A DNA stretch of 64,000 bases from Candidatus Latescibacterota bacterium (GTDB taxonomy: Bacteria > JAAXHH01), in assembly GCA_022823465.1 (NCBI GenBank), contig JAJEHX010000042.1, positions 82,047 through 146,046 of the forward strand, given 5' to 3'. The notes under the pieces were generated by a model. The model searched no databases. It saw only the letters and a list, made by a program, of their open reading frames with translations, and was not told the origin of the DNA. Below, piece after piece: positions 1 through 64,000 of this stretch; the stretch's first letter is position 1, and every line of letters starts with the position of its first letter. Position numbers and translations under genes: made by a program.

Positions 1-1
1 C

Positions 2-2293
2 CTGCTCTACATCCGCGACGAATTGAGCTACGACCGCCATAACTCACGCGGCGACCGCATCTACCGGATCGTGACGGACCGCACGGCCCGTACGCCCGGC
101 GCGCTGGGCGGATTCATCAGGACTCAGCTGCCGGAAGCGGAGGAAGTACTGCGCCTGAGGGCAACGATCGGCACCTGGCTGTTCACGACCGAGGACAAAC
201 AGTTCTACGAGCAGGGGGTATACTGGACCGACGGCAACCTGTTCGACGTATTCGACGTGCCGCTCGTCCGGGGCAATCCCGCCACCGCCCTCACGGCGCC
301 GAACACCATGGTCATTAGCGCGTCCATGGCCCGCAAGTATTTCGGGGACGCCGATCCGGTCGGCAAGGTGATCACCGGAGACCACCAGTTTTCCTTCACC
401 ATCACCGCTATCATGGAAGATCCTCCGGTCTATGCCCATTATCATCCGGATTTCTACATTTCCATCGCCACCACAACGGGAAGGGGCGATCCGCTCCGGT
501 TACTGAGTAACTGGGCGAGCAGCGAGTACTACACCTACCTGCTGCTGGCGCCCGGAGCATCTTCGGAGGAAGCGGGCGGCCTGCTGCGCCAACGCCTGGA
601 GGAACGCCTGGACACCGACGCCCGCATGATCGCGTTCACCCATACCTATACACTGCAGCCCGTTTTCGACATCCATCTTCATTCGCACCTGGAATACGAA
701 ATGGAAACGAATGGGGACGTTTCCTTCATCTGGATGATGATCGCGATCGCGGTCTTCATTCTCCTGATAGCCTGCATGAATTTCACCAACCTCGCCACCG
801 TTCGTTCCATGGGCAGGGCCAGGGAAATCGGCATGCGCAAGGTCGCCGGCGCCACCCGGGCGCAGATCGTCCGTCAGTTCATGGGCGAAACCATGCTCAT
901 CAGTCTCCTGGCCTTCCTGGCCGCCCTCGGCGTCGTATCGGTCGTCCTTCCCCTTTTTCGCACACTGACGGGCCACCTGCTGGCTGTGCCTTCACTGGAG
1001 CCGTGGTCCCTGCTCGGCGGCGCGGGCATTGTCATCGGAGTCGGTATTGTTGCCGGGAGCTATCCGGCCCTGGTACTGTCCCGGATCAGTCCCGCCGCGA
1101 TCTTCAGGACCGCATCCGACACCGGCGCGGCCTCCCTGCGCAAGGCACTGGTGGTCGCCCAGTTCTCTATCGCCATTTCGATGATGATCGGAACCGCGGT
1201 CGTTTATCAGCAACTCGAGTTCATGCGCGACAAATACCTGGGATTCGACAAGGAACACGTTGTGATCATGCCGCATCTCCAGGGCATGAACTGGGATATG
1301 ATCATGGAACGGTTTCCCGGGCACGCGGGTGTCGCAAGCGTAGCCGGTGCGAACTACGTGCCCGGACGCACCGCGGGACGAGGCACACTGCCGATCTTTC
1401 CGGTGCGAAGCGTCGATCGGCCCGCCGAGCCTCCTGTAACCGTGCAGATGCTGATCACGACCGGCGGATACGTGCGTACGCTAGGCCTGAAGCTGCTGGC
1501 AGGACGCGATGTTTCTTTCGAACGGGATTTCAAAGAGGTAGAACAGCCGGACGGCGGCACGACCTATACGTCGGTGGGATGTCTGCTCAACGAGGAGGCC
1601 GCCGGGCGCCTGGGATGGACAGCCCCGGAGGAAGCGCTAGACAGGTTCGTGCAAGTTGCAGACCGGCGGATGAGCGTTGTCGGCGTGGTCGAGGACTTCC
1701 ATCTCAGGACGCTGCACGACCGGATTGAACCGATGATGATTACCTTCGGCGGCGCCGGCGTGTTCGCCATTCGTTTCGTGCCTGGCGATCCGCAGAACAC
1801 CCTTCGGGACCTGGAAGCGATGTGGAAGGCCGTCACGCCGCACATTCCCTTCACCTACTCATTCCTCGACGATGACGTGGAGCGGCTCTACCGGTCAGAC
1901 CAGCTTCTCGGCCGGCTCGTTACCCTGTTCGCCGGACTCGCCGTCTTCACGGCCTGCCTCGGCCTCTTCGGCCTGGCGGTGTTCACGTCCCGGCAGCGTA
2001 CAAGAGAAATAGGCGTGCGGAAGGTCCTTGGCGCGTCGGTACGCGGGCTCATCATGCTGCTCTCCCGTGAATACACCGTCCTCGTGGCAATCGCCAATGT
2101 GATCTCCTGGCCGGTGGCCTACTTCGTTATGCAACAGTGGCTCAGGGCATACGCATATCACACCGAGATTTCGCTGCTGCTGTTCCCCGCGGCCGGCCTG
2201 CTCGGGCTGTTGATCGCCTGGATCACGGTCAGTTCCCAGACGCTTCAGGCCGCCCTCATGAACCCGGTCGATTCGCTGCGCCGCGAGCAGTAG
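2..2293 (+). CDS. FtsX-like ABC transporter permease (MacB type), 5' end outside window
   Basis: The reading frame is already open at base 2 (LLYIRDELSYDR), matching residues about 40-50 of three full-length paralogs in this window, so roughly 40 N-terminal residues including TM1 are missing. A long periplasmic MacB_PCD-like domain is followed by a first FtsX block (TM near IWMMIAIAVFILL, then REIGMRKVAGATRAQIV) and, at the C-terminus, a second FtsX block (REIGVRKVLGASVRGLI). This duplicated FtsX architecture with about eight TM segments is known from permeases of the MacB/LolCE superfamily, which move or extrude lipids, peptides or drugs using a separate ATPase. No ATPase gene is seen nearby. 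The substrate cannot be told. Family certain, role inferred. Confidence 0.93.
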   Translation: MLYIRDELSYDRHNSRGDRIYRIVTDRTARTPGALGGFIRTQLPEAEEVLRLRATIGTWLFTTEDKQFYEQGVYWTDGNLFDVFDVPLVRGNPATALTAPNTMVISASMARKYFGDADPVGKVITGDHQFSFTITAIMEDPPVYAHYHPDFYISIATTTGRGDPLRLLSNWASSEYYTYLLLAPGASSEEAGGLLRQRLEERLDTDARMIAFTHTYTLQPVFDIHLHSHLEYEMETNGDVSFIWMMIAIAVFILLIACMNFTNLATVRSMGRAREIGMRKVAGATRAQIVRQFMGETMLISLLAFLAALGVVSVVLPLFRTLTGHLLAVPSLEPWSLLGGAGIVIGVGIVAGSYPALVLSRISPAAIFRTASDTGAASLRKALVVAQFSIAISMMIGTAVVYQQLEFMRDKYLGFDKEHVVIMPHLQGMNWDMIMERFPGHAGVASVAGANYVPGRTAGRGTLPIFPVRSVDRPAEPPVTVQMLITTGGYVRTLGLKLLAGRDVSFERDFKEVEQPDGGTTYTSVGCLLNEEAAGRLGWTAPEEALDRFVQVADRRMSVVGVVEDFHLRTLHDRIEPMMITFGGAGVFAIRFVPGDPQNTLRDLEAMWKAVTPHIPFTYSFLDDDVERLYRSDQLLGRLVTLFAGLAVFTACLGLFGLAVFTSRQRTREIGVRKVLGASVRGLIMLLSREYTVLVAIANVISWPVAYFVMQQWLRAYAYHTEISLLLFPAAGLLGLLIAWITVSSQTLQAALMNPVDSLRREQ

Positions 2294-2371
2294 GCTATTC
2301 GACGGACAGTCCTGCAACCCTAGAATCTGCACTGTAATCGACGATCGGGACCGCAACTTGAAGCCCTCAGG

Positions 2372-3088
2372 CTATTCGAAGAGCAGTTTCACGCCCGCCG
2401 CGATGTATTCCGGCGTGTCGCTCGGATGGAACCGGTAGCGCAGGCGCCCCTCCCGGTCCACCAGGAAAAGCGTGGTCGTGTGGGCTACGAGGTAGTGGCC
2501 CGCTTCGTTCGGCTCCTGAAACTTGTACAGCACGCCGTACTGTTCGACGACCTTGTCGATTTCCTCCCGCGATCCCGTCAGGCCGCGGACGTCGACCGTG
2601 GAGAAGTAGCCCAGGTACTCCCTGAGCTGCTTCGGCGTATCGCGCGAGGGATCGACGGTGATGTAAATCGTGCGCACGTGCTGGCCGGGCGCGAGATCGA
2701 GCGCGTCGTATACGGCCGCAAGCGTGGAGAGCATGAGGGGACAGGCGTCGGGGCAGAAGGTATAGCCGAAGAAGATCAGGAAGGCGTCGCCGCGGTGTTC
2801 TGCCAGGTCGAATCGCGCCTCGTCCTGGTCGGTCAGGATGAAATCGCCACCGAAGCGTTCGCCATAGTCCAGGAGTTCAGGGACGTCGACCCGGGGTGGT
2901 GGAGGGGCTTCGGCGCGGCAGCCCGGAAGAAGCAGCAGGGCCGCGGCGAGCATGGCGACCATACCAGGGCGGCGCCGGGATCGTTCCAGTAGAAGCCAGG
3001 ATCGTGCCAGTCGGAGCATGGATCGTGCCTGCCGCGCAATGGATCGTTTAAACAGGAGCATCGCGCCCATAATGAGCCCGCCCATCAT
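2372..3088 (-). CDS. SCO1/SenC-family copper chaperone lipoprotein
   Basis: A thioredoxin-fold protein of 238 aa with the SCO signature: the CPDAC metal-binding CxxxC motif after FFGYTF, and the conserved distal His in VAHTTTLFL. SCO proteins deliver copper to, or reduce, the CuA site of cytochrome c oxidase on the outer face of the inner membrane. A hydrophobic stretch ending LLPGC (near residue 57) looks like a lipobox. It is preceded by an unusual basic extension of four 7-residue repeats (RSIARQA, RSMLRLA, RSWLLLE, RSRRRPG). The ATG overlaps the stop of the upstream cytochrome c-PCuAC gene by 4 bases and has an AAGGA site, so the two are translationally coupled. A later start that skips the repeats is possible. 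Confidence 0.9.
   Translation of the reverse strand: MMGGLIMGAMLLFKRSIARQARSMLRLARSWLLLERSRRRPGMVAMLAAALLLLPGCRAEAPPPPRVDVPELLDYGERFGGDFILTDQDEARFDLAEHRGDAFLIFFGYTFCPDACPLMLSTLAAVYDALDLAPGQHVRTIYITVDPSRDTPKQLREYLGYFSTVDVRGLTGSREEIDKVVEQYGVLYKFQEPNEAGHYLVAHTTTLFLVDREGRLRYRFHPSDTPEYIAAGVKLLFE
2978..3061 (-). repeat. Four 21-bp tandem repeats in the SCO gene
   Basis: On the + strand, GGATCG recurs at 2978, 2999, 3020 and 3041, an exact 21-bp period with degenerate remainders. Read on the minus strand it encodes four heptads beginning with Arg-Ser in the N-terminal extension of the SCO protein. Confidence 0.75.
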
Positions 3089-3951
3089 TTTTCCTTCAAC
3101 ACTTCGGCCGTTACGGTCCGGGTCGACTGGTCGGCGAAACGCAGCGTGAGGGACACCTGCTCTCCCTCCGACAGCGGATCTTTCACACCGAACAACATGA
3201 TGTGGTTTCCGCCGGGTTCCAATGCCGCCTCGCCCTGCGCCGGAACCGCCAGGCGTTCAACCATCTCCATCTCCATCATGTCGTCCACATAGCGCATGGT
3301 ATGCAGTTCAGTGTACTCCGCGGCCGGCGTCTCGACGGAAAGCAGTTCCCGGACCCGGTCCGACCGGTTTTCGATGACGAGGTAGGCGGCGGTGACGTCC
3401 CGGTTCGGCGGCGTGCCCCTGACCCAGGCGCCGGTGATCTCCAGGTCGTCCGCCGGTTGTAGCGATGCCACGTACATGGCGATCTTGAAGCGTTCTTCGT
3501 CTTTGATATGGGGAAAGGGCACCATGGACGGGCTGTCGGGCATGCCGTCCCTGAGCGTGCCGGCAATGGTGACCACGTCGCGGCCGATGCGATAGGCCCC
3601 GGGTTCCCTGAAATCGCGGGGCGGGGGTTTCAGCGTATAGGAAACCGGTCCGTCGCCGCGGCCTTCCCTGCCGTGGCACACCGTGCAGCCGTACCGGGCA
3701 TACAACGCCTTGCCATCCTGCACGAACTTTTCCGGTATTTCGTGGAATTCGATGGTCCCCGGTGTAATCGTACCTTCCACCAACTGGGCCATAAACGCCT
3801 GGGCCACGGCTTCTTTATCGTCCGGATCCACTTCCGAATCGGACGAGCCGCAGCCAGCCTGCAGGATCAGCAATACGCAGATGAGTGGCCATCTGCCGCA
3901 GAACCGGGAAACCTGAGACGGCGAAAACCGTGTTTTTGCCCGCCATAACAT
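3085..3951 (-). CDS. Cytochrome c / PCuAC copper chaperone fusion lipoprotein
   Basis: A 288-aa protein with a lipobox (LILQAGC, Cys34), one class I cytochrome c domain (heme motif CTVCH at 89-93, downstream Pro-rich stretch, and a later Met as candidate axial ligand), and a C-terminal PCuAC (DUF461) domain. In the PCuAC part the copper ligands are visible as ELHTM, a Met cluster (MEMEM) and NHIM about 20 residues later, the family H..M..HxM pattern. PCuAC proteins hand Cu(I) to SCO or directly to CuA of cytochrome oxidase. Here the downstream overlapping gene is SCO, so a two-gene copper-relay operon is very likely. The fusion of heme c and PCuAC in one chain is unusual. The ATG at 3951 follows an AGGAT element. 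Confidence 0.9.
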   Translation of the reverse strand: MLWRAKTRFSPSQVSRFCGRWPLICVLLILQAGCGSSDSEVDPDDKEAVAQAFMAQLVEGTITPGTIEFHEIPEKFVQDGKALYARYGCTVCHGREGRGDGPVSYTLKPPPRDFREPGAYRIGRDVVTIAGTLRDGMPDSPSMVPFPHIKDEERFKIAMYVASLQPADDLEITGAWVRGTPPNRDVTAAYLVIENRSDRVRELLSVETPAAEYTELHTMRYVDDMMEMEMVERLAVPAQGEAALEPGGNHIMLFGVKDPLSEGEQVSLTLRFADQSTRTVTAEVLKEK

Positions 3952-4196
3952 GGTTCTATCCTATCCGTATTCCGCCTCCCTGTCAACGACTACCGCCCGC
4001 CGGTTTCTCCACGCATTCATGTTGAGCCGCGCACGTGGACGACGTTGAATCGCGGACGTGAAGCACGCGGTCGCACACGTCCCGGACATCCTGCATTTCA
4101 ATTGACGATACATACTGGCGTGCATACATTCCCGTCGTCTTCAACACCCCATCCCAACCACGGCCGGACCGGGTGCGAACTGCCGCCGGAGGGTAC

Positions 4197-5615
4197 ATGC
4201 GGAGCTTTTCAGAATCGCTGTCGATCTACTTCGAGCGCCGTATGGCCCGCATACTCCTGCTCGGAATCATCAGCGGTTTCCCCTGGGTGCTCATCGGCAG
4301 TTGTCTCAGTCTCTGGCTGAAAGAAGACGGCCTCTCCCGCACTACCGTGGGCTGGGCCAGCCTGATCTTCGGGGTCTACGCCTTCAACTTCCTCTGGGCG
4401 CCGCTGATCGACCGGATCCGATTGCCCCTGTTGACGAAACGGCTCGGACACCGGCGCGCCTGGATCGTTGCGCTCCAGGTCGTTATCCTGGCGTGCCTCG
4501 TGCTGTGGAGCGCGGCCCAGCCGTCGGCGGATCTTGGCGGTGTCGTCGCCATCGGCCTCGTCATAGCCATCGCGTCCGCCACCCAGGACATTGCGATCGA
4601 CGCGCTCCGCATCGAGCAGATCGGAAAGACGGAGAGCGAAGCCATGGCCGCGGGCGCGGCCACGGCCGTCGTCGGCTGGTGGACGGGGTTCAAACTCGGC
4701 GGCGTCATCGCCCTCGAGACCGCACAGGCCTTTCAGAACGCCGGCGTCGAAGACTACTGGCAGGCCACCTTCCTCTGTCTCGGCGCCCTGGTCGTCCTTT
4801 GCAACATCGGCCTCGCCTTCGTACGCGAGACCACCGCCTCGGAACGTATCGCGGCACAGGCAGAAGACGACGAACGCATTGCCTCCGGCCTTGCCCTGCC
4901 CGGCAGATTCGGCCGCGTCGTCGCCTGGTTCGCGGGTACCGTGGCCAATCCACTGACGAGCTTCTTCCGGCGCAACGGTTTCGCCATTGCCGCCGCCGTG
5001 CTCGGCTTTGTCTTCCTGTTCAAGATCGGCGAGGCGTTCCTGGGCCGCATGTCTATCATATTCTACAAGGAAATCGGATTCTCCAAATCGGAGATCGCCC
5101 TTTATTCCAAGGGGCTGGGCTGGGTGGTCACCGTGGCTTTCACCGTGCTGGGGAGCTTCTTCGCCATACGGATCGGGCTCGTGCGGGCCATGTTCGCGGC
5201 GGGGATCGCCATGGCGGTGACCAATCTCCTGTTCGCAACGCTGGCCTGGACGGGCAAATCGGAGTTCCTTTTCGCCACCGCGGTAGTGGTGGACGACCTC
5301 ACCAGCGCCTTCGCGACCGTCATATTCGTCGCCTTCATCTCCATGCTCGTGGACCGGACGTATACGGCGACGCAATACGCGCTGCTCGCGTCGATCGGGA
5401 CGGCGGGAAGAACCCTCTTCGCGGCGTCATCGGGCGCGCTGGTCGATTGGCTCGAGGGCGACTGGGGAACGTTTTTCGTCATTACGACGCTGATGGTGAC
5501 TCCGTCCCTCGTGTGCCTCTGGGCTATTCGCCACAAACTGAGGGACATGCTGGCCGGCACGCGCGTACAGGTGTTCGGCAAGAAGCCGGAAGACACGTCC
5601 GAAGGAACGGCCTGA
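4197..5615 (+). CDS. MFS transporter, AmpG/PAT-like
   Basis: A hydrophobic 472-aa protein with about 12 TM segments. The N-terminus (GFPWVLIGSCLSLWLKEDGLS, then a WAPLIDRI loop and RLGHRRAW) matches the AmpG/acetyl-CoA transporter (PAT) branch of the major facilitator superfamily, including the conserved loop between TM2 and TM3. E. coli AmpG imports anhydromuropeptides; other members carry different solutes. I chose ATG 4197 over GTG 4173 because GGAGGG lies just upstream. A mannonate dehydratase-like gene starts 36 bases downstream on the same strand, so the pair is probably one transcript and the substrate may be a sugar-acid-type compound. That is inference from context. Confidence 0.85.
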   Translation: MRSFSESLSIYFERRMARILLLGIISGFPWVLIGSCLSLWLKEDGLSRTTVGWASLIFGVYAFNFLWAPLIDRIRLPLLTKRLGHRRAWIVALQVVILACLVLWSAAQPSADLGGVVAIGLVIAIASATQDIAIDALRIEQIGKTESEAMAAGAATAVVGWWTGFKLGGVIALETAQAFQNAGVEDYWQATFLCLGALVVLCNIGLAFVRETTASERIAAQAEDDERIASGLALPGRFGRVVAWFAGTVANPLTSFFRRNGFAIAAAVLGFVFLFKIGEAFLGRMSIIFYKEIGFSKSEIALYSKGLGWVVTVAFTVLGSFFAIRIGLVRAMFAAGIAMAVTNLLFATLAWTGKSEFLFATAVVVDDLTSAFATVIFVAFISMLVDRTYTATQYALLASIGTAGRTLFAASSGALVDWLEGDWGTFFVITTLMVTPSLVCLWAIRHKLRDMLAGTRVQVFGKKPEDTSEGTA

Positions 5616-5651
5616 GGGCGACGCACGATTTTCAATCCCTGGAGGTAATAC

Positions 5652-6638
5652 ATGTACATCGGAACGCAAACCCGTTGCAGAAACGACACGGATATCGAGG
5701 TACTTGCCCAACTGGGCGTGTTCAACGTGGACCAGACGCCGGCCGAACCCTGGTCCGAGTGGACCGTCGACCTGCTGAAAGCCCAGCGCGAGCGCTTCGA
5801 CCGGTACGGGATCAACCTCGAGATGATCCATATCCCCCTGGGTTCCGCCAGCGCCTTCCACAACGAGGCCGGCGCCATATTCCTGGGAAAGAGCGATGAG
5901 CGGGACCGCGCGCTGGACCGCATGTGCGAGACGGTGCGCATGGCCTCCGAGGCCGGGCTGAGGGGACTGAACTACAACATCACCTTGCTGGGCCACCTGC
6001 GTACCGAGCCCAAGTATGGCCGGGGCGGCGCGAAGCTGTCGTCCTTCGAATACGACAAGCTCGACCAGGGCAGGCCCGAATTCGAAGGGGGGCCGGCCGA
6101 CGAAGACGAGATGTGGGAACGCATAGACCACTGGCTGAAGACGATCATCCCCGTGGCCGAGGAATACAAGGTCCAGATGGCGTGCCATCCTTCGGACCCG
6201 GGCATCGGGCATGGAAGGACGTACCGCGGCGTGGCCCGTGTGCTGGGCATGTCGGACGGCTTCAAGAAGCTCATCGACCTGTACGACAGTCCTTACAACG
6301 GGCTGAACTTCTGCCAGGGCTGCATGTCGGAAAGCCTGGAGAACCCTGCGGAGGAAATCCACGACGTGATCCGGTACTTCGGCACCAGGAAGAAGATCTT
6401 CAACGTCCACTTCCGGAACATCAAGGGTCGGTTGAACAAGTTTGTGGAGGTCTTCCCGGACGAGGGCGACGTCGACATGCTGAAGGCGATGCGCACCTAC
6501 AAGGAAGTGGGGTACGAGTACATGATCATGCCGGATCACGTACCCGGCATATCAGGTCCCGAGGCGGGCCAGGTGGGATTTGCCTACGCCTACGGGTACA
6601 TCCACGCCGCGATCGAGGCGGCGAATGCGGGGGACTAG
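5652..6638 (+). CDS. Mannonate dehydratase-like TIM-barrel enzyme (UxuA family)
   Basis: A 328-aa protein related to UxuA, the Mn/Fe-dependent D-mannonate dehydratase of hexuronate breakdown (mannonate to 2-keto-3-deoxygluconate). Visible family landmarks are the CHPSDPG segment in mid-protein and the conserved block FNVHFRNIKG followed by EVFPDEGDVDM, then the MPDHVPG segment. Length is somewhat short of E. coli UxuA (about 394 aa), as in many environmental homologs. A strong GGAGG site lies 6 bases before the ATG. It follows the MFS gene closely. No other hexuronate genes (uxaC, uxuB, kdgK) are present, so the exact substrate is uncertain. Confidence 0.85.
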   Translation: MYIGTQTRCRNDTDIEVLAQLGVFNVDQTPAEPWSEWTVDLLKAQRERFDRYGINLEMIHIPLGSASAFHNEAGAIFLGKSDERDRALDRMCETVRMASEAGLRGLNYNITLLGHLRTEPKYGRGGAKLSSFEYDKLDQGRPEFEGGPADEDEMWERIDHWLKTIIPVAEEYKVQMACHPSDPGIGHGRTYRGVARVLGMSDGFKKLIDLYDSPYNGLNFCQGCMSESLENPAEEIHDVIRYFGTRKKIFNVHFRNIKGRLNKFVEVFPDEGDVDMLKAMRTYKEVGYEYMIMPDHVPGISGPEAGQVGFAYAYGYIHAAIEAANAGD

Positions 6639-6711
6639 CGGCCGCGACGGACTGGCTCGTTGTCCAAGTAGCGAGGCGGACCAGGTGCCGGCCGTATCCG
6701 AAGATCCGGTA

Positions 6712-7509
6712 TCAGACCGCGGAAAGAGCCCGCAACCCGTCATCCTCGATCGGTTCCAGCGGCGTGAAGTCCCGGTTGTTCTGGTACCAGGGCCTGACCT
6801 CGCGCGTGCAGGCGTTGCCCACGGCGTTGTAGATCAGGTAGAAGATGGCCCGGCGCCAGGGCGAGACGTTGTCGGCCGAACCGTGGACGATGTTGCTGTG
6901 GATCAGGGCGACGGAGCCCGCCGGACCGATCAGGGGCTCAATGCCGTTGTCGTCGGCCAGTTTCTCCAGGGTCGGCCTGTCGATGTTGAACAAGTGGTAG
7001 CCTCGTCCTTTGGCGTCCGCGTGAAGCTCCGAATCCAGCAAACCCCAACGGTGGGACCCCGGAATGATCATGAGGGGTGAGGTGACCGGTGTGCAGTCGT
7101 CGATGAACACGGACGCCATGATGCAGTTCGGTTCGGGCATGCCGTCTACCTTGTACCACGAAGGGTAGTCTTGGTGCCAGGTCCACGACGCCCCGCTACC
7201 GAAGCCCTGCTTGGGGTTCATGCGGGTCTGGTGGAGATAGATCTCGTCCCCCAGCAGTTGGCGCACCGGATCCATCAGGCGGGGCAGCCGCGCCAGCCGT
7301 CCGAAAGGCTCGGAGTAGGTGTGCGCCCCGAAAGCCAGCCGGGCGGCCGTGGGATCGTCCTTCTCCCGCACCACCTCCGGTCCCTGACGGCTGAGTACCT
7401 CCGGAACCGCCTCCTGTAACGCCTTCACTTCCTGTTCGTCGAGTAACCCCGAGAAAAACAGGTAACCGGATTCATGGAAGGCGGCGATTTGTTCGTCGTT
7501 CAGTACCAT
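6712..7509 (-). CDS. Phytanoyl-CoA dioxygenase (PhyH)-family oxygenase
   Basis: A 265-aa Fe(II)/2-oxoglutarate dioxygenase-like protein. The metal-binding facial triad is visible: HQD in TWHQDYPSW, and a distal His in IHSNIVHGSADN followed by an Arg (PWRRAI) of the kind that binds 2-oxoglutarate. The start at 7509 (MVLNDEQI) is preferred because AGAGGA lies 5 bases upstream; an in-frame extension to 7575 has no support. PhyH-like proteins hydroxylate diverse small molecules and are commonly expanded in marine genomes with Gfo/Idh enzymes; another member lies at 58451. Its gene is convergent with the mannonate dehydratase gene. The substrate cannot be read from the sequence. Confidence 0.88.
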   Translation of the reverse strand: MVLNDEQIAAFHESGYLFFSGLLDEQEVKALQEAVPEVLSRQGPEVVREKDDPTAARLAFGAHTYSEPFGRLARLPRLMDPVRQLLGDEIYLHQTRMNPKQGFGSGASWTWHQDYPSWYKVDGMPEPNCIMASVFIDDCTPVTSPLMIIPGSHRWGLLDSELHADAKGRGYHLFNIDRPTLEKLADDNGIEPLIGPAGSVALIHSNIVHGSADNVSPWRRAIFYLIYNAVGNACTREVRPWYQNNRDFTPLEPIEDDGLRALSAV

Positions 7510-8142
7510 ACGTTCCTCTACCGTTGTTCCCTTCCCGCCCCCATCGCTCGAATAATCGTCGTCGTTCTTCTCCACCCATATCCACTGACTGCGCGTCCAT
7601 CGTCCTCATACTGCGGGCGAGGAAAAGAAAGGGCTGACCCGTGAGAAGAAAGCCGTTTTCCGAACCCGCGTCAACGGTAATCCGGCGGTTCATTCTCGTC
7701 GAAACAACTCACCGACGGACCTGCCACTTTGCGTCGCAAAACGCCACTGAAGTCTTCGCACCGGGGAGAACTACATTACTCCATTCCCGAATACAGACGT
7801 TGAGATGACGCTTCCCAATCGGAATGGCAGTTTAATGTTGATAAAAGTGCTAAAAAAACACGTTTTTATGATGATAAAAGTGTGGCAGGAAGCACTCAGG
7901 TATAGTCGAGGTAAAGAGCGGCTCGCGAACCCGCGCCCGCAGCCTCCGATCATACATGAATCGATACCGGCCGAGCCGCGCCGTAAAGCTCGTCGGTGGG
8001 TCTGGTGGAGAAGAGGCGGCGGCGATAGAGACCTGGCCGCTGTATTTCGCACAATACCTGCGCGACTTGTAGGGCCGGCACACTCAGGACCCATGGCGCG
8101 CAACCGCAGGTAGAGTCCTCTCGCCGATACGCCCCGATAGCC
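7510..8142. other. Intergenic region, no supported gene
   Basis: About 630 bases between two minus-strand genes. I see no convincing coding sequence: the open frames on both strands lack recognisable family features. Part of it (about 7800-7900) is AT-rich and holds the direct repeat GATAAAAGTG at 7840 and 7873, separated by an imperfect palindrome (AAAAACACGTTTTT). It may contain the promoter of the dioxygenase gene. Confidence 0.5.
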
Positions 8143-9288
8143 TTACTCCTCTTCCTTTGCTCTTTCCATCCTGATCCGTTCCACGCGCTCCATCATCCGG
8201 TCTCGGAGCCCGCCGGGCAACTGGTTCTGGTCGTAGACGTAATGCAGGGGCTCGTGCCGGGCGCCGTCCGCGTTGGCCACGGCGTAACTGCCCCGGCTCG
8301 GCAGCACCTCGAGGTACTCGTCCGGGTACTGGTACATGGTCGCTCCGCCGAACCGGCCGTCCTTGGCCACGGCGTAGAAGTTCAGGCTGAACATGGGGCG
8401 GCCCTTGCCGTCCAGCAGCCGATCCTCGGTCATGGCCACGGCGCGCTCAAGGGCGGCCAGGCAGGCCTCCTGGGGCGACATTCCGCCGCGCATGAACTCC
8501 ACGATCAGGAAAGCGCCACAGACCTTGATGTTCGCCTCGCCCCGGCCCGTGGAACCGGCGGCGCCCACTTCGTTGTCGCAGTACTGCCCCGTGCCGATGA
8601 TGGGACTGTCGCCCACGCGGCCCGGGATCTTCCAGGACAGGCCGCTCGTGGTCGTCACGCTGCCGATGTCCCCGTTCGCGTCCACGCCGCACATGTTGAT
8701 CGTGCCACCCGGACGTTCGATCATCACGTCGTCCTCGTGGTCCAGCCAGTCGTCGTCCGGACTGAGCTGGGACCGCCACCGAAGCCAGTCCTGCCTGCTT
8801 TCCTCGGACAGCAGGTTCTGTTCCTTGAACCCCATGCCGAGAGCGAAGCGCTTCGCGCCCTTGCCTACCAGCATGATGTGATCGGTATAGTCCATGATCG
8901 CCTTGGCAACCAGCGACGCAGAGGCGATGTCCTCCAGCGCGGCGACGGAACCCGCCCGTCGGGTGGGTCCATGCATGACGGACGCGTCAAGGGTGACGAC
9001 ACCGTCTGCGTTGGGACGACCGCCCAGACCCACGGACTGGTCATTGGGGTCCAGTTCCTGGATGTTCACCCCGGCAATGACCGCGTCGAGGGGGTCGGCC
9101 TGGTCATTGGTCATCATCTCGTAGGCTTTCCTGACACCGCGAATGCCGTTACGCGATGCGACCACCGTGGGCGGCGCGGGCGCGGCATGGTTGCTGGGCG
9201 TAGGGGCGGCGTGTGCCTTCGCGGACGCGGCGAGGCCGGTAAGCGCGAGGGCGGAGGTTTCCAGGAAAGCGCGGCGGGTGACTGGCAT
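8143..9288 (-). CDS. Tat-exported N4-glycosylasparaginase (Ntn hydrolase)
   Basis: A 381-aa protein of the glycosylasparaginase (AGA)/type 2 asparaginase family. The N-terminus is a twin-arginine signal (TRRAFLE, then a hydrophobic Ala-rich core ending AKAHA). The mature part carries the autocleavage/catalytic region GGTINM, where the Thr becomes the N-terminal nucleophile after self-processing, followed by TTTSGL and the family signature PGRVGDSPIIGTG and DNEVGAAGSTGRG. The family cleaves the GlcNAc-Asn bond of N-glycopeptides. The residue before the nucleophile is Gly rather than the Asp of the classical enzyme, as I recall in other bacterial members. Export plus the nearby sialidase-family gene would suit glycoprotein scavenging, which is inference. 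Confidence 0.9.
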   Translation of the reverse strand: MPVTRRAFLETSALALTGLAASAKAHAAPTPSNHAAPAPPTVVASRNGIRGVRKAYEMMTNDQADPLDAVIAGVNIQELDPNDQSVGLGGRPNADGVVTLDASVMHGPTRRAGSVAALEDIASASLVAKAIMDYTDHIMLVGKGAKRFALGMGFKEQNLLSEESRQDWLRWRSQLSPDDDWLDHEDDVMIERPGGTINMCGVDANGDIGSVTTTSGLSWKIPGRVGDSPIIGTGQYCDNEVGAAGSTGRGEANIKVCGAFLIVEFMRGGMSPQEACLAALERAVAMTEDRLLDGKGRPMFSLNFYAVAKDGRFGGATMYQYPDEYLEVLPSRGSYAVANADGARHEPLHYVYDQNQLPGGLRDRMMERVERIRMERAKEEE

Positions 9289-9358
9289 GGGTTGACCTCT
9301 TTGTTGTTGTGATGAATCCGGATGCTCGATAAAGAAATCGGAAGGATATAACTCTCGA

Positions 9359-10612
9359 TCACTTTCTTTCTTCTGTCGGCATTGCGGAATAAATGGTTAG
9401 CAGTAGTTCAGAATCGTCAATAAGGCGATATTCGGGCTTTCTTTTTGCGAGTTTTTCGCTTTCGCCTAGGATGATCGGGACACCATCACCACGTTTTTCC
9501 ATATAGAAACTCCGCTCACCACTACCAGGCGTATCTGCCACCGGAGTCTCAGCAAGCAGACTCGTGATCAACTCGTTTCTGGTAGACTGACGCACCGCCA
9601 GACTATCAACAGTTATCGTATTCGGAAGAGCGCCTGGTGAATAGATCTCCAGTCTGTTATCAAACATGAAAAATCTGATCTTCGAAGTTGATATCGAGTA
9701 GTCACGGTGGGCTACCGCATTGACGATCGCCTCGAAGATGGCCCTTTCGCTAAATTGCGGGGTTTCGATCCGATGTGGTCTTTTTATGGCTGAAACCGAC
9801 TGGTTTCTAATGAGGAATTTCATCGCCTGTTCAATCTGCTGATACAACGGTCCACGCATCCTTTGGGCGTCCACCTGATAATTAGAATCTTGTTTTGTCC
9901 CTTGATAGCGTACTGCTTCGATATACGCGTTGGGTAAGAATCTTTCTGGAGTTCTACAACTGAACAAAACACCGGCGACCGAGGCTCGTACGACTCCTGT
10001 TTCGTCCTTCGATAACAGTCCCCGTTTTTGTAACATCACATCCCGCGGGTCGTCTGAACGAGTAGTATAATTGGACCATAGATCTTCTGATAGATCATCA
10101 ATGCTTGATTGTGGAACTGGCTGTTCTTCGAATCGAATGACCCTAGCCTGACTTCGTTGCTGGAACAGCCTCGCAAGGTATTCAGGCGGAATTTTACGTT
10201 TCGAGCTTCCCTGCCGAAAATAGTAACCGCCCGGACTCTCGTGTACAAACAGACTGCGCGGTATTTCTACCACGAGTACGGAACGCGTTTCTCCCGTAAC
10301 ATCGGGAAGTTGCATGCGGAATGCACGAAACGGCAGCGGTGGTGTTATACTATCATTGCACACTTCGAAAACGTAGCGTTCGACCTTGTCCAGGGAATCT
10401 GCGGGAATCCCTACAACGTCTCGCGTTTTGTCGTCGACCCCGAGAACTACCGCTCCGTCGTAGGTATTTCCTATGGCCGCCAACTCGTCGGCCAGATCGT
10501 GACGACAGGGAGAAGAAACACTATCTCCTCTGAAACGGATTTCTTTGAGCTCCAAAGAAGTATCTTCGCCGAGGCGAATCCTTTGCAGCAGTTCTTCAGG
10601 ACTATTAGTCAT
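9359..10612 (-). CDS. AlbA_2 (Schlafen-like) domain and HATPase_c_4 protein
   Basis: A 417-aa protein with an N-terminal AlbA_2 domain (EDTSLELKEIRF, then LADELAAIGNTYDGAVVLGVDD) and a C-terminal GHKL-type ATPase region (ERAIFEAIVNAVAHRDYS, then IYSPGALP), the arrangement often labelled ATP-binding or RecG-like in databases. AlbA_2 is related to the Schlafen core found in bacterial regulators and some defence loci. The start at 10612 lies inside the end of the upstream PHP-SMC gene (8-base overlap) with GGAAGGA just upstream, so the two are coupled. An in-frame extension to 10681 would overlap the neighbour much more and is not supported. Base composition is clearly AT-richer than the flanking genes. 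Function unknown; likely a partner or regulator of the upstream ATPase. Confidence 0.85.
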   Translation of the reverse strand: MTNSPEELLQRIRLGEDTSLELKEIRFRGDSVSSPCRHDLADELAAIGNTYDGAVVLGVDDKTRDVVGIPADSLDKVERYVFEVCNDSITPPLPFRAFRMQLPDVTGETRSVLVVEIPRSLFVHESPGGYYFRQGSSKRKIPPEYLARLFQQRSQARVIRFEEQPVPQSSIDDLSEDLWSNYTTRSDDPRDVMLQKRGLLSKDETGVVRASVAGVLFSCRTPERFLPNAYIEAVRYQGTKQDSNYQVDAQRMRGPLYQQIEQAMKFLIRNQSVSAIKRPHRIETPQFSERAIFEAIVNAVAHRDYSISTSKIRFFMFDNRLEIYSPGALPNTITVDSLAVRQSTRNELITSLLAETPVADTPGSGERSFYMEKRGDGVPIILGESEKLAKRKPEYRLIDDSELLLTIYSAMPTEERK

Positions 10613-13370
10613 TTCGTCCTTCCAACAGGATGCGGCGATAACGATCTTCAAACGCTTTCCGTCCGCCTTCCATGATCTCACAGATCGTATCTCTTACCTC
10701 TTGCTCCTGCAGACTACCTTCGCACTCTTTCTGCGTTTCTCCTCGACGCGCAACGAGCGCCACAACGAGTTCGGCATCACCATTGACCACAATGTTTGCG
10801 TTATGCGTAACCACAATGACCTGTCGAGATCGTTTAACTTCACGCAATTGAGTTACAATCAGATCGTAGATCAGGTGGTTGTCGAGATCATCCTCTGGTT
10901 GGTCGAGAATCAACGGTTCGTCACCATAGGAAAGAAGAAAGGCTAGTAGTGCCGCCGTTTTCTGGCCTGGAGAACCTTCCTGGATAGATCTAAAGTTCTG
11001 CCCATCACCGGCCGCGCTGTATTGTACGTTTAGAGAATCTTTGGGAAACCACAGGTCGAGACGATCAAAAATCTCGGGGGGTAGCTTGCCAAGGTGGGTT
11101 GCGAATCGTTGGTCTGCTAGGGTTGTCTTGCTGTATTCACCTAAGGCGATTTTTCTGATGTAAGTCTTTATTCTTTCAAGGTTCCTTTCGAAGGCTTCAG
11201 TGCCATTTGTATCATATAACTCGCCGAGTAGTCCGCCTCCACCCGGGATGCCAATATCACTCCCAAAGCTACCGTCCTCTTTTTGTATCAACTGGCGAAA
11301 TTCGACCTCGGCAGTCTCCCGACCACCATAAGGCACCATCGTTATTCGAACGTATTGATTGTCTCGTAGGACACTGTCTAGGAAAGTTTTACGAGAAGCT
11401 GTCAGATTCCGACGAACTTCTTGTAGTCGTCTCAAACTTTCTTGCGATTGATCCTTCAGTTTAATGAGTTGTTTTTTGTCTTCGGCCAGTAACTTCAGCC
11501 GCTGTTCAATCACTTGTCTCTGCTGTACCAACTCGCCGTAAGCTGCTGGATCACCGGCTCCTTCTCTTTCAAGATTTTCCTGTAACTGTCGATAGGCGAT
11601 TGCGGCCGCTTCGACCTTTTGGCTCCATGACGATGCTTTACATGCGTCTCGCCATTTGGACAGAATTTCATCTGCTCGTACTGCAAGGGATTCTACCGAT
11701 GTGCGGATTTCGGTCATTTGTTCATGCGCTTCAACTGCTAGTTTGCGTATGTCGGCATCTGATGATTCATCTGGGGCGGATGCAGTAATGTTCAATTGAT
11801 CCGGAACGATTTCGGCCGCGACTTCTCTTAACCGTTCTCCAACATCCGTCCAGTCGTCCTCCCACGCCTCTACGTCTCGCTGCTGGCGTGATCGTATCTG
11901 GAAGGTCTTGAGGATTTCGGCATGGCCCGACTGCTCAAATATCTCCAGTTTCCGTTTCACATCGTCCAATTCACCCAAAAGGCGCTGCTCTTCGTCAAGA
12001 CTAGTCTCAATTTCTCTTGCCTTGGCGCGGAGGGAAAGAAAACGTGTTTCCTCTTGCTTTCGTTCTTCAGACCAAGCACGAAATTCAACCTCAGGCGCTT
12101 CGTTGATGATCTTTAACAATGCGTCCGGTGATTTGGCTAATTGAAACACTTGTTTCTGGCTGTACATCCGTACCGGAAATCGTTGGTTGACTTCACCTTC
12201 CGCCGAATCCCAAACTGAATCTACTTCTCGTTCTATTGGATTGAGACCGCCCATCGGGTTCCACTGGACGCGAAACCGTTCACCGTCTTTCCGACAAATC
12301 ACCCGTATGATGGCGTTGTTGGTAAGCAGTCCAATGTCATTTCTATCAGTATAGGTTTGAGAGTATTGCTCGAATTCCGCCTGTAATACGTCTCCATGCA
12401 ATTCGTCTTTTCGTCGGAGGGCAATGCGTAGGAACTCTACGGCAGAGGACTTCCCAGTACCTCGACCACCAATTATTGCGTTAAACCATGGATTGAAGCT
12501 GATAGAAAAGGATTTACTTCGGCCCATGTAACGCGCTTGAAAAACCTCTATGGATTCCAAAATCAGGGACGAATGCTTGTTAGGATCTTCGACATTCTCG
12601 TCGCATCGACGTACGGAGAGGGCGCCATCCAACAGAGCCAGACGCAATCCCTCAATGCAGGGCGATCCCATTTTTATCCAAGTAAAATGACTGCCAGGAT
12701 ATCTATTGTCAGGCCCTCCGGTAGGATGGTGCGCGTCGGAGCCTAGGATCTCGGCCCAATGCAAACTTTTGTCTAAGTAAAGCTGCGGTTTCTCGTATCC
12801 ACGGTCTACTAACTCCATTGCGAATACATCATTGCAGTTCAGTATTTGCTCCAACGTCGTTCCTCGTAGTTCTTTAAAAATCCCATGGTGTCGATCCACA
12901 TGGGCAGGAATCGCAATGCCGCCATATCTTGCAATCGTCTCTACTACTTTGACAAACGGTTGGGTCGTGACTTGATCGCTAGTGCCTTTTGCTTCAGACG
13001 GAAATCCAACGTCACGCAAAAGATAGTTGATATCCTCCGTGGTCTTATCACGTCCCAGAATCGCGAGAAGATGGACGCCGCCGTGAACCGATATTTCCAC
13101 GCCGGGGAAAACATATAATGGCCTGAATCCATCGGGTTTTTCTGATTCAAGCTCAACGAGCGCAGACTTTACGCAATCAATCCATGCTCCTATGTTATGA
13201 TCCGTGATTGCGACACAGTCAACGCCAGCCTTCATGAAATCTAGAAGCCAGTTTCTAGGAGTTCTCTCTTTAAGGCGTTCTTGATCTGGTCCCTTCCCGT
13301 AGTCTTTGGAAGCCGGTGTATGCGTATGGAAATCGCATTTCCACCACCGTGCACCGTTCCAGTCACTCAT
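10605..13370 (-). CDS. PHP-domain SMC-like ATPase (TrlF/Ppl-like), candidate antiphage protein
   Basis: A 921-aa two-part protein. Residues 1-about 250 form a PHP metal-dependent phosphoesterase domain (FHTHT near 14-18, ITDHN near 55-59, PAHVDRHHG near 155, GSDAHHP near 210). From residue 300 an SMC/RecN-like ATPase follows: Walker A GGRGTGKSS, a long charged coiled coil (about 430-660), then an ABC-type signature (EGSPGQKTA), Walker B (LILDQPEDDLD) and H-loop (VVTHNANI). This is the layout of the TrlF family and of the Ppl (polymerase/histidinol phosphatase-like) defence protein reported among antiphage genes. GGAG lies 7 bases before the ATG. The AlbA_2 gene overlaps its 3' end. The block is AT-richer than its neighbours and sits between housekeeping-type genes, suggesting transfer. 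The defence role is inference. Confidence 0.88.
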   Translation of the reverse strand: MSDWNGARWWKCDFHTHTPASKDYGKGPDQERLKERTPRNWLLDFMKAGVDCVAITDHNIGAWIDCVKSALVELESEKPDGFRPLYVFPGVEISVHGGVHLLAILGRDKTTEDINYLLRDVGFPSEAKGTSDQVTTQPFVKVVETIARYGGIAIPAHVDRHHGIFKELRGTTLEQILNCNDVFAMELVDRGYEKPQLYLDKSLHWAEILGSDAHHPTGGPDNRYPGSHFTWIKMGSPCIEGLRLALLDGALSVRRCDENVEDPNKHSSLILESIEVFQARYMGRSKSFSISFNPWFNAIIGGRGTGKSSAVEFLRIALRRKDELHGDVLQAEFEQYSQTYTDRNDIGLLTNNAIIRVICRKDGERFRVQWNPMGGLNPIEREVDSVWDSAEGEVNQRFPVRMYSQKQVFQLAKSPDALLKIINEAPEVEFRAWSEERKQEETRFLSLRAKAREIETSLDEEQRLLGELDDVKRKLEIFEQSGHAEILKTFQIRSRQQRDVEAWEDDWTDVGERLREVAAEIVPDQLNITASAPDESSDADIRKLAVEAHEQMTEIRTSVESLAVRADEILSKWRDACKASSWSQKVEAAAIAYRQLQENLEREGAGDPAAYGELVQQRQVIEQRLKLLAEDKKQLIKLKDQSQESLRRLQEVRRNLTASRKTFLDSVLRDNQYVRITMVPYGGRETAEVEFRQLIQKEDGSFGSDIGIPGGGGLLGELYDTNGTEAFERNLERIKTYIRKIALGEYSKTTLADQRFATHLGKLPPEIFDRLDLWFPKDSLNVQYSAAGDGQNFRSIQEGSPGQKTAALLAFLLSYGDEPLILDQPEDDLDNHLIYDLIVTQLREVKRSRQVIVVTHNANIVVNGDAELVVALVARRGETQKECEGSLQEQEVRDTICEIMEGGRKAFEDRYRRILLEGRND

Positions 13371-13487
13371 GGAATATCTCCGTCACTGTAGTTGTGTTTG
13401 CTATGATGCAGATGCCCCTTCGGTCTCTCGAAACTCCAAACGGAATTCAGTGTATTCTGGTTTCCACGAAATCGAGAGTCATATCCA

Positions 13488-13516
13488 AATATACCGTTTT
13501 AGCGTGCCAAATACAA
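13488..13516 (-). promoter_or_regulatory. Possible sigma-70 promoter of the PHP-SMC operon
   Basis: On the minus strand TTGTAT, a 17-base spacer and TATATT lie about 120 bases before the PHP-SMC start codon. The -10 is good and the -35 weak, so this is only a candidate. Confidence 0.35.
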
Positions 13517-13581
13517 ACTATTGGTCGAACTGAAGACAGAGTCAGAAAATGTTACGTATTCTTGTATAAAACCTCACAAGA

Positions 13582-14397
13582 TCAGTCCGCCCCGCGTGCC
13601 CAATTGAAAACATCGTACAGCAACACGCCGGCGGCCACGGCCAGGTTCAGGGAATCGGCCCGGCCGACCATGGGAATGCGTACGATCTGATCGCAGGCGG
13701 CGAGGTGGGTTTCAGACAGGCCGTGTTGTTCGCTGCCCAGGCACAGGAGGACGGGCGGGGCATAGCCGGCTTCCCGGTAATCGACCGTCGCGGCGTCTGA
13801 CGCGCCGACCATGGGAAGATCAGTCTTGTTCCGCCAACTGATAAGGGATTCGAGCTCGGTGCGGACGACCCGCTGCGTGAAGATGGCCCCCATGCTGCCA
13901 CGAACTGATGCGGGATCGTAAGGATCCGCCGTATCGCCAAGCAGGATGACGCCCGACGCACCAACCGCCTCACACGTGCGCAGGATCGATCCCAGGTTGC
14001 CCGGGTTGCCCACGTCCTCGAGAACTACCCAGCCGAGCGTCTCGTCTGGAGTCGAATCCTCCACACCGATATCGTCGAGGACGGTCCATCGCTGCCTAAC
14101 GACGGCCCCGAGGCCCTGCGGACCGTCCTTTCTGGACAACGTCTGGAACACGTCGCCGCTTACGTACAGCACCTCGACACCATCCTGCTCCGCCCGCTGC
14201 ACCGTGTCTCTGCCGAAATCGCTGCGAAGCAGTTCCGGCGCGACGACAAGGGTTTCGATGTCCGCCCCGGTCTGCACGGCCTCGCCGGCGAGCCGGATGC
14301 CTTCCGCGAAGAACAGCCCGGTATCCCGTCGTTTCTTGCGCTGTGAAAGCGCACGGATGGCCTTGATTCGGGGATTCCGGGAACTGGTAAGCATCAT
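13582..14397 (-). CDS. TrmH/SpoU-family RNA 2'-O-methyltransferase
   Basis: A 271-aa protein with an N-terminal substrate-binding domain (SSRNPRIKAIRALSQRKKRRDTG) and a SPOUT methyltransferase domain. The trefoil-knot motifs are clear: LEDVGNPGNLGSILRTCEAVGASG (motif 1), LCLGSEQHGLS (motif 2) and IPMVGRADSLNLAVAAGVLLYD (motif 3). Members 2'-O-methylate rRNA or tRNA riboses using SAM. The N-terminal sequence resembles the 23S rRNA RlmB/TsnR-like branch, but the exact target is not evident. Start ATG 14397 (ATGATG tandem); no strong ribosome-binding site. It borders the AT-rich defence candidate block and looks like native chromosome. Confidence 0.9.
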   Translation of the reverse strand: MMLTSSRNPRIKAIRALSQRKKRRDTGLFFAEGIRLAGEAVQTGADIETLVVAPELLRSDFGRDTVQRAEQDGVEVLYVSGDVFQTLSRKDGPQGLGAVVRQRWTVLDDIGVEDSTPDETLGWVVLEDVGNPGNLGSILRTCEAVGASGVILLGDTADPYDPASVRGSMGAIFTQRVVRTELESLISWRNKTDLPMVGASDAATVDYREAGYAPPVLLCLGSEQHGLSETHLAACDQIVRIPMVGRADSLNLAVAAGVLLYDVFNWARGAD

Positions 14398-14714
14398 GGA
14401 TTACAACCGTACGCGAGGGACGGGGCAGCGTCAAGTTTATCTTCCGTCGAAGTGTGTCCGTCTGCCGTTCCAGGTAAGGGGAATGTCCTACGGCTGCACG
14501 CAAGGCAACCTGCACGCAATACCGACATTCCGCTTGACATCGGCTTTCTTACCGCTTTACCATTTTCCCTCACCGGTCGTCCTCGATGACCGACTTGCGT
14601 GATCGTGAGGATCAAACGCGCAGGCCAGACGCGTGTGTGAAAGCATGAGAACGCGCAGGCCAGACGCGCGCAATACGCGCAATAAGCGATCGCGCCGGCC
14701 CGAAAGGCTCCTCC
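14398..14714. other. Divergent intergenic region with an 18-bp direct repeat
   Basis: Spacer between divergent genes. It contains an exact 18-bp direct repeat (ACGCGCAGGCCAGACGCG) at 14616-14633 and 14651-14668, followed by further CGCG-rich sequence, possibly folding into hairpins in the leader of the downstream membrane-protein gene. No gene is seen. Confidence 0.55.
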
Positions 14715-16670
14715 ATGTCGGTCACCCGTCCAGAAACAACCAAGGAAGAACGTCAGGTCTCCACGCCGAGAGAGATGGTTACCCCCCGCGCCGTGGCCGT
14801 CGGCATGGCCTGCTCGCTGATCCTGGGAATCGCCGATCCCTACTCCAACATGATCATCCAGGGATCGTACCTGGGCAGCAACTTCACGCCCATCGGGGTA
14901 GTCTTTCTCTTTGCCGTGCTCGTCGGGATCGTCAACACGCTCCTGCGCACGTGGTCCCCGGGCCACGCCCTCACGCAGGGCGAACTGGCCGTCGTCTACA
15001 TCATGTCGCTGATCGCGTCGGCCATCCCGTCTTACGGACTGACCGAGGTCCTGCTCCCGGCCATGGCCTCCATGTACTACGCCACGCCGGAAAACCGCTG
15101 GCTCGAAAACGTGACGCCCCACGTGGAGCCCTGGCTGATGCCGCAGGATCCCGAGGCCGTGCGTTCGTTCTTCGAAGGCCTGCCCCGGGGCGGGAGCATA
15201 CCCTGGGGAGATTGGACCGTCCCCCTCGCGGCCTGGCTGAGTTTCGTCCTGGTGCTGTACTTCGTGGTGTTCTGCATCACCGTCATTCTGCGCAAGCAGT
15301 GGGTGGAACGGGAACGCCTCGTCTTTCCCCTGGTCAAGCTGCCGGCCGAGATGATCGATCCGGGCGACGACCCTTCCGGATCCCGCCTGGCGCCGTTCTT
15401 CAGGAACCGGATGATGTGGGCGGGCTTCTCCATTCCCTTCCTGATCAACGCGTGGAACGCCATACACAACTACATCTACTTTTTTCCCACCATCTACTTC
15501 CAGGAAACCATCGGGCTCTTCAACAACCAGTTCGTCCTGCCCATCAACCTCTCCTTCCCCCTGGTGGGCTTCGCCTATCTCCTCAGTCTCGAGATCTCCT
15601 TCAGCCTCTGGCTTTTCTTTCTGGTCGGCCGGTTGCAGAACCTGGCGAACGCGAGCTTCGGCATCGACCTGGCGGGCAGTACGACCCTGCCGGGCGAATA
15701 CCAGATGTTCGGCGCCCTGCTGGTCCTTGCCCTGTTCAGTCTCTGGCTGGCCCGGGCGCATATCCGCGAGATCCTGGGCAAAGTGATTCGCGGCGGAGAC
15801 GCGCCGGACGATGGCAACGAATGCCTCTCCTACCGTTTCGCCGTGATCGGCGGAGGGCTGGGCATCCTGTTCCTGCTTGGATGGCTGTGGATGATCGGCC
15901 TCTCGCCGTGGCTGGCCGTCATTCTGCTGATCCTGGTGCTGGCGGTCTACGTCGGTTTCGCGCGGATCGTGGCGGAAGGCGGCGTGATTTTCGCGGAGAC
16001 CTTTAATCCCCAGGAGTTCATGATCCACGGATTCACCGGACCCTTCCTCGGCGCGCGCAACCTGGTCGCCATCGGGTTGACCAAGTTCTGGTTCACCCAC
16101 ACGCGCACGCTCATCATGCCCTCCATGGCCAATGGCCTGAAACTGGCCGATACTGCGGGGATCCGGAACCAGCGCTGGCTCACCGGCGCCATCGGCCTGG
16201 CCATACTCTGCAGCCTGGCCAGCTCGATCTACACGGTGATGTATCTGGCTTACGAATACGGGGGCATCAATCTCAACTGGCAATTCTTCGGGGTGCTCCA
16301 GCAGAATCGGTTCAGTTACTATGCGACCACCATCGCTTCCACGTCCGAACCCGCCGGGCGGTGGTTCTTCTTCGGACTGGGCGCCGCCATCATGTGGGCG
16401 CTGATGTTCCTGCGGCAGAAGTTCATCTGGTGGCCCCTCCATTTCATCGGGTTCCCCGTGGGCGCCTCCGCCCCGCTCCTCACCGCGTGGTTCTCCATAT
16501 TCCTGGCATGGATGATCAAGGGACTCATCCTCAAGTACGGCGGGATCGACATCTACCGCAAGATGCTGCCCTTCTTCCTGGGACTGATCCTCGGCGAGTT
16601 CGTCAGCGCGGGGTTATGGGTCATCATAGATGGATTGACGGGCATCACGGGGCACATCATATTCAACTGA
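14715..16670 (+). CDS. Polytopic membrane protein, DUF6785/OPT-like
   Basis: A 651-aa, strongly hydrophobic protein with about 14 predicted TM segments and a cytoplasmic N-terminus (MSVTRPETTKEERQ). Features such as YIMSLIASAIPSYGLTE, the RKQWVERERLVFPLVKLP loop and VGFARIVAEGGVIFAETFNPQ are those of the DUF6785 family of large membrane proteins, which I recall as distantly related to oligopeptide transporters and found in planctomycete- and Latescibacteria-like genomes. Transport substrate and mechanism are not established. The ATG at 14715 follows a GAAAGG element. It precedes the sialidase-family gene on the same strand (115-base gap), so joint expression is possible. Confidence 0.75.
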   Translation: MSVTRPETTKEERQVSTPREMVTPRAVAVGMACSLILGIADPYSNMIIQGSYLGSNFTPIGVVFLFAVLVGIVNTLLRTWSPGHALTQGELAVVYIMSLIASAIPSYGLTEVLLPAMASMYYATPENRWLENVTPHVEPWLMPQDPEAVRSFFEGLPRGGSIPWGDWTVPLAAWLSFVLVLYFVVFCITVILRKQWVERERLVFPLVKLPAEMIDPGDDPSGSRLAPFFRNRMMWAGFSIPFLINAWNAIHNYIYFFPTIYFQETIGLFNNQFVLPINLSFPLVGFAYLLSLEISFSLWLFFLVGRLQNLANASFGIDLAGSTTLPGEYQMFGALLVLALFSLWLARAHIREILGKVIRGGDAPDDGNECLSYRFAVIGGGLGILFLLGWLWMIGLSPWLAVILLILVLAVYVGFARIVAEGGVIFAETFNPQEFMIHGFTGPFLGARNLVAIGLTKFWFTHTRTLIMPSMANGLKLADTAGIRNQRWLTGAIGLAILCSLASSIYTVMYLAYEYGGINLNWQFFGVLQQNRFSYYATTIASTSEPAGRWFFFGLGAAIMWALMFLRQKFIWWPLHFIGFPVGASAPLLTAWFSIFLAWMIKGLILKYGGIDIYRKMLPFFLGLILGEFVSAGLWVIIDGLTGITGHIIFN

Positions 16671-16785
16671 AAACACCGTGATCCGGCCGCGCGAAACCGT
16701 AATGTGCTGATATGAATTGGCCTGTGTAGGGAACGTACTCCTCGCCAGGCAGACCTGCGTATTAGCGGCCGCTCCTGGGTATTTA

Positions 16786-17871
16786 ATGAAAAACACTTGT
16801 GAACAATCCGTAATCTGGACCAGCGGGACGGAGGGATACGATACCTACCGCATTCCGGCCATCATCGAGACGGTCCGGGGAACGGTCCTCGCCTTTTGCG
16901 AAGGCCGGAAGGGCAGCCGGAGCGATACCGGCGATATCGATATGCTGGTGAAGCGGAGCGAGGACGGCGGCCGGACCTGGTCGGACCAGGAGGTAGTCTG
17001 GGGAGACGCCGGAAACACCTGCGGCAACCCGTGCCCGGTCGTCGACCGCGACACCGGGACCGTCTGGCTGCTGATGACCCACAACCTGGGCATCGACCAT
17101 GAATCCCAGATCATCGACGGGACGAGCCAGGGCTCGCGGACCGTGTGGGTCACGGCCAGCGGGGACGACGGCCGCACGTGGCGCGAACCGCTGGAAATCA
17201 CCGACACGGCGAAGCAGGCGGACTGGACGTGGTACGCCACCGGGCCGGGCAACGGCATCCAGCTTTCCTCGGGCAGGATGCTGATCCCCTGCGACCATAT
17301 CGAGGCCGGTACGAAGCGCTACTACTCCCACGTCATCTACAGCGACGACCACGGGGAGACCTGGCGGCTGGGCGGTTCGACGGCGCGGGACCAGGTCAAC
17401 GAATGCTGCGTGGCCGAACTGGAAAACGGCGACGTGCTGCTCAACACGCGCAACTACGACCGGTCGCAACGCACCCGGCAGGTCACTGTAAGCGGCGACG
17501 GCGGGATGACCTGGCGGGACCAGCGCCACGACGAGACCCTGATCGAACCGATCTGCCAGGCTGCCCTCGTCCGTTATCCTGGAGACGGCGACCGGCTGCT
17601 GTTCTCGAATCCGGCCAGCCGAGACGAGCGGTGCAACCTTACCGTGCGTCTTTCTGAGGATGCCGACGGATCCTGGCCTCATGAGAAGGTGCTGCATTCC
17701 GGACCGGCGGCCTATTCGTCCCTGGCCGTGCTTTCGGACGGGACCGTCGCCTGCCTGTACGAGCGGGGGGATGATCATCCCTACGAGACGATCACGCTCG
17801 GCCGGTTCGATCTGGAGTGGGTTCAGACGAGCCGGAGGTCGCCCGCGGTCTCAAGGGCCGGTAAACTTTAG
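16786..17871 (+). CDS. Sialidase-family (BNR/Asp-box) glycosidase
   Basis: A 361-aa six-bladed beta-propeller protein. The N-terminal YRIPAI (RIP) motif and four Asp-boxes of the S-x-D-x-G-x-T-W type (SEDGGRTWS, SGDDGRTWR, SDDHGETWR, SGDGGMTWR) are diagnostic of exo-alpha-sialidase-like proteins (GH33 and relatives). Such enzymes release terminal sialic acids; some relatives act on other glycans or are not enzymes. I see no signal peptide, so it appears cytoplasmic, unlike many sialidases. ATG 16786 is chosen because the family homology begins just after it; the open frame extends to 16717. No sialic-acid catabolic genes (nanA/nanE) occur in the window. Confidence 0.85.
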   Translation: MKNTCEQSVIWTSGTEGYDTYRIPAIIETVRGTVLAFCEGRKGSRSDTGDIDMLVKRSEDGGRTWSDQEVVWGDAGNTCGNPCPVVDRDTGTVWLLMTHNLGIDHESQIIDGTSQGSRTVWVTASGDDGRTWREPLEITDTAKQADWTWYATGPGNGIQLSSGRMLIPCDHIEAGTKRYYSHVIYSDDHGETWRLGGSTARDQVNECCVAELENGDVLLNTRNYDRSQRTRQVTVSGDGGMTWRDQRHDETLIEPICQAALVRYPGDGDRLLFSNPASRDERCNLTVRLSEDADGSWPHEKVLHSGPAAYSSLAVLSDGTVACLYERGDDHPYETITLGRFDLEWVQTSRRSPAVSRAGKL

Positions 17872-17898
17872 CTTTACAGGCCACAGGTGGGTGAAGTG

Positions 17899-17927
17899 TT
17901 GACAATATGCACACATTGTACTATAAT
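17899..17927 (+). promoter_or_regulatory. Consensus sigma-70 promoter with overlapping operator-like repeat, toxin-antitoxin operon
   Basis: TTGACA (17899-17904), a 17-base spacer and TATAAT (17922-17927) form a perfect consensus promoter. The start ATG is at 17934, so transcription would begin at or within a base or two of the start codon (leaderless mRNA). An inverted repeat ACAAT...ATTGT (17902-17919) lies in the spacer and could be the antitoxin operator. Confidence 0.8.
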
Positions 17928-17933
17928 TGACGT

Positions 17934-18221
17934 ATGGGCATCGGCTTCGACTGGAGCACCGAAAAGAACCGGCGGCTCATTGAACAGCGGGGAATCTCGT
18001 TCGAGCGCGTTGTCGTTGCCATAGAACAAGGCGGTCTGGTGGACGTGCTCGAACACCCGAACCAGGGAAAATACCCTGGACAGTTGATCTACGCCGTGGA
18101 GATTGATAAGTACATCCACCTCGTGCCTTTCGTGACGCAGGCCGACGGCACTCGCTTTCTGAAGACGGTCATTCCGAGCCGTAAGGCGACGAGAGACTAC
18201 AGGAGGAGGCGGACTTCGTGA
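17934..18221 (+). CDS. BrnT-like toxin of a type II toxin-antitoxin pair
   Basis: A 95-aa protein that starts FDWSTEKNRRLIEQRGISFERV and ends FLKTVIPSRKATRDYRRRR, the pattern of BrnT-type RNase toxins (RelE-like fold: an N-terminal D/W-x-x-x-K-N segment, central beta strands, C-terminal basic RKA..Y region). BrnT cleaves RNA and is neutralised by BrnA. The gene overlaps the next one by 4 bases (GTGA), the usual toxin-first order of brnTA loci. No ribosome-binding site is possible if transcription starts at the predicted site. Homology is by pattern only, so a related DUF4258-like toxin is an alternative. Confidence 0.7.
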   Translation: MGIGFDWSTEKNRRLIEQRGISFERVVVAIEQGGLVDVLEHPNQGKYPGQLIYAVEIDKYIHLVPFVTQADGTRFLKTVIPSRKATRDYRRRRTS

Positions 18222-18493
18222 ACGACGAATTAAACGCTGAAGAACGCGATGTGCTCGATCGATTCGAACAGGACGAGTTGCGCACCGCCCCCGATGCCGA
18301 ACGAGAGATCGAGGCAGCCCGTCAGGCGGCTCGCAATACGTTCAATAAAACCAAGCGGGTGAATCTCCGGGTGACCGAGCGCGACTTCAATCTCGCGCAC
18401 GCGCGGGCCAGGGAAGAGGGGATACCCTATCAGACGCTGCTGTCCAGCGTCATCCACAAGTATCTGTCCGGCCGCCTTACGGAGAAGAAGTAG
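18218..18493 (+). CDS. CopG/BrnA-like antitoxin
   Basis: A 91-aa charged protein with an acidic N-terminus and a C-terminal ribbon-helix-helix-like segment (TKRVNLRVTERDFNLAHARAREEGIPYQTLLSSVIHKYLSGRL). RVNLRV fits the DNA-contacting beta strand, followed by two helices. It starts with GTG overlapping the toxin stop, with GGAGG 8 bases upstream. By family knowledge it should bind the toxin and repress the shared promoter at 17899-17927, where an inverted repeat lies in the spacer. Confidence 0.75.
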   Translation: MNDELNAEERDVLDRFEQDELRTAPDAEREIEAARQAARNTFNKTKRVNLRVTERDFNLAHARAREEGIPYQTLLSSVIHKYLSGRLTEKK

Positions 18494-18734
18494 GGTGACA
18501 GGCCGCGCCCGCCCCGGCAGGACGCCCGGGGTTGTTCCTGGCCGGTTTGCAGACGGCCATTTGTCGCCCCCGTCCATGGACGCTACCCAACGTACCCAAG
18601 ACAGGCGGCAACCGGGTGTCCATGATAAGCACGACTTGGATCTGGTGCTGTCCGTGTGAAGGCGTGATGTCCATCTCGACAGTTTCGCCAACCATTTAAA
18701 CCTCATTGCCTTCCCGCGGACGCGAGGAGGACTT

Positions 18735-21700
18735 CTAAACCAGCAAGTCACGCTCAGTTTTGATTTCATCAATTACTGAATCAATTTCTTCGTAGCATCT
18801 CCACGCTGATATCCGCATGACTTTCCAGCCAAGATTGACCAGAACTCGATCGCGAGTTACATCTTGCCTACGCTGCCGCCCCCGATCATCCAGATGATGA
18901 TCACCGTCAACCTCGATATTGAGCTTTATTCCATTTTCCAAAAGTGCGAAGTCCAACTCATATCCTTCCACGTTAAGCTTTGCATAAGGCGAGAGACCCT
19001 GAAGCTGCATGGCTGCTAGCAATAGCTCTTCCGACCTGCTGTCTGTACGAAAATCTCCGATGATCTCGACAGCACCTTCATTCCCAGCGACAGTCTCCCG
19101 CAGGTATTCACGTAGAGAGGTAAGAGTGGGACTTCCCAATACACCAATATTCGGGTGGCCTATAACGATTAGCGCCTGCTTGGCACGGCTGACCGCGACA
19201 TTGAGCAGATTCCTCTCTTTTTCTATCCAACGGGTACCGGACCTGGACATTCCAGGAGACAGCACAGAAGACAGAATAACCACCTCGCGCTCGTCTCCCT
19301 GCAGGCGGTGTGCCGTTCCACTTACAAAACCAATTTCATCCAGGGTATCGCGACTCAAGTGCTTTTGAGCGATTTTGAAAATCAGTTGTGCTTGTGCCGC
19401 GAAAGGCGTAACCACACCGACGCTCTTGTAGCCGGCATGCAATACGTCGAGAAGCTCTTTTACCGCCTGTTCCGCCTCGGCATGGTTTACCCAACTCCCA
19501 TCCTTAGGCCGCTCCGCCACGCCCTTGACATCGTTCCAGGCGATGGCACGATACCGCCTATAAGAATCAGAGACGTCTGTAAGTACAGTAAGTTCATCGT
19601 TGTAAAACGCGGTATTGAACCAACGGGCGATGTAGGGATGGCACCGGTAATGTTCATTAAGGAGAACTGGCTTTGAAGGTTTTGCAACATACTCGAAAGC
19701 ATGATATGCCGAACCGTCTTTGTGGTGGACGCCACGCTCGCGGAGTTCGCTGTTGTCGAACCCAGACTGTGTTGCGATTTCCTGTAGAAGACCATCACTC
19801 AGGGAAATGATCGGACTAAGTTGGTTCGGATCTCCCACCAATGCTAATCGCTTTGCACGATATGCCAGGGGAAGCACGGCAGCGAGACTGCACTGACTGG
19901 CTTCGTCGACGATCACAAGATCGAACAGACCGGATTCTAATTTAAAGTTGGTATGGGCTGAGAGGGCCGTGCACGCCCATCCTCGTAGATAGGGAAACGA
20001 ATTCGCAATAGCCTTTCTGAACTGGTCGACGTTAGCGGGTATTGTTCCGAACGCCGTCAGACTGCCAGCTCCCGAACGAATTCGCGTTGCGGCGTCCGCC
20101 TGGATTGCACTGAGGCTTGCCGCGTTCCAATTATTGTCTGCGTCACGAATACTCGCTGCCGGATCGCCTACGGCAGACTCCAGTTGTTTACGTTCAACCC
20201 GACCAACCTTCATCTGGTCGGTGAACCATGCCATACGCTGATCTGTTTCAGCCCAACGGACAAGGATTTCCAGTGATGTTGTTTCGTTGCACCCCACGCG
20301 CCGGTATAGTCGTCGTATACGGAAACGTCGGAAAAACCAGGCGCGCGTCAATCGTCCTGCACGTCGCTCAATCTCTTTTGAACTGATAGACAGTTTGGGT
20401 GAATCCTCACGGCCCCAGATTGACCACGTGGCTTCTTTAAAGGCTTGTTCGAGCTCTTCCCTTTCTTCCGCAATGCGTAGCAGTTCCTCGTTTACTTCGT
20501 CGAGACGGGTAAGTTGCGTCAGCAACTTTGTACGTTGATCATTTATGCGTTTCAGTTCAGCGCGCACCGTTGATTGGTTACTACGGTGAGAGGCTGCTCG
20601 TAACTTCGCAACCGCGATACGGTCTGGTATCTGCTCACGTATTTCCCGGTTTCCAGTGCGTAGCAAGAGACCCTTAAAGACGTCCCTTTCGGCCCGATCA
20701 ACCGCGACATCGACTGCGGCATTATTGGTTGAGGTCACCAAAACGTTTTCGTTGTCCAGCCACGCGTTTGTAACGGCATTCACTACGAGTTGCGTTTTGC
20801 CTGTCCCTGGGGGACCGGTCACGACCGTCAGGGGCTTTTTGCGAAGCAACTCCAGGGTTTCCTCCTGAGATTGGTTGCAAACAAGCGGAGCAGCAAGTGG
20901 ACCGGATGGTGCTCGGTCTTTGACGTTGGTGGTGGACTTGTTTGAAATGAGATGGGCCGCGGCGGTTGTGTTCCAGTCTCTACGCGTTTGCAGTTGCCGC
21001 AGTTCCTCACGTAGGGTAGCCTGGTATTCACTAGACGTCTCGACTATAACCGAAACAGCAGTGTTGTAGACGCCTTGTCTACGACTCACTACGGGTTTGA
21101 GCGATGTCGGATCGAGTTGTGATATGATGTCCAATCCAAGCAAACGGGACGTTCGAATAGCTACGGAGACGAAGGCATCGGCATCCCCAAACGGCAGCCC
21201 ATCATTCAATAGCTCGTAGATGTCTTCCGCGATCGAAGGATCGAATATGTTGCTCGCCGTGATAGCTAAATTGTATTCAGGTTCGACAGTTGCATGGAGT
21301 TCCCATTTTTCTTTTTTGTCTCGTTGAGGTTCGATATGGACGACAAATAGAGGTGCGACCTTAGAAGAATGATCCCTGTCGGTTACGACGACCGTAGGCC
21401 AGCCGTATATGATTGTCTGTCCATCTCGCCGATTGGAGTGAGCCAGGAATTCGTCGAGTGATTCAGGTGCAGGCACAGAGTCGTTATGCCCCACCACAAG
21501 TTCCTCTTGTCCATGGTGCACGAACCATTGTGAGTTTCCCTTTACATAGGGTACCAGTGATTTTGCAGCCTCTGCCTCGATACACCGTTGCGCATATTGA
21601 CACAGTTGCTTCCACTGGGTCTGTTGGTTATCGACAGGAACAGTCTCGGACCGCTGGGTTCCGGCAATGCCTGTTTTCTTACCAACATACCTGGAATCAC

Positions 21701-21896
21701 CAGTTTCGTTTTTGGATGGAATTCGTCGGGAAGGAACTCGGAAATTACTATCAGCGCGAGCACATTCCTCACACCAGACCTTTTTCGAAGAAGGCGACCA
21801 GTGTGCTTTTTGGCCAGCTTTGATGGGCTTCGAACAGGACGAACATCGTCCGTCATACTTCAATGGAATGAGCCGTGTATCGCTAGGAAGCTTCAT
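18735..21896 (-). CDS. Zinc-finger/SF1 helicase with C-terminal DUF559-type nuclease domain
   Basis: A 1053-aa multidomain protein. Cys pairs CSSC (near 19-22) and CEEC (near 43-46) form a zinc ribbon. An AAA_11/AAA_12-type SF1 helicase follows: Walker A GPPGTGKT (about 362-369), a coiled insertion, Walker B VIVDEASQCSL, GDPNQLSPI, and the C-terminal motifs GTAHRLQGDEREVVILS and LLNVAVSRAKQALIVIGHP. The last 110 residues match the Vsr/DUF559 PD-(D/E)xK fold (YELDFALLENGIKLNIEVDGDHH). Dna2/Upf1-like helicases fused to such nucleases are frequent in defence islands. It is monocistronic, AT-richer than flanking genes, and next to a toxin-antitoxin pair. TTG 21899 is an alternative start. A defence role is inference. 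Confidence 0.87.
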   Translation of the reverse strand: MKLPSDTRLIPLKYDGRCSSCSKPIKAGQKAHWSPSSKKVWCEECARADSNFRVPSRRIPSKNETGDSRYVGKKTGIAGTQRSETVPVDNQQTQWKQLCQYAQRCIEAEAAKSLVPYVKGNSQWFVHHGQEELVVGHNDSVPAPESLDEFLAHSNRRDGQTIIYGWPTVVVTDRDHSSKVAPLFVVHIEPQRDKKEKWELHATVEPEYNLAITASNIFDPSIAEDIYELLNDGLPFGDADAFVSVAIRTSRLLGLDIISQLDPTSLKPVVSRRQGVYNTAVSVIVETSSEYQATLREELRQLQTRRDWNTTAAAHLISNKSTTNVKDRAPSGPLAAPLVCNQSQEETLELLRKKPLTVVTGPPGTGKTQLVVNAVTNAWLDNENVLVTSTNNAAVDVAVDRAERDVFKGLLLRTGNREIREQIPDRIAVAKLRAASHRSNQSTVRAELKRINDQRTKLLTQLTRLDEVNEELLRIAEEREELEQAFKEATWSIWGREDSPKLSISSKEIERRAGRLTRAWFFRRFRIRRLYRRVGCNETTSLEILVRWAETDQRMAWFTDQMKVGRVERKQLESAVGDPAASIRDADNNWNAASLSAIQADAATRIRSGAGSLTAFGTIPANVDQFRKAIANSFPYLRGWACTALSAHTNFKLESGLFDLVIVDEASQCSLAAVLPLAYRAKRLALVGDPNQLSPIISLSDGLLQEIATQSGFDNSELRERGVHHKDGSAYHAFEYVAKPSKPVLLNEHYRCHPYIARWFNTAFYNDELTVLTDVSDSYRRYRAIAWNDVKGVAERPKDGSWVNHAEAEQAVKELLDVLHAGYKSVGVVTPFAAQAQLIFKIAQKHLSRDTLDEIGFVSGTAHRLQGDEREVVILSSVLSPGMSRSGTRWIEKERNLLNVAVSRAKQALIVIGHPNIGVLGSPTLTSLREYLRETVAGNEGAVEIIGDFRTDSRSEELLLAAMQLQGLSPYAKLNVEGYELDFALLENGIKLNIEVDGDHHLDDRGRQRRQDVTRDRVLVNLGWKVMRISAWRCYEEIDSVIDEIKTERDLLV

Positions 21897-22296
21897 CAAG
21901 GATTCTCATTGAGCGCGGTCAGTCGCGTTAGACAGAAAATACAGCCTAAAACTGCACCGGCGCGATCATCCGGATATCTCTCGTGTCGAATTACCACTTT
22001 GCAGGATCCCTCTAACAATCCATGCACCCTTGTGCTATCGATCTACGGAGAATATGTTTGCAGTTTCTCGCTGTCTACACAAATTGCCATTACAGTGCGT
22101 TCCGAGGTCAGATGAAGAAACCGCTCTAAAGAGAGAATACGTTTGCGTTTTCTGAACTTCTGAACTTAACGTGGCTTTAATCAACCTGATATGCAATTAC
22201 ACGTCCCGGAAGTAGGTACATTTAGATATTTAGCTGAATCCCCAACTTACAACTACGCGACGAGTGCTGAAATCGTTCTATGACCGGAGACCACAG
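21897..22296. other. AT-rich intergenic region
   Basis: About 400 bases between the divergent helicase and RmlA genes, AT-richer than the window average. No coding sequence is supported. It should hold promoters for both genes; I could not identify a convincing pair of -35/-10 boxes. Confidence 0.5.
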
Positions 22297-23163
<867 letters not shown>

Positions 23164-23270
23164 CCCGCGTCTGCGCGAACGACTTTCCGCCAACTCTGAA
23201 AACTACGACTCGAAGCACCGCAACATGATAGCGGCACCGGTCAACCGGCAGAGATTTCCGGATGGCCCGG

Positions 23271-23846
23271 CTAGACCGTCTGCCGCTTCAGACGCACCCC
23301 GGTCAGGTCCGCGCCGTCGAGCAGGGCGCTACGCATCTCGGTCTCGTACATGTGGGCGTGGGACAGGTCGGCGTTTCTGAGATCCACGCCCGTAAGGTCC
23401 GCCTCGCCGAAGAGACACCAGGTCATTACCGCGCCCTCGAAGCTCGTCGCCGCGGCGAAGGGATCGTCGGACTGGAACTTCGGCACGCCGATGCGGGCCG
23501 CCCGCAGGTCCGCCTTCCGGAAACTGGCGCCCGATGCGGTCGTGCCGTTGAGAAACGCGCCTACCAGGTGGGCGCCGTCGAACCTGGCCCCCACGATGTG
23601 GGCGCCGATAAGCACGGCCCGTTCCATCTTCGCGCCCGAGAAATCCGCGCCGCTCAGCTTCGCGTCGCGAAACTCCGATTCGGTCAGATCCGCGTTTCGG
23701 AAATCCGTCCCTTCCAGATTCGCGTCTCTGAAATCGACGCGGGGCAGAATGGCCTCCGACAGGTCCACGCCACCCAGGTCCACGCCCGTCAGGTCGCCCG
23801 TGTCCGCCGCCCGGGCCAGCGCCTCTTCCCTGTTCAGTTTCTCCAT
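23271..23846 (-). CDS. Pentapeptide-repeat protein
   Basis: A 191-aa protein made almost wholly of A(D/N)LxX pentapeptides (for example LGGVDLSEAILPRVDFRDANL and DLRNADLSHAHM), predicted to form a right-handed quadrilateral beta-helix. Some such proteins mimic DNA and bind gyrase; most have no known function. An AGGA site precedes ATG 23846. It lies 10 bases after the fumarylacetoacetate hydrolase-like gene and is probably the last gene of that operon. Confidence 0.88.
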   Translation of the reverse strand: MEKLNREEALARAADTGDLTGVDLGGVDLSEAILPRVDFRDANLEGTDFRNADLTESEFRDAKLSGADFSGAKMERAVLIGAHIVGARFDGAHLVGAFLNGTTASGASFRKADLRAARIGVPKFQSDDPFAAATSFEGAVMTWCLFGEADLTGVDLRNADLSHAHMYETEMRSALLDGADLTGVRLKRQTV

Positions 23847-23856
23847 GGTTTTTCCT

Positions 23857-24702
23857 TTACCGTACGTGGTTCTTCAGGGTGCCGATGCCTTCCACCCAGG
23901 TTTCCATGTAGTCGCCGGCCTTGAGCAGGATCTTCGGATCGCGGAACACGCCCACGCCCGCGGGCGTACCGGTCGAGATCACGTCGCCAGGATGCAGGGT
24001 CATGGCGCTCGATATGCGCGACACCAGCGTGGGTACGTTGAAAATGAGATTGTCCGTATTACTGTCCTGCAGGACCTCCCCGTTGAGCGTCAGCTTCACG
24101 GCGAGCGAATTCGGATCGGGGATCTCGTCCTTCGTCACCAGCCACGGCCCCATGGGACAGAACGTATCGTAGCTCTTGCCCTGGTGCCACTGCTGCTGCC
24201 GGAACTGGATGTCGCGGGCGCTGACGTCGTTGGCCACCGTGTACCCGGCGATGTAATCGTATGCGTCCGCTTCGGAAACGGCGGTGGCGGTCCTGCCGAT
24301 GACTACGGCGAGTTCCACCTCGTAGTCCACCTGTTCGCTTTCGGACGGCAGCACCACGTCGTCGTAGGGACCGACCACGGACGAGGTGGCCTTGGAGAAC
24401 AGCAGCGGGTGCTCGGGCAGCGGCACGTTCTGCTCCGTCGCGTGATCGAGGTAGTTGAGCCCGACGCAGACGATCTTGGGCGGACGGGGTATGGGAGACG
24501 CTAGCCGCGCGCCGTCCAGGGGCGTCCGCGCACCGGTTCCGCTTTCCACCGCGCGTGATACGCTCTCGAGAGCATCCGCTTCCAGCACGCCCAGCACGGT
24601 ACCGGGCAGGGCGTCATCGACCGACCGCAGGTCGACGATCTCATCGCCCGCAACGGCGCCGATCCGTTCCTGCCCGCTTTCTCCATAGGTCACAAGCTTC
24701 AT
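23857..24702 (-). CDS. Fumarylacetoacetate hydrolase-family protein
   Basis: A 281-aa FAH-superfamily enzyme. The C-terminal catalytic domain shows VGLNYLDHATE, the acidic metal-binding cluster VDYEVELAVVIG, YTVANDVSARDIQ and HPGDVISTGTPAGVG, with an N-terminal small domain (MKLVTYGESGQERIGAV). Relatives include 2,4-diketo-3-deoxy-L-fuconate hydrolase, acylpyruvases and oxaloacetate decarboxylases. The exact activity is not evident, although a sugar-acid pathway would fit the window's mannonate dehydratase and Gfo/Idh genes. Start supported by AGGAG before ATG 24702. Confidence 0.88.
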   Translation of the reverse strand: MKLVTYGESGQERIGAVAGDEIVDLRSVDDALPGTVLGVLEADALESVSRAVESGTGARTPLDGARLASPIPRPPKIVCVGLNYLDHATEQNVPLPEHPLLFSKATSSVVGPYDDVVLPSESEQVDYEVELAVVIGRTATAVSEADAYDYIAGYTVANDVSARDIQFRQQQWHQGKSYDTFCPMGPWLVTKDEIPDPNSLAVKLTLNGEVLQDSNTDNLIFNVPTLVSRISSAMTLHPGDVISTGTPAGVGVFRDPKILLKAGDYMETWVEGIGTLKNHVR

Positions 24703-24794
24703 TACACGCTCCTGTATCTGTTCATTGCGATTGTGTTAGCCGACCGATTTCGTGCCGGGCGATCTCCCGGCCGATTCGGAATCTGTCTTACCAC

Positions 24795-25775
24795 TCAGGT
24801 ACGATACTGCTTCCATTCCGGGTTCACGCAGTTCGGCGGATCCTTCCCGTTGACCATGGCGATCAGGTTGGCCGCGGCCATGTTGCCCATCCGGATGCGT
24901 GTGGCGACCGTCCCGCTGCCGACGTGGGGCAGCATGACGACACTCTCCAGGTCCGCCAGGCCCGGTTCCAGTTCCGGCTCACGCTCGAACACGTCGAGCC
25001 CCGCGCCGGCGATGACCCCATTGCGAAGCGCCTGTACCAGGGCCTTTTCGTCGACCACGGGCCCGCGGGTAGTATTGATGAGGTATGCTGTGGGCTTCAT
25101 CAGGCCCAGTTCGCGGGGGCCGATGAGGTGGGTGGTCTCGGGCGTGAGCGGTACGTGCAGCGACACGAAATCCGATTCCCGGAGCAGGTCGTCCAGCGGC
25201 AGATAACGCGCGCCCAGGCGCTCGATCGCCTCGCTACGGCTCCGGCTCGTATATACGATGGGCATGGAAAACCCGGCAGCCCGGGCGGCCGTGGCCGTAC
25301 CGATGCGTCCTGCCCCAATGATGCCCAGGGTCTTGCCGGTGACGTCGCTGCCCAGCATCAGCAGGGGCCCCCATCCTGTGAAACGGCCGTCCCGCACGAA
25401 CCGGTCTCCTTCCGCCACGCGCCTTGCCGTGGCGAAAATGAGCGCCCAGGCGATATCGGCGGTCGTGTCGGTCAGCACGTCCGGGGTGTTGGTCACCGGT
25501 ATGCCCCGCCGCGTGCAGGCGTCCACGTCGATGTTGTTGTATCCGACTGCGTAGATGGCCACGCCCTTCAGGCCCGGTGAAATGTCCAGCACCTCGTCGT
25601 CGATGTCCTCGGTCAACAGGCAGAGCAGCCCGTTGCGGCCGCGAACCGCCTCGAGGAATTCATCGCGGGTCATCGCCCGGTCGTGGGGGTTGACGTCCAC
25701 CACGCCGCAGGCCGCTTCCAGCATCCCGATTGATTCATCGGGAATGCGCCGGGTAACAAGTACGTTACTACTCAC
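24795..25775 (-). CDS. D-2-hydroxyacid dehydrogenase (glyoxylate/hydroxypyruvate reductase-like)
   Basis: A 326-aa NAD(P)-dependent dehydrogenase. The Rossmann motif GIIGAGRIGTATAARA, the catalytic Arg in INTTRGPVVDE, the Glu in VFEREPE and the His in MLPHVGSGT are all in place, as in glyoxylate and hydroxypyruvate reductases (GyaR/GhrB type). It starts with GTG and overlaps the stop of the upstream nucleotidyltransferase gene by 8 bases (GTGAGTAG), so the two are coupled. The 92-base gap to the FAH-like gene downstream also allows co-transcription. Substrate choice between glyoxylate, hydroxypyruvate and related 2-keto acids cannot be settled. Confidence 0.9.
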   Translation of the reverse strand: MSSNVLVTRRIPDESIGMLEAACGVVDVNPHDRAMTRDEFLEAVRGRNGLLCLLTEDIDDEVLDISPGLKGVAIYAVGYNNIDVDACTRRGIPVTNTPDVLTDTTADIAWALIFATARRVAEGDRFVRDGRFTGWGPLLMLGSDVTGKTLGIIGAGRIGTATAARAAGFSMPIVYTSRSRSEAIERLGARYLPLDDLLRESDFVSLHVPLTPETTHLIGPRELGLMKPTAYLINTTRGPVVDEKALVQALRNGVIAGAGLDVFEREPELEPGLADLESVVMLPHVGSGTVATRIRMGNMAAANLIAMVNGKDPPNCVNPEWKQYRT

Positions 25776-26376
25776 CAGGTCCAGATTCCTCTTTCCATCT
25801 TCGCAGGGCCTCTTCGTAATCGCTCCGGTAGTCCAAGTCGACCAGGACCGCGTCCGTGTCCACGGGCACGAGGCGGACGCTTTCGGCGTGCCGGTCGCGC
25901 AGCGCTTTCAAGCCGCCCTGAAGCGGCTGAAACAGGATTTCTTCCCGGTACGCGGGCGACAGGATCATGGGATGGCCCTTCTTTCCGTCATACACCGGAA
26001 GTACCATGCCTTCGGGACGCCGCTCGTATTCGGCAATCAACTTATCCACGATCCCCGTCGTGACCAGGGGCTGATCGCCCAGGGCGACCAGAAGTGCGTG
26101 GTCAGGACGGATAAACGCCAGGCCGCATCGGATCGAGGAAACCATGTCGCCTTCCGGGTCCGGATTGTACGCGAACCGCACCGGCAGCCCGGAAACACTG
26201 GCAACGATTTCCTCGGCGCGATGGCCGAGCACCACGACGACGTCCTTGCCCAGACGTGAACGCGTCAGCGTCCGGACTACCTGTTCGATCAACGTTAAGC
26301 TGCCGAACGGCAACAACTGCTTCGACGTCCCCATGCGCTCGGAGCGGCCGGCGGCGAGTACGAGACCCGTGATCAT
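25768..26376 (-). CDS. MobA-like NTP transferase (MocA/molybdenum cofactor cytidylyltransferase type)
   Basis: A 202-aa GT-A-fold nucleotidyltransferase: LVLAAGRSERMGTSKQLLPFG (nucleotide-binding loop), VVVLGHRAEEI, and the acidic LVALGDQPLVT. It matches MocA/NboR-type enzymes, which attach CMP to molybdopterin for xanthine-dehydrogenase-like enzymes, but no molybdoenzyme is in the window. Two starts are possible: ATG 26376 used here, or GTG 26400 adding 8 residues; neither has a strong ribosome-binding site. It heads the minus-strand operon with the dehydrogenase. Confidence 0.82.
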   Translation of the reverse strand: MITGLVLAAGRSERMGTSKQLLPFGSLTLIEQVVRTLTRSRLGKDVVVVLGHRAEEIVASVSGLPVRFAYNPDPEGDMVSSIRCGLAFIRPDHALLVALGDQPLVTTGIVDKLIAEYERRPEGMVLPVYDGKKGHPMILSPAYREEILFQPLQGGLKALRDRHAESVRLVPVDTDAVLVDLDYRSDYEEALRRWKEESGPGE

Positions 26377-26422
26377 CGGGTCAACGATGCCTTCATCCAC
26401 GCGTCAGACATCACATCAGCCA

Positions 26423-26713
26423 TCAGTCGTCCGCGTGGGTCGCGTCTATGAAATATACCTTGTCGCGGTCGTACCACTGCCGGTCCTCTTCCCGGAACCA
26501 GGTGTATACGGTCTTCCCGTCCGGGCTGGTCGTGATGAAACGCTGTCCCATATTCGCGATCGTGGACCCCATGACGATGTTCTCTGCCCGCGCCGGCTGC
26601 GGGTTCAGCGGCGTGGTCACTGCGGGCAGTTCATCCTTGAACACGTTGGCCAGCAGACCGACGGCGATCAGCGTCAAAACGACTTTAGAATAACGATCGA
26701 TTTTGATTTCCAT
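26423..26713 (-). CDS. Small single-pass membrane protein of unknown function
   Basis: A 96-aa protein: a short basic N-terminus (MEIKIDRYSK), one hydrophobic segment (VVLTLIAVGLLANVF), then a soluble tail with FITTSPDGKTVYTWFREEDRQWYDRDKVYF. The tail looks like a small extracytoplasmic beta domain. I do not recognise a named family, though similar short membrane-anchored proteins occur in cyanobacterial and FCB-type genomes. ATG 26713 is used because GGAGG lies 11 bases upstream. Confidence 0.65.
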   Translation of the reverse strand: MEIKIDRYSKVVLTLIAVGLLANVFKDELPAVTTPLNPQPARAENIVMGSTIANMGQRFITTSPDGKTVYTWFREEDRQWYDRDKVYFIDATHADD

Positions 26714-27041
26714 GTGGCGTGGATCCTCCACGTTGTAAGGTGAACAACAGCCGAACAGGCCCTCAAAACGTGGGCGTTCCGAGAACCTGTTTATACATTC
26801 GTTCGGAACAAAGGAATCCGTACCTCGAGACGGTCTCCTTACCGTATTTTTCGAATGCGGAGTCGGGTTGAATCTATCCCTTTCAGCCCGTTTAAGTCAA
26901 TCAAAAAATGCTTGACGCTCACCCCCCGGAAGTGTATGCTCTACGGACTTTAAGCCGCGTTGTAAGTCGAATAGAAACAAGTGATTTAGCGCGACGAATC
27001 CGACCCGCGCCGAACGCTGAAAAGGACCCAGGGAGCCCGTC
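26714..27041. other. Intergenic promoter region upstream of the E2 gene
   Basis: A spacer of about 330 bases between divergent genes. It contains the promoter annotated at 26912-26940; no coding sequence is supported. The implied leader of the E2 mRNA is about 95 bases, in which I see no named riboswitch. Confidence 0.5.
26912..26940 (+). promoter_or_regulatory. Sigma-70-type promoter of the dihydrolipoamide acetyltransferase gene
   Basis: TTGACG (26912-26917), a 17-base spacer and TATGCT (26935-26940) are close to consensus and about 100 bases upstream of the start codon. Confidence 0.6.
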
Positions 27042-28406
27042 ATGGCTACTGAAGTCATCATGCCCGTACTCGGCATGACCATGGAATCAGGCATCATCGT
27101 GGAATGGATGAAAAACGAAGGCGATGCCGTCAGTGAAGGCGAGGTGCTCTTCAACGTCGAAACGGACAAGAGCGTGATGGAGGTGGAGGCCAAGGCTTCC
27201 GGCACGCTGCTCAAGATATTGCACGGTCCGGGAGACGACGTGCCCATTCAGCAGGTCATTGCATACATTGGCGAAGAGGGTGAGGCCATTGCCGACGGCG
27301 GCGCGGTTGGAGGTTCTGACGGCGGTGCGGACAGCGGCACGGGCGCCGCGAAGACTGCCGCCGCAGGAACGCCCGGGGAAGCAGTCCAGGCCGCCGCATC
27401 TCCCCGACAGAACGGTCAAGGTGATCCCATCGTGTCCGAAACGGACGGCCAACCCGGACAGACCGGGCAGTCCGGACAGACCGCCCGCGTCAAGATTTCG
27501 CCCAAGGCGCGCCGCCACGCGCGTGACCTCGGCGTTTCAATCGAAAACATCGTGGGGACAGGACCCGGCGGACGGATCGTATTCTCCGACGTGGCGGCCA
27601 TTGCCGCCCAGGCCGGCGCGGCATCGGCGCCAGTCTCTGCAACGGCTCCAGCACAGGCTCCCGCAACGGCCCCGGCGGCATCCGGTCCCGGGTCGAAACG
27701 CGTCCAGCGCCGCGCTCCGCTCAGCGGCCTGCGCAAGGTGGCCGCGACGCGATTGGCGGAAAGCGCTTCGACCATTCCCCACTTCTACCTCACCATGGAC
27801 GTCGACATGACGCGGCTCACCGGGCTGCGGGAACAACTGATCGGCTACGGTGAAAAGCGCGGCCTGGCAAGAGTCTCCGTGAACGACCTGATCATCAAGG
27901 CCGCGGGAATCACCCTGAGAGCCTTTCCCGCCGTCAACGCCTCCCTCGAAGGCAGTGAGGTCGTGGAGTACGCGGACGTAAACGTGGGCTTCGCCGTCGC
28001 CCTCGATGACGGGCTGGTCGTGCCCGTGGTGGCATCCGCCGATCAGAAATCGGTCTTCGAGATCGCCGCTGCGACCAGGTCTTTGGGCGAAAAGGCCCGT
28101 GGACGGGGCCTGGGTCCCGAAGACTACGGCTACGGCACCTTCACCATCTCCAATCTCGGCATGTTCGGCGTGGACCAGTTCACCGCCATCATCAACCCGC
28201 CGGAAGCGGCCATCCTCGCCGTGGGGCGGGTCAAGGACACCCCCGTCGCGGTGGACGGCAAGATCGAGATCAAGGCCATGATGTCGGTCACCCTTTCCTC
28301 GGATCACCGGCTCATCGACGGCGCGGTCGCCGGACAGTTCCTGGCCCACCTCAGGGACGTCCTCGAGCAGCCGCTCGAACTGCTGATCGGGCAGGACGGG
28401 GCCTAG
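27042..28406 (+). CDS. pdhC: Pyruvate dehydrogenase complex E2, dihydrolipoamide acetyltransferase
   Basis: A 454-aa E2 subunit. An N-terminal lipoyl domain (EVIMPVLGMTMESG, lipoylated Lys in ETDKSVMEVEA), a Gly/Ala/Gln-rich linker, a peripheral subunit-binding domain (KISPKARRHARDLG...VGTGPGGRI, about 153-190), an Ala/Pro linker and the trimer-forming catalytic domain ending SSDHRLIDGA, with the catalytic His and Asp. The TMESG lipoyl start is typical of PDH-type E2. It transfers acetyl from lipoyl to CoA. GGGAG precedes the ATG. E1 and E3 genes are absent here. The last codons and following spacer are duplicated at 30339-30416. Confidence 0.92.
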   Translation: MATEVIMPVLGMTMESGIIVEWMKNEGDAVSEGEVLFNVETDKSVMEVEAKASGTLLKILHGPGDDVPIQQVIAYIGEEGEAIADGGAVGGSDGGADSGTGAAKTAAAGTPGEAVQAAASPRQNGQGDPIVSETDGQPGQTGQSGQTARVKISPKARRHARDLGVSIENIVGTGPGGRIVFSDVAAIAAQAGAASAPVSATAPAQAPATAPAASGPGSKRVQRRAPLSGLRKVAATRLAESASTIPHFYLTMDVDMTRLTGLREQLIGYGEKRGLARVSVNDLIIKAAGITLRAFPAVNASLEGSEVVEYADVNVGFAVALDDGLVVPVVASADQKSVFEIAAATRSLGEKARGRGLGPEDYGYGTFTISNLGMFGVDQFTAIINPPEAAILAVGRVKDTPVAVDGKIEIKAMMSVTLSSDHRLIDGAVAGQFLAHLRDVLEQPLELLIGQDGA

Positions 28407-28485
28407 GCTGTTTTTTTAGATAAACATCGAGATTTTCGAGACTACTCACACTGTAAGGGCCGACGACCATCAGATCGACCGCTGA
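28374..28485 (+). repeat. Left copy of the repeat flanking the nitrile hydratase cassette
   Basis: Positions 28374-28453 (end of the E2 gene and its T-rich spacer) match 30339-30416 at about four-fifths of positions. The tail 28461-28485 is identical over 25 bases to 30698-30722. Relative to the right copy, this one lacks about 275 bases, most of the small coiled-coil gene. Confidence 0.85.
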
Positions 28486-28517
28486 CACCGGTGCCTTCCG
28501 TGCGGGAGAAGCACGCC

Positions 28518-29177
28518 ATGACTGACGACCATCACCACGATCACCGCCACGACCATCACCACGATAATCATCACACTGAGCCGCCCCCGGATATCGAGTT
28601 GCGTGTGAAAGCGCTCGAATCGCTGCTCGTGGAGAAAGGCCTCGTCGACCCGGAAGCGCTGGACGTGCTCATCGACTTGTACCAGGACAAGATCGGGCCG
28701 GCGAACGGGAAACGCGTCGTGGCGCGCGCATGGGCGGATGAAGCGTTCAGGCGCCGGCTGCTCGACGACCCGAATGCCGCCATCGCGTCAATGGGCTACG
28801 TGGGGGCGCAGGGCGAACAGATGCGTGTCGTGGAGAACACGGACGATGTGCACAACCTCGTTGTCTGTACGCTTTGCTCCTGCTACCCTTGGCCGCTCCT
28901 CGGCCTGCCGCCCGTCTGGTACAAGTCCGCGCCATACAGAGCGCAGGCCGTCGTGGACCCGCGCGGCGTGATGAGGCAGTTCGGTTCGGAGGTTGCCGAA
29001 AGTAAAGAGGTGCGCGTGTGGGATTCTACCTCCGAAGTGCGGTACCTCGTGCTGCCGCAGCGTCCCGAAGGCACGGAGGGATGGCGTGAGGATGAACTCA
29101 TGGAACTCGTGACGCGCAACGCCATGATCGGGGTCGAGGAGGCGCGGCATCCGGCAGCGGAAGGCGGCAAAGCATGA
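28518..29177 (+). CDS. nthA: Nitrile hydratase alpha subunit, cobalt type
   Basis: A 219-aa alpha subunit. The metal-binding claw [17 protein letters not shown] carries the CTLC-SC signature of cobalt-type enzymes (iron types have CSLCSC); the Cys residues are post-translationally oxidised and, with backbone amides, hold Co(III). Downstream WYKSAPYRA and [10 protein letters not shown] are conserved. The enzyme hydrates nitriles to amides. The N-terminus is unusual: ten His in the first 17 residues. ATG 28518 is chosen because GGGAGAA lies 8 bases upstream; an open frame to 28491 lacks support. It is the first gene of a three-gene operon. Confidence 0.93.
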
Positions 29178-29845
29178 GCGGGGTACACGATCTGGGCGGG
29201 ATGCGTGGGTTCGGGCCGGTGCGGCCCGAGCCGGAGTCCGAGGAGCCGGTCTTCCACGAAGCATGGGAGGGCCGGGTGTACGGAATCGTCCGGCTCATCG
29301 GGCTTCTGGGCCTGTGGAACATAGACATGTCGCGCCACAATAGGGAACAGCTGCCTCCTGCCGAATATCTCGCCAACTCCTACTATGAGAATTGGTTCGC
29401 GGGGGTGCGGAAGCAACTGGTCGCGTCCGGCCTCGTATCGGAGGAGGAACTGCATACGGGCAGAGCGTCGAACCCCGTGCCGGAACACATCATGGCGAAG
29501 GTGGTGCGTGCCGAACAGGTGCGCGCGGCACCCTACATGACTTCGAGCTACGACCGGCCCGCGTCCTCATCGCCCCGGTTCTCGCCGGGCGACCGTGTGC
29601 GCGCAATCAACCGCTATCCGCGCGGTCACACCCGGGCGCCGGGCTATGTCCGAGGCCACACGGGGACCGTCTGCGAGCACTACGGATCACAGGTGTATCC
29701 GGACCTGAGCGCCCAGGGCATGGACGAGGGAAGGCACCTATACAACGTACGCTTCGAGGGACGTGACCTGTGGGGGGAATCGGCCAACGCGAACAGCGCC
29801 GTATACGTCGACCTCTGGGAATCCTACCTGGAGCCCGTACCATGA
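29174..29845 (+). CDS. nthB: Nitrile hydratase beta subunit
   Basis: A 223-aa beta subunit: [16 protein letters not shown] at the N-terminus is the family hallmark, followed by [20 protein letters not shown] and the C-terminal SH3-like barrel ([23 protein letters not shown]...[14 protein letters not shown]). It pairs with the alpha subunit to form the active heterodimer or tetramer. ATG overlaps the alpha stop by 4 bases (ATGA), so the two are translated in step. Confidence 0.93.
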
Positions 29846-30261
29846 CAGACCCGCGACCGAACGTCGGAACGAATACAGACCCGCAACTGCCCGGCGGTAC
29901 GAATGGGCCGGGTGGCATCCCGCCGGGTGGCATCCCGCTGGGAGATGATGGCGCGCCGGTGTTTGCGGCGCCATGGGAGGCATCGGCGTTCGCGCTCGCG
30001 GTGCGTCTCTCCGGCGAGGGTTACTTCACGTGGGGCGAATGGGCCGCCACGCTGAGCGAGGAGATACGTGCGGCGCAGCGGGAGGGCGACCCCGACCTGG
30101 GCGATACGTACTATCGGCACTGGCTCCGGACCCTGGAGCGCCTCTGCAGGGAGCACGGGCTCGTGTCGCAGGAAGAGGCGTCGGACCGCAAGGACGCGTG
30201 GCGAAAAGCATATCTCGACACGCCGCACGGAAAACCGGTCGAACTCGCGCCTCCGCAGTGA
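29842..30261 (+). CDS. Nitrile hydratase activator / accessory protein (P14K-like)
   Basis: A 139-aa protein homologous to the N-terminal part of the beta subunit (PVFAAPWEASAFALAVRLSGEGYFTWGEWAATL, then DTYYRHWLRTLERLC). Such beta-like proteins form the self-subunit-swapping complex that loads cobalt into the alpha subunit. The N-terminus has a low-complexity Gly/Pro segment (GGIPPGGIPLG) from a 15-bp tandem repeat. ATG overlaps the beta stop (ATGA). No separate cobalt importer (NhlF) is seen. Confidence 0.85.
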   Translation: MTDPRPNVGTNTDPQLPGGTNGPGGIPPGGIPLGDDGAPVFAAPWEASAFALAVRLSGEGYFTWGEWAATLSEEIRAAQREGDPDLGDTYYRHWLRTLERLCREHGLVSQEEASDRKDAWRKAYLDTPHGKPVELAPPQ

Positions 30262-30464
30262 ACCCCAAGACGCATTCCCTCAAAACCGGTTCCATCCAAA
30301 AACCTGGTTCTTGGTGACCGAAGACTTACATGACGAATCTCGAACTACTGATCGGACAGGACGGGGCGTGGACTTTTTTTGGATAAACATCGAGAATTTA
30401 TAGACTTTGCACACTGATTGGGTAAATGTCGTTGTTCTCAAACGCTCATCCAAGGATCCTGATC

Positions 30465-30722
30465 ATGGAATCACTCGGCATTTTCATTCAAGGCACTACG
30501 GCCGTCGGCGTGCTGGTTCTGGCTGTTCTGACTTTCATGGGTCGTTCGACCAATGCTCTGCGGGAAGACATCGGGGTTTTGCGGGAGGACATTGGGGTTT
30601 TGCGAGAAGACATCAAAGGGCTACGGACCGAAATGCATAGCGAAATGCGCAGCATGAATACCCGCCTGGGTCGGGTCGAAGGACATCTTCGGATTTCCGA
30701 CGACCATCAGATCGACCGCTGA
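30465..30722 (+). CDS. Small membrane-anchored coiled-coil protein
   Basis: An 85-aa protein: an N-terminal TM helix (IFIQGTTAVGVLVLAVLTFMG) and a heptad-repeat tail (LREDIGV, LREDIGV, LREDIKG, then LRTEMHSEMRSMNTRLGRVEGHL) predicted to be a coiled coil. The three heptads come from a 21-bp tandem repeat (30558-30620). AAGGA lies 8 bases before ATG 30465; ATG 30426 is an upstream alternative. Function unknown. Its last 8 codons are duplicated before the nitrile hydratase operon. Confidence 0.7.
   Translation: MESLGIFIQGTTAVGVLVLAVLTFMGRSTNALREDIGVLREDIGVLREDIKGLRTEMHSEMRSMNTRLGRVEGHLRISDDHQIDR
30558..30620 (+). repeat. Three 21-bp tandem repeats in the small coiled-coil gene
   Basis: Units 30558-30578, 30579-30599 and 30600-30620 each encode a heptad of the form LREDIxx. 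The units differ by only a few bases, suggesting recent expansion. Confidence 0.85.
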
Positions 30723-30743
30723 TCTCAGCAGGAGAACTCACTG

Positions 30744-31826
30744 ATGCCGGATACCGGAACAGAGGCCTTTCAAACGGTGCGAGGTACCGCGCCTCAGAAT
30801 GCCTACCGAGGCGCCGTGTTGGGCTGCGGCAGGATGGGCAGCACCATCGACGACGAGCACGTCGGTCAGCCTCATTACCCCTGGCCGTGGGCGCACGCGC
30901 CGGCCATGATGGAGGCCCGGGGGATCGATCTCATCGCCGCCGCGGACGAGGATCCCGAGAAACTGGAGGACTTCAAGCGCCGCTGGGGCGTTTCAGCCCT
31001 GTACACCGACTACCGGGAGATGGTTGAAAAGGAAGAGATCGACGTGGTCTGCCTGACCACCCGGCCCGAGCCGCGCGCGGAGATCACGGCGGGATTGGCC
31101 GAACTCGGGGTCAAAGCCATCTTCACCACCAAGCCCATGTGCCGTACGCTGGCTGAAGCCGACGTCATGATCGAGGCTTGTGCCCGTAACGGCGTCATCC
31201 TCGCCATGGCCTGCCATCTCAACTGGTACGGCTATTACACGATCGCGCGGAAGCTCATCGCGGATGGGGCCATCGGACCCTTGAAGACCATGATCTGCCA
31301 CAGCCCGTCGACGCTGTCCAACATCCAGAGCCACACCCTGGCCTTATTGCGGCTCTTTGCCGGAGCGCCCGCCCGGTGGGTGATCGGTCTGATCGACACC
31401 GACGAACAGGCCCATTCCGATACCGATATTCCCGGAACAGGGATCGTCGTATACGAAAACGGGATCCGGACCATACTGAACTCCCGGTCCGAATCGCATA
31501 TCTATTCCTGGTCCCTCGAGTTCATCGGCGAGACCGGCCGCATCGTCTCCCGGCATTCCCACGCACAGTTCGAGCTCTGGACCCCGAATCCCGTAACCGG
31601 CGCACCCGCCATGACGCACCTGCCCGGACCGTGGCATCCCAGGAGTTCGATGGTCGATGCCATCGAAGGCGTGTGCCGGTCCATCGAAAAGGGAAAAGAG
31701 ACGACTTGCCCGGGCGAGTTCGGCCGCGAATCCCTTGAGATCGCCATCGCCATACGGGAGTCCCACAGGCGGGGAAATGTGCGGGTCGACCTGCCGCTTG
31801 AGGATCGTGGTTTGAGGATGGGGTAG
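30744..31826 (+). CDS. Gfo/Idh/MocA-family oxidoreductase
   Basis: A 360-aa NAD(P)-dependent sugar/inositol-dehydrogenase-like protein. The N-terminal Rossmann fold contains GAVLGCGRMGSTID and later CLTTRPEPRAEITAGL and the family EKP-type segment here as TTKPMCRTLAEADVMIEA. The Lys in TKP is at the usual catalytic/cofactor position. The C-terminal alpha/beta domain follows. AGGAGA precedes ATG 30744. It is 21 bases after the coiled-coil gene and likely co-transcribed. Substrate unknown. Confidence 0.88.
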   Translation: MPDTGTEAFQTVRGTAPQNAYRGAVLGCGRMGSTIDDEHVGQPHYPWPWAHAPAMMEARGIDLIAAADEDPEKLEDFKRRWGVSALYTDYREMVEKEEIDVVCLTTRPEPRAEITAGLAELGVKAIFTTKPMCRTLAEADVMIEACARNGVILAMACHLNWYGYYTIARKLIADGAIGPLKTMICHSPSTLSNIQSHTLALLRLFAGAPARWVIGLIDTDEQAHSDTDIPGTGIVVYENGIRTILNSRSESHIYSWSLEFIGETGRIVSRHSHAQFELWTPNPVTGAPAMTHLPGPWHPRSSMVDAIEGVCRSIEKGKETTCPGEFGRESLEIAIAIRESHRRGNVRVDLPLEDRGLRMG

Positions 31827-31878
31827 TTCTAACCAGCGATCTGACCTTCTGATACCCAACAGTTTCAAACCTGCCCGA

Positions 31879-32343
31879 TCAACTTCCTCCAAAGAAGATC
31901 AGTTTAATAGCAATGCTGACCGCTGCAACCGCGATTACAGATGATATTCCCTTGAGGAGATTCATATCCGCTTTAGTGGCCAGGTGCGTCGTACGTTCCC
32001 TGATTGTAGCCATGTCCCTTTCAATGGCACTGACGTCATCCTGGGTTGGTAGATGTTTCAGTTCCGTATCCAGTTTCGTCTGAAGCGACACAACCGTGCC
32101 AGATAATCGTTTTATTTCCGTATCCAGTTTCATCTGAAGCGACACAACCGTGCCGGACAGACGTTTTATTTCCGTATCCAGTTTCGTCTGAAGCGATACA
32201 ACAGCACTGGAAAGGTGTTTCAGTTCCGTGTCCTGTTTCGTCTGAAGTGTTGCTACAGAGCCGGAAAGATCCTTCAGTTGCTTCATCATCCATTGCGTAG
32301 GCGTACTTTCGGCCGATGAGTTTTCTGGATTTGTTGCGTTCAT
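31879..32343 (-). CDS. Tail-anchored coiled-coil protein built of 54-bp repeats
   Basis: A 154-aa protein: a hydrophilic N-terminus, a long coiled coil of 18-residue repeats (consensus IKRLSGTVVSLQTKLDTE), a second helical segment (ERDMATIRERTTHLATKADM) and one C-terminal TM helix (ISSVIAVAAVSIAIKLIFF). This topology resembles DUF1640/CCDC90-type or Bdr-type proteins, without a defined role. AGGA precedes ATG 32343; an open frame extends to 32436. The gene is convergent with the Gfo/Idh gene and AT-richer than its neighbours. Confidence 0.75.
   Translation of the reverse strand: MNATNPENSSAESTPTQWMMKQLKDLSGSVATLQTKQDTELKHLSSAVVSLQTKLDTEIKRLSGTVVSLQMKLDTEIKRLSGTVVSLQTKLDTELKHLPTQDDVSAIERDMATIRERTTHLATKADMNLLKGISSVIAVAAVSIAIKLIFFGGS
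32059..32274 (-). repeat. Four 54-bp tandem repeats in the coiled-coil gene
   Basis: Units begin at 32059, 32113, 32167 and 32221, exactly 54 bp apart. The middle two are nearly identical, and the outer ones are more diverged. Each encodes an 18-residue coiled-coil segment. Confidence 0.9.
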
Positions 32344-32731
32344 GATATCCTGCCCATTCCTGATGAAATCTGACCTATTCCTAAAACAAACTGGTACGAG
32401 ATAGAAAATCCCACAGTAACCGGCCGCTGGAAACAACTAACGAATTAGTCAGTGCGTCGGTGTAAATCTCGAAATCAATTAAGAATCGTCCCGGTCAGAT
32501 TCTGGAATACTCTCGACATTTGCTTCGTACACGGGCAGGTCTTGCTGATTTCCAAGGATGTTACACAAAACTTTTGAATAACATTATTTACGTGTAATTC
32601 CACGACACAATAAACTTGTGGTTCCACAACAGTATTTACTTGCACATCCACGGTCAGTCTAACCTTCAAGCGCCCTCAGAAACCCACAAGGAGTCCGATA
32701 GGCTTGTACCAACGATCATACCAACACCCAA
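32344..32731. other. AT-rich intergenic region with degenerate 24-bp repeats
   Basis: A spacer of about 390 bases, AT-richer than its surroundings. On the minus strand three successive 24-base units (about 32574-32645) share a CAAGTAAAT...GTGGAA pattern. A 64-aa open frame runs through them on the minus strand but has no recognisable features, so I do not call it a gene. Confidence 0.5.
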
Positions 32732-33094
32732 TCACAAATCCTCAACCTCGTCCGGCTCCGGCATCTCCGCGAACCGCACCGCCTTGACCGTCTTCCTTCC
32801 CTCGAGCAGCGCCCTTGCCAGGCGGTGACCGCCGTCCATCAGTCGTCCATTGTCGTTGACGATGACGGGGATCTCGGGGTCCGTCTCGTTGATCCGCCTG
32901 CAGTGTTCGGCCACCTCCCGGATCGTCGGCGTCCTGCCCGCCCCGAACCAGCAGTCGCGGTCCAGCTCCTCGAAACGCTCGACGTCTGCTTCATATTCCG
33001 GCAGGTCTTTTGCCAGTTTCCACAGCCGCTCAGTGTACCAGATGTACCGCTTGCCGTCGCGTTCCGTCGAATGGGTCTGTATCGGTCTCTGCAA
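32732..33094 (-). CDS. Small ParB/Srx-fold protein
   Basis: A 120-aa protein whose C-terminal half (DPEIPVIVNDNGRLMDGGHRLARALLEGRKTVKAVRF) carries the ParB-like nuclease/sulfiredoxin-fold signature with D-G-x-H-R. The N-terminal half (YIWYTERLWKLAKDLPEYEADVERFEELDRDCWFG) has no match I know. Similar stand-alone proteins are annotated as ParB-like without any role in partition. It lies 22 bases after the ankyrin gene on the same strand. Confidence 0.75.
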   Translation of the reverse strand: MQRPIQTHSTERDGKRYIWYTERLWKLAKDLPEYEADVERFEELDRDCWFGAGRTPTIREVAEHCRRINETDPEIPVIVNDNGRLMDGGHRLARALLEGRKTVKAVRFAEMPEPDEVEDL

Positions 33095-33116
33095 TGCGCT
33101 ATTTCTCCTCTGGCTT

Positions 33117-33521
33117 CTATTTCTTGTTGAGGGATCGCAGCAGTTTTACCACCTCTGTGGCTTCCTTGCCTCCCTTTCTCGCGTGGGTCATGAGCGAGAT
33201 TCCGTGAGGTCCCGGCTTGTCTTTTTCAGCTGGATTGTCGTCGAGAATGGCCTGCACGACGCTCAGCTTTCCTAACATCGCCGCAGCATATAGATCGATG
33301 CGCGCCCCATGTTGCAGCAGGTATTCGGCAATGTCCTTGCGCCCCATGTGCGCGGCCGCCCCAAGCCCCGTTTCCCAGTCACCGCCGCCCCAGTCCCAGC
33401 AAGCGTTGACCAGTGCGGGCTCTTTTTCGAGCAGTGCCTTGACGCTATCGAAATCGCTATGGGCGTCGTAAACGAAACGATGAACCATTTCCGCGTCTAA
33501 TGCTGCTTTCTTGGGAGACAT
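33117..33521 (-). CDS. Ankyrin-repeat protein
   Basis: A 134-aa protein with about three ankyrin-type repeats (ALLEKEPALVNACWDWGGGDWETGLGAAAHMGRKDIAEYLLQHGARIDLYAAAMLGKLSVVQAIL). Ankyrin repeats mediate protein binding. It sits between the SAM methyltransferase and ParB-like genes, all on the minus strand with short gaps. Function unknown. Confidence 0.8.
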   Translation of the reverse strand: MSPKKAALDAEMVHRFVYDAHSDFDSVKALLEKEPALVNACWDWGGGDWETGLGAAAHMGRKDIAEYLLQHGARIDLYAAAMLGKLSVVQAILDDNPAEKDKPGPHGISLMTHARKGGKEATEVVKLLRSLNKK

Positions 33522-33572
33522 ATTCTACGATCCTTTCTCATGTTGTTGGCTATTGCATGGCGATTTGGCCAA

Positions 33573-34343
33573 TCACCCCTTCTTCACCGCCGCGAACCGC
33601 AACCGGATGTAGTCTGCGGTCCACGCGCCTTGCTCGTCGCACAACCTCGGCCTCATGGCTTCCCGGACCTCGTCGAGAAACGCTGGCCGATCCGCCTCAG
33701 GCACCCGTGACGTGAAGCTTTCGGCGAAAGTTTCCAGCCAGCCGCCGATGTCGCCGGGGAGCGGGGTGGGCCGGGGGATGAGGGCGATATAGTTCACCTC
33801 GAAGCCCCTCTCCTCCAGTCTCCCTCGATACTCCGCATCGGTGGGGAAGTACCACGGATTGACCCCCTCTTCCCAGAGACCGCGCCGCTTCAGTGCCTCC
33901 TTGAGCGCCTTCACGATGGTATCCACGCACCCGTATCCGCCGCATTCGGCCACGAATCTTCCGCCGGGCTCCAACGCACGCCGCACGCCCGTAATCACCT
34001 CGTCGGGATGGCCCATCCAGTGGAGGGCCGCGTTGCTGAACACGGCGTCGAATTCACCTTCGAAAGTCAACTCGTGCCCGTCCATGACGTGGACGTCAAG
34101 ACCAAGCTCCCTCGCCGCCTCGATCTGCTCCGCGCTGCTGTCGACCCCGACCACGCTGCAGCCCATATCGACGAGTTTCGCCGTCAGCGCGCCGTCGCCG
34201 CATCCCAGATCCAGGATGCGCTCGCCCGGCTGCGGGTTCAGCAGATCGACCACGGGCATGCCCAAGTCCGCCACGAACCGGGCGTTCTTGGCGTAGCGTT
34301 CCGGATCCCAGGACTGCGATGAGCTCGTTCGTTCCTCCATCAT
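33573..34343 (-). CDS. Class I SAM-dependent methyltransferase
   Basis: A 256-aa protein with SAM motif I ILDLGCGDGALTAKL, an acidic residue after VVGVDSS, and the post-motif FDAVFSNAALHWMGHPDEVI, a layout like trans-aconitate 2-methyltransferase and related small-molecule methyltransferases. ATG 34343 lies 6 bases after the stop of the upstream permease gene with a GAGGGG site overlapping that junction, so it is the fourth member of the permease-Ndh-permease operon. Substrate unknown. Confidence 0.87.
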   Translation of the reverse strand: MMEERTSSSQSWDPERYAKNARFVADLGMPVVDLLNPQPGERILDLGCGDGALTAKLVDMGCSVVGVDSSAEQIEAARELGLDVHVMDGHELTFEGEFDAVFSNAALHWMGHPDEVITGVRRALEPGGRFVAECGGYGCVDTIVKALKEALKRRGLWEEGVNPWYFPTDAEYRGRLEERGFEVNYIALIPRPTPLPGDIGGWLETFAESFTSRVPEADRPAFLDEVREAMRPRLCDEQGAWTADYIRLRFAAVKKG

Positions 34344-34349
34344 CTCCCC

Positions 34350-36743
34350 TCACTCACTGCGCAACACCTCCGCCGGACTGGTATACGCGGTCCGAGTCAC
34401 GTGATATCCAATGGTGACCACGGTAATCGCCAGCGCGATGCCGCCCGACACGAAGAATATGCCCCATCCCACCTCGATCCGGTAGGCATAGTTCTCGAGC
34501 CAGCGGCTCATGATCAGCCACGCCGCGGGCCAGGCGAAGACGTTGGCGACGAGCGCAAGTACTACGAATTCGCCGGAAAGCAGGGCGAGCAGGCGTCGCA
34601 CGGAAGCGCCGAGCGCCTTGCGTATGCCGATCTCCCGCATGCGCCGCTCGACCGTGAACGAAACCAGCGCGAAGAGGCCCAGGCAGGTAAGGATCAACGC
34701 GACCAGGGCAAAGACGCCGAAAAAGTATCCGATGCGCAATTCATTTCGGTACAGGCGGTCGATGTCATCGTCGAGAAACGTGAAGGCGAAGGGGAAATCG
34801 GGGAAGAACTCCGACCAGGTCCTTTGGATGAATTCCAGCGTGCGCGTAACGTTCTCCGGTTGGATCCGGACCACCAGGTGCAGGCCGGTGCCGTGAAAGA
34901 GTACGAGCGGTTCGATTTCCAGGTGCATCGTCCGAAAATGAAAGTCCCGGACCACGCCGACCACCGTGTGCGTATAGCCACTGGCGAAACGGACCTGCCG
35001 GCCGATGGCCTCTTCGGGCCTTTCCCACCCCAGGACGCGGAGCGCCGCTTCGTTGATCACGATGTTTTCCCACTCCGCGTCGTTTCTGAACGCTCCGCGA
35101 TGCGTCCTGCCCGCCAACAATTCTATCCCCATCGTCTCCACGAAGTCCACGGCGGCCTGAAACCCCTGGACGTCATGCCGGACGTGGTCCGGGTCCTCGA
35201 AGCGCTGTATCGTACCCGTCGATGAACGGCCGACCGTTCCGAACAGACCGGGCAGGGTTATGGCCTGGCTCACGCCGTCCACTCCGGTGTGCTGCAAGAG
35301 GGCATCTTTCCATGGCTGGTAGTTGACGGCTACGTCTTCAACCGTGGGAATCACGATCACCTGGTCTTTTTCGAATCCCAGTTTCCTGTCCTGTATGAAG
35401 TTCAACTGGCTGAACAGGATGCCCGTGCCGATGATCAGCGCGATGGAAATGACGAACTGGGCGATGACCAGGACCTTCCTGGACCACGCGCCGCCCGGTT
35501 GGTGTGGCTGTCCTTCCTTGAGCCCCGGTATAGCCCGCATGGAAGAAAACACGATGGCCGGGTATCCGCCGGACAGGAGTCCGATGAGTACCGCGACGGC
35601 CGGCAGGGCGAGCCACCACAGGAGGTGCAAAGCATGGACCGAGGTTACCGGCTGGCCCAGCAGCGCGTCGAAGTACGGCGCAAGGAAATAGACTGCGACC
35701 AGGGCGATCAAGAGGGCCGCGACGGTCACCAGGACCGACTCGCCCAAGTACTGCCGTATCAATTGTCCCCGGGACGCCCCCAGTACCTTGCGCATGCCGA
35801 TCTCGCGCGCCCGGTGCACGAACTGTGCGGTGGACAGGTTTACATAATTTACCGAAGCGATGACCAGGATGAACAGCCCAATGGCGGACAGAATGTACAC
35901 GTAGGAAATATCGGTGTTGGCGCCGGCCTCGTTTTCAAGATGGGAATACAGGTGGATGTCGGTGACGGGTTGCAGCGTAAGTTCGAAACGGCCGAGGTCT
36001 TCCAGGAAATCCGCGTCGATGTGTTTCTCCACGAAACCAGGCAGTTTACCCTGCGTCTCCGATGGGGGATGGCCTTCCGGCAACACGACATAAGTGTAGA
36101 AAAGGGTGTTGTACCAGATTTGCGCGTTTCCGCTCCACCTGAATTTGTCGTATCCACTGGCCAGGGAGATCAGGAAGTCGGCATGGAAATGGGAGTTTTT
36201 CGGGATGTTTTCCATGACGCCGGTTACGGTCAGCAGCATGTAGCCGTTATCGGCAATAATGGTCTTGCCCATGGGATCTTCGTCACCGAAATACTTCCGG
36301 GCCGTATCTTCGCTGATGACCACCGTGTACGGCGCTTCGAGGGCGTGATCCGGGTCGCCTTTGACGAGGGGAAAGGTAAATACGTCGAACAGTTCTTTGT
36401 TGACCCAGTAAACGTTCTTTTCATAGTAAATCCGGTCTTCGTGTTTCATGATCCAGGTGCCGAGCGTGGGCAGCAGCCGGGCGAATTGCCGGACTTCGGG
36501 GAAGTCGGCCTGCAGCACGGGACCCAATTCACGGGGCGACCGGGCGCTGTCGTTGAGCGTTACCCGGTAGATGCGGTCGGCCTTTTCGTGGTAGCGGTCG
36601 TAGCTCAGCTCATAGCGCACGTACAGGAAGATCAGGATCGTGCAGACCAGGCCCACGGCCAGTCCGAGGACGTTTATCGCGGTATATCCTCGTTGGCGGC
36701 CCATGTGACGCAGCGCGATGGCGATCTGGTTCCCGAGCATCAT
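34350..36743 (-). CDS. FtsX-like ABC transporter permease (MacB type)
   Basis: A full-length 797-aa member of the window's permease family. TM1 near residues 22-42, MacB_PCD-like periplasmic domain (about 45-285), first FtsX block (REIGMRKVLGASRGQLIRQYLGES), three TMs, a second periplasmic domain and the terminal FtsX block (REIGIRKALGASVRRLLALLSGE). The N-terminal LSYDRYHEKADRIYRV is shared by all paralogs here. ATG 36743 overlaps the Ndh stop (ATGA). There is no ATPase subunit in the operon. Confidence 0.93.
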   Translation of the reverse strand: MMLGNQIAIALRHMGRQRGYTAINVLGLAVGLVCTILIFLYVRYELSYDRYHEKADRIYRVTLNDSARSPRELGPVLQADFPEVRQFARLLPTLGTWIMKHEDRIYYEKNVYWVNKELFDVFTFPLVKGDPDHALEAPYTVVISEDTARKYFGDEDPMGKTIIADNGYMLLTVTGVMENIPKNSHFHADFLISLASGYDKFRWSGNAQIWYNTLFYTYVVLPEGHPPSETQGKLPGFVEKHIDADFLEDLGRFELTLQPVTDIHLYSHLENEAGANTDISYVYILSAIGLFILVIASVNYVNLSTAQFVHRAREIGMRKVLGASRGQLIRQYLGESVLVTVAALLIALVAVYFLAPYFDALLGQPVTSVHALHLLWWLALPAVAVLIGLLSGGYPAIVFSSMRAIPGLKEGQPHQPGGAWSRKVLVIAQFVISIALIIGTGILFSQLNFIQDRKLGFEKDQVIVIPTVEDVAVNYQPWKDALLQHTGVDGVSQAITLPGLFGTVGRSSTGTIQRFEDPDHVRHDVQGFQAAVDFVETMGIELLAGRTHRGAFRNDAEWENIVINEAALRVLGWERPEEAIGRQVRFASGYTHTVVGVVRDFHFRTMHLEIEPLVLFHGTGLHLVVRIQPENVTRTLEFIQRTWSEFFPDFPFAFTFLDDDIDRLYRNELRIGYFFGVFALVALILTCLGLFALVSFTVERRMREIGIRKALGASVRRLLALLSGEFVVLALVANVFAWPAAWLIMSRWLENYAYRIEVGWGIFFVSGGIALAITVVTIGYHVTRTAYTSPAEVLRSE

Positions 36744-38077
36744 TTCGCCTTTTCATTTCCGAAACGCCACTCGCGCTCGACGATCAGCCGGGCGCCGCGC
36801 CGGAACGTCACGTAGGACCAGGCCCAGTGCAGCACCACGAGCAACCGGTTCTTGAAGCCTACGAGGAAGTAAATGTGGACCACCAGCCACGCGACCCACG
36901 CGAACCAGCCGGAGAATCGCAGTCTGCCGATCTCCACGATGGCGCGGCTGCGACCGATGGTCGCCATCTGGCCCTTGTCGACGAAGCGAAAGGCTTCACG
37001 CGGCTTGCCCGCTAAGTCGCGGCGAATAGTCTCCGCCACGAAACGGCCCTGTTGCATCGCCACTGGCGCAGTGCCCGGAAGCGGCGCGCCGGTCTGGTGG
37101 GTAAAACAGGCCTGGTCCCCCGCGACGAACACGTTCGGATGGCCGGGGATACTGAGGTCTTCGTTGACGATCACGCGGCCGCCGCGGTCCGTCATCACGC
37201 GATCTCCCCGGTCCGATTCACGGTCATCTTGCCCGTGTGGCCCGTGCTGACCGTGCTGACCGAGCAATCCGTCGACTTCAACCCCTCGCACACCCGCTGC
37301 CCAGAGTACCGTAGAGGACCGGATGCGCTCGTGATCCGCATGAACCTCCTGCTCGTCGATACTGGTGGCCGGGGTGTTCGGCCGGACCTGCACGCCGAGT
37401 TTCTCCAGGTCCCGTGCCGCCCGCGCCGCCTGCTGCTCGGAGAACATCGAGAGAATGCGCGGTCCGGACTCGATCAGGATGACCTGCGTGAGCCTGGTGT
37501 CGATGTTGCGGAAATCCCGCGCGAGCGTGAAACGGCTCATTTCCCCGATGGCGCCCGCCAGCTCGACCCCGGTGGGCCCGCCGCCAATGACGACGAAGGT
37601 CAGGAGTTGCCGGCGCAGATCGGGATCCTCGGTTCGTTCCGCTTCTTCGAACGCACTCAGCAGGCGGCGCCGGATCTCGGTGGCCTGCGGAATCGTCTTC
37701 AGGCTCGGCGCGTGCTCCTCCCACTCTCTGTGTCCGAAATAGCTAGGAATCGAGCCGCAGCAAAGCAGCAAGTAATCATATTCGAGTCGGCCGAAATCGG
37801 CCGATACGGTCCGCGCCTGCAGATCGACCCGCTCCACCGATCCCTGCAGTACCGAGACGTTCTGGCAGCGGGCGAGCACGCTGCGAATGGGCGTGGCGAT
37901 GTCGGCGGGCGACAGGCCGGCCATGGCGACCTGGTAGAGCAGCGGTTGGAAGAGATGATAGTTCTGCCGGTCGACCAGGGTGACGCGGACACCAGCCCGG
38001 CCGCCGAGCTTCTTGGCCGCGTTCAGTCCGGCGAAGCCGCCGCCCACGATGACGACGTGTTTCGTGGCATCACTCAT
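36740..38077 (-). CDS. ndh: Type II NADH dehydrogenase (NDH-2)
   Basis: A 445-aa FAD-dependent NADH:quinone oxidoreductase. The FAD motif VIVGGGFAGLNAAKKLG at the N-terminus, second dinucleotide motif FVVIGGGPTGVELAGAIGEM, VFVAGDQACF and the C-terminal membrane-binding segment (GWFAWVAWLVVHIYFLVGFKNRLLVVLHW) are typical. It passes electrons from NADH to quinone without proton pumping. An internal low-complexity insert (GQHGQHGPHGQDDRESDRGD) interrupts the chain. The ATG overlaps the upstream permease stop by 8 bases, and its stop overlaps the next permease start: an odd, tightly coupled setting. Confidence 0.9.
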   Translation of the reverse strand: MSDATKHVVIVGGGFAGLNAAKKLGGRAGVRVTLVDRQNYHLFQPLLYQVAMAGLSPADIATPIRSVLARCQNVSVLQGSVERVDLQARTVSADFGRLEYDYLLLCCGSIPSYFGHREWEEHAPSLKTIPQATEIRRRLLSAFEEAERTEDPDLRRQLLTFVVIGGGPTGVELAGAIGEMSRFTLARDFRNIDTRLTQVILIESGPRILSMFSEQQAARAARDLEKLGVQVRPNTPATSIDEQEVHADHERIRSSTVLWAAGVRGVEVDGLLGQHGQHGPHGQDDRESDRGDRVMTDRGGRVIVNEDLSIPGHPNVFVAGDQACFTHQTGAPLPGTAPVAMQQGRFVAETIRRDLAGKPREAFRFVDKGQMATIGRSRAIVEIGRLRFSGWFAWVAWLVVHIYFLVGFKNRLLVVLHWAWSYVTFRRGARLIVEREWRFGNEKAK

Positions 38078-40454
38078 TACGCAGCACCTCGGCCGGATTG
38101 GCCAGCGCGGTCCGGGTCACGTGGTATCCAATGGTCAACACCGTAATCAGCAGGGCCAGGCCACCTGCAAGGAAGAAGACGCCTAAGCCGACCTCCGTGC
38201 GGTATGCGAAAGACGCGAGCCAGCGCTGCATGAACAGCCAGGCGGCCGGCCAGGCGAAGACATTGGCGAGGAGCACGAGACCGACGAACTCTCCGGAAAG
38301 CAACGCAAGCATACGATATACGGAAGCACCGAGCGATTTGCGAATGCCGATCTCCCTGGTTCGCAGTTCCGCCGTGAAGGAAACCAACGCGAACAGTCCA
38401 AGACAGGCAAGAAAAACAGCCACCATGGCGAATACGCCGATAACGTAGCCGATAGCGACTTCCGACCTGTACAGCCGGTCGATGTTTTCGTCGAGAAACG
38501 CATAGGCAAAGGGTAAATCGGGAAAGAATTGCGACCACTGATGCTCGATGATATCCAGCGTATGTCTCGTGTCGTCGGGATGGAGCCTGATTGCCAGATG
38601 TGGGCCGCCATTCAGAGACAGCACGAGCGGTTCGATCCTCAGATGCAACGTCCGAAAATGGAAATCCCCGATCACGCCGATAACCGTAGCGGTAGAGCTG
38701 TCGCCGAACCGGACCTGCCGGCCTATGGCCGCCTCCGGCGTATCCCAGCCCAGCACCCGCCGCGCCGTATCGTTGATCAAGACGTTCTCCCGCTCGGCAT
38801 CCCAGTTGAATGCACCGCTGTGCGTCCGGCCGGCAAGCAGTTCCATGCCGAGCGTTTCCACGAAATCCAGTGCCACGCTGAGGCCCTGCACGTCATGCCT
38901 GACGTTCTCAGGATCATCGACGCGCTGCATCGTACCTGTAGATACCTGGCCTATGTTGCCGGCAAGGCCCGGCAAGGACCTGGCATTGGTCACCCCGGCC
39001 ACGCCTGGATGCTGCAGCAGGGCTTCTTTCCAGGGCTGGAATTGATCCATAACCACGTTCAGCGTGGGTATTACAATCACCCGGTCTTTATTGAAGCCCA
39101 GTTTCTTGTTCTGAATGTAATCCGCCTGGTTGAACAGAATGCCCGTGCTGATGATCAGCGCGGTGGAAATCGCGAACTGAACGACAACCAGGATTTTTCT
39201 CGACACTGCGCCGGACGCATCGAGCCGGCGGCCTCCCTTCACGCCTTGAACCGGTTGCATGGAGGACAGCAGGAACGCCGGGTAGCTTCCGGACAACAAC
39301 CCGACGATCAGCGCAACCGCCGGCAGGACGAGCAACCAGAGGGCATGGCCGGGCTGGCCAAGGAAATCCGCGGTTACCGGCTTTCCCGCGAAGTCGTCGA
39401 AATACGGTGAGATCGCCCAGGCCGCCGCCAGGGCGATGATCATCGCCAGCACGGACAGCAGGACCGACTCTCCCAGGAACTGACGCATCAACTGGATGCG
39501 ATGCGCTCCCAGCACCTTGCGTAATCCCACTTCTCGAGCCCGGGCGGCAAACCGGGCGGTTGACAGGTTGATGAAATTGATGCAGGCGACGACCAGGATG
39601 AAGACGGCGATGGCCGAAAGGATGTAAATGTAGGTGATGTCGCTGTTCGCGCCCGGTTCATGCTCGAGATTGGAACGGAGATGGATGTCCGTTACCGGCT
39701 GCAGGAAGAGATCGAAACGGCCGCCGCGTTCCTCGAGCTGTTCCCCGATGTGCCGGTTCACGAAATCGGGGAGCTTGCTCTCGGTGGCAGCAGGCGACTG
39801 GCCTTCAGACAACAGGATGTAGGTGTAGAAATTGATCCACGACCAGTACCGCAGGTCTTCCTGGTAAGCCGAGGAAAGGGATATGATGAAATCGGCCTGC
39901 AAGTGGGTATTCGCCGGCGTGTTTTCCATGACGCCCGTGACTGTCAGCAACAGGAAACCGCTATCGGCGTTTATCGTCTCGCCCATCGGATCTTTTTCTC
40001 CGAAGTACTTTCGGGCCGTATCTTCGCTGATCACCACGGATAAGGGCGCCTCGAGCGCGGACCGGGCATCGCCCCGGATCAAAGGAAAGTCCAAAACGTC
40101 GAACAGGGCGTTGTCCGCCCAGTAGACCCGGTTCTCGTAATAGATGTGCTCTTCGTGTTTCATGACCCACGTGCCGGTCGTCGGCAGCAGGCGCACATAA
40201 CGCACAACCTCGGGGAAATCTTCCTGCAATGCGGGCGCCAGGGCCGGAGGCGTTCGGGCGTCGTTATTGACCGCGACCCGGTAGACCCGGTCCACCTTCT
40301 CATGATACCGGTCGTAGCTGAGCTCGAAATCGACGTAAAGGAAGATCAACATGGCGCAGGCCATGCCCACGGCCAGTCCGAGCACATTGATCGCCGTGTA
40401 ACTCTTCTGCCTCGTCATATGGCGGAGCGCTATGGTCAGGTAGCTTTTGAGCAT
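38070..40454 (-). CDS. FtsX-like ABC transporter permease (MacB type)
   Basis: A 794-aa paralog of the genes at 34350 and 41726 with the same order: TM1, LSYDRYHEKVDRVYRV, MacB_PCD domain, FtsX block (REVGLRKVLGAHRIQLMRQFLGES), second periplasmic domain and final FtsX block (REIGIRKSLGASVYRMLALLSGE). First gene of the permease-Ndh-permease-methyltransferase run. No ATPase gene is nearby. Substrate unknown. Confidence 0.93.
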   Translation of the reverse strand: MLKSYLTIALRHMTRQKSYTAINVLGLAVGMACAMLIFLYVDFELSYDRYHEKVDRVYRVAVNNDARTPPALAPALQEDFPEVVRYVRLLPTTGTWVMKHEEHIYYENRVYWADNALFDVLDFPLIRGDARSALEAPLSVVISEDTARKYFGEKDPMGETINADSGFLLLTVTGVMENTPANTHLQADFIISLSSAYQEDLRYWSWINFYTYILLSEGQSPAATESKLPDFVNRHIGEQLEERGGRFDLFLQPVTDIHLRSNLEHEPGANSDITYIYILSAIAVFILVVACINFINLSTARFAARAREVGLRKVLGAHRIQLMRQFLGESVLLSVLAMIIALAAAWAISPYFDDFAGKPVTADFLGQPGHALWLLVLPAVALIVGLLSGSYPAFLLSSMQPVQGVKGGRRLDASGAVSRKILVVVQFAISTALIISTGILFNQADYIQNKKLGFNKDRVIVIPTLNVVMDQFQPWKEALLQHPGVAGVTNARSLPGLAGNIGQVSTGTMQRVDDPENVRHDVQGLSVALDFVETLGMELLAGRTHSGAFNWDAERENVLINDTARRVLGWDTPEAAIGRQVRFGDSSTATVIGVIGDFHFRTLHLRIEPLVLSLNGGPHLAIRLHPDDTRHTLDIIEHQWSQFFPDLPFAYAFLDENIDRLYRSEVAIGYVIGVFAMVAVFLACLGLFALVSFTAELRTREIGIRKSLGASVYRMLALLSGEFVGLVLLANVFAWPAAWLFMQRWLASFAYRTEVGLGVFFLAGGLALLITVLTIGYHVTRTALANPAEVLRNE

Positions 40455-40649
40455 CCGGGCCCTCGCCGATCATGTTTCTACACGGATGATTGCCATTCGT
40501 ACCGGTATTGATACCAAACTCCAGATGCACAATGTATATTACGATTACTTTGGTGATAATCGAAATGAACGTCGATCGGGAAGTCGTGGTCGAGACGAAC
40601 AATGTGCCGAATCGCTGAATGGACCGAAAGGTAGAATGGAGTACCCGTA

Positions 40650-41657
40650 ATGTCAGAACCCGCAATCAAGACGACCGTGGTCGGCAGCTATCCCATCCCG
40701 GACTGGCTGGCGGCCTACCCCACCACGCCCAACCTGATCGACGCGGCCAAGGTGATCCTGAAGACCCAGGAACTGGCCGGGATCGACGTGCTCACCGACG
40801 GGGAATTGTCCCGCTTCGACGTCGGCCACCCGGAGACCAACGGGATGATCGAGTACTTCATCCGGCCCATGTCGGGGATCACGACAGAGGTTTCCCGTGA
40901 GGTCCTTGCCCAGTTCAGAAAGCGCGAGGGCATGGCCTTTCGGAGTACTCCGGGCGGCATCGTGACGAACTGGATCGAAGAAGGCTCGCTGAATCTGCCG
41001 GCCGCCTGGCAGACGATGCGGCCGCTTACGGACCGGCCGCTCAAGTTCACCGTCACCTCGCCTTACATGCTGGCCAAGACGCTGCTGGACGAGCACTACG
41101 GCGATCTGCAGAAGATGACGATGGACATCGCGGAGGTACTGCGCAGGCAGGTCGCCGATATCGACGCGCCGATCGTGCAGGTGGACGAGGCAAACCTGAC
41201 CGGCCACCCGGAAGACGCGGGATGGGCCCACGAGCCCGTCAACCACGTGTTGGGGGCCGTGCAGGGCGAGAAGGGGCTGCACCTCTGTTTCGGCAATTAC
41301 GGCGGCCAGAGCATCCAGTTCGGCCTGTGGAACGACCTGATGGTGTTCCTGAACAACCTCGACGTCGACCATCTCGTCCTGGAGTTCGCCCGGCGGGGGT
41401 ACGACGAACTACCGTTGTTCAAGGAGTTGCGCGACGACATCGCCCTGGGCGTGGGCGTGATCGACATCAAGGACAACGGGGTGGAGTCGCCGGACGAGGT
41501 CGCCCGGCGCATCGATCATGCCGTCGACGTGCTCGGACCGGAGCGCGTGCGCTGGGTACATCCCGACTGCGGGTTCTGGATGCTGCCTCGCAGCGTGGCG
41601 GACCGCAAGATGGCCAGCCTGGTGGCGGGCCGGGACCTCGCGCTGAGGCGGGAGTAG
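40650..41657 (+). CDS. MetE C-terminal-like methyltransferase
   Basis: A 335-aa stand-alone protein matching the C-terminal catalytic barrel of cobalamin-independent methionine synthase. The zinc ligands are recognisable: HLCFGN (His and Cys), Glu in LVLEFARRG, and Cys in HPDCGFWMLPRSVADRKM. The N-terminus TTVVGSYPIP is typical of this short family. Full MetE has an N-terminal duplicated barrel of about 350 residues that is absent here, so the methyl donor may differ (as in archaeal-type and MesD-like core enzymes). A GGAG site lies 8 bases before the ATG. The gene stands alone between minus-strand permeases. Confidence 0.85.
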   Translation: MSEPAIKTTVVGSYPIPDWLAAYPTTPNLIDAAKVILKTQELAGIDVLTDGELSRFDVGHPETNGMIEYFIRPMSGITTEVSREVLAQFRKREGMAFRSTPGGIVTNWIEEGSLNLPAAWQTMRPLTDRPLKFTVTSPYMLAKTLLDEHYGDLQKMTMDIAEVLRRQVADIDAPIVQVDEANLTGHPEDAGWAHEPVNHVLGAVQGEKGLHLCFGNYGGQSIQFGLWNDLMVFLNNLDVDHLVLEFARRGYDELPLFKELRDDIALGVGVIDIKDNGVESPDEVARRIDHAVDVLGPERVRWVHPDCGFWMLPRSVADRKMASLVAGRDLALRRE

Positions 41658-41680
41658 GCCTACTCGAGCCAGCCTGAACC

Positions 41681-41720
41681 TCACCTGCCGCACCAGGACC
41701 GCACCTGCCGCACCAGGACC
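41681..41720 (+). repeat. Two 20-bp tandem repeats
   Basis: 41681-41700 and 41701-41720 are identical except for the first base, followed by a partial third unit. They lie between the convergent MetE-like and permease genes. No terminator-like hairpin is obvious. Confidence 0.8.
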
Positions 41721-41725
41721 GCACC

Positions 41726-44113
41726 TCACTCGCCGCGCAGCACTTCGGCGGGATTGGACAGCGCGGTCCGGGTCACGTGGTATCCGATGGTAAGCAGCGT
41801 AATCAGCAGGGCCGCGGCGCCGGAAGCGAAGAAGATCCCCCACCCCAGCTCGATCCGGTAGGCGAAGGATTCGAGCCAGCGGCTCATGATAAGCCAGGAG
41901 GCCGGCCACGCGACGGCGTTGGCCAGGAGCACGAGACCGACGAATTCGGCAGACAGCATGGCGAGCATGCGGCGCGCGGAAGCGCCCAGCGCTTTGCGGA
42001 TGCCGATCTCCCGGACGCGGCGTTCGACCGTGTAGGAGACCAGCGCGAAGAGACCCAGGCAGGCGAGCAGGACTCCGACAGCGGCGAAAACCGCGAAAAC
42101 GTACCCGATGCGCTGTTCGGCCCGGTACAGCCGGTCGATGTCCTCGTCGATAAAGGAAAAGGCGAAGGGGAAATCCGGGAAGTGCCGCGCCCAGGCCTCC
42201 TCCATGAACTCCAGCGTGCGCATCGTATCGCCGGGCTGGATCCGGACCGCGATGAGCTGACCGCGGCCGTACATGATGGCAAGGGGCTCGATGGGCAGGT
42301 GGAGCGAGCGCAGGTGGAAGTCCCGGACCACGCCGATCACCGTCTGTGTCATGCCGATGCCGAACTCGACCTGGCTTCCCAGTGCTTCTTCCGGCGTTTC
42401 CCATCCCAGTAGCCTAAGCGCGGACTCGTTGATCAGGATTTTATCGGATTCGGCCTGACTATCCAGCGGACCGCTGAACGACCTTCCCGCGAGCAATTCC
42501 AGTCCCAGCGTCTCCACGTAACCCGCCGCGACGATGATCCCCTGCAGGTCATGCTTGACCTGGTCCGGATCGTCGACGCGCCACGCCGTTTCCGTGGTAA
42601 TACGGCCGATGTTGCCCGTCAGGCCGGGCAGGTAGATGCCCTGGCTCACGTCCGCCACCCCGCTGTACCGGAGCAATTCGTCCTTCCAGGGCTGGTAATT
42701 GTAAGCCACCGCTGCGATCGAGGGAATGGCGATCGCCTGCTTCCTGTCGAAACCCAGGTGCTTGTTCTGGATATAGGTGATCTGGCTGAACAGTACGCCC
42801 GTGCCGATGATCAGCGCGATGGAAATGGCGAACTGGACGACGACGAGCAGCTTCCTCGAAAACACCCTGTCCCTTTCGAACGGCCGACCTTCCTTGAGCC
42901 CGGGCACCGCGCCGAAGGCGGAGAGCCTGAGCGCCGGATAACCGCCGGCCGACAGGCCGATGAATACCGCCGCGGCAGGCAGGGCCACCCACCAGAGGGT
43001 TTGCCCCATGAATCCGGCCGAAACCGGCATGCCCGTCAGTTCGTCGAACCAGGGAGATACGAGCCAGACTATCAGCAGGGCGAATAAAAGGGCCGTGAAG
43101 GCCAGCAGGACGGACTCGCCCAGGTACTGCCGGACCAGGTGCAGCCGGGACGCGCCGAGGACTTTGCGCATGCCGATCTCCCGCAGCCGGTGGGCGAACT
43201 GGGCGGTGGACAGGTTCACGTAGTTGATGCAGACGATTACGAGGATGAAGAGGCCCATGGCGGACAGGATATAGACGTAGCTTACGTCGGTGTTGGTGCC
43301 GGGCTCGTTCTCAAGGTGGGAATAGAGGTGTATGCCGGTCACCGGCTGAAGGGAGAACTCGTAGCGGCCGCCGCGCACCCGGAGCTGCTCGCCCACGTGC
43401 CGGTCCACGAATTCGGGAAGCTTCGCCTCCAGGTCCTCCGGTGAATGCTCATCGCCCAGCACGATATAGGTGTAGTAGAAAAACGAGTCCCAGTTCTCCC
43501 GCGACCAGTGCCCGTATTCTTCAAACCCCGAAGCCAGCGAAATGAAGAAATCGGCCTGGAAATGGGTGTTCGCCGGCATGTTTTTCATGACGCCGGTGAC
43601 GGTCAGCAGCATGAAGCCGTTGTCGGCGACGATCGTCTTGCCCATCGGATCTTCGTCGCCGAAATACCTGCGGGCCGTATCTTCGCTGATGACCAGGGTG
43701 TACGGCGCGACGAGCGCGGTTTCCGGGTCCCCCTGGACCAGGGGCAGCGTGAAGAATTCGAACAGCGAACTCTCCGCCCAGTAAACTGCTCTTTCGTAGA
43801 AAACCCGGTCGTCGTACTTCATGATCCAGGTGCCGGTCGTGGGGTGCATGCGCAACTGGCTTTGAACTTCGGGGAAGTCGGCCAGCAGCGCGGGTCCCAC
43901 GCTGAGGGACGTTTTGGCGTTGTCGTTGAACACGACCCGGTAGATCCGGTCGGCCTGCGCGTGGTAGCGGTCGTAGCTCAGTTCATGGCCGATATAGAGA
44001 AAGATCAGGATGGCGCAGGCCATGCCGACCGCCAGGCCCAGGACGTTGATCGCCGTATAGCCCTTGTTGCGGCCCAGGTGCCGCAGTGCTATGGTTATGT
44101 CGGTGCTGAGCAT
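41726..44113 (-). CDS. FtsX-like ABC transporter permease (MacB type)
   Basis: A 795-aa paralog of the other permeases: TM1, LSYDRYHAQADRIYRV, MacB_PCD periplasmic domain, first FtsX block (REIGMRKVLGASRLHLVRQYLGES), second periplasmic domain and final FtsX block (REIGIRKALGASARRMLAMLSAE). Monocistronic here, with no ATPase. Similarity with the genes at 34350 and 38070 extends over the whole length, so these are recent-looking tandem duplicates separated by the MetE-like and Ndh genes. Confidence 0.93.
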   Translation of the reverse strand: MLSTDITIALRHLGRNKGYTAINVLGLAVGMACAILIFLYIGHELSYDRYHAQADRIYRVVFNDNAKTSLSVGPALLADFPEVQSQLRMHPTTGTWIMKYDDRVFYERAVYWAESSLFEFFTLPLVQGDPETALVAPYTLVISEDTARRYFGDEDPMGKTIVADNGFMLLTVTGVMKNMPANTHFQADFFISLASGFEEYGHWSRENWDSFFYYTYIVLGDEHSPEDLEAKLPEFVDRHVGEQLRVRGGRYEFSLQPVTGIHLYSHLENEPGTNTDVSYVYILSAMGLFILVIVCINYVNLSTAQFAHRLREIGMRKVLGASRLHLVRQYLGESVLLAFTALLFALLIVWLVSPWFDELTGMPVSAGFMGQTLWWVALPAAAVFIGLSAGGYPALRLSAFGAVPGLKEGRPFERDRVFSRKLLVVVQFAISIALIIGTGVLFSQITYIQNKHLGFDRKQAIAIPSIAAVAYNYQPWKDELLRYSGVADVSQGIYLPGLTGNIGRITTETAWRVDDPDQVKHDLQGIIVAAGYVETLGLELLAGRSFSGPLDSQAESDKILINESALRLLGWETPEEALGSQVEFGIGMTQTVIGVVRDFHLRSLHLPIEPLAIMYGRGQLIAVRIQPGDTMRTLEFMEEAWARHFPDFPFAFSFIDEDIDRLYRAEQRIGYVFAVFAAVGVLLACLGLFALVSYTVERRVREIGIRKALGASARRMLAMLSAEFVGLVLLANAVAWPASWLIMSRWLESFAYRIELGWGIFFASGAAALLITLLTIGYHVTRTALSNPAEVLRGE

Positions 44114-44189
44114 GTCTCGCTCCGCGGTTGGGGACGCGGCTGGCGACGGCGCGGTGAACGTACAGTTCGGCTGGCCGCTTATCTACGCC

Positions 44190-45794
44190 TCAGACCCCGA
44201 GCATCCGCATCATCACCGTGTACACGAGCAGGGTAATCAACACGACCCCGGTCAGGTTCAGCCAGAATCCCGCGCGGATCATCTGCTGGATGGTGACGTG
44301 GCCGGACCCGAATATGATGGCGTTGGGCGGCGTGGCGACGGGCAGCATGAAGGCGCAACTGGCGGCGATGGCGGCCGGCACGATCAGCATGTACGGGTGC
44401 AGGTCGAATACCGGCGACAGGGCGGCCAGGATGGGGATGAACGTGGCCGTGGTGGCGGTGTTGCTGGTCAGTTCCGTCAGGAAGATCACAAGCGCGATGA
44501 CGGCCATGACGAGGAGCAGCGTGGGGATGCCGGAAAGGAAGGCCAGCTGGTGCCCGATGTACTCCCCCACGCCGTTGGCCCGGATGGCCGCCGCCAGGCT
44601 GAGCCCGCCTCCGAAGAGCAGCAGGATCCCCCAGGGCAGTTTCACGGCCGTCTCCCAGTTCATCACGAACGCCCGCCGTTTCACGTCCACCGGCACGACG
44701 AAGAGCGCCAGTGCCGCGATCATGGCGATGACCGGATCGGACAGACCCGCCAGCGGCTGCAGGCCCCCGATCTGTACCTGGACCAGCAACGGACGGGCGA
44801 TCCAGGACAGGGCCGCGAGGAGGAATACGACCAGCACGGCCTTCTCACCCCGGGACATGGCCCCCAGCTCCCTGTACGCCCTTTCCGTCACCTCCCGGCT
44901 TCCCTCGATGCGGACGCCTCGGACGGGATAGAGGACACGGGTCAGCAACAGCCACGTCAACGGCAGAAAAACGGCCACCAGCGGAAGTCCCACGCCCATC
45001 CAGCGGACGAAGCTGATCTCCTCGCCCAGGCTGGACTGGATGAAGGACGCGAGAAAGACGTTGGGCGGGGTGCCGATGATCGTACCGATGCCGCCGATGG
45101 ACGCCGCGTAGGCGATACCCAGGAGCAGGCACAGGGCGAAATGGGGCCGCGTCTTCGATCCGGTGTCGGCGTTTCCGGTGCTGCCACCCCCGGTGCCGAC
45201 TCCCACACTGCCGGGTTCCACCTGCTCCACCAGTCCGATGATGCTGAGCGCGATGGGCAGCATCATGACTGCAGTGGCCGTGTTGGACACCCACATACTG
45301 AAGAAAGCCGTCACGCCCATGAAGCAGGCCACGATACCCGCCGGGTGGTCGCCGGCCGCACGAAGGGCCTTGAGCGCCAAGCGTTTGTGAAGTCCCCAGC
45401 GCTGCATGGCCAGCGCAATGAGAAAGCCCCCCATGAACAGGAAAATCAGCTCGTGGGCGTAAGGCGCGGCCGCCTCTCGCACCGCCGACGCGCCGGTCAT
45501 CGGAAGCGCGACCAGCGGCAGGAGTGCCGTGGCGTACAACTCGACGGCCTCCGTCATCCACCAGACCGCCATCCACGCCGCCAGGGCCATCGTGGCGCGT
45601 CCGGCGTTCGAGAACTCGATCGTCTCACCCGCGCTGTTCGCGTACGAGTGGGGTAGTTGGCTGTAAAGGAGGAGCGCGAGTAGTGGGCCGGCTACGAGGC
45701 CGATCCATTGGACGGTTGATTTGAGGTTCAGGGGTTTCACAGGTATATCAGTCCGCCTGCTGATGGAGACCACGTGAGTGATTTCCAAACACAC
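44190..45794 (-). CDS. SLC13/DASS-family sodium:dicarboxylate or sulfate symporter
   Basis: A 534-aa transporter with about 11 TM segments. It carries the two SNT motifs that bind sodium and substrate in this family (VSNTATAVMMLP and TSNTATTATFIP), plus GGIGTIIGTPPNVFLA. Members import succinate, other dicarboxylates or sulfate with sodium. The start is uncertain: GTG 45794 is the longest, and no ATG occurs before about residue 68, so a later GTG could be used. An Asn/Gly/Thr-rich loop (about 199-214) precedes a TM. Substrate not determined. Confidence 0.88.
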   Translation of the reverse strand: MCLEITHVVSISRRTDIPVKPLNLKSTVQWIGLVAGPLLALLLYSQLPHSYANSAGETIEFSNAGRATMALAAWMAVWWMTEAVELYATALLPLVALPMTGASAVREAAAPYAHELIFLFMGGFLIALAMQRWGLHKRLALKALRAAGDHPAGIVACFMGVTAFFSMWVSNTATAVMMLPIALSIIGLVEQVEPGSVGVGTGGGSTGNADTGSKTRPHFALCLLLGIAYAASIGGIGTIIGTPPNVFLASFIQSSLGEEISFVRWMGVGLPLVAVFLPLTWLLLTRVLYPVRGVRIEGSREVTERAYRELGAMSRGEKAVLVVFLLAALSWIARPLLVQVQIGGLQPLAGLSDPVIAMIAALALFVVPVDVKRRAFVMNWETAVKLPWGILLLFGGGLSLAAAIRANGVGEYIGHQLAFLSGIPTLLLVMAVIALVIFLTELTSNTATTATFIPILAALSPVFDLHPYMLIVPAAIAASCAFMLPVATPPNAIIFGSGHVTIQQMIRAGFWLNLTGVVLITLLVYTVMMRMLGV

Positions 45795-45915
45795 CTATTG
45801 TGTCCCTGGGCAATTGAACGGATTAACTTAAAAAAAAGGGTGGCCCGCGTATTCAAGGCAACAAGAATCATCTACGAATCGATGGTTTGAAGTCACGGAA
45901 TAGAGTGTTTTCCAA

Positions 45916-45944
45916 TTGATTTCAGGGTACGAATCTGGTATATT
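45916..45944 (+). promoter_or_regulatory. Probable sigma-70 promoter of the rhodanese gene
   Basis: TTGATT (45916-45921), a 17-base spacer and TATATT (45939-45944), about 64 bases before the ATG. Confidence 0.55.
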
Positions 45945-46007
45945 TTCGACTCGAATGGAGGACTAACAAATACGCAACACAGTTTCCCTAAGCTCGAAGG
46001 AGATCCA

Positions 46008-46403
46008 ATGAAAGATCAGATCGCACACTACGAGAACAAGCTGAAATACGAGATCGATTCCTACGACCTTTGGGAATCCATTACCCTGGGCAAGGACATC
46101 GTCGTGGTGGATGCGCGGTCTGCCGAAGCGTATGCGGAACGGCACATCCCCGGCGCCGTCAACATACCTCACCGGACCATGGACCCTGAGACCACAACCG
46201 ACCTGGACAAAGACGCACTGTATGTGACCTATTGCGACGGTATCGGCTGCAACGCGTCGACCAAAGGCGCGCTGAACATGGTCAGGCTGGGTTTCAACGT
46301 CAAAGAACTCATGGGCGGACTGGACTGGTGGATGAGGGACGGTTACGAAACCGAAGGCCTGCAGGCCACCGAGGGCAGGGCACTCGTCTGCGGCTGCGGA
46401 TAA
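46008..46403 (+). CDS. Rhodanese-like sulfurtransferase
   Basis: A 131-aa single rhodanese domain: DIVVVDARSAEAYAERHIPGAVNIPH and the active-site loop YCDGIGC with nucleophile Cys76. Single-domain rhodaneses accept or donate persulfide sulfur. An AAGGAG site lies close to the ATG and a sigma-70 promoter is visible upstream. It is monocistronic and convergent with the following symporter operon. Confidence 0.9.
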   Translation: MKDQIAHYENKLKYEIDSYDLWESITLGKDIVVVDARSAEAYAERHIPGAVNIPHRTMDPETTTDLDKDALYVTYCDGIGCNASTKGALNMVRLGFNVKELMGGLDWWMRDGYETEGLQATEGRALVCGCG

Positions 46404-46463
46404 CACTTGATTGATCCTTGTGCCGGACATCAGTGGGTGATGTCGCCATCCACACGGTATTGC

Positions 46464-46628
46464 TCAGCCTTGGGGGTCAGCCTTCGCATCCCCATCCCGC
46501 TTCCCCATCTTCCTGAACAACGCCCGGATATCCCCGATAGCGCCTACGCTGACGTAAACTGCCACGCCGGCAAAGAGCAACAGACACAGAACGAACACCA
46601 CCGCCCACAGCGTGCTCCAGAATTCCAT
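46464..46628 (-). CDS. 54-aa membrane protein, probable symporter small subunit
   Basis: One N-terminal TM helix (TLWAVVFVLCLLLFAGVAVYVSVGAIGDI) followed by a basic tail (RALFRKMGKRDGDAKADPQG). Its ATG overlaps the symporter stop by one base (TAATG), a classic translational coupling signal. Small single-TM partners are known for some SSS transporters (for example MetS-like and DUF997-type subunits). This one could be a stability or activity subunit. The role is inference from position. Confidence 0.7.
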   Translation of the reverse strand: MEFWSTLWAVVFVLCLLLFAGVAVYVSVGAIGDIRALFRKMGKRDGDAKADPQG

Positions 46629-48277
46629 TACGCTTCTCCCTTCCGGTCCAGGCGGTCCGGGCGGTCCGCACGGTCTGCCTGGTCCGCCTTGTCCGCCTTG
46701 TCCGCCTGGCCATCCCAGCCCTCCTGCTGCGCCCGTTCCGCCCAACTCGCCTGGTCCCCACGGTCCAGGCGGTCCGGGAACACCAGCGATCCAACGAACA
46801 TGAGGACCAGGGCCAGCGCTGTGACGGCCAGTCCGATCTCGTCGCTCCTGTACATGCCCAGTCCCAGCGTCTTGTTCACGGGTCCCAGTCCCGCCACGGC
46901 GCCGATGCCGGCGATGAGCGCCAGGTAAGCCCCCACGGTACTCGCCCGCTTCCAGTACAGGCCCGCCAGCAGCAGCGTGAAGGCGCCGGTGAAGTAGATG
47001 GCGCCGCTCACGGCCATGTAGTCCCACAGGTCCTGCCCCAGGTCGTACCAGAGTCCCCAGACGAGCAGGAACAGACCGATCACCGAAATGAACACCCGCG
47101 ACAGCGTCAGCTGCCACCGGGTGGTCAGCCGCTCGTTCGTGGCCGGCGCCACCACGTCGTGGGTCAGCACCGACGCCCAGCAGAGCAGGTAGCTGTCGTG
47201 GGTCGACATGAAGGCGGCGAGGAGCCCGGCGCCCACGAGGCCGATGATGCCGGTGGGCAGGACCTGGGACAAAAAGAGGGGCATGGCCTGCAGCGTCATC
47301 GTGGGGTCGGCGGTGGGCGATCCGGTTTCGTCGAAGAAGAACCCGCGGAACTCGGGCATGTTGAAGAAGTAGGTGAGCGCGCAGATGCCGAGGAACTGGG
47401 GGATCATGAAGCGGATCAGGAAGCCGATGGACGACCACCGGTACAGCCTGCGGACCACGGCCACGCTCTCGGCCGCGCAGGCGCGCATGACCGAGGTCTG
47501 CCACACGGCGCAGGATACGAGTCCCGCCGTGAAGATCATCCACATGATATAAGAAGGGCCGAAGCCGCTGCCTTCGAGGAGAGGATTGAATCCGGGTTCG
47601 CCGTGGACGGACGCCACCGTTTCGACGATGGTCGTCCAGCCGAGGGCGTAGACGGCCATGCCGCAGGTGAGGATCAGGCCGAAGGAGAGGACCACGAACT
47701 GAATGTAGTCGGTGATCACCACCGAGACCATCCCGCCCATGATCGTGTAGGCGATGACCAGCGCCAGCATGACGGTCATGACCACAGCAACGGAATTGGG
47801 ATCGGTCAGGCCCGTCAGGCCCGTGACGAACAGGGCGCCCGCTTTAAGGAACAGGCCCATGTTCAGGATGCCGGCGAAGGCGAGGAGCAGGCCGCCGAAG
47901 ACGCGCACGCCGCGGCTGAACCGCTTCTCGTAGAACTCGGGGATGGTCATCACGCCCAGCCGGCGCAGGGGCACGACGATGAAGCCGGTCATGCCCACGA
48001 TGAAGGTGACCACGCCGGCGATGACCGCGATGTGGAAGGCGGCGAACCCACCCGTGAAGCCCTTCTGAGCCGAATACATGACCGTCACCAGGCCCAGCTC
48101 GCTGCCGATCATGGTCGCCACGGCCAGGCGGGACTTGAGCGACCGGCCCGCCACGATGTAGTCCCCCATGTCCCGGATGTACCGGTTCATGTACAGGCCC
48201 ACCCCGACGGTGGCCGCCATGTATACCGCGACGATCAGCCAGTCCAGGGTACCGAAATTGGAAGTGAGAGACGGCAT
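46628..48277 (-). CDS. Sodium:solute symporter (SSS family)
   Basis: A 549-aa transporter with about 13 TM segments, starting LDWLIVAVYMAATVGVGLYMNR and containing VAGRSLKSRLAVATMIGSELG near the sodium site and FMSTHDSYLLCWASVLTHDV, which is characteristic of the SSS (SLC5-like) fold. Substrate not evident. The C-terminus ends in an odd Asp/Ala/Lys repeat (ADKADKADQADRADRPDR) derived from the 9-bp tract at 46644-46710. Confidence 0.9.
   Translation of the reverse strand: MPSLTSNFGTLDWLIVAVYMAATVGVGLYMNRYIRDMGDYIVAGRSLKSRLAVATMIGSELGLVTVMYSAQKGFTGGFAAFHIAVIAGVVTFIVGMTGFIVVPLRRLGVMTIPEFYEKRFSRGVRVFGGLLLAFAGILNMGLFLKAGALFVTGLTGLTDPNSVAVVMTVMLALVIAYTIMGGMVSVVITDYIQFVVLSFGLILTCGMAVYALGWTTIVETVASVHGEPGFNPLLEGSGFGPSYIMWMIFTAGLVSCAVWQTSVMRACAAESVAVVRRLYRWSSIGFLIRFMIPQFLGICALTYFFNMPEFRGFFFDETGSPTADPTMTLQAMPLFLSQVLPTGIIGLVGAGLLAAFMSTHDSYLLCWASVLTHDVVAPATNERLTTRWQLTLSRVFISVIGLFLLVWGLWYDLGQDLWDYMAVSGAIYFTGAFTLLLAGLYWKRASTVGAYLALIAGIGAVAGLGPVNKTLGLGMYRSDEIGLAVTALALVLMFVGSLVFPDRLDRGDQASWAERAQQEGWDGQADKADKADQADRADRPDRLDRKGEA
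46644..46710 (-). repeat. 9-bp simple repeat tract at the symporter 3' end
   Basis: Variants of GGTCCGCCT repeat on the + strand. On the minus strand they encode the D-K/Q/R-A/P tail of the symporter. The same unit occurs in PurB in another frame. Confidence 0.75.
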
Positions 48278-48336
48278 GGATCAGTGGATGCGGCTGGTTT
48301 GCCCGGGGGAATCGCGTTCGCAGGCGTACATCGGGA

Positions 48337-49818
48337 TCAGGCGCCTTCTTCGTCAGCGTCCGGCGAACCCTGTTTACCTTCCGCACCTTCGGGATCGCCT
48401 GGTCCGCCCGGTCCGCCTGGTCCACCCGGTTCGCCCGGTCCGATGTCCTCGCCCTCCCGGGCGATGTGCCTGGCCAATTCCGGCGCGAGACCGACGTAAT
48501 CGGCGGGAGTCAGGGCGAGCAGGCGCAGCTTGTCTTCGTCCGGCAGATCCAGGTCGCGGATCAGGTCCTCCATGATCTCCTGCGTGACGGCCTGTCCCCG
48601 GGTCAGCGCCTTCATCCGCTCGTAGGGATTCTCGTGGCCTGCCTTGCGCATGACCATCTGCACTGCTTCCGACAGGACCTCCCAGGCCCCGTCGAGATCG
48701 CCCCGGACCGCTTCCAGATCCACTTCCACGCGGGCCATGCCCTGGATTGCCGAGTGGATCGCCAGCAGCGAGTGGCCGACGGCCACACCGACGTTCCGAA
48801 GGGCGGAGGAGTCGCTCAGGTCGCGTTGCTGGCGCGATACCTGCAGTTTCCCGGCCAGGTGTTCCAGCAGCGCGTTGCTGACGCCCACGTTGGCCTCGGA
48901 ATTCTCGAAATCGATGGGGTTCACCTTGTGGGGCATGACAGAGGAACCTACTTCAGCGCCCACCACCTTCTGACGAAAGTAGCCCAGGGAAATGTACGAC
49001 CACATGTCCCGGTCGAAATCGAGCAGCACGGTATTGAAGCGTATCAGCCGGTGGAAAAGCTCCGCCAGGTAGTCGTGGGGCTCGATCTGTATGGTGATCG
49101 GATTGAAGGTCAACCCGAGGCGGTCCTCGACGAAGTGCCGCGCGACGGCCTCCCAGGGCACGTCGGGATACACGACGAGGTGGGCGTTGTAGTTCCCCAC
49201 CGCCCCGTTGAACTTGCCGAGGTATTCGCTGCGGGAGACCTGGTCGAGCTGACGCCGCCAGCGGGCGACGAACACGGCCAGTTCCTTGCCGACGGTGGTG
49301 GGCGTGGCGGATTGCCCGTGGGTATGGCTGAGCATCGGGATGTCCGCCGTTTCGCCCGCGAGGGCGGTCGCGGCGGAGATCAGGTCCTGGCTCCCGGGCA
49401 GCCACTCCTGCTGGACTCCGTCCCTGAGCATGAGGGCGTAAGCGAGATTGTTGATGTCTTCGGAAGTACAACAGAAATGAACCGATTCGGTGACGTCATC
49501 CAGGGAGGTTCCGGCAACGGCTTCCCGCACGTAGTACTCCACCGCCTTGACGTCGTGCCGGGTTTCCTTCTCGATTTCTTTGATCCGCCCGGCCTGCGCG
49601 TCGCCGAATTCGAGGACCAGCGACCGCAGGAATACGGTCTCTTCTTCGGTAAACGGACGTACGTGCCCGATCTCGGGCCGCTCCCCCATGGTGATCAGCC
49701 ACTCGATCTCCACGTGCAAACGGTACTTGATCAGCGCCCATTCGGAGAAATAGGAGGAAAGGCCCTTCAACCGGTCGCCGTAGCGGCCGTCCAGGGGGGA
49801 TAATGATCGCAGTGACAT
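48337..49818 (-). CDS. purB: Adenylosuccinate lyase
   Basis: A 493-aa enzyme of the fumarase/aspartase superfamily: signature SSVMPHKVNPIDFEN, SLSPLDGRYGDRLKG near the N-terminus, TSEDINNLAYAL, and the catalytic His region HTHGQSATPTTVGKE. It releases fumarate from adenylosuccinate and SAICAR in purine synthesis. The start at 49818 gives the usual N-terminus; an open frame runs to 49944. The last 40 residues are a collagen-like GPGGPGG/GEPGG tail from a 9-bp repeat, not part of the family. Confidence 0.95.
   Translation of the reverse strand: MSLRSLSPLDGRYGDRLKGLSSYFSEWALIKYRLHVEIEWLITMGERPEIGHVRPFTEEETVFLRSLVLEFGDAQAGRIKEIEKETRHDVKAVEYYVREAVAGTSLDDVTESVHFCCTSEDINNLAYALMLRDGVQQEWLPGSQDLISAATALAGETADIPMLSHTHGQSATPTTVGKELAVFVARWRRQLDQVSRSEYLGKFNGAVGNYNAHLVVYPDVPWEAVARHFVEDRLGLTFNPITIQIEPHDYLAELFHRLIRFNTVLLDFDRDMWSYISLGYFRQKVVGAEVGSSVMPHKVNPIDFENSEANVGVSNALLEHLAGKLQVSRQQRDLSDSSALRNVGVAVGHSLLAIHSAIQGMARVEVDLEAVRGDLDGAWEVLSEAVQMVMRKAGHENPYERMKALTRGQAVTQEIMEDLIRDLDLPDEDKLRLLALTPADYVGLAPELARHIAREGEDIGPGEPGGPGGPGGPGDPEGAEGKQGSPDADEEGA
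48395..48441 (-). repeat. 9-bp simple repeat tract at the purB 3' end
   Basis: The same GGTCCGCCT-type unit as at 46644-46710, here read as Gly-Pro-Gly / Gly-Glu-Pro. Confidence 0.7.
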
Positions 49819-50191
49819 GAGTGCCCCGAATCTGTTTAAAACCGGTCTCCCGCTTCTACACGCACCGGCGGACCCTTTCGTACTGAAACCGGCCAAATCG
49901 CGTTGCCGCGTTTCAGTATACCCTACGACCGAGGGAGTCGGCAAGGCTCTTTATTCCGGAGTCCGGTGAAACCACTGTTTCGTGGACGTCGAACTGCTTG
50001 ATTCAGTACGCACCGCCACCTATATTCAGCCCACCTTAGTGACTCCGCACGATTGACTCCGCGTGCGTATCCAGTGACTCCTCGCGCGTATCCTTTGTTC
50101 ATCCGGTTATATCCGCCGCGGATGTGCGAAGGGTACAATCGGGGTACAATTTCGATCGGACACGGCTTATGTTCCCCGGAGCGTCTGAATC
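49819..50191. other. Divergent intergenic region
   Basis: A spacer of about 370 bases between purB and the oxidase gene. It has two degenerate repeats of about 23 bases (around 50050-50095, TGACTCC..CGCGTATCC) and a doubled GGGTACAAT just before the oxidase. No gene is seen. Confidence 0.5.
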
Positions 50192-51331
50192 GTGAACCAT
50201 CCATCCGATTCATACGACGTCATCGTGATCGGCGTGGGCGGCATGGGCAGCGCCTCGGCCTGGCACCTGGCCCGCCGCGGTTGCCGCGTACTGGGTCTGG
50301 AGCAGTTCAACATCCCCCATGACCTGGGGTCTTCCCACGGCCAGACGCGCATCATCCGCTTGGCCTATTCCGAGCACCCGTCCTACGTGCCGCTGCTCCG
50401 CCGCGCGTACGCGCTTTGGCGGGAAATCGAGGAGCGGGCGGGCGAGCGGCTGCTGCATATCACCGGGGCGCTGGACGCCGGTCCTGCCGATGACCGGGTC
50501 TTCCAGGGTTCGAAGAAGTCCTGTGAAGAGCACGGCCTGCCCCACGAGATCCTCACGGGGGCGGAGGTGAACCGGCGCTTTCCCGGCTACCGGCTGCCCG
50601 AAGATACCATGGCCGTCTTTCAAACCGACGGCGGCTATCTCCTGCCGGAGCGCTGCATCGTCGCTCACGTGGAGGCGGCACAGGAAGCGGGCGCACAGAT
50701 CCGCGCGTGCGAACCGGTGCTGGAATGGCGTTCAAACGGGCGCGGCGTCACGGTGAAGACTTCGAAATCCACCTACACTGCGGACCGGCTGGTGATCACC
50801 GCGGGCGGATGGATCGGCAAGATGGTGAGACGGCTGGACCGGGTGGTGCAGCCGGAGCGCCAGGTCCTGGGCTGGTTTCAGCCCCGGCGGCTCGACCTGT
50901 TCCTGCCGGACCGTTTCCCGGTCTTCAATCTGCAGGTGGCCGAGGGCCGGTACTACGGGCTTCCGGTGCATGGCGTGCCGGGATTCAAGATCGGCCGGTA
51001 CCATCACCTTGAAGAAGCAACGGACATGGACCGGATCGACCGGTCCGCCCATCCCCGCGACGAGGCCGTGCTCCGGGAGTTCGCCGAACGCTACTTCCCC
51101 GATGGCGCGGGACCCGCCATGAGCCTCCAGGTCTGCGCCTTCACCAACACCGCCGACGGCCATTTCATCCTGGACGCGCATCCGGAGTATCCGAACGTCT
51201 TAGTCGCTTCTCCCTGCTCCGGCCACGGCTTCAAGTTCTGCAGCGTCATCGGCGAGGTCATGGCCGACCTGGCCACCACGGGGAACACGCCCCACGATAT
51301 CGCCCTGCACGGGTTGGCGCGGCTCGCGTAG
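50192..51331 (+). CDS. FAD-dependent N-methyl-amino-acid oxidase (sarcosine/N-methyltryptophan oxidase type)
   Basis: A 379-aa flavoprotein: FAD-binding DVIVIGVGGMGSASAWHLARRG at the N-terminus, DGGYLLPERCIVAHV in the middle, and the C-terminal SPCSGHGFKF with the Cys that binds FAD covalently in monomeric sarcosine oxidase/SolA/PIPOX enzymes. They oxidise N-methyl or secondary amino acids to imine and H2O2. It starts with GTG and a GGAGC site lies 10 bases upstream. Substrate unknown. Confidence 0.9.
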   Translation: MNHPSDSYDVIVIGVGGMGSASAWHLARRGCRVLGLEQFNIPHDLGSSHGQTRIIRLAYSEHPSYVPLLRRAYALWREIEERAGERLLHITGALDAGPADDRVFQGSKKSCEEHGLPHEILTGAEVNRRFPGYRLPEDTMAVFQTDGGYLLPERCIVAHVEAAQEAGAQIRACEPVLEWRSNGRGVTVKTSKSTYTADRLVITAGGWIGKMVRRLDRVVQPERQVLGWFQPRRLDLFLPDRFPVFNLQVAEGRYYGLPVHGVPGFKIGRYHHLEEATDMDRIDRSAHPRDEAVLREFAERYFPDGAGPAMSLQVCAFTNTADGHFILDAHPEYPNVLVASPCSGHGFKFCSVIGEVMADLATTGNTPHDIALHGLARLA

Positions 51332-51494
51332 CAAAGCGCCGGGACGCCAGACGCATCTGGCCGGACCCTGAGCGCCCGCGTGACAGGCACCGGGGCGGCG
51401 GCGCATCCGGCCGGACCCGGCCGGACCCCGCGCGCCCGTGGTCTTATATTTCGTGTAAGAGAAAATGCGGCCTAAAGGCGCGGAGTCGCCGCGC

Positions 51495-51917
51495 TCAATC
51501 GCGCAGTTTGTAGTTCAGTCTCAGATAGGTGACCGTGGCGTGGGCGGTAAGCGTTCCGGCGTCGTTGGTGATCAGTACTTCACCGTAGATCAGCTTCCTG
51601 CCGTTCTTGACGACGCGGGCCTCGGCGTTCAGGGCTTCCTCGCTCGCGGCGTGGAGATAGGTGACCGTCAGGTTGGTGGTAACCGTGTCCTTGGTGATGC
51701 CGTTGATGGTCGCATGGGCCAGATACGCCATGGTATCGGCCAGAGAGGCCGTCACCCCGCCGTGTACGAGGTTGTAGGACTGGGCGAAACGGGGCTGATA
51801 GGGTAGGCGCGCGCGACAGACGCCCTCTTCCACTTCCACGATCCGCAGCCCGAGGTCATGGACGTACGGAACGCCATCGACGAATTCCTGCAGCTCTGCT
51901 ACGGTTACCTGGGGCAT
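51495..51917 (-). CDS. PaaI-type hotdog thioesterase
   Basis: A 140-aa hotdog-fold protein with the PaaI/4HBT signature SYNLVHGGVTASLADTMAYLAH (HGG and the catalytic acid region) and VTTNLTVTYLHAA. Such enzymes hydrolyse acyl-CoA. ATG 51917 is used; the long open frame upstream to 52868 is only a shadow of the radical SAM gene. Substrate unknown. Confidence 0.88.
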   Translation of the reverse strand: MPQVTVAELQEFVDGVPYVHDLGLRIVEVEEGVCRARLPYQPRFAQSYNLVHGGVTASLADTMAYLAHATINGITKDTVTTNLTVTYLHAASEEALNAEARVVKNGRKLIYGEVLITNDAGTLTAHATVTYLRLNYKLRD

Positions 51918-52129
51918 GGAAATGGTGTGGCCGGTTCGGTTCCTGAGGGATCGGGACGGGCGGTTGACTTTGGGCGGATGATAACGAAAACGCCGGCGCC
52001 TGTCCATTACTATGTGGCCCGGCCGCTCACCTGAACTCGCTGACTGGATCCGCCGCACTTCCGACCGCCAGCCCGGGCGATGGAGTCCGCCTGTGCGGCG
52101 GTCACCGCAGATCAAGCTGACGAGGCGGA

Positions 52130-52966
52130 TCAGGCGATGCGGTCCGCCCGGTTGAATCCTTCCTTGCTGTAAGCGACGCGGCCGGCGCCGAGAGAAGCCT
52201 TCAGCGCATTCACCAGCCCGTGATGGGCGCCGAGCCGGTACCAATCCCCGTACCCGAACCGCTGGTACAGCTCCCGCACCCGGAGTCGTTCGGTCCGCAT
52301 GCCGCCTGACCCGTCGCCGTCGAAATAGGTGTCCACGACTACGGAGTGGCAGCGGTCTCGGATCGTTTCCACGAACGTGTCCGGGTCGTTGGGCAGCATG
52401 GGGCTGATCGTGACCCGCACTGCAAGGCCGGCTTCCATGGCGGCGTCGAGGGTCTTGAGCCGGGCGGCCACGGACGGGGCATGGGGCGTGAGATCGCGGC
52501 GAACGGCCTCGTCGTGGGTTTCGAGCGTCACGTTCAACTCGGCCCGGCCGATGCGCTTCAATACGTCGAAGTCCCGACGGACCATGGGACTTCGGGTCTG
52601 CACGACGAGCCGGTCCGGCTGCATGGCCGCGAACACCTCCAGGCACTGCCGGGTGATCCGGTATTTCGACTCGGCCCCCTGGTAGGGATCGGTGGCGGAA
52701 CTCAGAAACACCCGCACCGCCCTGTCCCGCTTCTTCAGACGGGCCATCTCGGCCTCGAGCCGCTCGGGCGCGTTGATCTTGACGTCCACATAGTCTCCCC
52801 ACGCCCCGCCGTGGTAGAGGTGGACGGGCAGGGCCTGCACGTAGCAGTAGGGGCACCGGTACACGCAACCGACATAGGGCTGCAGGGTATGGGTGTATCC
52901 TTCCAGGAATCCGCCCGTGCGGGTCAGGATCGTCTTGCAGGTTATTTCACGTACGCTTGTGGCCAT
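52130..52966 (-). CDS. Radical SAM protein, SPL/Rv2578c-like
   Basis: A 278-aa radical SAM enzyme with the CVYRCPYC motif (Cys34, 38 and 41) that holds the 4Fe-4S cluster, followed by the YVDVKINAPE, SSATDPYQ, ETHDEAVRRDLTPHAP and VTISPMLPNDPD segments typical of this group (annotated as SplB-like or Rv2578c-type, function unproven). ATG 52966 is chosen by homology; an open frame runs to 52993. It is downstream of priA (66-base gap). Confidence 0.88.
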   Translation of the reverse strand: MATSVREITCKTILTRTGGFLEGYTHTLQPYVGCVYRCPYCYVQALPVHLYHGGAWGDYVDVKINAPERLEAEMARLKKRDRAVRVFLSSATDPYQGAESKYRITRQCLEVFAAMQPDRLVVQTRSPMVRRDFDVLKRIGRAELNVTLETHDEAVRRDLTPHAPSVAARLKTLDAAMEAGLAVRVTISPMLPNDPDTFVETIRDRCHSVVVDTYFDGDGSGGMRTERLRVRELYQRFGYGDWYRLGAHHGLVNALKASLGAGRVAYSKEGFNRADRIA

Positions 52967-53032
52967 TCGCTTCGACCTTCGGCGGCCGGGCATCTCCCAT
53001 GGTGCCGGATCATCCCGCCGGTCCTGTTCCGA

Positions 53033-55492
53033 TCACATCAACCCCACCGGGTCCACGTCGACTTTCAGATGAATACGCCGGCTGTCGGCGGCGCGCTCCC
53101 AGTGCGCCCTGACCCGCCGCACGGTGTCGCGCAGGCGCGCGGAATGGCTGCTGCGCGCGATGATCTGCCAGCGATACATATTGCGCACCCGGGCAATCAC
53201 CGGAGGCGCGGGACCGAGTATGTGGATTTCCCCCGGTTGCTTGCGCATGAGCTCGGCAAACCGGCGCGCTTCCCCCATGACGTATTCGTCCTGCTCGCCC
53301 TGGAACAGGATCCCGACCATGCGTCCGAAAGGCGGATAGCCCAACGCCTTCCGGTCCGTGATTTCGCGGGCGTAAAAGGTCTCGTAGTCGTGCGCCTGCG
53401 CGCTGGTGACGCTGTGGTGGCCCCGGGAATAGGTCTGCACGATCACCTCGCCGCCCAGTTCTCCCCGTCCGGTCCTTCCGGCGACCTGCGTAAGCAGCTG
53501 AAAAGTCCGCTCGCTGGCCCTGAAGTCGGGCAGGTTGAGGGAGGTGTCGGCCGAGATGACCCCCACGAGCGTCACGTTCGGAAAATCGAACCCCTTGGCC
53601 ACCATCTGGGTACCGAGCAGGATATCCGCCTCGCGGTTGAGCACGCGGTGGAAGATATCCTGGTGGGAACCTTTCCGCGTCGTGGTATCCATGTCCATGC
53701 GGACGATCCGGGCGCTCGGAAACCGTTCCTTCAGTTCCTCCTCGACGCGCTGGGTGCCCACGCCCCGGTAGCCGATCGAATCGGAACGGCACTTCGGGCA
53801 GGCCTCCGGGGCCTGTTCCCGGTGGTCGCAGTAGTGGCACCGCATGAACAGGCTGTCGGCGTGGTAGGTCATCGTCACGCTGCAATGGGGACAGGACACG
53901 GAAAGCCCGCAGTCGTAGCACTGGACGAAGGGGGAAAACCCGCGTCGGTTCAGGAAGAGGATGATCTGCTCCCGCCGGGCGAGCCGGTCCCTGATCCGCT
54001 CGGCCAGGGGAGCGGAGAAGATCGAAAGGCGGCCCAGCCTGCGCTCTTCCCGCATGTCCACGATCCGCACGCCCGGCAGGGGCCGCCGGTCCACCCGTCT
54101 GGTCAGGCGGCTGCATGCGAATTTGCCGTTCTGCGTATTGGCGTAGGTCTCCAGGGAAGGCGTCGCGCTGCCCATGACCGTCACGGCGTTCACCATCCGG
54201 GCCCGGACGACCGCCACGTCCCGCGCGTGATAGAGCGGGGGATCGTCGAACTGCTTGTAGGACGGTTCATGTTCCTCGTCGATGACGATCAGGCCGAGGT
54301 CGGACAGCGGCGCGAACACGGCGGACCGGGCGCCCACCACGATGCGGTAGTCCCCGGCGCGGGTCCTCCGCCAGGAATCGTACCGCTCTCCCGGGGACAG
54401 GCCGCTGTGCAGGACCGTCACGAGATCGCCGAAGTGGGCGCGGAACTGCCGCACGGCCTGTGGCGTCAGGGCAAGCTCCGGCACGAGCACGATGGCCGAC
54501 CTGCCCGCTTCCAGGGTTTTTTCTATTGATTTAACGTACACGTGCGTCTTGCCGCTGCCGGTGACGCCGTAGAGCAGCAGGGATTTAAACGCGCCTTCGC
54601 CGATGGCGCCGTGGATCGCGCGCAGTGCGTCGGACTGCTCGCTGGTGGGATCGACCGCGGCAGGAGCGGGCAGTTCGACGTCCCGGTAGGGGTCGCGTAT
54701 CGACTCGACCTCGCTGAGCGAAACCAGGCCCTTCTTCTCGAGCCTTCTGACCACGGCCCGTTCGATCCGGCCCAGATGGCGCAACTGTTCGGTGGTCAGC
54801 CTGCCGTTGTGCCGCACCAGGAGATTGATGCAGCCGGCCTGCCGGGGCGAGCGGGGGAGCAGCCTGGTAATGATCTTCTCCGCGTCCTCCTTAGACGGGA
54901 TCAGTTCGACCCAGGTCTCGTACCGGATGCCCGGACCCGCGCTGGAATCTCCGATTGATATCGATACCAGGCCCTTTGCCTCGAGGCCTCGCAGGGCCGT
55001 AAAGGGCTGCCTGATGCGGGTTCGGCGCCGGAGGCTGGAAAGGGCGATGGCCCCCTGTTCGGGGACCTGGGCGAGCAGTTCGGCCTGCCGGGGCGCGGTG
55101 CGTCGGAGCCGGTCCATGCACTCGGGGGGGCACGGACCGTCCCGGCTTACGATCTGATCGCTTTCCGACAGCAGGCCCGCGGGGAGCGCCGCCTTGATCG
55201 CTTCGCCCCACGGGCAGAGATAGTACCGGCCTATCCACCGCGTGAGTTGGAGCAGCGTATCATCCATGGCCGGCTCGTGATCGAGGACGTCCAGCAGGGG
55301 CCTGTAGCGTTCCACGGGACAGGTGTCCGACAGGGCCGTGATGACGCCGGTCATCCTGCGGTTCGTGAAGGCGACGGACACCCTGCGGCCGGGCAGCGCC
55401 GTGTCGAGGAGTTTATCCGGAATGCTGTAGGAGAAGACCTGGTCTACCGGAAGGGGGAGGGCTATTTCGGCAAACCGGACGGAGGCCGCCAT
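53033..55492 (-). CDS. priA: Primosomal protein N' (PriA helicase)
   Basis: An 819-aa replication-restart helicase. The N-terminal 3'-DNA-binding domain (FAEIALPLPVDQVFSYSIPD), Walker A GVTGSGKT, DEEH box (LIVIDEEHEPSYKQF), two zinc-binding Cys clusters (CYDCGLSVSCPHC, CHYCDHREQAPEACPKC) and the C-terminal helicase motifs (TQMVAKGFDFPNVTLVGVI, QVAGRTGRG) are all present. It reloads the replisome at stalled forks. ATG 55492 is chosen by family start; an open frame extends to 55594. Length is a little above the usual 730 aa. Confidence 0.95.
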   Translation of the reverse strand: MAASVRFAEIALPLPVDQVFSYSIPDKLLDTALPGRRVSVAFTNRRMTGVITALSDTCPVERYRPLLDVLDHEPAMDDTLLQLTRWIGRYYLCPWGEAIKAALPAGLLSESDQIVSRDGPCPPECMDRLRRTAPRQAELLAQVPEQGAIALSSLRRRTRIRQPFTALRGLEAKGLVSISIGDSSAGPGIRYETWVELIPSKEDAEKIITRLLPRSPRQAGCINLLVRHNGRLTTEQLRHLGRIERAVVRRLEKKGLVSLSEVESIRDPYRDVELPAPAAVDPTSEQSDALRAIHGAIGEGAFKSLLLYGVTGSGKTHVYVKSIEKTLEAGRSAIVLVPELALTPQAVRQFRAHFGDLVTVLHSGLSPGERYDSWRRTRAGDYRIVVGARSAVFAPLSDLGLIVIDEEHEPSYKQFDDPPLYHARDVAVVRARMVNAVTVMGSATPSLETYANTQNGKFACSRLTRRVDRRPLPGVRIVDMREERRLGRLSIFSAPLAERIRDRLARREQIILFLNRRGFSPFVQCYDCGLSVSCPHCSVTMTYHADSLFMRCHYCDHREQAPEACPKCRSDSIGYRGVGTQRVEEELKERFPSARIVRMDMDTTTRKGSHQDIFHRVLNREADILLGTQMVAKGFDFPNVTLVGVISADTSLNLPDFRASERTFQLLTQVAGRTGRGELGGEVIVQTYSRGHHSVTSAQAHDYETFYAREITDRKALGYPPFGRMVGILFQGEQDEYVMGEARRFAELMRKQPGEIHILGPAPPVIARVRNMYRWQIIARSSHSARLRDTVRRVRAHWERAADSRRIHLKVDVDPVGLM

Positions 55493-55509
55493 AGGCTGTA
55501 ACCGCCGTT

Positions 55510-56850
55510 TCAATATACCCGATAGAGCTGGTATCTTCCGTAGCCATCGAAGTCGACGAAAACGAAACTGCGGCTGATGTTGTAGTAATGCCACACCTGG
55601 TAGGGATGGGAGTAGGACCGGTCCCAGGTGTGCCTTTCCACTTCGTCCGGCGGACCATAGACGATGTAGATCCGCCCTTGGTCGCTGCGCCAGCCTTTCC
55701 TCAGTCCATCGTCAAAGTTCGCTTTCGCGTACTCGATCCGCCGGTAATACAGGATCATGTTTTCGTTCCGGTCCGTACCCGGCGTGGGGTCCCGCCTTTT
55801 CCAGAACGCCTGCAGCGCTTCTTTCTGTTCGCCGGCCGGGGCGTCCCTGTACTTCTTGAGTTCGTCCAGTTCGTCGTTCTTGGCGACGTACCTCAACTGC
55901 TCGGTGATCTCCCTGAAGTTCTTGGCCGTCGTCAGGGGCAGCAGGAACTGCCAGGTGATATGGAATTCCGACTTGGACTTCGCCCGGTTGCGCACGGCCC
56001 GGTCGTCGACCTCGATCTCGAGGGTGTACACCCCCTGGGACAGTTCACTGGTGTCGAACCGGCCGCTGTACGCGCCGATATTGCCCTGCCGTTCCAAGGG
56101 TTCCTCCCGGTCCACCACCACGCGGCCCGACGACGACTTGATCTTGTACGCCACGGTCAGCGGCTGTTGCGCCTCCTCGGCCGCGTCCGTATACACCTCG
56201 TAGTAGATGTACATGTCGGTGTGGTCCTCGCCGAAGGCGCGGGACAGGTTGGGAACGATCCGGATACCTCTGCGTTCCAGGCCGACATTGGAAGGTCCCT
56301 CCAGGATCAGTCCGGCGAATTGAATGTCGCTTACGCTGAGCCGGTCCTTGTAGTAGTCCGGCACCTCGAAGGGCCTGGATATGTCTTTCTGCTCGCCCGT
56401 GTCCTGGTCGTAGAGCTTGATCTCCAGGTCGTATTTCCCGGGCGGGAGGTAGGTGGTGTACAGTTTCGCGCTGGACGGGTCCATCACGCGCGTTTCTGCG
56501 TCCGTATCCACCACGACCGAGTCCCGCATGATCTCGGCGGTAACCTGGTAATCCTCATCGTCGATGACGATCAGGGAAAGCTCGAAACGGGCGGCGTAGC
56601 CGTCCCCGGACCTGACGAAATTGAAGAGTTCGTTCGAAAGGCGGTAGTAGCAGTCGACGCGCGTGCTGTCGACCGTATCGCCCCGGGAGGTCACGATGTC
56701 CACCACGGCGAGCCCCGGATTGATGCTGCCATACTCGTCAGGCACGGGACCGGGGGGCGCCGCGTCCGCCGGGACGGCCGGGACCATCAGCAGCAGCGCA
56801 AACCCGACACCCCTCCACAGCCGGTTGCCGGTTTCAATCATGCGGACCAT
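55510..56850 (-). CDS. GWxTD-domain exported protein
   Basis: A 446-aa protein with a signal peptide (LWRGVGFALLLMVPAVPADA) and a C-terminal GWxTD domain (GWRSDQGRIYIVYGPPDEVERHTW, with Ser in place of the usual Thr). The middle is beta-rich. GWxTD proteins are common in FCB and Acidobacteria genomes and lack a known function. The start ATG 56850 has GTGAGG 5 bases upstream, which is better than ATG 56868 or the frame extension to 56883. It is 17 bases upstream of priA. Confidence 0.85.
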   Translation of the reverse strand: MVRMIETGNRLWRGVGFALLLMVPAVPADAAPPGPVPDEYGSINPGLAVVDIVTSRGDTVDSTRVDCYYRLSNELFNFVRSGDGYAARFELSLIVIDDEDYQVTAEIMRDSVVVDTDAETRVMDPSSAKLYTTYLPPGKYDLEIKLYDQDTGEQKDISRPFEVPDYYKDRLSVSDIQFAGLILEGPSNVGLERRGIRIVPNLSRAFGEDHTDMYIYYEVYTDAAEEAQQPLTVAYKIKSSSGRVVVDREEPLERQGNIGAYSGRFDTSELSQGVYTLEIEVDDRAVRNRAKSKSEFHITWQFLLPLTTAKNFREITEQLRYVAKNDELDELKKYRDAPAGEQKEALQAFWKRRDPTPGTDRNENMILYYRRIEYAKANFDDGLRKGWRSDQGRIYIVYGPPDEVERHTWDRSYSHPYQVWHYYNISRSFVFVDFDGYGRYQLYRVY

Positions 56851-57280
56851 CGGAACCTCACTGATCATCTGAGCACCACGCATTCAAGACGAACCCTGCC
56901 TGGCGACCGCAAGCGTCCGTCCCGCGATCGTCCGGGCGCCCGCCAAGGGCGTTGATACGGTTGTTACGGGATACTGCCTTCAATATATTTACACTACACG
57001 GACCCACAAAAGTTTTATTTGCTCCCGCGTAGCGGGCTGATTCCCGGCGAACCGATGTGACATAACGCTTTACCCCCGGTATAAGGTCACATTATATAGA
57101 ATCCACAAACCGTGGCATCGGTTCCCTTTTTGAAGCGACCGGAGGCGGCGTGCGGGTGTTCCGAGGCCGGTTCCGGCAGGTGTCTGAAGGCTGGTTTCGG
57201 CAAGGTGTCCCGAGGTTGATTCCGGCAGGATCGTGAACAGTACGATACACTTACAGTCCCGAAGAGGAAAGGACGGAGGC
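56851..57280. other. Divergent intergenic region with degenerate repeats
   Basis: About 430 bases. Near 57160-57232 three degenerate units of about 25 bases share GAGG..GGTTCCGGCAGG. A TATATA element near 57094 may belong to a promoter of the Gfo/Idh gene. No gene is seen. Confidence 0.5.
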
Positions 57281-58330
57281 GTGAGCGGAACGAGAGTGGG
57301 CTTCATCGGTGGCGGCGGCATCGCCCGGGAACACATGAAGTATCTGTCCGAAATGGAGGACGTGGAACTGGTGGCGGTCGCCGATATCAGCGCGGGCGCC
57401 CTTGATCTCTGCCGCGAAATGTACGGCATTCCCCACTGCTTCACCGATTACAGGGAACTGCTGGACATGGATTCGATCGACGCGGTCACGGTCGGCACAC
57501 CGAACAGCGCCCATTACGAACCGACGATCGACACGCTCCGGGCCGGCAAGGACGTGCTGGTGGAAAAACCCATGGCCATCACGGCGGAAGAGGCGGCGGA
57601 AATGGTCAAGACGAGCCGGGATACGGACCGCATCCTGGTCATCGGCTTTCAGCACAGGTTCGCGCCCGAGGCGCAGATGCTCAAGCGGTTCATCGACCGG
57701 GGAGAATTCGGCAGGATCCTGTACGGACGCTGTCTCGCGCTGCGGCGCCGGGGGATCCCGAACTGGGGCGTTTTCGGCCGCAAGGATCTCCAGGGCGGCG
57801 GGGCATTGATCGATATCGGCGTGCACATGATCGAAGCCGCCCATTATCTCATGGGATCGCCCCAACCCGTAAGCGCCTTCGGAAGCGCCTACACGTACCT
57901 CGGCGACCGACCCAGCGATACCGTGTCCATGTGGCCCGACTGGGACCATGAAACTTACTCGGTCGAGGATCTGGCCGTGGGGATGATCCGCTTCGACAAC
58001 GGCGCCACGCTCTCGGTGGAGGCTTCCTTCGCCGCCCATATCGGCAAGGGCGAATGGACCTTCTCCCTCATGGGCGAGAAGGCCGGCGGCCAGTTCAGTC
58101 CGCCCGAGGTCTTCAAAGACCAGTCCGGCACCATGATCAACATTACACCGGACTACCTGCCGGACACGGACGCCTTCCGGTACAAGCTGAGGCACTTCGT
58201 GGACTGCGTGCAAAGCCGGAAACCGTCCGAGGCGCCGGGGGAACACGGCCTCCTCGTGCAACAGATCCTGAACGGCATCTACCGCTCCGCCGAAACGGGC
58301 CGGGAAGTCCCGATAGAACGTCTGATCTGA
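57281..58330 (+). CDS. Gfo/Idh/MocA-family oxidoreductase
   Basis: A 349-aa protein with Rossmann GFIGGGGIAREHM, VGTPNSAH and the catalytic EKP motif (LVEKPMAITAEEA), then GGGALIDIGVHMIEAAHYLMG in the C-terminal domain. These are features of NAD(P)-dependent sugar or inositol dehydrogenases. Start GTG 57281 (AAGGA 8 bases upstream) is preferred to GTG 57233. It is followed after 120 bases by a PhyH-like gene, a common pairing. Confidence 0.9.
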   Translation: MSGTRVGFIGGGGIAREHMKYLSEMEDVELVAVADISAGALDLCREMYGIPHCFTDYRELLDMDSIDAVTVGTPNSAHYEPTIDTLRAGKDVLVEKPMAITAEEAAEMVKTSRDTDRILVIGFQHRFAPEAQMLKRFIDRGEFGRILYGRCLALRRRGIPNWGVFGRKDLQGGGALIDIGVHMIEAAHYLMGSPQPVSAFGSAYTYLGDRPSDTVSMWPDWDHETYSVEDLAVGMIRFDNGATLSVEASFAAHIGKGEWTFSLMGEKAGGQFSPPEVFKDQSGTMINITPDYLPDTDAFRYKLRHFVDCVQSRKPSEAPGEHGLLVQQILNGIYRSAETGREVPIERLI

Positions 58331-58450
58331 ACCACTGGAATCACCAGGGCCAGGTGGACATCCGCCGGTTTCGAACGTGGACTTCGAATGTGGATTTCAA
58401 ACTGGATATAGATTGCGGGGCCGGCGCTTTCCAATCCCGGGAGGTAGGCA

Positions 58451-59272
58451 TTGCTGACCGATGAACAGCGTTCCTGCTGGGAAGAAAACGGCTACGTGAT
58501 CATACCCCGTGCCGTCCCTGATTCCCACCTGTCAGCCACGGTAGCGGCGATCGCCGCGTTCCTGGACCTGGACCCCGACGATCCGGCAACGTGGTACGAG
58601 GGTCCGCCGCGCCGTCTCGGATTCGTCGAGATGTACCATCACCAGTCCATGTGGGACAACCGGCAGCATCCCCGCGTGTACGAGGCCTTCAGGAGCCTCT
58701 GGAAAGAGGAAAAGCTGTGGGTCAGTATCGACCGCGCCAACATGACGCCACCCGAGCGGGAAGGCAGGGCCCACGGTTTCAACGAGTCGCTGGTACACTG
58801 GGACATCGACACATCGGATCAGCCCGGACGGCTCGCGGTGCAGGGCGTGCTGTATCTCACCGATACGGCGGAGAACCAGGGCGGCTTCCAGTGCGTCCCG
58901 GGGTTCCACCGGGACTTCTTCGAATGGGTGAAGACCCAGCCGGCCGGCCGCGATCCCAGGCGGCCCGATTTGACGGATTTAAAGCCGGTTACGATCCCAG
59001 GCAAGGCGGGCGACCTGCTCATCTGGCACAGCCTGCTTCCCCATGGAAACAGCCACAACACCTCCGACAGGCCCCGCTGGTGCCAGTACATTTCCGCCAA
59101 ACCGAGCCAGGAGGACAACGAGTCCATGCGCCAGCACCGCGTCTCGCTCTGGAGAGACCGCACGCACCCGGAGGTATTTCCGGGCGATCCGCGGGGCGTG
59201 GAACGGAGAAGCGGTCCCGCGCGCCTTACCGCCCTGGGCCGCCGGCTGCTGGGCCTGGATCGCTGGAAATAG
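58451..59272 (+). CDS. Phytanoyl-CoA dioxygenase (PhyH)-family oxygenase
   Basis: A 273-aa Fe(II)/2-oxoglutarate dioxygenase-like protein with HWD in LVHWDIDTSD and the distal His in WHSLLPHGNSHN followed by Arg (DRPRW). TTG start 58451 is supported by GGGAGG 6 bases upstream. It is a distant paralog of the protein at 6712. The substrate may be linked to the upstream Gfo/Idh enzyme (inference). Confidence 0.88.
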   Translation: MLTDEQRSCWEENGYVIIPRAVPDSHLSATVAAIAAFLDLDPDDPATWYEGPPRRLGFVEMYHHQSMWDNRQHPRVYEAFRSLWKEEKLWVSIDRANMTPPEREGRAHGFNESLVHWDIDTSDQPGRLAVQGVLYLTDTAENQGGFQCVPGFHRDFFEWVKTQPAGRDPRRPDLTDLKPVTIPGKAGDLLIWHSLLPHGNSHNTSDRPRWCQYISAKPSQEDNESMRQHRVSLWRDRTHPEVFPGDPRGVERRSGPARLTALGRRLLGLDRWK

Positions 59273-59375
59273 ACCTTCCGTATTTCGATTCGGATAAGAC
59301 CGGCGCGATGCAATTCAATGAGGACCGGCGCGAAGCGATGTATTTCAGGCGAGCGGGAGGGTACTGCAGATGGAT

Positions 59376-60398
59376 CTACATCCTGTCCTCTCCGCAGGAC
59401 TCCCGCACGATCAGGCGGGAGCGGAGCGTGACCTGCTCCGTCGCGTCCTGTCCGCCGATCTGGCGAAGCATCAGGTCCATCGCCGCCCGGGCGATCTCCT
59501 CGTAAGGGACGGCCATCGTGGTCAGTGCGGGCGACAGGTAGGCCGATACGTCTATGTCTCCATAGCCCACCACGGCCACGTCCTCCGGAATGAGTAGGCC
59601 CACTTCGCGGAGACCGCGGCACACGCCGATCGCCGTATAGTCATCCCTGCACAGCAATGCGGTGAAGCGGTCCCGGAGGTTCTGGCCCTGGATGTAGCCG
59701 CCTTCGCCGCGGATACCCAGGGGAGGTATGATCTCGTAAGGCATGCCGCTATCCCTCATCGCCCGGGCGTATCCTCTCCCCTTGGACGAAACCGGGCTTT
59801 CCAGATCCATATTCTGGCCGATGAAACCGATCCTGCGGTGTCCCAATGCGATCAGGTGGCTCGTCGCCTCGTAGAAGTCGGCCTCGAGATCCAGCACGAC
59901 GCCCGAAATGTGATCCGTGGGGTAGTGATACGTCACCACCGGTATGTGGTTCCGCACCATGCCGCGAATGCGATCCGATTCGTCCCTGTCTCCCCGCGTG
60001 TTGATCAGGAGCCCATCCACGCCCCTTGAAATCAGCTGCCTGATCTGTATGCCCTGGTCGTCCTGCGAAGACCGGGAAGTCCGGTTTACCGCCATGCCCA
60101 TCAGCAGCCGGTATTGCTCTTTTTCCGCGACCCGGAGAATCTGTTCGGTCTGCGTCCCGTAGGTTTCAAGAGAAATCTGGTAGGTGAGCAGGCCCAGCGT
60201 GCCCGTCTTCCCGGTTACGAATCCCTGCGCCATCAGATTGGGCGTATATTGCATCTCCTCCGCGGTCTGCTTGACCAGCATCCGGGTCTTCTCGTTGACG
60301 AGGTAAGACGCGCTGCTGGATAATGCCCGCGAAACCGTGGAATGGGAGATGCCCAATCGCTGCGCGATGTCCTTGATGGTTACCTGCTTGACTCTCAT
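59376..60398 (-). CDS. LacI-family transcriptional regulator
   Basis: A 340-aa LacI repressor: N-terminal HTH (VTIKDIAQRLGISHSTVSRALS), hinge, and a periplasmic-binding-like sensor domain ending RSRLIVRESCG. ATG 60398 is used; an open frame to 60440 is not supported. The sensor domain differs from those of the two neighbouring paralogs, so the ligand should differ. Confidence 0.93.
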   Translation of the reverse strand: MRVKQVTIKDIAQRLGISHSTVSRALSSSASYLVNEKTRMLVKQTAEEMQYTPNLMAQGFVTGKTGTLGLLTYQISLETYGTQTEQILRVAEKEQYRLLMGMAVNRTSRSSQDDQGIQIRQLISRGVDGLLINTRGDRDESDRIRGMVRNHIPVVTYHYPTDHISGVVLDLEADFYEATSHLIALGHRRIGFIGQNMDLESPVSSKGRGYARAMRDSGMPYEIIPPLGIRGEGGYIQGQNLRDRFTALLCRDDYTAIGVCRGLREVGLLIPEDVAVVGYGDIDVSAYLSPALTTMAVPYEEIARAAMDLMLRQIGGQDATEQVTLRSRLIVRESCGEDRM

Positions 60399-60647
60399 GG
60401 ACCGATCCGATCTACATCGCGATCGGGAGGGGACAGGCATCGGCTGCCATCCAACGCTGAACGAAGCCGGTCCGTCGGATCCCGGGTCGCTAAAGGGCCT
60501 GATGCGTTCGAGTTAAGATGTGAATCGTGCCGGTTGGGACGCCTTGGCGCCTTGTTCTAATCAGTACGATGGCAGAGATTTACACCATCAATAAAGATAA
60601 AATGGGGCGGTCGCATGTCAAGAAAGTTGAGAACCGGGGATAGTGGA

Positions 60648-61691
60648 TCACATCGGCGGCCCGGGGGAGTCCGAGATCGCCGATCCACAGGATTCTCTTA
60701 CGATCAGGCTGGGCGTCAGGACGATCTGACACACGACTTCCTGGCCTTCGATGATCTTCAGCATCAAGTCCATCGCCGCACGGGCGATTCCACCGGTCGG
60801 CGTGGACTGCGTGGTCAGTGCGGGCGTCACGAAGGCCGATACGTCCGAATCGCCGCAACCCACCACGGCTACGTCTTCCGGTACGCGGATCCCGGATTCA
60901 CCCAGGCCGCGATATACGCCGATGGCCGTGTAATCGCTGCAACATACGAGGGCGGAGTACCGGTCCTTTACTTCTCTGGACAGCCGGTATCCTGATTCGG
61001 TCTCCTGCCGGCCGACGGCCAGGCGCTCAGGATGGAGGCCGTATTCATCCATGGCGTTGAAGTATCCCTTTCCCCTGGAAGCATCCTGGCCGGGACCTTC
61101 CCAGTTTTCGCCAAGGAATCCGATACGTTTGTGCCCCAGCGCGATCAGGTGCTCTGTCGCCCGGTAGAACCCCGCCGCGAAATCCAGCACTATGCCCGGG
61201 AAGCCCCGGGCGGGATAGCAAAAAGTCACCACGGGTACCCGGCCGTCTACCGCGCCCCGGATACGTTCCGGCTCTCCCACGTCCCCTATGGTCTGCACGA
61301 GAAGTCCGTCTATTCCCCTTGATATGAACTGCTCGATCTGCGTCGCCTGATCGCCCTTCGATGACGAGGCATCCCACTCGGCGGACATGCCCACCAGGAG
61401 CCGGTAATTCCTCTCTTCGGCGGCCTTGAGAAAACTCTCGATCTGCGCGCCGGCCTGCTCCTGGTAGCACTCGCAGGCGAGCAGGCCCAGCGTGCCCATT
61501 TTCCCGGTGGCAAATCCCTTGGCCAGCAAGCTGGGACGATAGGAGTATTCCTCGGCAATCTGCTCGACCTGCCTGCGGGTTTCCTCGCTTACCATGTGCG
61601 ACTTGTTCCGGGACAGCGCGCGAGATACCGTGGAGTGGGAGACCCCCAGTGTTTTCGCGATGTCCTTGATGGTCACCCGCTTCTTTCTCAT
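60648..61691 (-). CDS. LacI-family transcriptional regulator
   Basis: A 347-aa paralog of the neighbouring regulators with HTH VTIKDIAKTLGVSHSTVSRALS and the same TPSLIVRESCG C-terminal segment. ATG 61691. A candidate operator TACACACGTTTGC lies 100 bases upstream (61791-61803). Confidence 0.93.
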   Translation of the reverse strand: MRKKRVTIKDIAKTLGVSHSTVSRALSRNKSHMVSEETRRQVEQIAEEYSYRPSLLAKGFATGKMGTLGLLACECYQEQAGAQIESFLKAAEERNYRLLVGMSAEWDASSSKGDQATQIEQFISRGIDGLLVQTIGDVGEPERIRGAVDGRVPVVTFCYPARGFPGIVLDFAAGFYRATEHLIALGHKRIGFLGENWEGPGQDASRGKGYFNAMDEYGLHPERLAVGRQETESGYRLSREVKDRYSALVCCSDYTAIGVYRGLGESGIRVPEDVAVVGCGDSDVSAFVTPALTTQSTPTGGIARAAMDLMLKIIEGQEVVCQIVLTPSLIVRESCGSAISDSPGPPM

Positions 61692-61790
61692 CGACCCTTT
61701 CCACCCTGGCTCGCTGGATACGTTGCAGGCAGCCGACGTTCCATCTTGAACCCCGCCCTGTCTCCAATCCGGCAAGGGCCGGGAACGAAT

Positions 61791-61803
61791 TACACACGTT
61801 TGC
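61791..61803. promoter_or_regulatory. Candidate LacI operator
   Basis: TACACACGTTTGC differs by one base from the reverse complement of the site at 63038-63050, and both lie upstream of tandem LacI genes. Confidence 0.45.
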
Positions 61804-61892
61804 AAAATCAAATTTGTCAAAGACCGGGCAACATGTCAAATCTTTTTTGGACTGGTTTTGGATTGATCCGTACCGGTCAGGGTCAGAGCATG

Positions 61893-61953
61893 GGCGGACC
61901 GGGCGGGCCAGACCGGGGTGGTCTGGACCAGGCTGGACCAGGCTGGGCCGGTC
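61893..61953 (+). repeat. GGACC-rich simple repeat tract
   Basis: A stretch with tandem GGACCAGGCT units resembling the repeats at the 3' ends of the SSS symporter and purB genes. It lies just before the end of the third LacI gene, in the spacer between two of the regulators. Confidence 0.65.
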
Positions 61954-61957
61954 GATT

Positions 61958-62974
61958 CTATCCCGCGCCACAGGATTCTCGTACGGTAAGATGCGGTTTG
62001 AAAGAACGCCCTCGCGGGACAGGCTGCCCCTGGAGTTGACGCAGAATCCCTTGTATCGCCGTAAGGGCAAGATCCTCGAAGGGGATGGAAAGCGTTGTCA
62101 GGGATGGGTTGACGTAAGCGGAGACTTCGAAGTCTCCGCAGCCGGTTACCGCCACGTCATCCGGAACATGCGCGCCGGATTCGATCAGCGCCCGGCAGAC
62201 GCCGAGGGCCGTGTAATCACAACAGCATACGACGGCCGTGAACCGGCCGCCCAGTTCCTTGCCCAGATGGTATCCGGAACGGATGCGGGCGGCTTCGACG
62301 GGAGCGAGGCGAGGGGCCAGACCGTACCTGCGCATCGCATTGCGATAACCCGCTCCCAGCGCCGGCAGGCCATCGGCCCGAATCCCGTCTTCGCCCAGAA
62401 AGCAGATCCGTTCATGCCCGAGACCGATCAGATGCTCGGTAACCTCCTGAATGCCCGATGACAGGTCCAGTGAAACGGCGGTCATATCGTCTGCCGCGTA
62501 TCCAAAAGTCGCAACCGGCAGGCTGGCCGGCACGGCGTGAACGATCCGTCCGGACTCGGCGTCGTCGCCGATCGTCTGGATCAGGATACCGTCCACGTCG
62601 CGGGACGCGAGTTGCATGAGCTGCTCCAGCCGTTCGCTTTCAAGGGCAGACGCGGTCCGTCCGGAAGCCGCCGCGACCAGAACCTGGTAACCGTGCCTGC
62701 CGGCGGTACGTACCAGGTGGTTAATCTGCCTGCCGGTGATTTCAGGTCCGATCCGACTGGTCAACAGGCCCAGGACGCCTTCTGTGCCCTTCACGAAAGT
62801 CTGCGCCATGAGATTGGGCGAATAGTCCATGTCTTTCGCGGTCTGTTCTACGAGAAGACGCGTCTGTTCCTTGACGAGATGGGACCTGCGGGAAGACAGC
62901 GCCCTGGAGACCGTGGAGTACGAAATGCCCAGGCGTCTGGCGATATCTTTGATCGTTACCGGTCTGTTTCTCAC
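61958..62974 (-). CDS. LacI-family transcriptional regulator
   Basis: A 338-aa paralog: HTH VTIKDIARRLGISYSTVSRALS, sensor domain, and KPHLTVRESCG C-terminal. Start GTG 62974 is chosen by alignment with the sister proteins and an AGGA site 9 bases upstream; no ATG exists at this point. The frame to 63127 is an extension without support. Confidence 0.92.
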   Translation of the reverse strand: MRNRPVTIKDIARRLGISYSTVSRALSSRRSHLVKEQTRLLVEQTAKDMDYSPNLMAQTFVKGTEGVLGLLTSRIGPEITGRQINHLVRTAGRHGYQVLVAAASGRTASALESERLEQLMQLASRDVDGILIQTIGDDAESGRIVHAVPASLPVATFGYAADDMTAVSLDLSSGIQEVTEHLIGLGHERICFLGEDGIRADGLPALGAGYRNAMRRYGLAPRLAPVEAARIRSGYHLGKELGGRFTAVVCCCDYTALGVCRALIESGAHVPDDVAVTGCGDFEVSAYVNPSLTTLSIPFEDLALTAIQGILRQLQGQPVPRGRSFKPHLTVRESCGAG

Positions 62975-63389
62975 GGATCTGGTTCCTATGGCCGCACGCA
63001 GTTCATGTAGGCGCGAAGGCGTGATGCTGCCGTTTACGCACACGTGTGTATAAGGTAGATACCAGCCGGGAGGATTGTCAAGCGGCAAGGTGACCGCGCG
63101 GTTGTTTCGCGCTTGTCTTACGTTCAAAAGCCAGCGGTGCGACGGCCTGCCGGGCGCCGGCTGGTAGCGCGTCCGGCGACCCGCTGGCGTCCCGCCTGAT
63201 ACCCGCCTGACTGTCTACAGAAAATAAAACGATGGCGGACCACTCCTGTTGCATGGTATCTTGCCTCGACGCACCGGCCTGTCTACCGAAGAATACGCTG
63301 ATCGCCGCGGTCTCCCGGCCCCTTCCACTCACTTCCACGAGACCCGCGGCCATGCGCACACCGCGTGACGCATCACGGAATACGCACCT
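62975..63389. other. Divergent intergenic region
   Basis: About 415 bases between the LacI gene and the permease gene. It holds the operator-like palindrome at 63038-63050. I see no gene here. Confidence 0.5.
63038..63050. promoter_or_regulatory. Candidate LacI operator
   Basis: GCACACGTGTGTA is nearly palindromic around a central CG (ACACACGTGTGT-type), typical of LacI-family operators. It is 64 bases before the LacI start and about 340 bases from the permease start. Confidence 0.5.
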
Positions 63390-64000
63390 ATGACCTCTAA
63401 GCCTTCGTCCAGTCCCTTCGAGCTCGAGACCGAACTGAGACGGGATCTCGGCGTCGTATCGGCTACGAGCATCATCGTAGGAGGCATCATAGGCTCCGGC
63501 ATCTTCGGAGCGCCGGCCGGCATCGCGCAGCAACTGGGCAATCCCGGCCTGTTCCTCCTGGTCTGGATCGTCGGAGGCGCCCTGTGTTTCGCGGGCGCCC
63601 TGTGCTTCGCCGAACTCGGCACCATGATGCCCCGCAGCGGCGGACAGTTCGTCTACCTCAAGGAGGCCTTTCCGCCCATCGTGGCCTTCCTGTACGGATG
63701 GGTGGAAGTCGTCCTGCTCCAGAGCGCCGGCCTGGCGGCCATCGGTGCGATCTGCACCAGTTACATGGGGTATTTCCTGCCCTTCATCTCGTCCCATGTG
63801 ACCGTGTTTGACCTCGGTTCCTTCGTTATTTCGTCCCAGCAGGTCGCGATCTGGATTCTCCTGATCTTCCTCTGCTTCGTAAACTACGTCGGCGTCCGAT
63901 TCGGCGGCCTGGTGATGAACCTGACCACATTCGCCAAGGTGACGGCCCTGGCCGGGCTCGCCCTGTTGGCGATCGCGATAGGTGGAGACGCGGGGCACTT
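63390..64000 (+). CDS. APC-family amino acid permease, 3' end outside window
   Basis: 203 codons of a transporter: cytoplasmic N-terminus (FELETELRRDLGVVSAT), then TM1 with the conserved GGIIGSGIFGAP substrate-binding break, and GALCFAELGTMMPRSGGQFVYLKEAF. These identify the APC superfamily (LAT/AdiC-like). The frame stays open to the last base. ATG 63390 lies in tacgcacctATG without a clear ribosome-binding site. Confidence 0.9.
   Translation, partial: MTSKPSSSPFELETELRRDLGVVSATSIIVGGIIGSGIFGAPAGIAQQLGNPGLFLLVWIVGGALCFAGALCFAELGTMMPRSGGQFVYLKEAFPPIVAFLYGWVEVVLLQSAGLAAIGAICTSYMGYFLPFISSHVTVFDLGSFVISSQQVAIWILLIFLCFVNYVGVRFGGLVMNLTTFAKVTALAGLALLAIAIGGDAGH

Follow-up and report, generated by a model that had tools for sequence, protein, structure and literature searches.

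What function do two overlapping genes, trlF and trlG, perform at positions 9359-13370 on the minus strand of a 64,000-nucleotide contig segment (hereafter the window) from a Candidatus Latescibacterota bacterium? An earlier note, made from the DNA letters alone, put the pair forward as a candidate two-gene defence system, in a form of which it knew no description. The locus indeed holds two genes, was acquired, and is most likely antiviral; its gene content is not new, being that of trlF-trlG in the TRL operon (trlR-trlF-trlG) reported from Photorhabdus laumondii DJC in 2020 (PMC7554251), and in RefSeq the two overlapping genes appear on many plasmids under the names ‘TrlF family AAA-like ATPase’ and ‘RNA-binding domain-containing protein’.

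The larger gene, trlF (10605..13370, minus strand), starts with ATG and encodes a 921-residue protein that combines a PHP domain (about residues 8-250) with an SMC/Rad50-type ABC ATPase bearing a long coiled coil (residues ~270-915). Its product scores 638 bits across residues 5-914 against the NCBIfam model TrlF_fam_ATP (NF045780; curated cut-off 350 bits) and 473 bits against PADLOC Ppl, in agreement with the initial assignment as a TrlF/Ppl-like PHP-SMC ATPase, and matches Pfam AAA_21, SMC_N and AAA_23. By alignment, the PHP signature is complete (H15, H17, D57, H58, E92, H100, H157, D212 and H214, that is, HHDHEHHDH), with Walker A at G301-S308, Walker B at D823/E826 and the H-loop at H856; K307, D823, E826 and H856 are invariant. 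Foldseek matches comprise JetC/SMC/Rad50 heads and the PHP domain of RNase AM, and a sequence search of solved structures with TrlF gave no match.

The second gene, trlG (9359..10612, minus strand), encodes 417 residues when its start is taken as the ATG at 10612, which is common to relatives, the mechanical open reading frame beginning at a GTG at 10681. An SLFN_AlbA_2 domain (residues 16-141; 50.7 bits against a Pfam cut-off of 25.3) and a HATPase_c_4/GHKL domain (residues 310-401; 64 bits, over the cut-off), the latter preceded by the N-box FEAIVNAVAHRDY, uphold its description as an AlbA_2 (Schlafen-like) GHKL-ATPase. TrlG residues E16, E21 and D61, invariant in a six-sequence alignment, align to E205, E210 and D248 of SLFN13 (phmmer alignment to 5yd0), which belong to the catalytic site of that enzyme; mutating them abolishes or weakens its RNase activity. 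In the structural model (mean pLDDT 63.6), residues 20-135 reach a pLDDT of about 80-93 and the C-terminal half is poor. Foldseek matches include Schlafens, the SAMD9 tRNase domain and histidine-kinase CA domains, with E-values of 5e-6 to 7e-4 for the N-terminal domain against the Schlafen cores 5yd0, 9jr9 and 9o0d; global TM-scores to Schlafens are low, the rest of the TrlG model being poor. The conservation table finds the AlbA_2 E..E motif family-wide, stand-alone copies included, so the motif alone is no proof of RNase activity in TrlG. Judged by its residues, the window copy thus carries both a full Ppl-type PHP metal site and a predicted Schlafen E..E..D RNase site, an observation that is new here.

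The trlF stop and trlG start share 8 nt (10605..10612, minus strand; ATGACTAA), exactly the overlap noted at the outset, and overlaps of 1-22 nt occur in most relatives checked; the overlap likely couples translation of the two genes. The intergenic region upstream of trlF (13371..13581) holds no trlR-like regulator gene, the longest coding-strand open reading frame up to the methyltransferase gene being 23 aa, and promoter and terminator scans returned chance-level matches only.

The pair is a recent, horizontally acquired insertion. In a blastn comparison with congener G007, which has an empty site, homology stops at window position 9307 and restarts at 13580, delimiting an island (9308..13579) of 4272 bp and only two genes, against 89 bp at the site in G007. 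On either side lie genes for asparaginase-2 (8143-9288) and an rRNA methyltransferase (13582-14397), native flanks that are each 93% identical in G007. The block has a GC content of 48.1% versus 60.5% for the window, and a GC3 of 0.46 versus 0.75-0.85 in the two flanking genes. The expectation of an acquired, AT-richer module between native-looking genes is thereby confirmed. TrlF is absent from 10 of 11 congeners, and in the eleventh, G011, a distinct TrlF-TrlG pair sits at another locus; together with the empty site, this absence rules out a core gene pair, one of the two findings that, according to the earlier note, would have refuted its reading. No direct or inverted repeats were found at the left end of the island and only weak matches at the right, and Rfam and tRNA scans of the window found nothing, hence no tRNA integration site.

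Beyond this genome, the trlF-trlG pair is spread over many bacterial phyla, and TrlG is adjacent or overlapping in six of the seven nearest named TrlF relatives. A TrlF tree (FastTree, 77 rows) resolves into two clades: clade A, in which TrlG is absent, and clade B, where TrlG follows immediately downstream in most members (42 of 59 rows), a pattern that is new here. The TrlG-presence label requires 8 changes on the tree versus 25.6 when shuffled. Many copies of the wider AlbA_2 superfamily occur without TrlF, for instance with a Dsr1/SIR2 partner (L113), a type IIG enzyme (L105), or a DrmD-like helicase and type III restriction-modification (RM) genes (L203). Among the strong TrlG-type matches close to that of the window, 19 of 22 in 399 Pseudomonadota genomes adjoin TrlF, and the notion that the AlbA_2 gene is found mainly without its partner, which the earlier note had named as a possible refutation, is rejected for close relatives.

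This tree also bears on the antiphage protein Ppl, reported to be an NTP-inhibited ssDNA 3'-5' exonuclease in E. coli (PMC12904381). Ppl (NF042955) shares the PHP-ATPase architecture of the window TrlF and an identical PHP signature; the two are, however, only about 30% identical, the window protein scores 571 bits against an equivalog cut-off of 1000 bits, and Ppl is a single gene without a TrlG partner, whereas the window trlF has trlG overlapping it by 8 nt. Clade A was expected from its absence of TrlG to be the Ppl group, and the NCBIfam scan and the tree instead place Ppl in clade B, the clade of the window TrlF. Because it nests inside this TrlG-bearing clade, Ppl looks like a one-gene offshoot of it, also new here, which corrects the picture of an ancestral Ppl to which a gene was added.

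Several pairs sit inside known defence operons, as the earlier note had proposed to check and as is new here. BrxHI and PglZ lie directly 3' of TrlG in L006, PglXI overlaps TrlF with BrxHI downstream in L193, and PglX is upstream of the pair in L011; HmaA and HmaB flank another pair upstream and downstream, respectively (L009). Among type I RM operons, an E. coli IncC plasmid has the order hsdR-trlF-trlG-hsdS-AAA-hsdM (L146), and L195 reads HsdM-HsdS-TrlF-HsdR without TrlG. In L200, a TIR protein is encoded directly 3' of TrlG. Many pairs stand alone among housekeeping genes, that of the window included, which lies outside any BREX operon. Because the pair occurs across many phyla and often inside known antiviral operons, trlF-trlG is very probably a phage-defence module.

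Comparison with described systems indicates what such a module might do. The TRL operon and plasmid pYR3 of Yersinia ruckeri (L152) share with the window both protein families, the gene order and an accessory, mobile distribution, and the genes overlap in pYR3 too. The window pair differs in belonging to another subclade, in lacking a trlR-like counterpart to the small upstream regulator of the TRL operon, in its complete PHP site (HHDHEHHDH versus HHNHEHHDK in pYR3), and in having Glu rather than Gln at the SLFN13 E210 position, the Gln being that of the pYR3/IncC group. This group, with Gln in place of the second Glu, is the closest to the Photorhabdus locus, yet the Photorhabdus locus arrests growth. 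A 2026 catalogue describes Schlafen-family RNase/GHKL/wHTH proteins in BREX operons (PMC12839542), which, like TrlG, combine an AlbA_2/Schlafen domain with a minimal histidine-kinase ATPase and adjoin or sit between BREX genes, as TrlG does in L006, L011 and L193; a text search of it for PHP, TrlF and Ppl gave no match. PARIS (AriA-AriB) likewise couples an ABC ATPase sensor to a separate tRNA-cleaving nuclease effector (PMC12839542), but there the sensor AriA is of the OLD type and the effector AriB a TOPRIM nuclease, whereas TrlF has a PHP nuclease of its own and TrlG is Schlafen-type.

We lean, by a modest degree, towards a division of labour in which TrlF senses infection, trims DNA and switches on a TrlG RNase, causing growth arrest, so that trlF-trlG would form a mobile antiviral module of two genes that arrests growth. 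TrlF joins a Rad50/SMC-type ATPase to a predicted N-terminal, metal-dependent PHP exonuclease. If it behaves like E. coli Ppl, bound NTPs would keep it off, and a phage that uses up nucleotides and leaves 3' DNA ends exposed may turn it on. TrlG, probably made in a fixed ratio to TrlF because the frames overlap, would be an RNase of the Schlafen type with an ATP-binding GHKL domain. Active TrlF would release or switch on TrlG, which may cleave tRNA or other RNA and stop growth before phage release, while the PHP site of TrlF would degrade phage DNA.

It is also conceivable, if unlikely, that TrlF is the sole effector, acting on phage DNA as Ppl does, and that TrlG is an ATP-binding regulator or a DNA/RNA-binding specificity factor controlling it. 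The window TrlF and Ppl have the complete PHP signature in common, Ppl acts without TrlG, and AlbA_2/HATPase_c_4 proteins are at times annotated as regulators. Within clade B, moreover, 14 of 16 rows lacking TrlG retain an intact PHP site, versus 19 of 41 with it (Fisher p = 0.007), as if PHP were needed when TrlG is missing. Phylogenetically independent pairs, however, give no support to PHP decay only where TrlG is present, and the difference, which loses significance when phylogeny is taken into account, is kept only as a hint. Against a sole-effector TrlF, arrest of Photorhabdus at 36 °C is relieved when trlG acquires point mutations, stop codons or IS insertions, and likewise when the TRL operon is deleted, with no trlF mutations recovered among the relieving mutants (PMC7554251). 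In addition, several groups that carry TrlG have a degenerate PHP signature (G011 reads QNDHEHHDV and the pYR3 group HHNHEHHDK), so that TrlG can persist where the PHP site has decayed.

We found no test of any TrlF-TrlG pair against phage in the literature, and the sole genetics of the pair concern temperature-dependent growth arrest, shown in Photorhabdus alone. A stress- or temperature-responsive growth-arrest switch with no antiviral role is nonetheless improbable, as defence accounts better for the patchy presence, the empty site in a sister species, the carriage on plasmids and the placement within BREX, Hma and RM operons, and the heat arrest may itself be the auto-activation of a defence module. 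Still more improbable is a toxin-antitoxin or plasmid-stabilisation module with TrlG as toxin and TrlF as antidote, which would suit the gene overlap, the TrlG-dependent arrest and carriage on conjugative plasmids, but an antidote in the form of a 921-residue SMC-type ATPase whose nuclease site is intact would be unusual, and homologues of TrlG exist without TrlF, as do those of TrlF alone, such as antiphage Ppl.

Returning to the two-effector reading, we tentatively entertain a wider one, held with somewhat less confidence than the division of labour itself: the pair may be a two-component antiviral system, widespread and recorded here from several phyla, whose PHP-SMC nuclease senses DNA ends and NTPs and activates a Schlafen RNase, with Ppl a derived one-gene form minus the RNase and the Photorhabdus locus a heat-tripped defence module. 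The pair connects three things described separately: the antiphage protein Ppl, the temperature-restriction locus of Photorhabdus and the Schlafen-type proteins that bacteria carry in BREX operons. The prediction is that, within TrlF clade B, two genes are the common form and Ppl an offshoot, and the defence reading would account for the puzzling heat-sensitivity phenotype of Photorhabdus.

The pair comprises two overlapping genes on the minus strand, trlF (13370..10605, 921 aa) and trlG (10612..9359, 417 aa), with an 8-nt overlap (ATGACTAA) that places the trlG start codon inside the 3' end of trlF. TrlF scores 638 bits against the family model TrlF_fam_ATP (cut-off 350), 571 bits against the model for the single-gene antiphage protein Ppl, under its cut-off of 1000, and 473 bits against the PADLOC Ppl model. 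Its PHP signature, HHDHEHHDH, is complete at 9/9 residues used, and the ATPase motifs are present too. TrlG carries SLFN_AlbA_2 (residues 16-141) and HATPase_c_4 (310-401) domains, each above the Pfam cut-off, and its E16, E21 and D61 align by phmmer, in our residue numbering, with E205, E210 and D248 of rat SLFN13, the RNase site according to a published study. These domain assignments agree with predicted structures: the TrlF model matches JetC/SMC/Rad50 heads and the RNase AM PHP domain, and the TrlG model, poor in its C-terminal half, matches a Corynebacterium AlbA_2/HATPase-like protein, Schlafen cores, the SAMD9 tRNase domain and histidine-kinase catalytic domains.

The pair is a recent insertion. 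The flanking genes, for an asparaginase-2 and an rRNA methyltransferase, were found in every one, or almost every one, of the 12 genus genomes; in the closest of these, G007, the two genes lie 113 bp apart and their proteins are 93% identical. Because DNA homology to G007 stops at window position 9307 and resumes at 13580, with 89 bp between in G007, the insert consists of the two genes and short flanks; it carries neither an integrase or transposase gene nor evident terminal repeats. Its GC content is 48.1% (GC3 0.46) versus 60.5% for the window, with GC3 of 0.75-0.85 in neighbour genes. The earlier note's observation of a two-gene module was sound: the 8 shared bases are borne out by the ORF coordinates, the protein families by scores over cut-off, and its view of an acquired, AT-richer block between native-looking genes by the base composition and the empty site in G007. 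That empty site, and the presence of TrlF in just one of 11 other congeners (G011, 519 bits), place the pair outside core positions. Elsewhere, the asparaginase/methyltransferase gap (9289-13581) holds a 194-aa gene in two congeners (L037, L042) and a 315-aa ORF in G011; contents thus differ among the congeners looked at, with nothing in G007, and the site is variable. The G011 pair (L044, 2321-6625), with TrlG downstream of TrlF, sits at a different locus beside a transketolase-like gene and is a second, independently acquired pair of the genus. The PHP metal site of its TrlF is degenerate (QNDHEHHDV), which suggests that a TrlF-TrlG pair can be retained after this site is lost.

A second AT-rich accessory gene (18735-21899, minus strand, 1054 aa, local GC about 0.49-0.55) lies 5.4 kb beyond the trlF start and encodes an SF1 helicase (AAA_11/AAA_12) with a C-terminal MTES_1575/DUF559 nuclease; its best PADLOC match is MkoC (215 bits), a Mokosh-like similarity. 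It occurs in 4 of the 12 genus genomes, and in G003 and G010 it likewise lies within a few kb of the methyltransferase gene, which gives the region the look of a small hot spot for defence. Adjoining the helicase-nuclease gene are two small, overlapping plus-strand genes (17934-18493), BrnT-toxin-like and CopG/BrnA-antitoxin-like, both under Pfam cut-offs.

The TrlF-TrlG pair shows conservation beyond the genus. A search on sequence only yielded seven TrlF relatives in named genomes (Bacteroidetes, Nitrospirae, Magnetococcales, Chloroflexi, Synergistaceae, Rhodothermales, Acidobacteria); TrlG is directly downstream in six, including the Acidobacteria copy with TrlG split over two frames, and the Chloroflexi locus L008 is the sole exception. 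In even samples of genomes, TrlF over the cut-off was present in 27 of 399 from Pseudomonadota and in 35 of 395 from Bacteroidota. In the reverse direction, 19 of 22 close TrlG matches (E < 1e-48) in the same Pseudomonadota genomes adjoin TrlF, so that close relatives of this AlbA_2 gene are mainly found with a PHP-SMC partner. The exceptions are G179, without an adjacent TrlF, and G282 and G393, with TrlG flanked by helicase and DNA methyltransferase genes. In G282 (L203, 7668-16327) these neighbours match DrmD and type III methyltransferase models, the TrlG-like protein having a DrmD-like SNF2 helicase on one side and type III Mod and Res on the other. The layout around TrlG is repeated in G393 (L166, L167), and the set is an alternative group of partners for TrlG. 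Elsewhere, TrlG relatives without TrlF lie directly 3' of a 1207-aa SIR2 protein that matches Dsr1 across its first ~450 residues with 354 bits (L113, 2379-7246), or partner a type IIG enzyme (L105).

In an unrooted, fast-method tree of 77 TrlF proteins, TrlG accompanies none of the 18 rows of clade A and 42 of the 59 rows of clade B, and the TrlG label requires 8 changes versus 25.6 in shuffles. Three annotated Ppl proteins nest in clade B, inside a 29-row group (support 99) in which 20 rows, the window among them, bear TrlG. The simplest reading of this topology is that TrlG was lost in the Ppl lineage; as the tree is unrooted and fast-built, gain in other lineages is a possible alternative.

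Defence genes accompany several pairs. A clade-B pair is directly joined to BrxHI and PglZ (L006), others lie between PglXI and BrxHI (L193), follow PglX (L011), are flanked by HmaA and HmaB (L009) or directly precede a TIR protein (L200). A clade-B TrlF without TrlG (L195, 8756-14712; the L076 gene) lies between HsdS and HsdR, with HsdM and HsdS upstream and HsdR overlapping it as the next gene, and is therefore part of a type I RM operon. On pNDM102337, an IncC plasmid of E. coli, the genes overlap in the order hsdR-trlF-trlG-hsdS-AAA-hsdM. Defence-type genes were found within 4.5 kb in at least 7 of about 27 clade-B neighbourhoods listed, whose neighbours are annotated in part; many others, the window included, resemble lone insertions among housekeeping genes. 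TrlF-family matches occur in some 481 plasmid records, 404 of them predicted conjugative. Two loci on IncF plasmids (L144, L145) carry single-gene clade-B TrlF, one 48.5% and the other about 39% identical to the window protein, of a type common on Enterobacteriaceae plasmids near RM genes and annotated as TrlF, not Ppl.

The earlier note had proposed the pair as a candidate defence system in a two-gene form that it did not know to have been described. A defence role is likely, given the BREX, Hma, RM and TIR neighbours, but the pair belongs to a described family: its gene content, trlF-trlG, is also found in the Photorhabdus laumondii TRL operon trlR-trlF-trlG, described in 2020 (PMC7554251). 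There, trlG mutations (substitutions, stops, an IS element) or operon deletion permit growth at 36 C, no growth-restoring mutations arose in trlF, and temperature up-shift raises TRL transcription (PMC7554251). Projected on TrlG of the Yersinia ruckeri plasmid pYR3, IncC and Pseudomonas as stand-ins for the Photorhabdus sequence, the published S16 substitution would map to the AlbA_2 E-D-S motif, and P318, S331, N335 and G354 to conserved GHKL motifs with a one-residue offset. According to PMC12904381, Ppl is a 3'-5' exonuclease acting on ssDNA; NTPs inhibit it, and its triggers are nucleotide depletion and 3'-OH ends. PMC12839542 (2026) lists BREX-linked Schlafen-RNase/GHKL/wHTH proteins from at least 1017 taxa and counts them among 'backup suicidal effectors'.

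Catalytic sites, gene coupling, mobility and defence context are all supported at the sequence level. TrlF would act as sensor and DNA nuclease, possibly triggered by phage, and TrlG, perhaps through direct contact with TrlF, as an RNA-cleaving effector of growth arrest; NTP gating and exonuclease activity are carried over from the literature on Ppl, TrlG-dependent arrest from that on Photorhabdus and RNase activity from that on SLFN13. The interest of the pair lies in uniting Ppl, TRL and the BREX-linked Schlafens in one testable picture.
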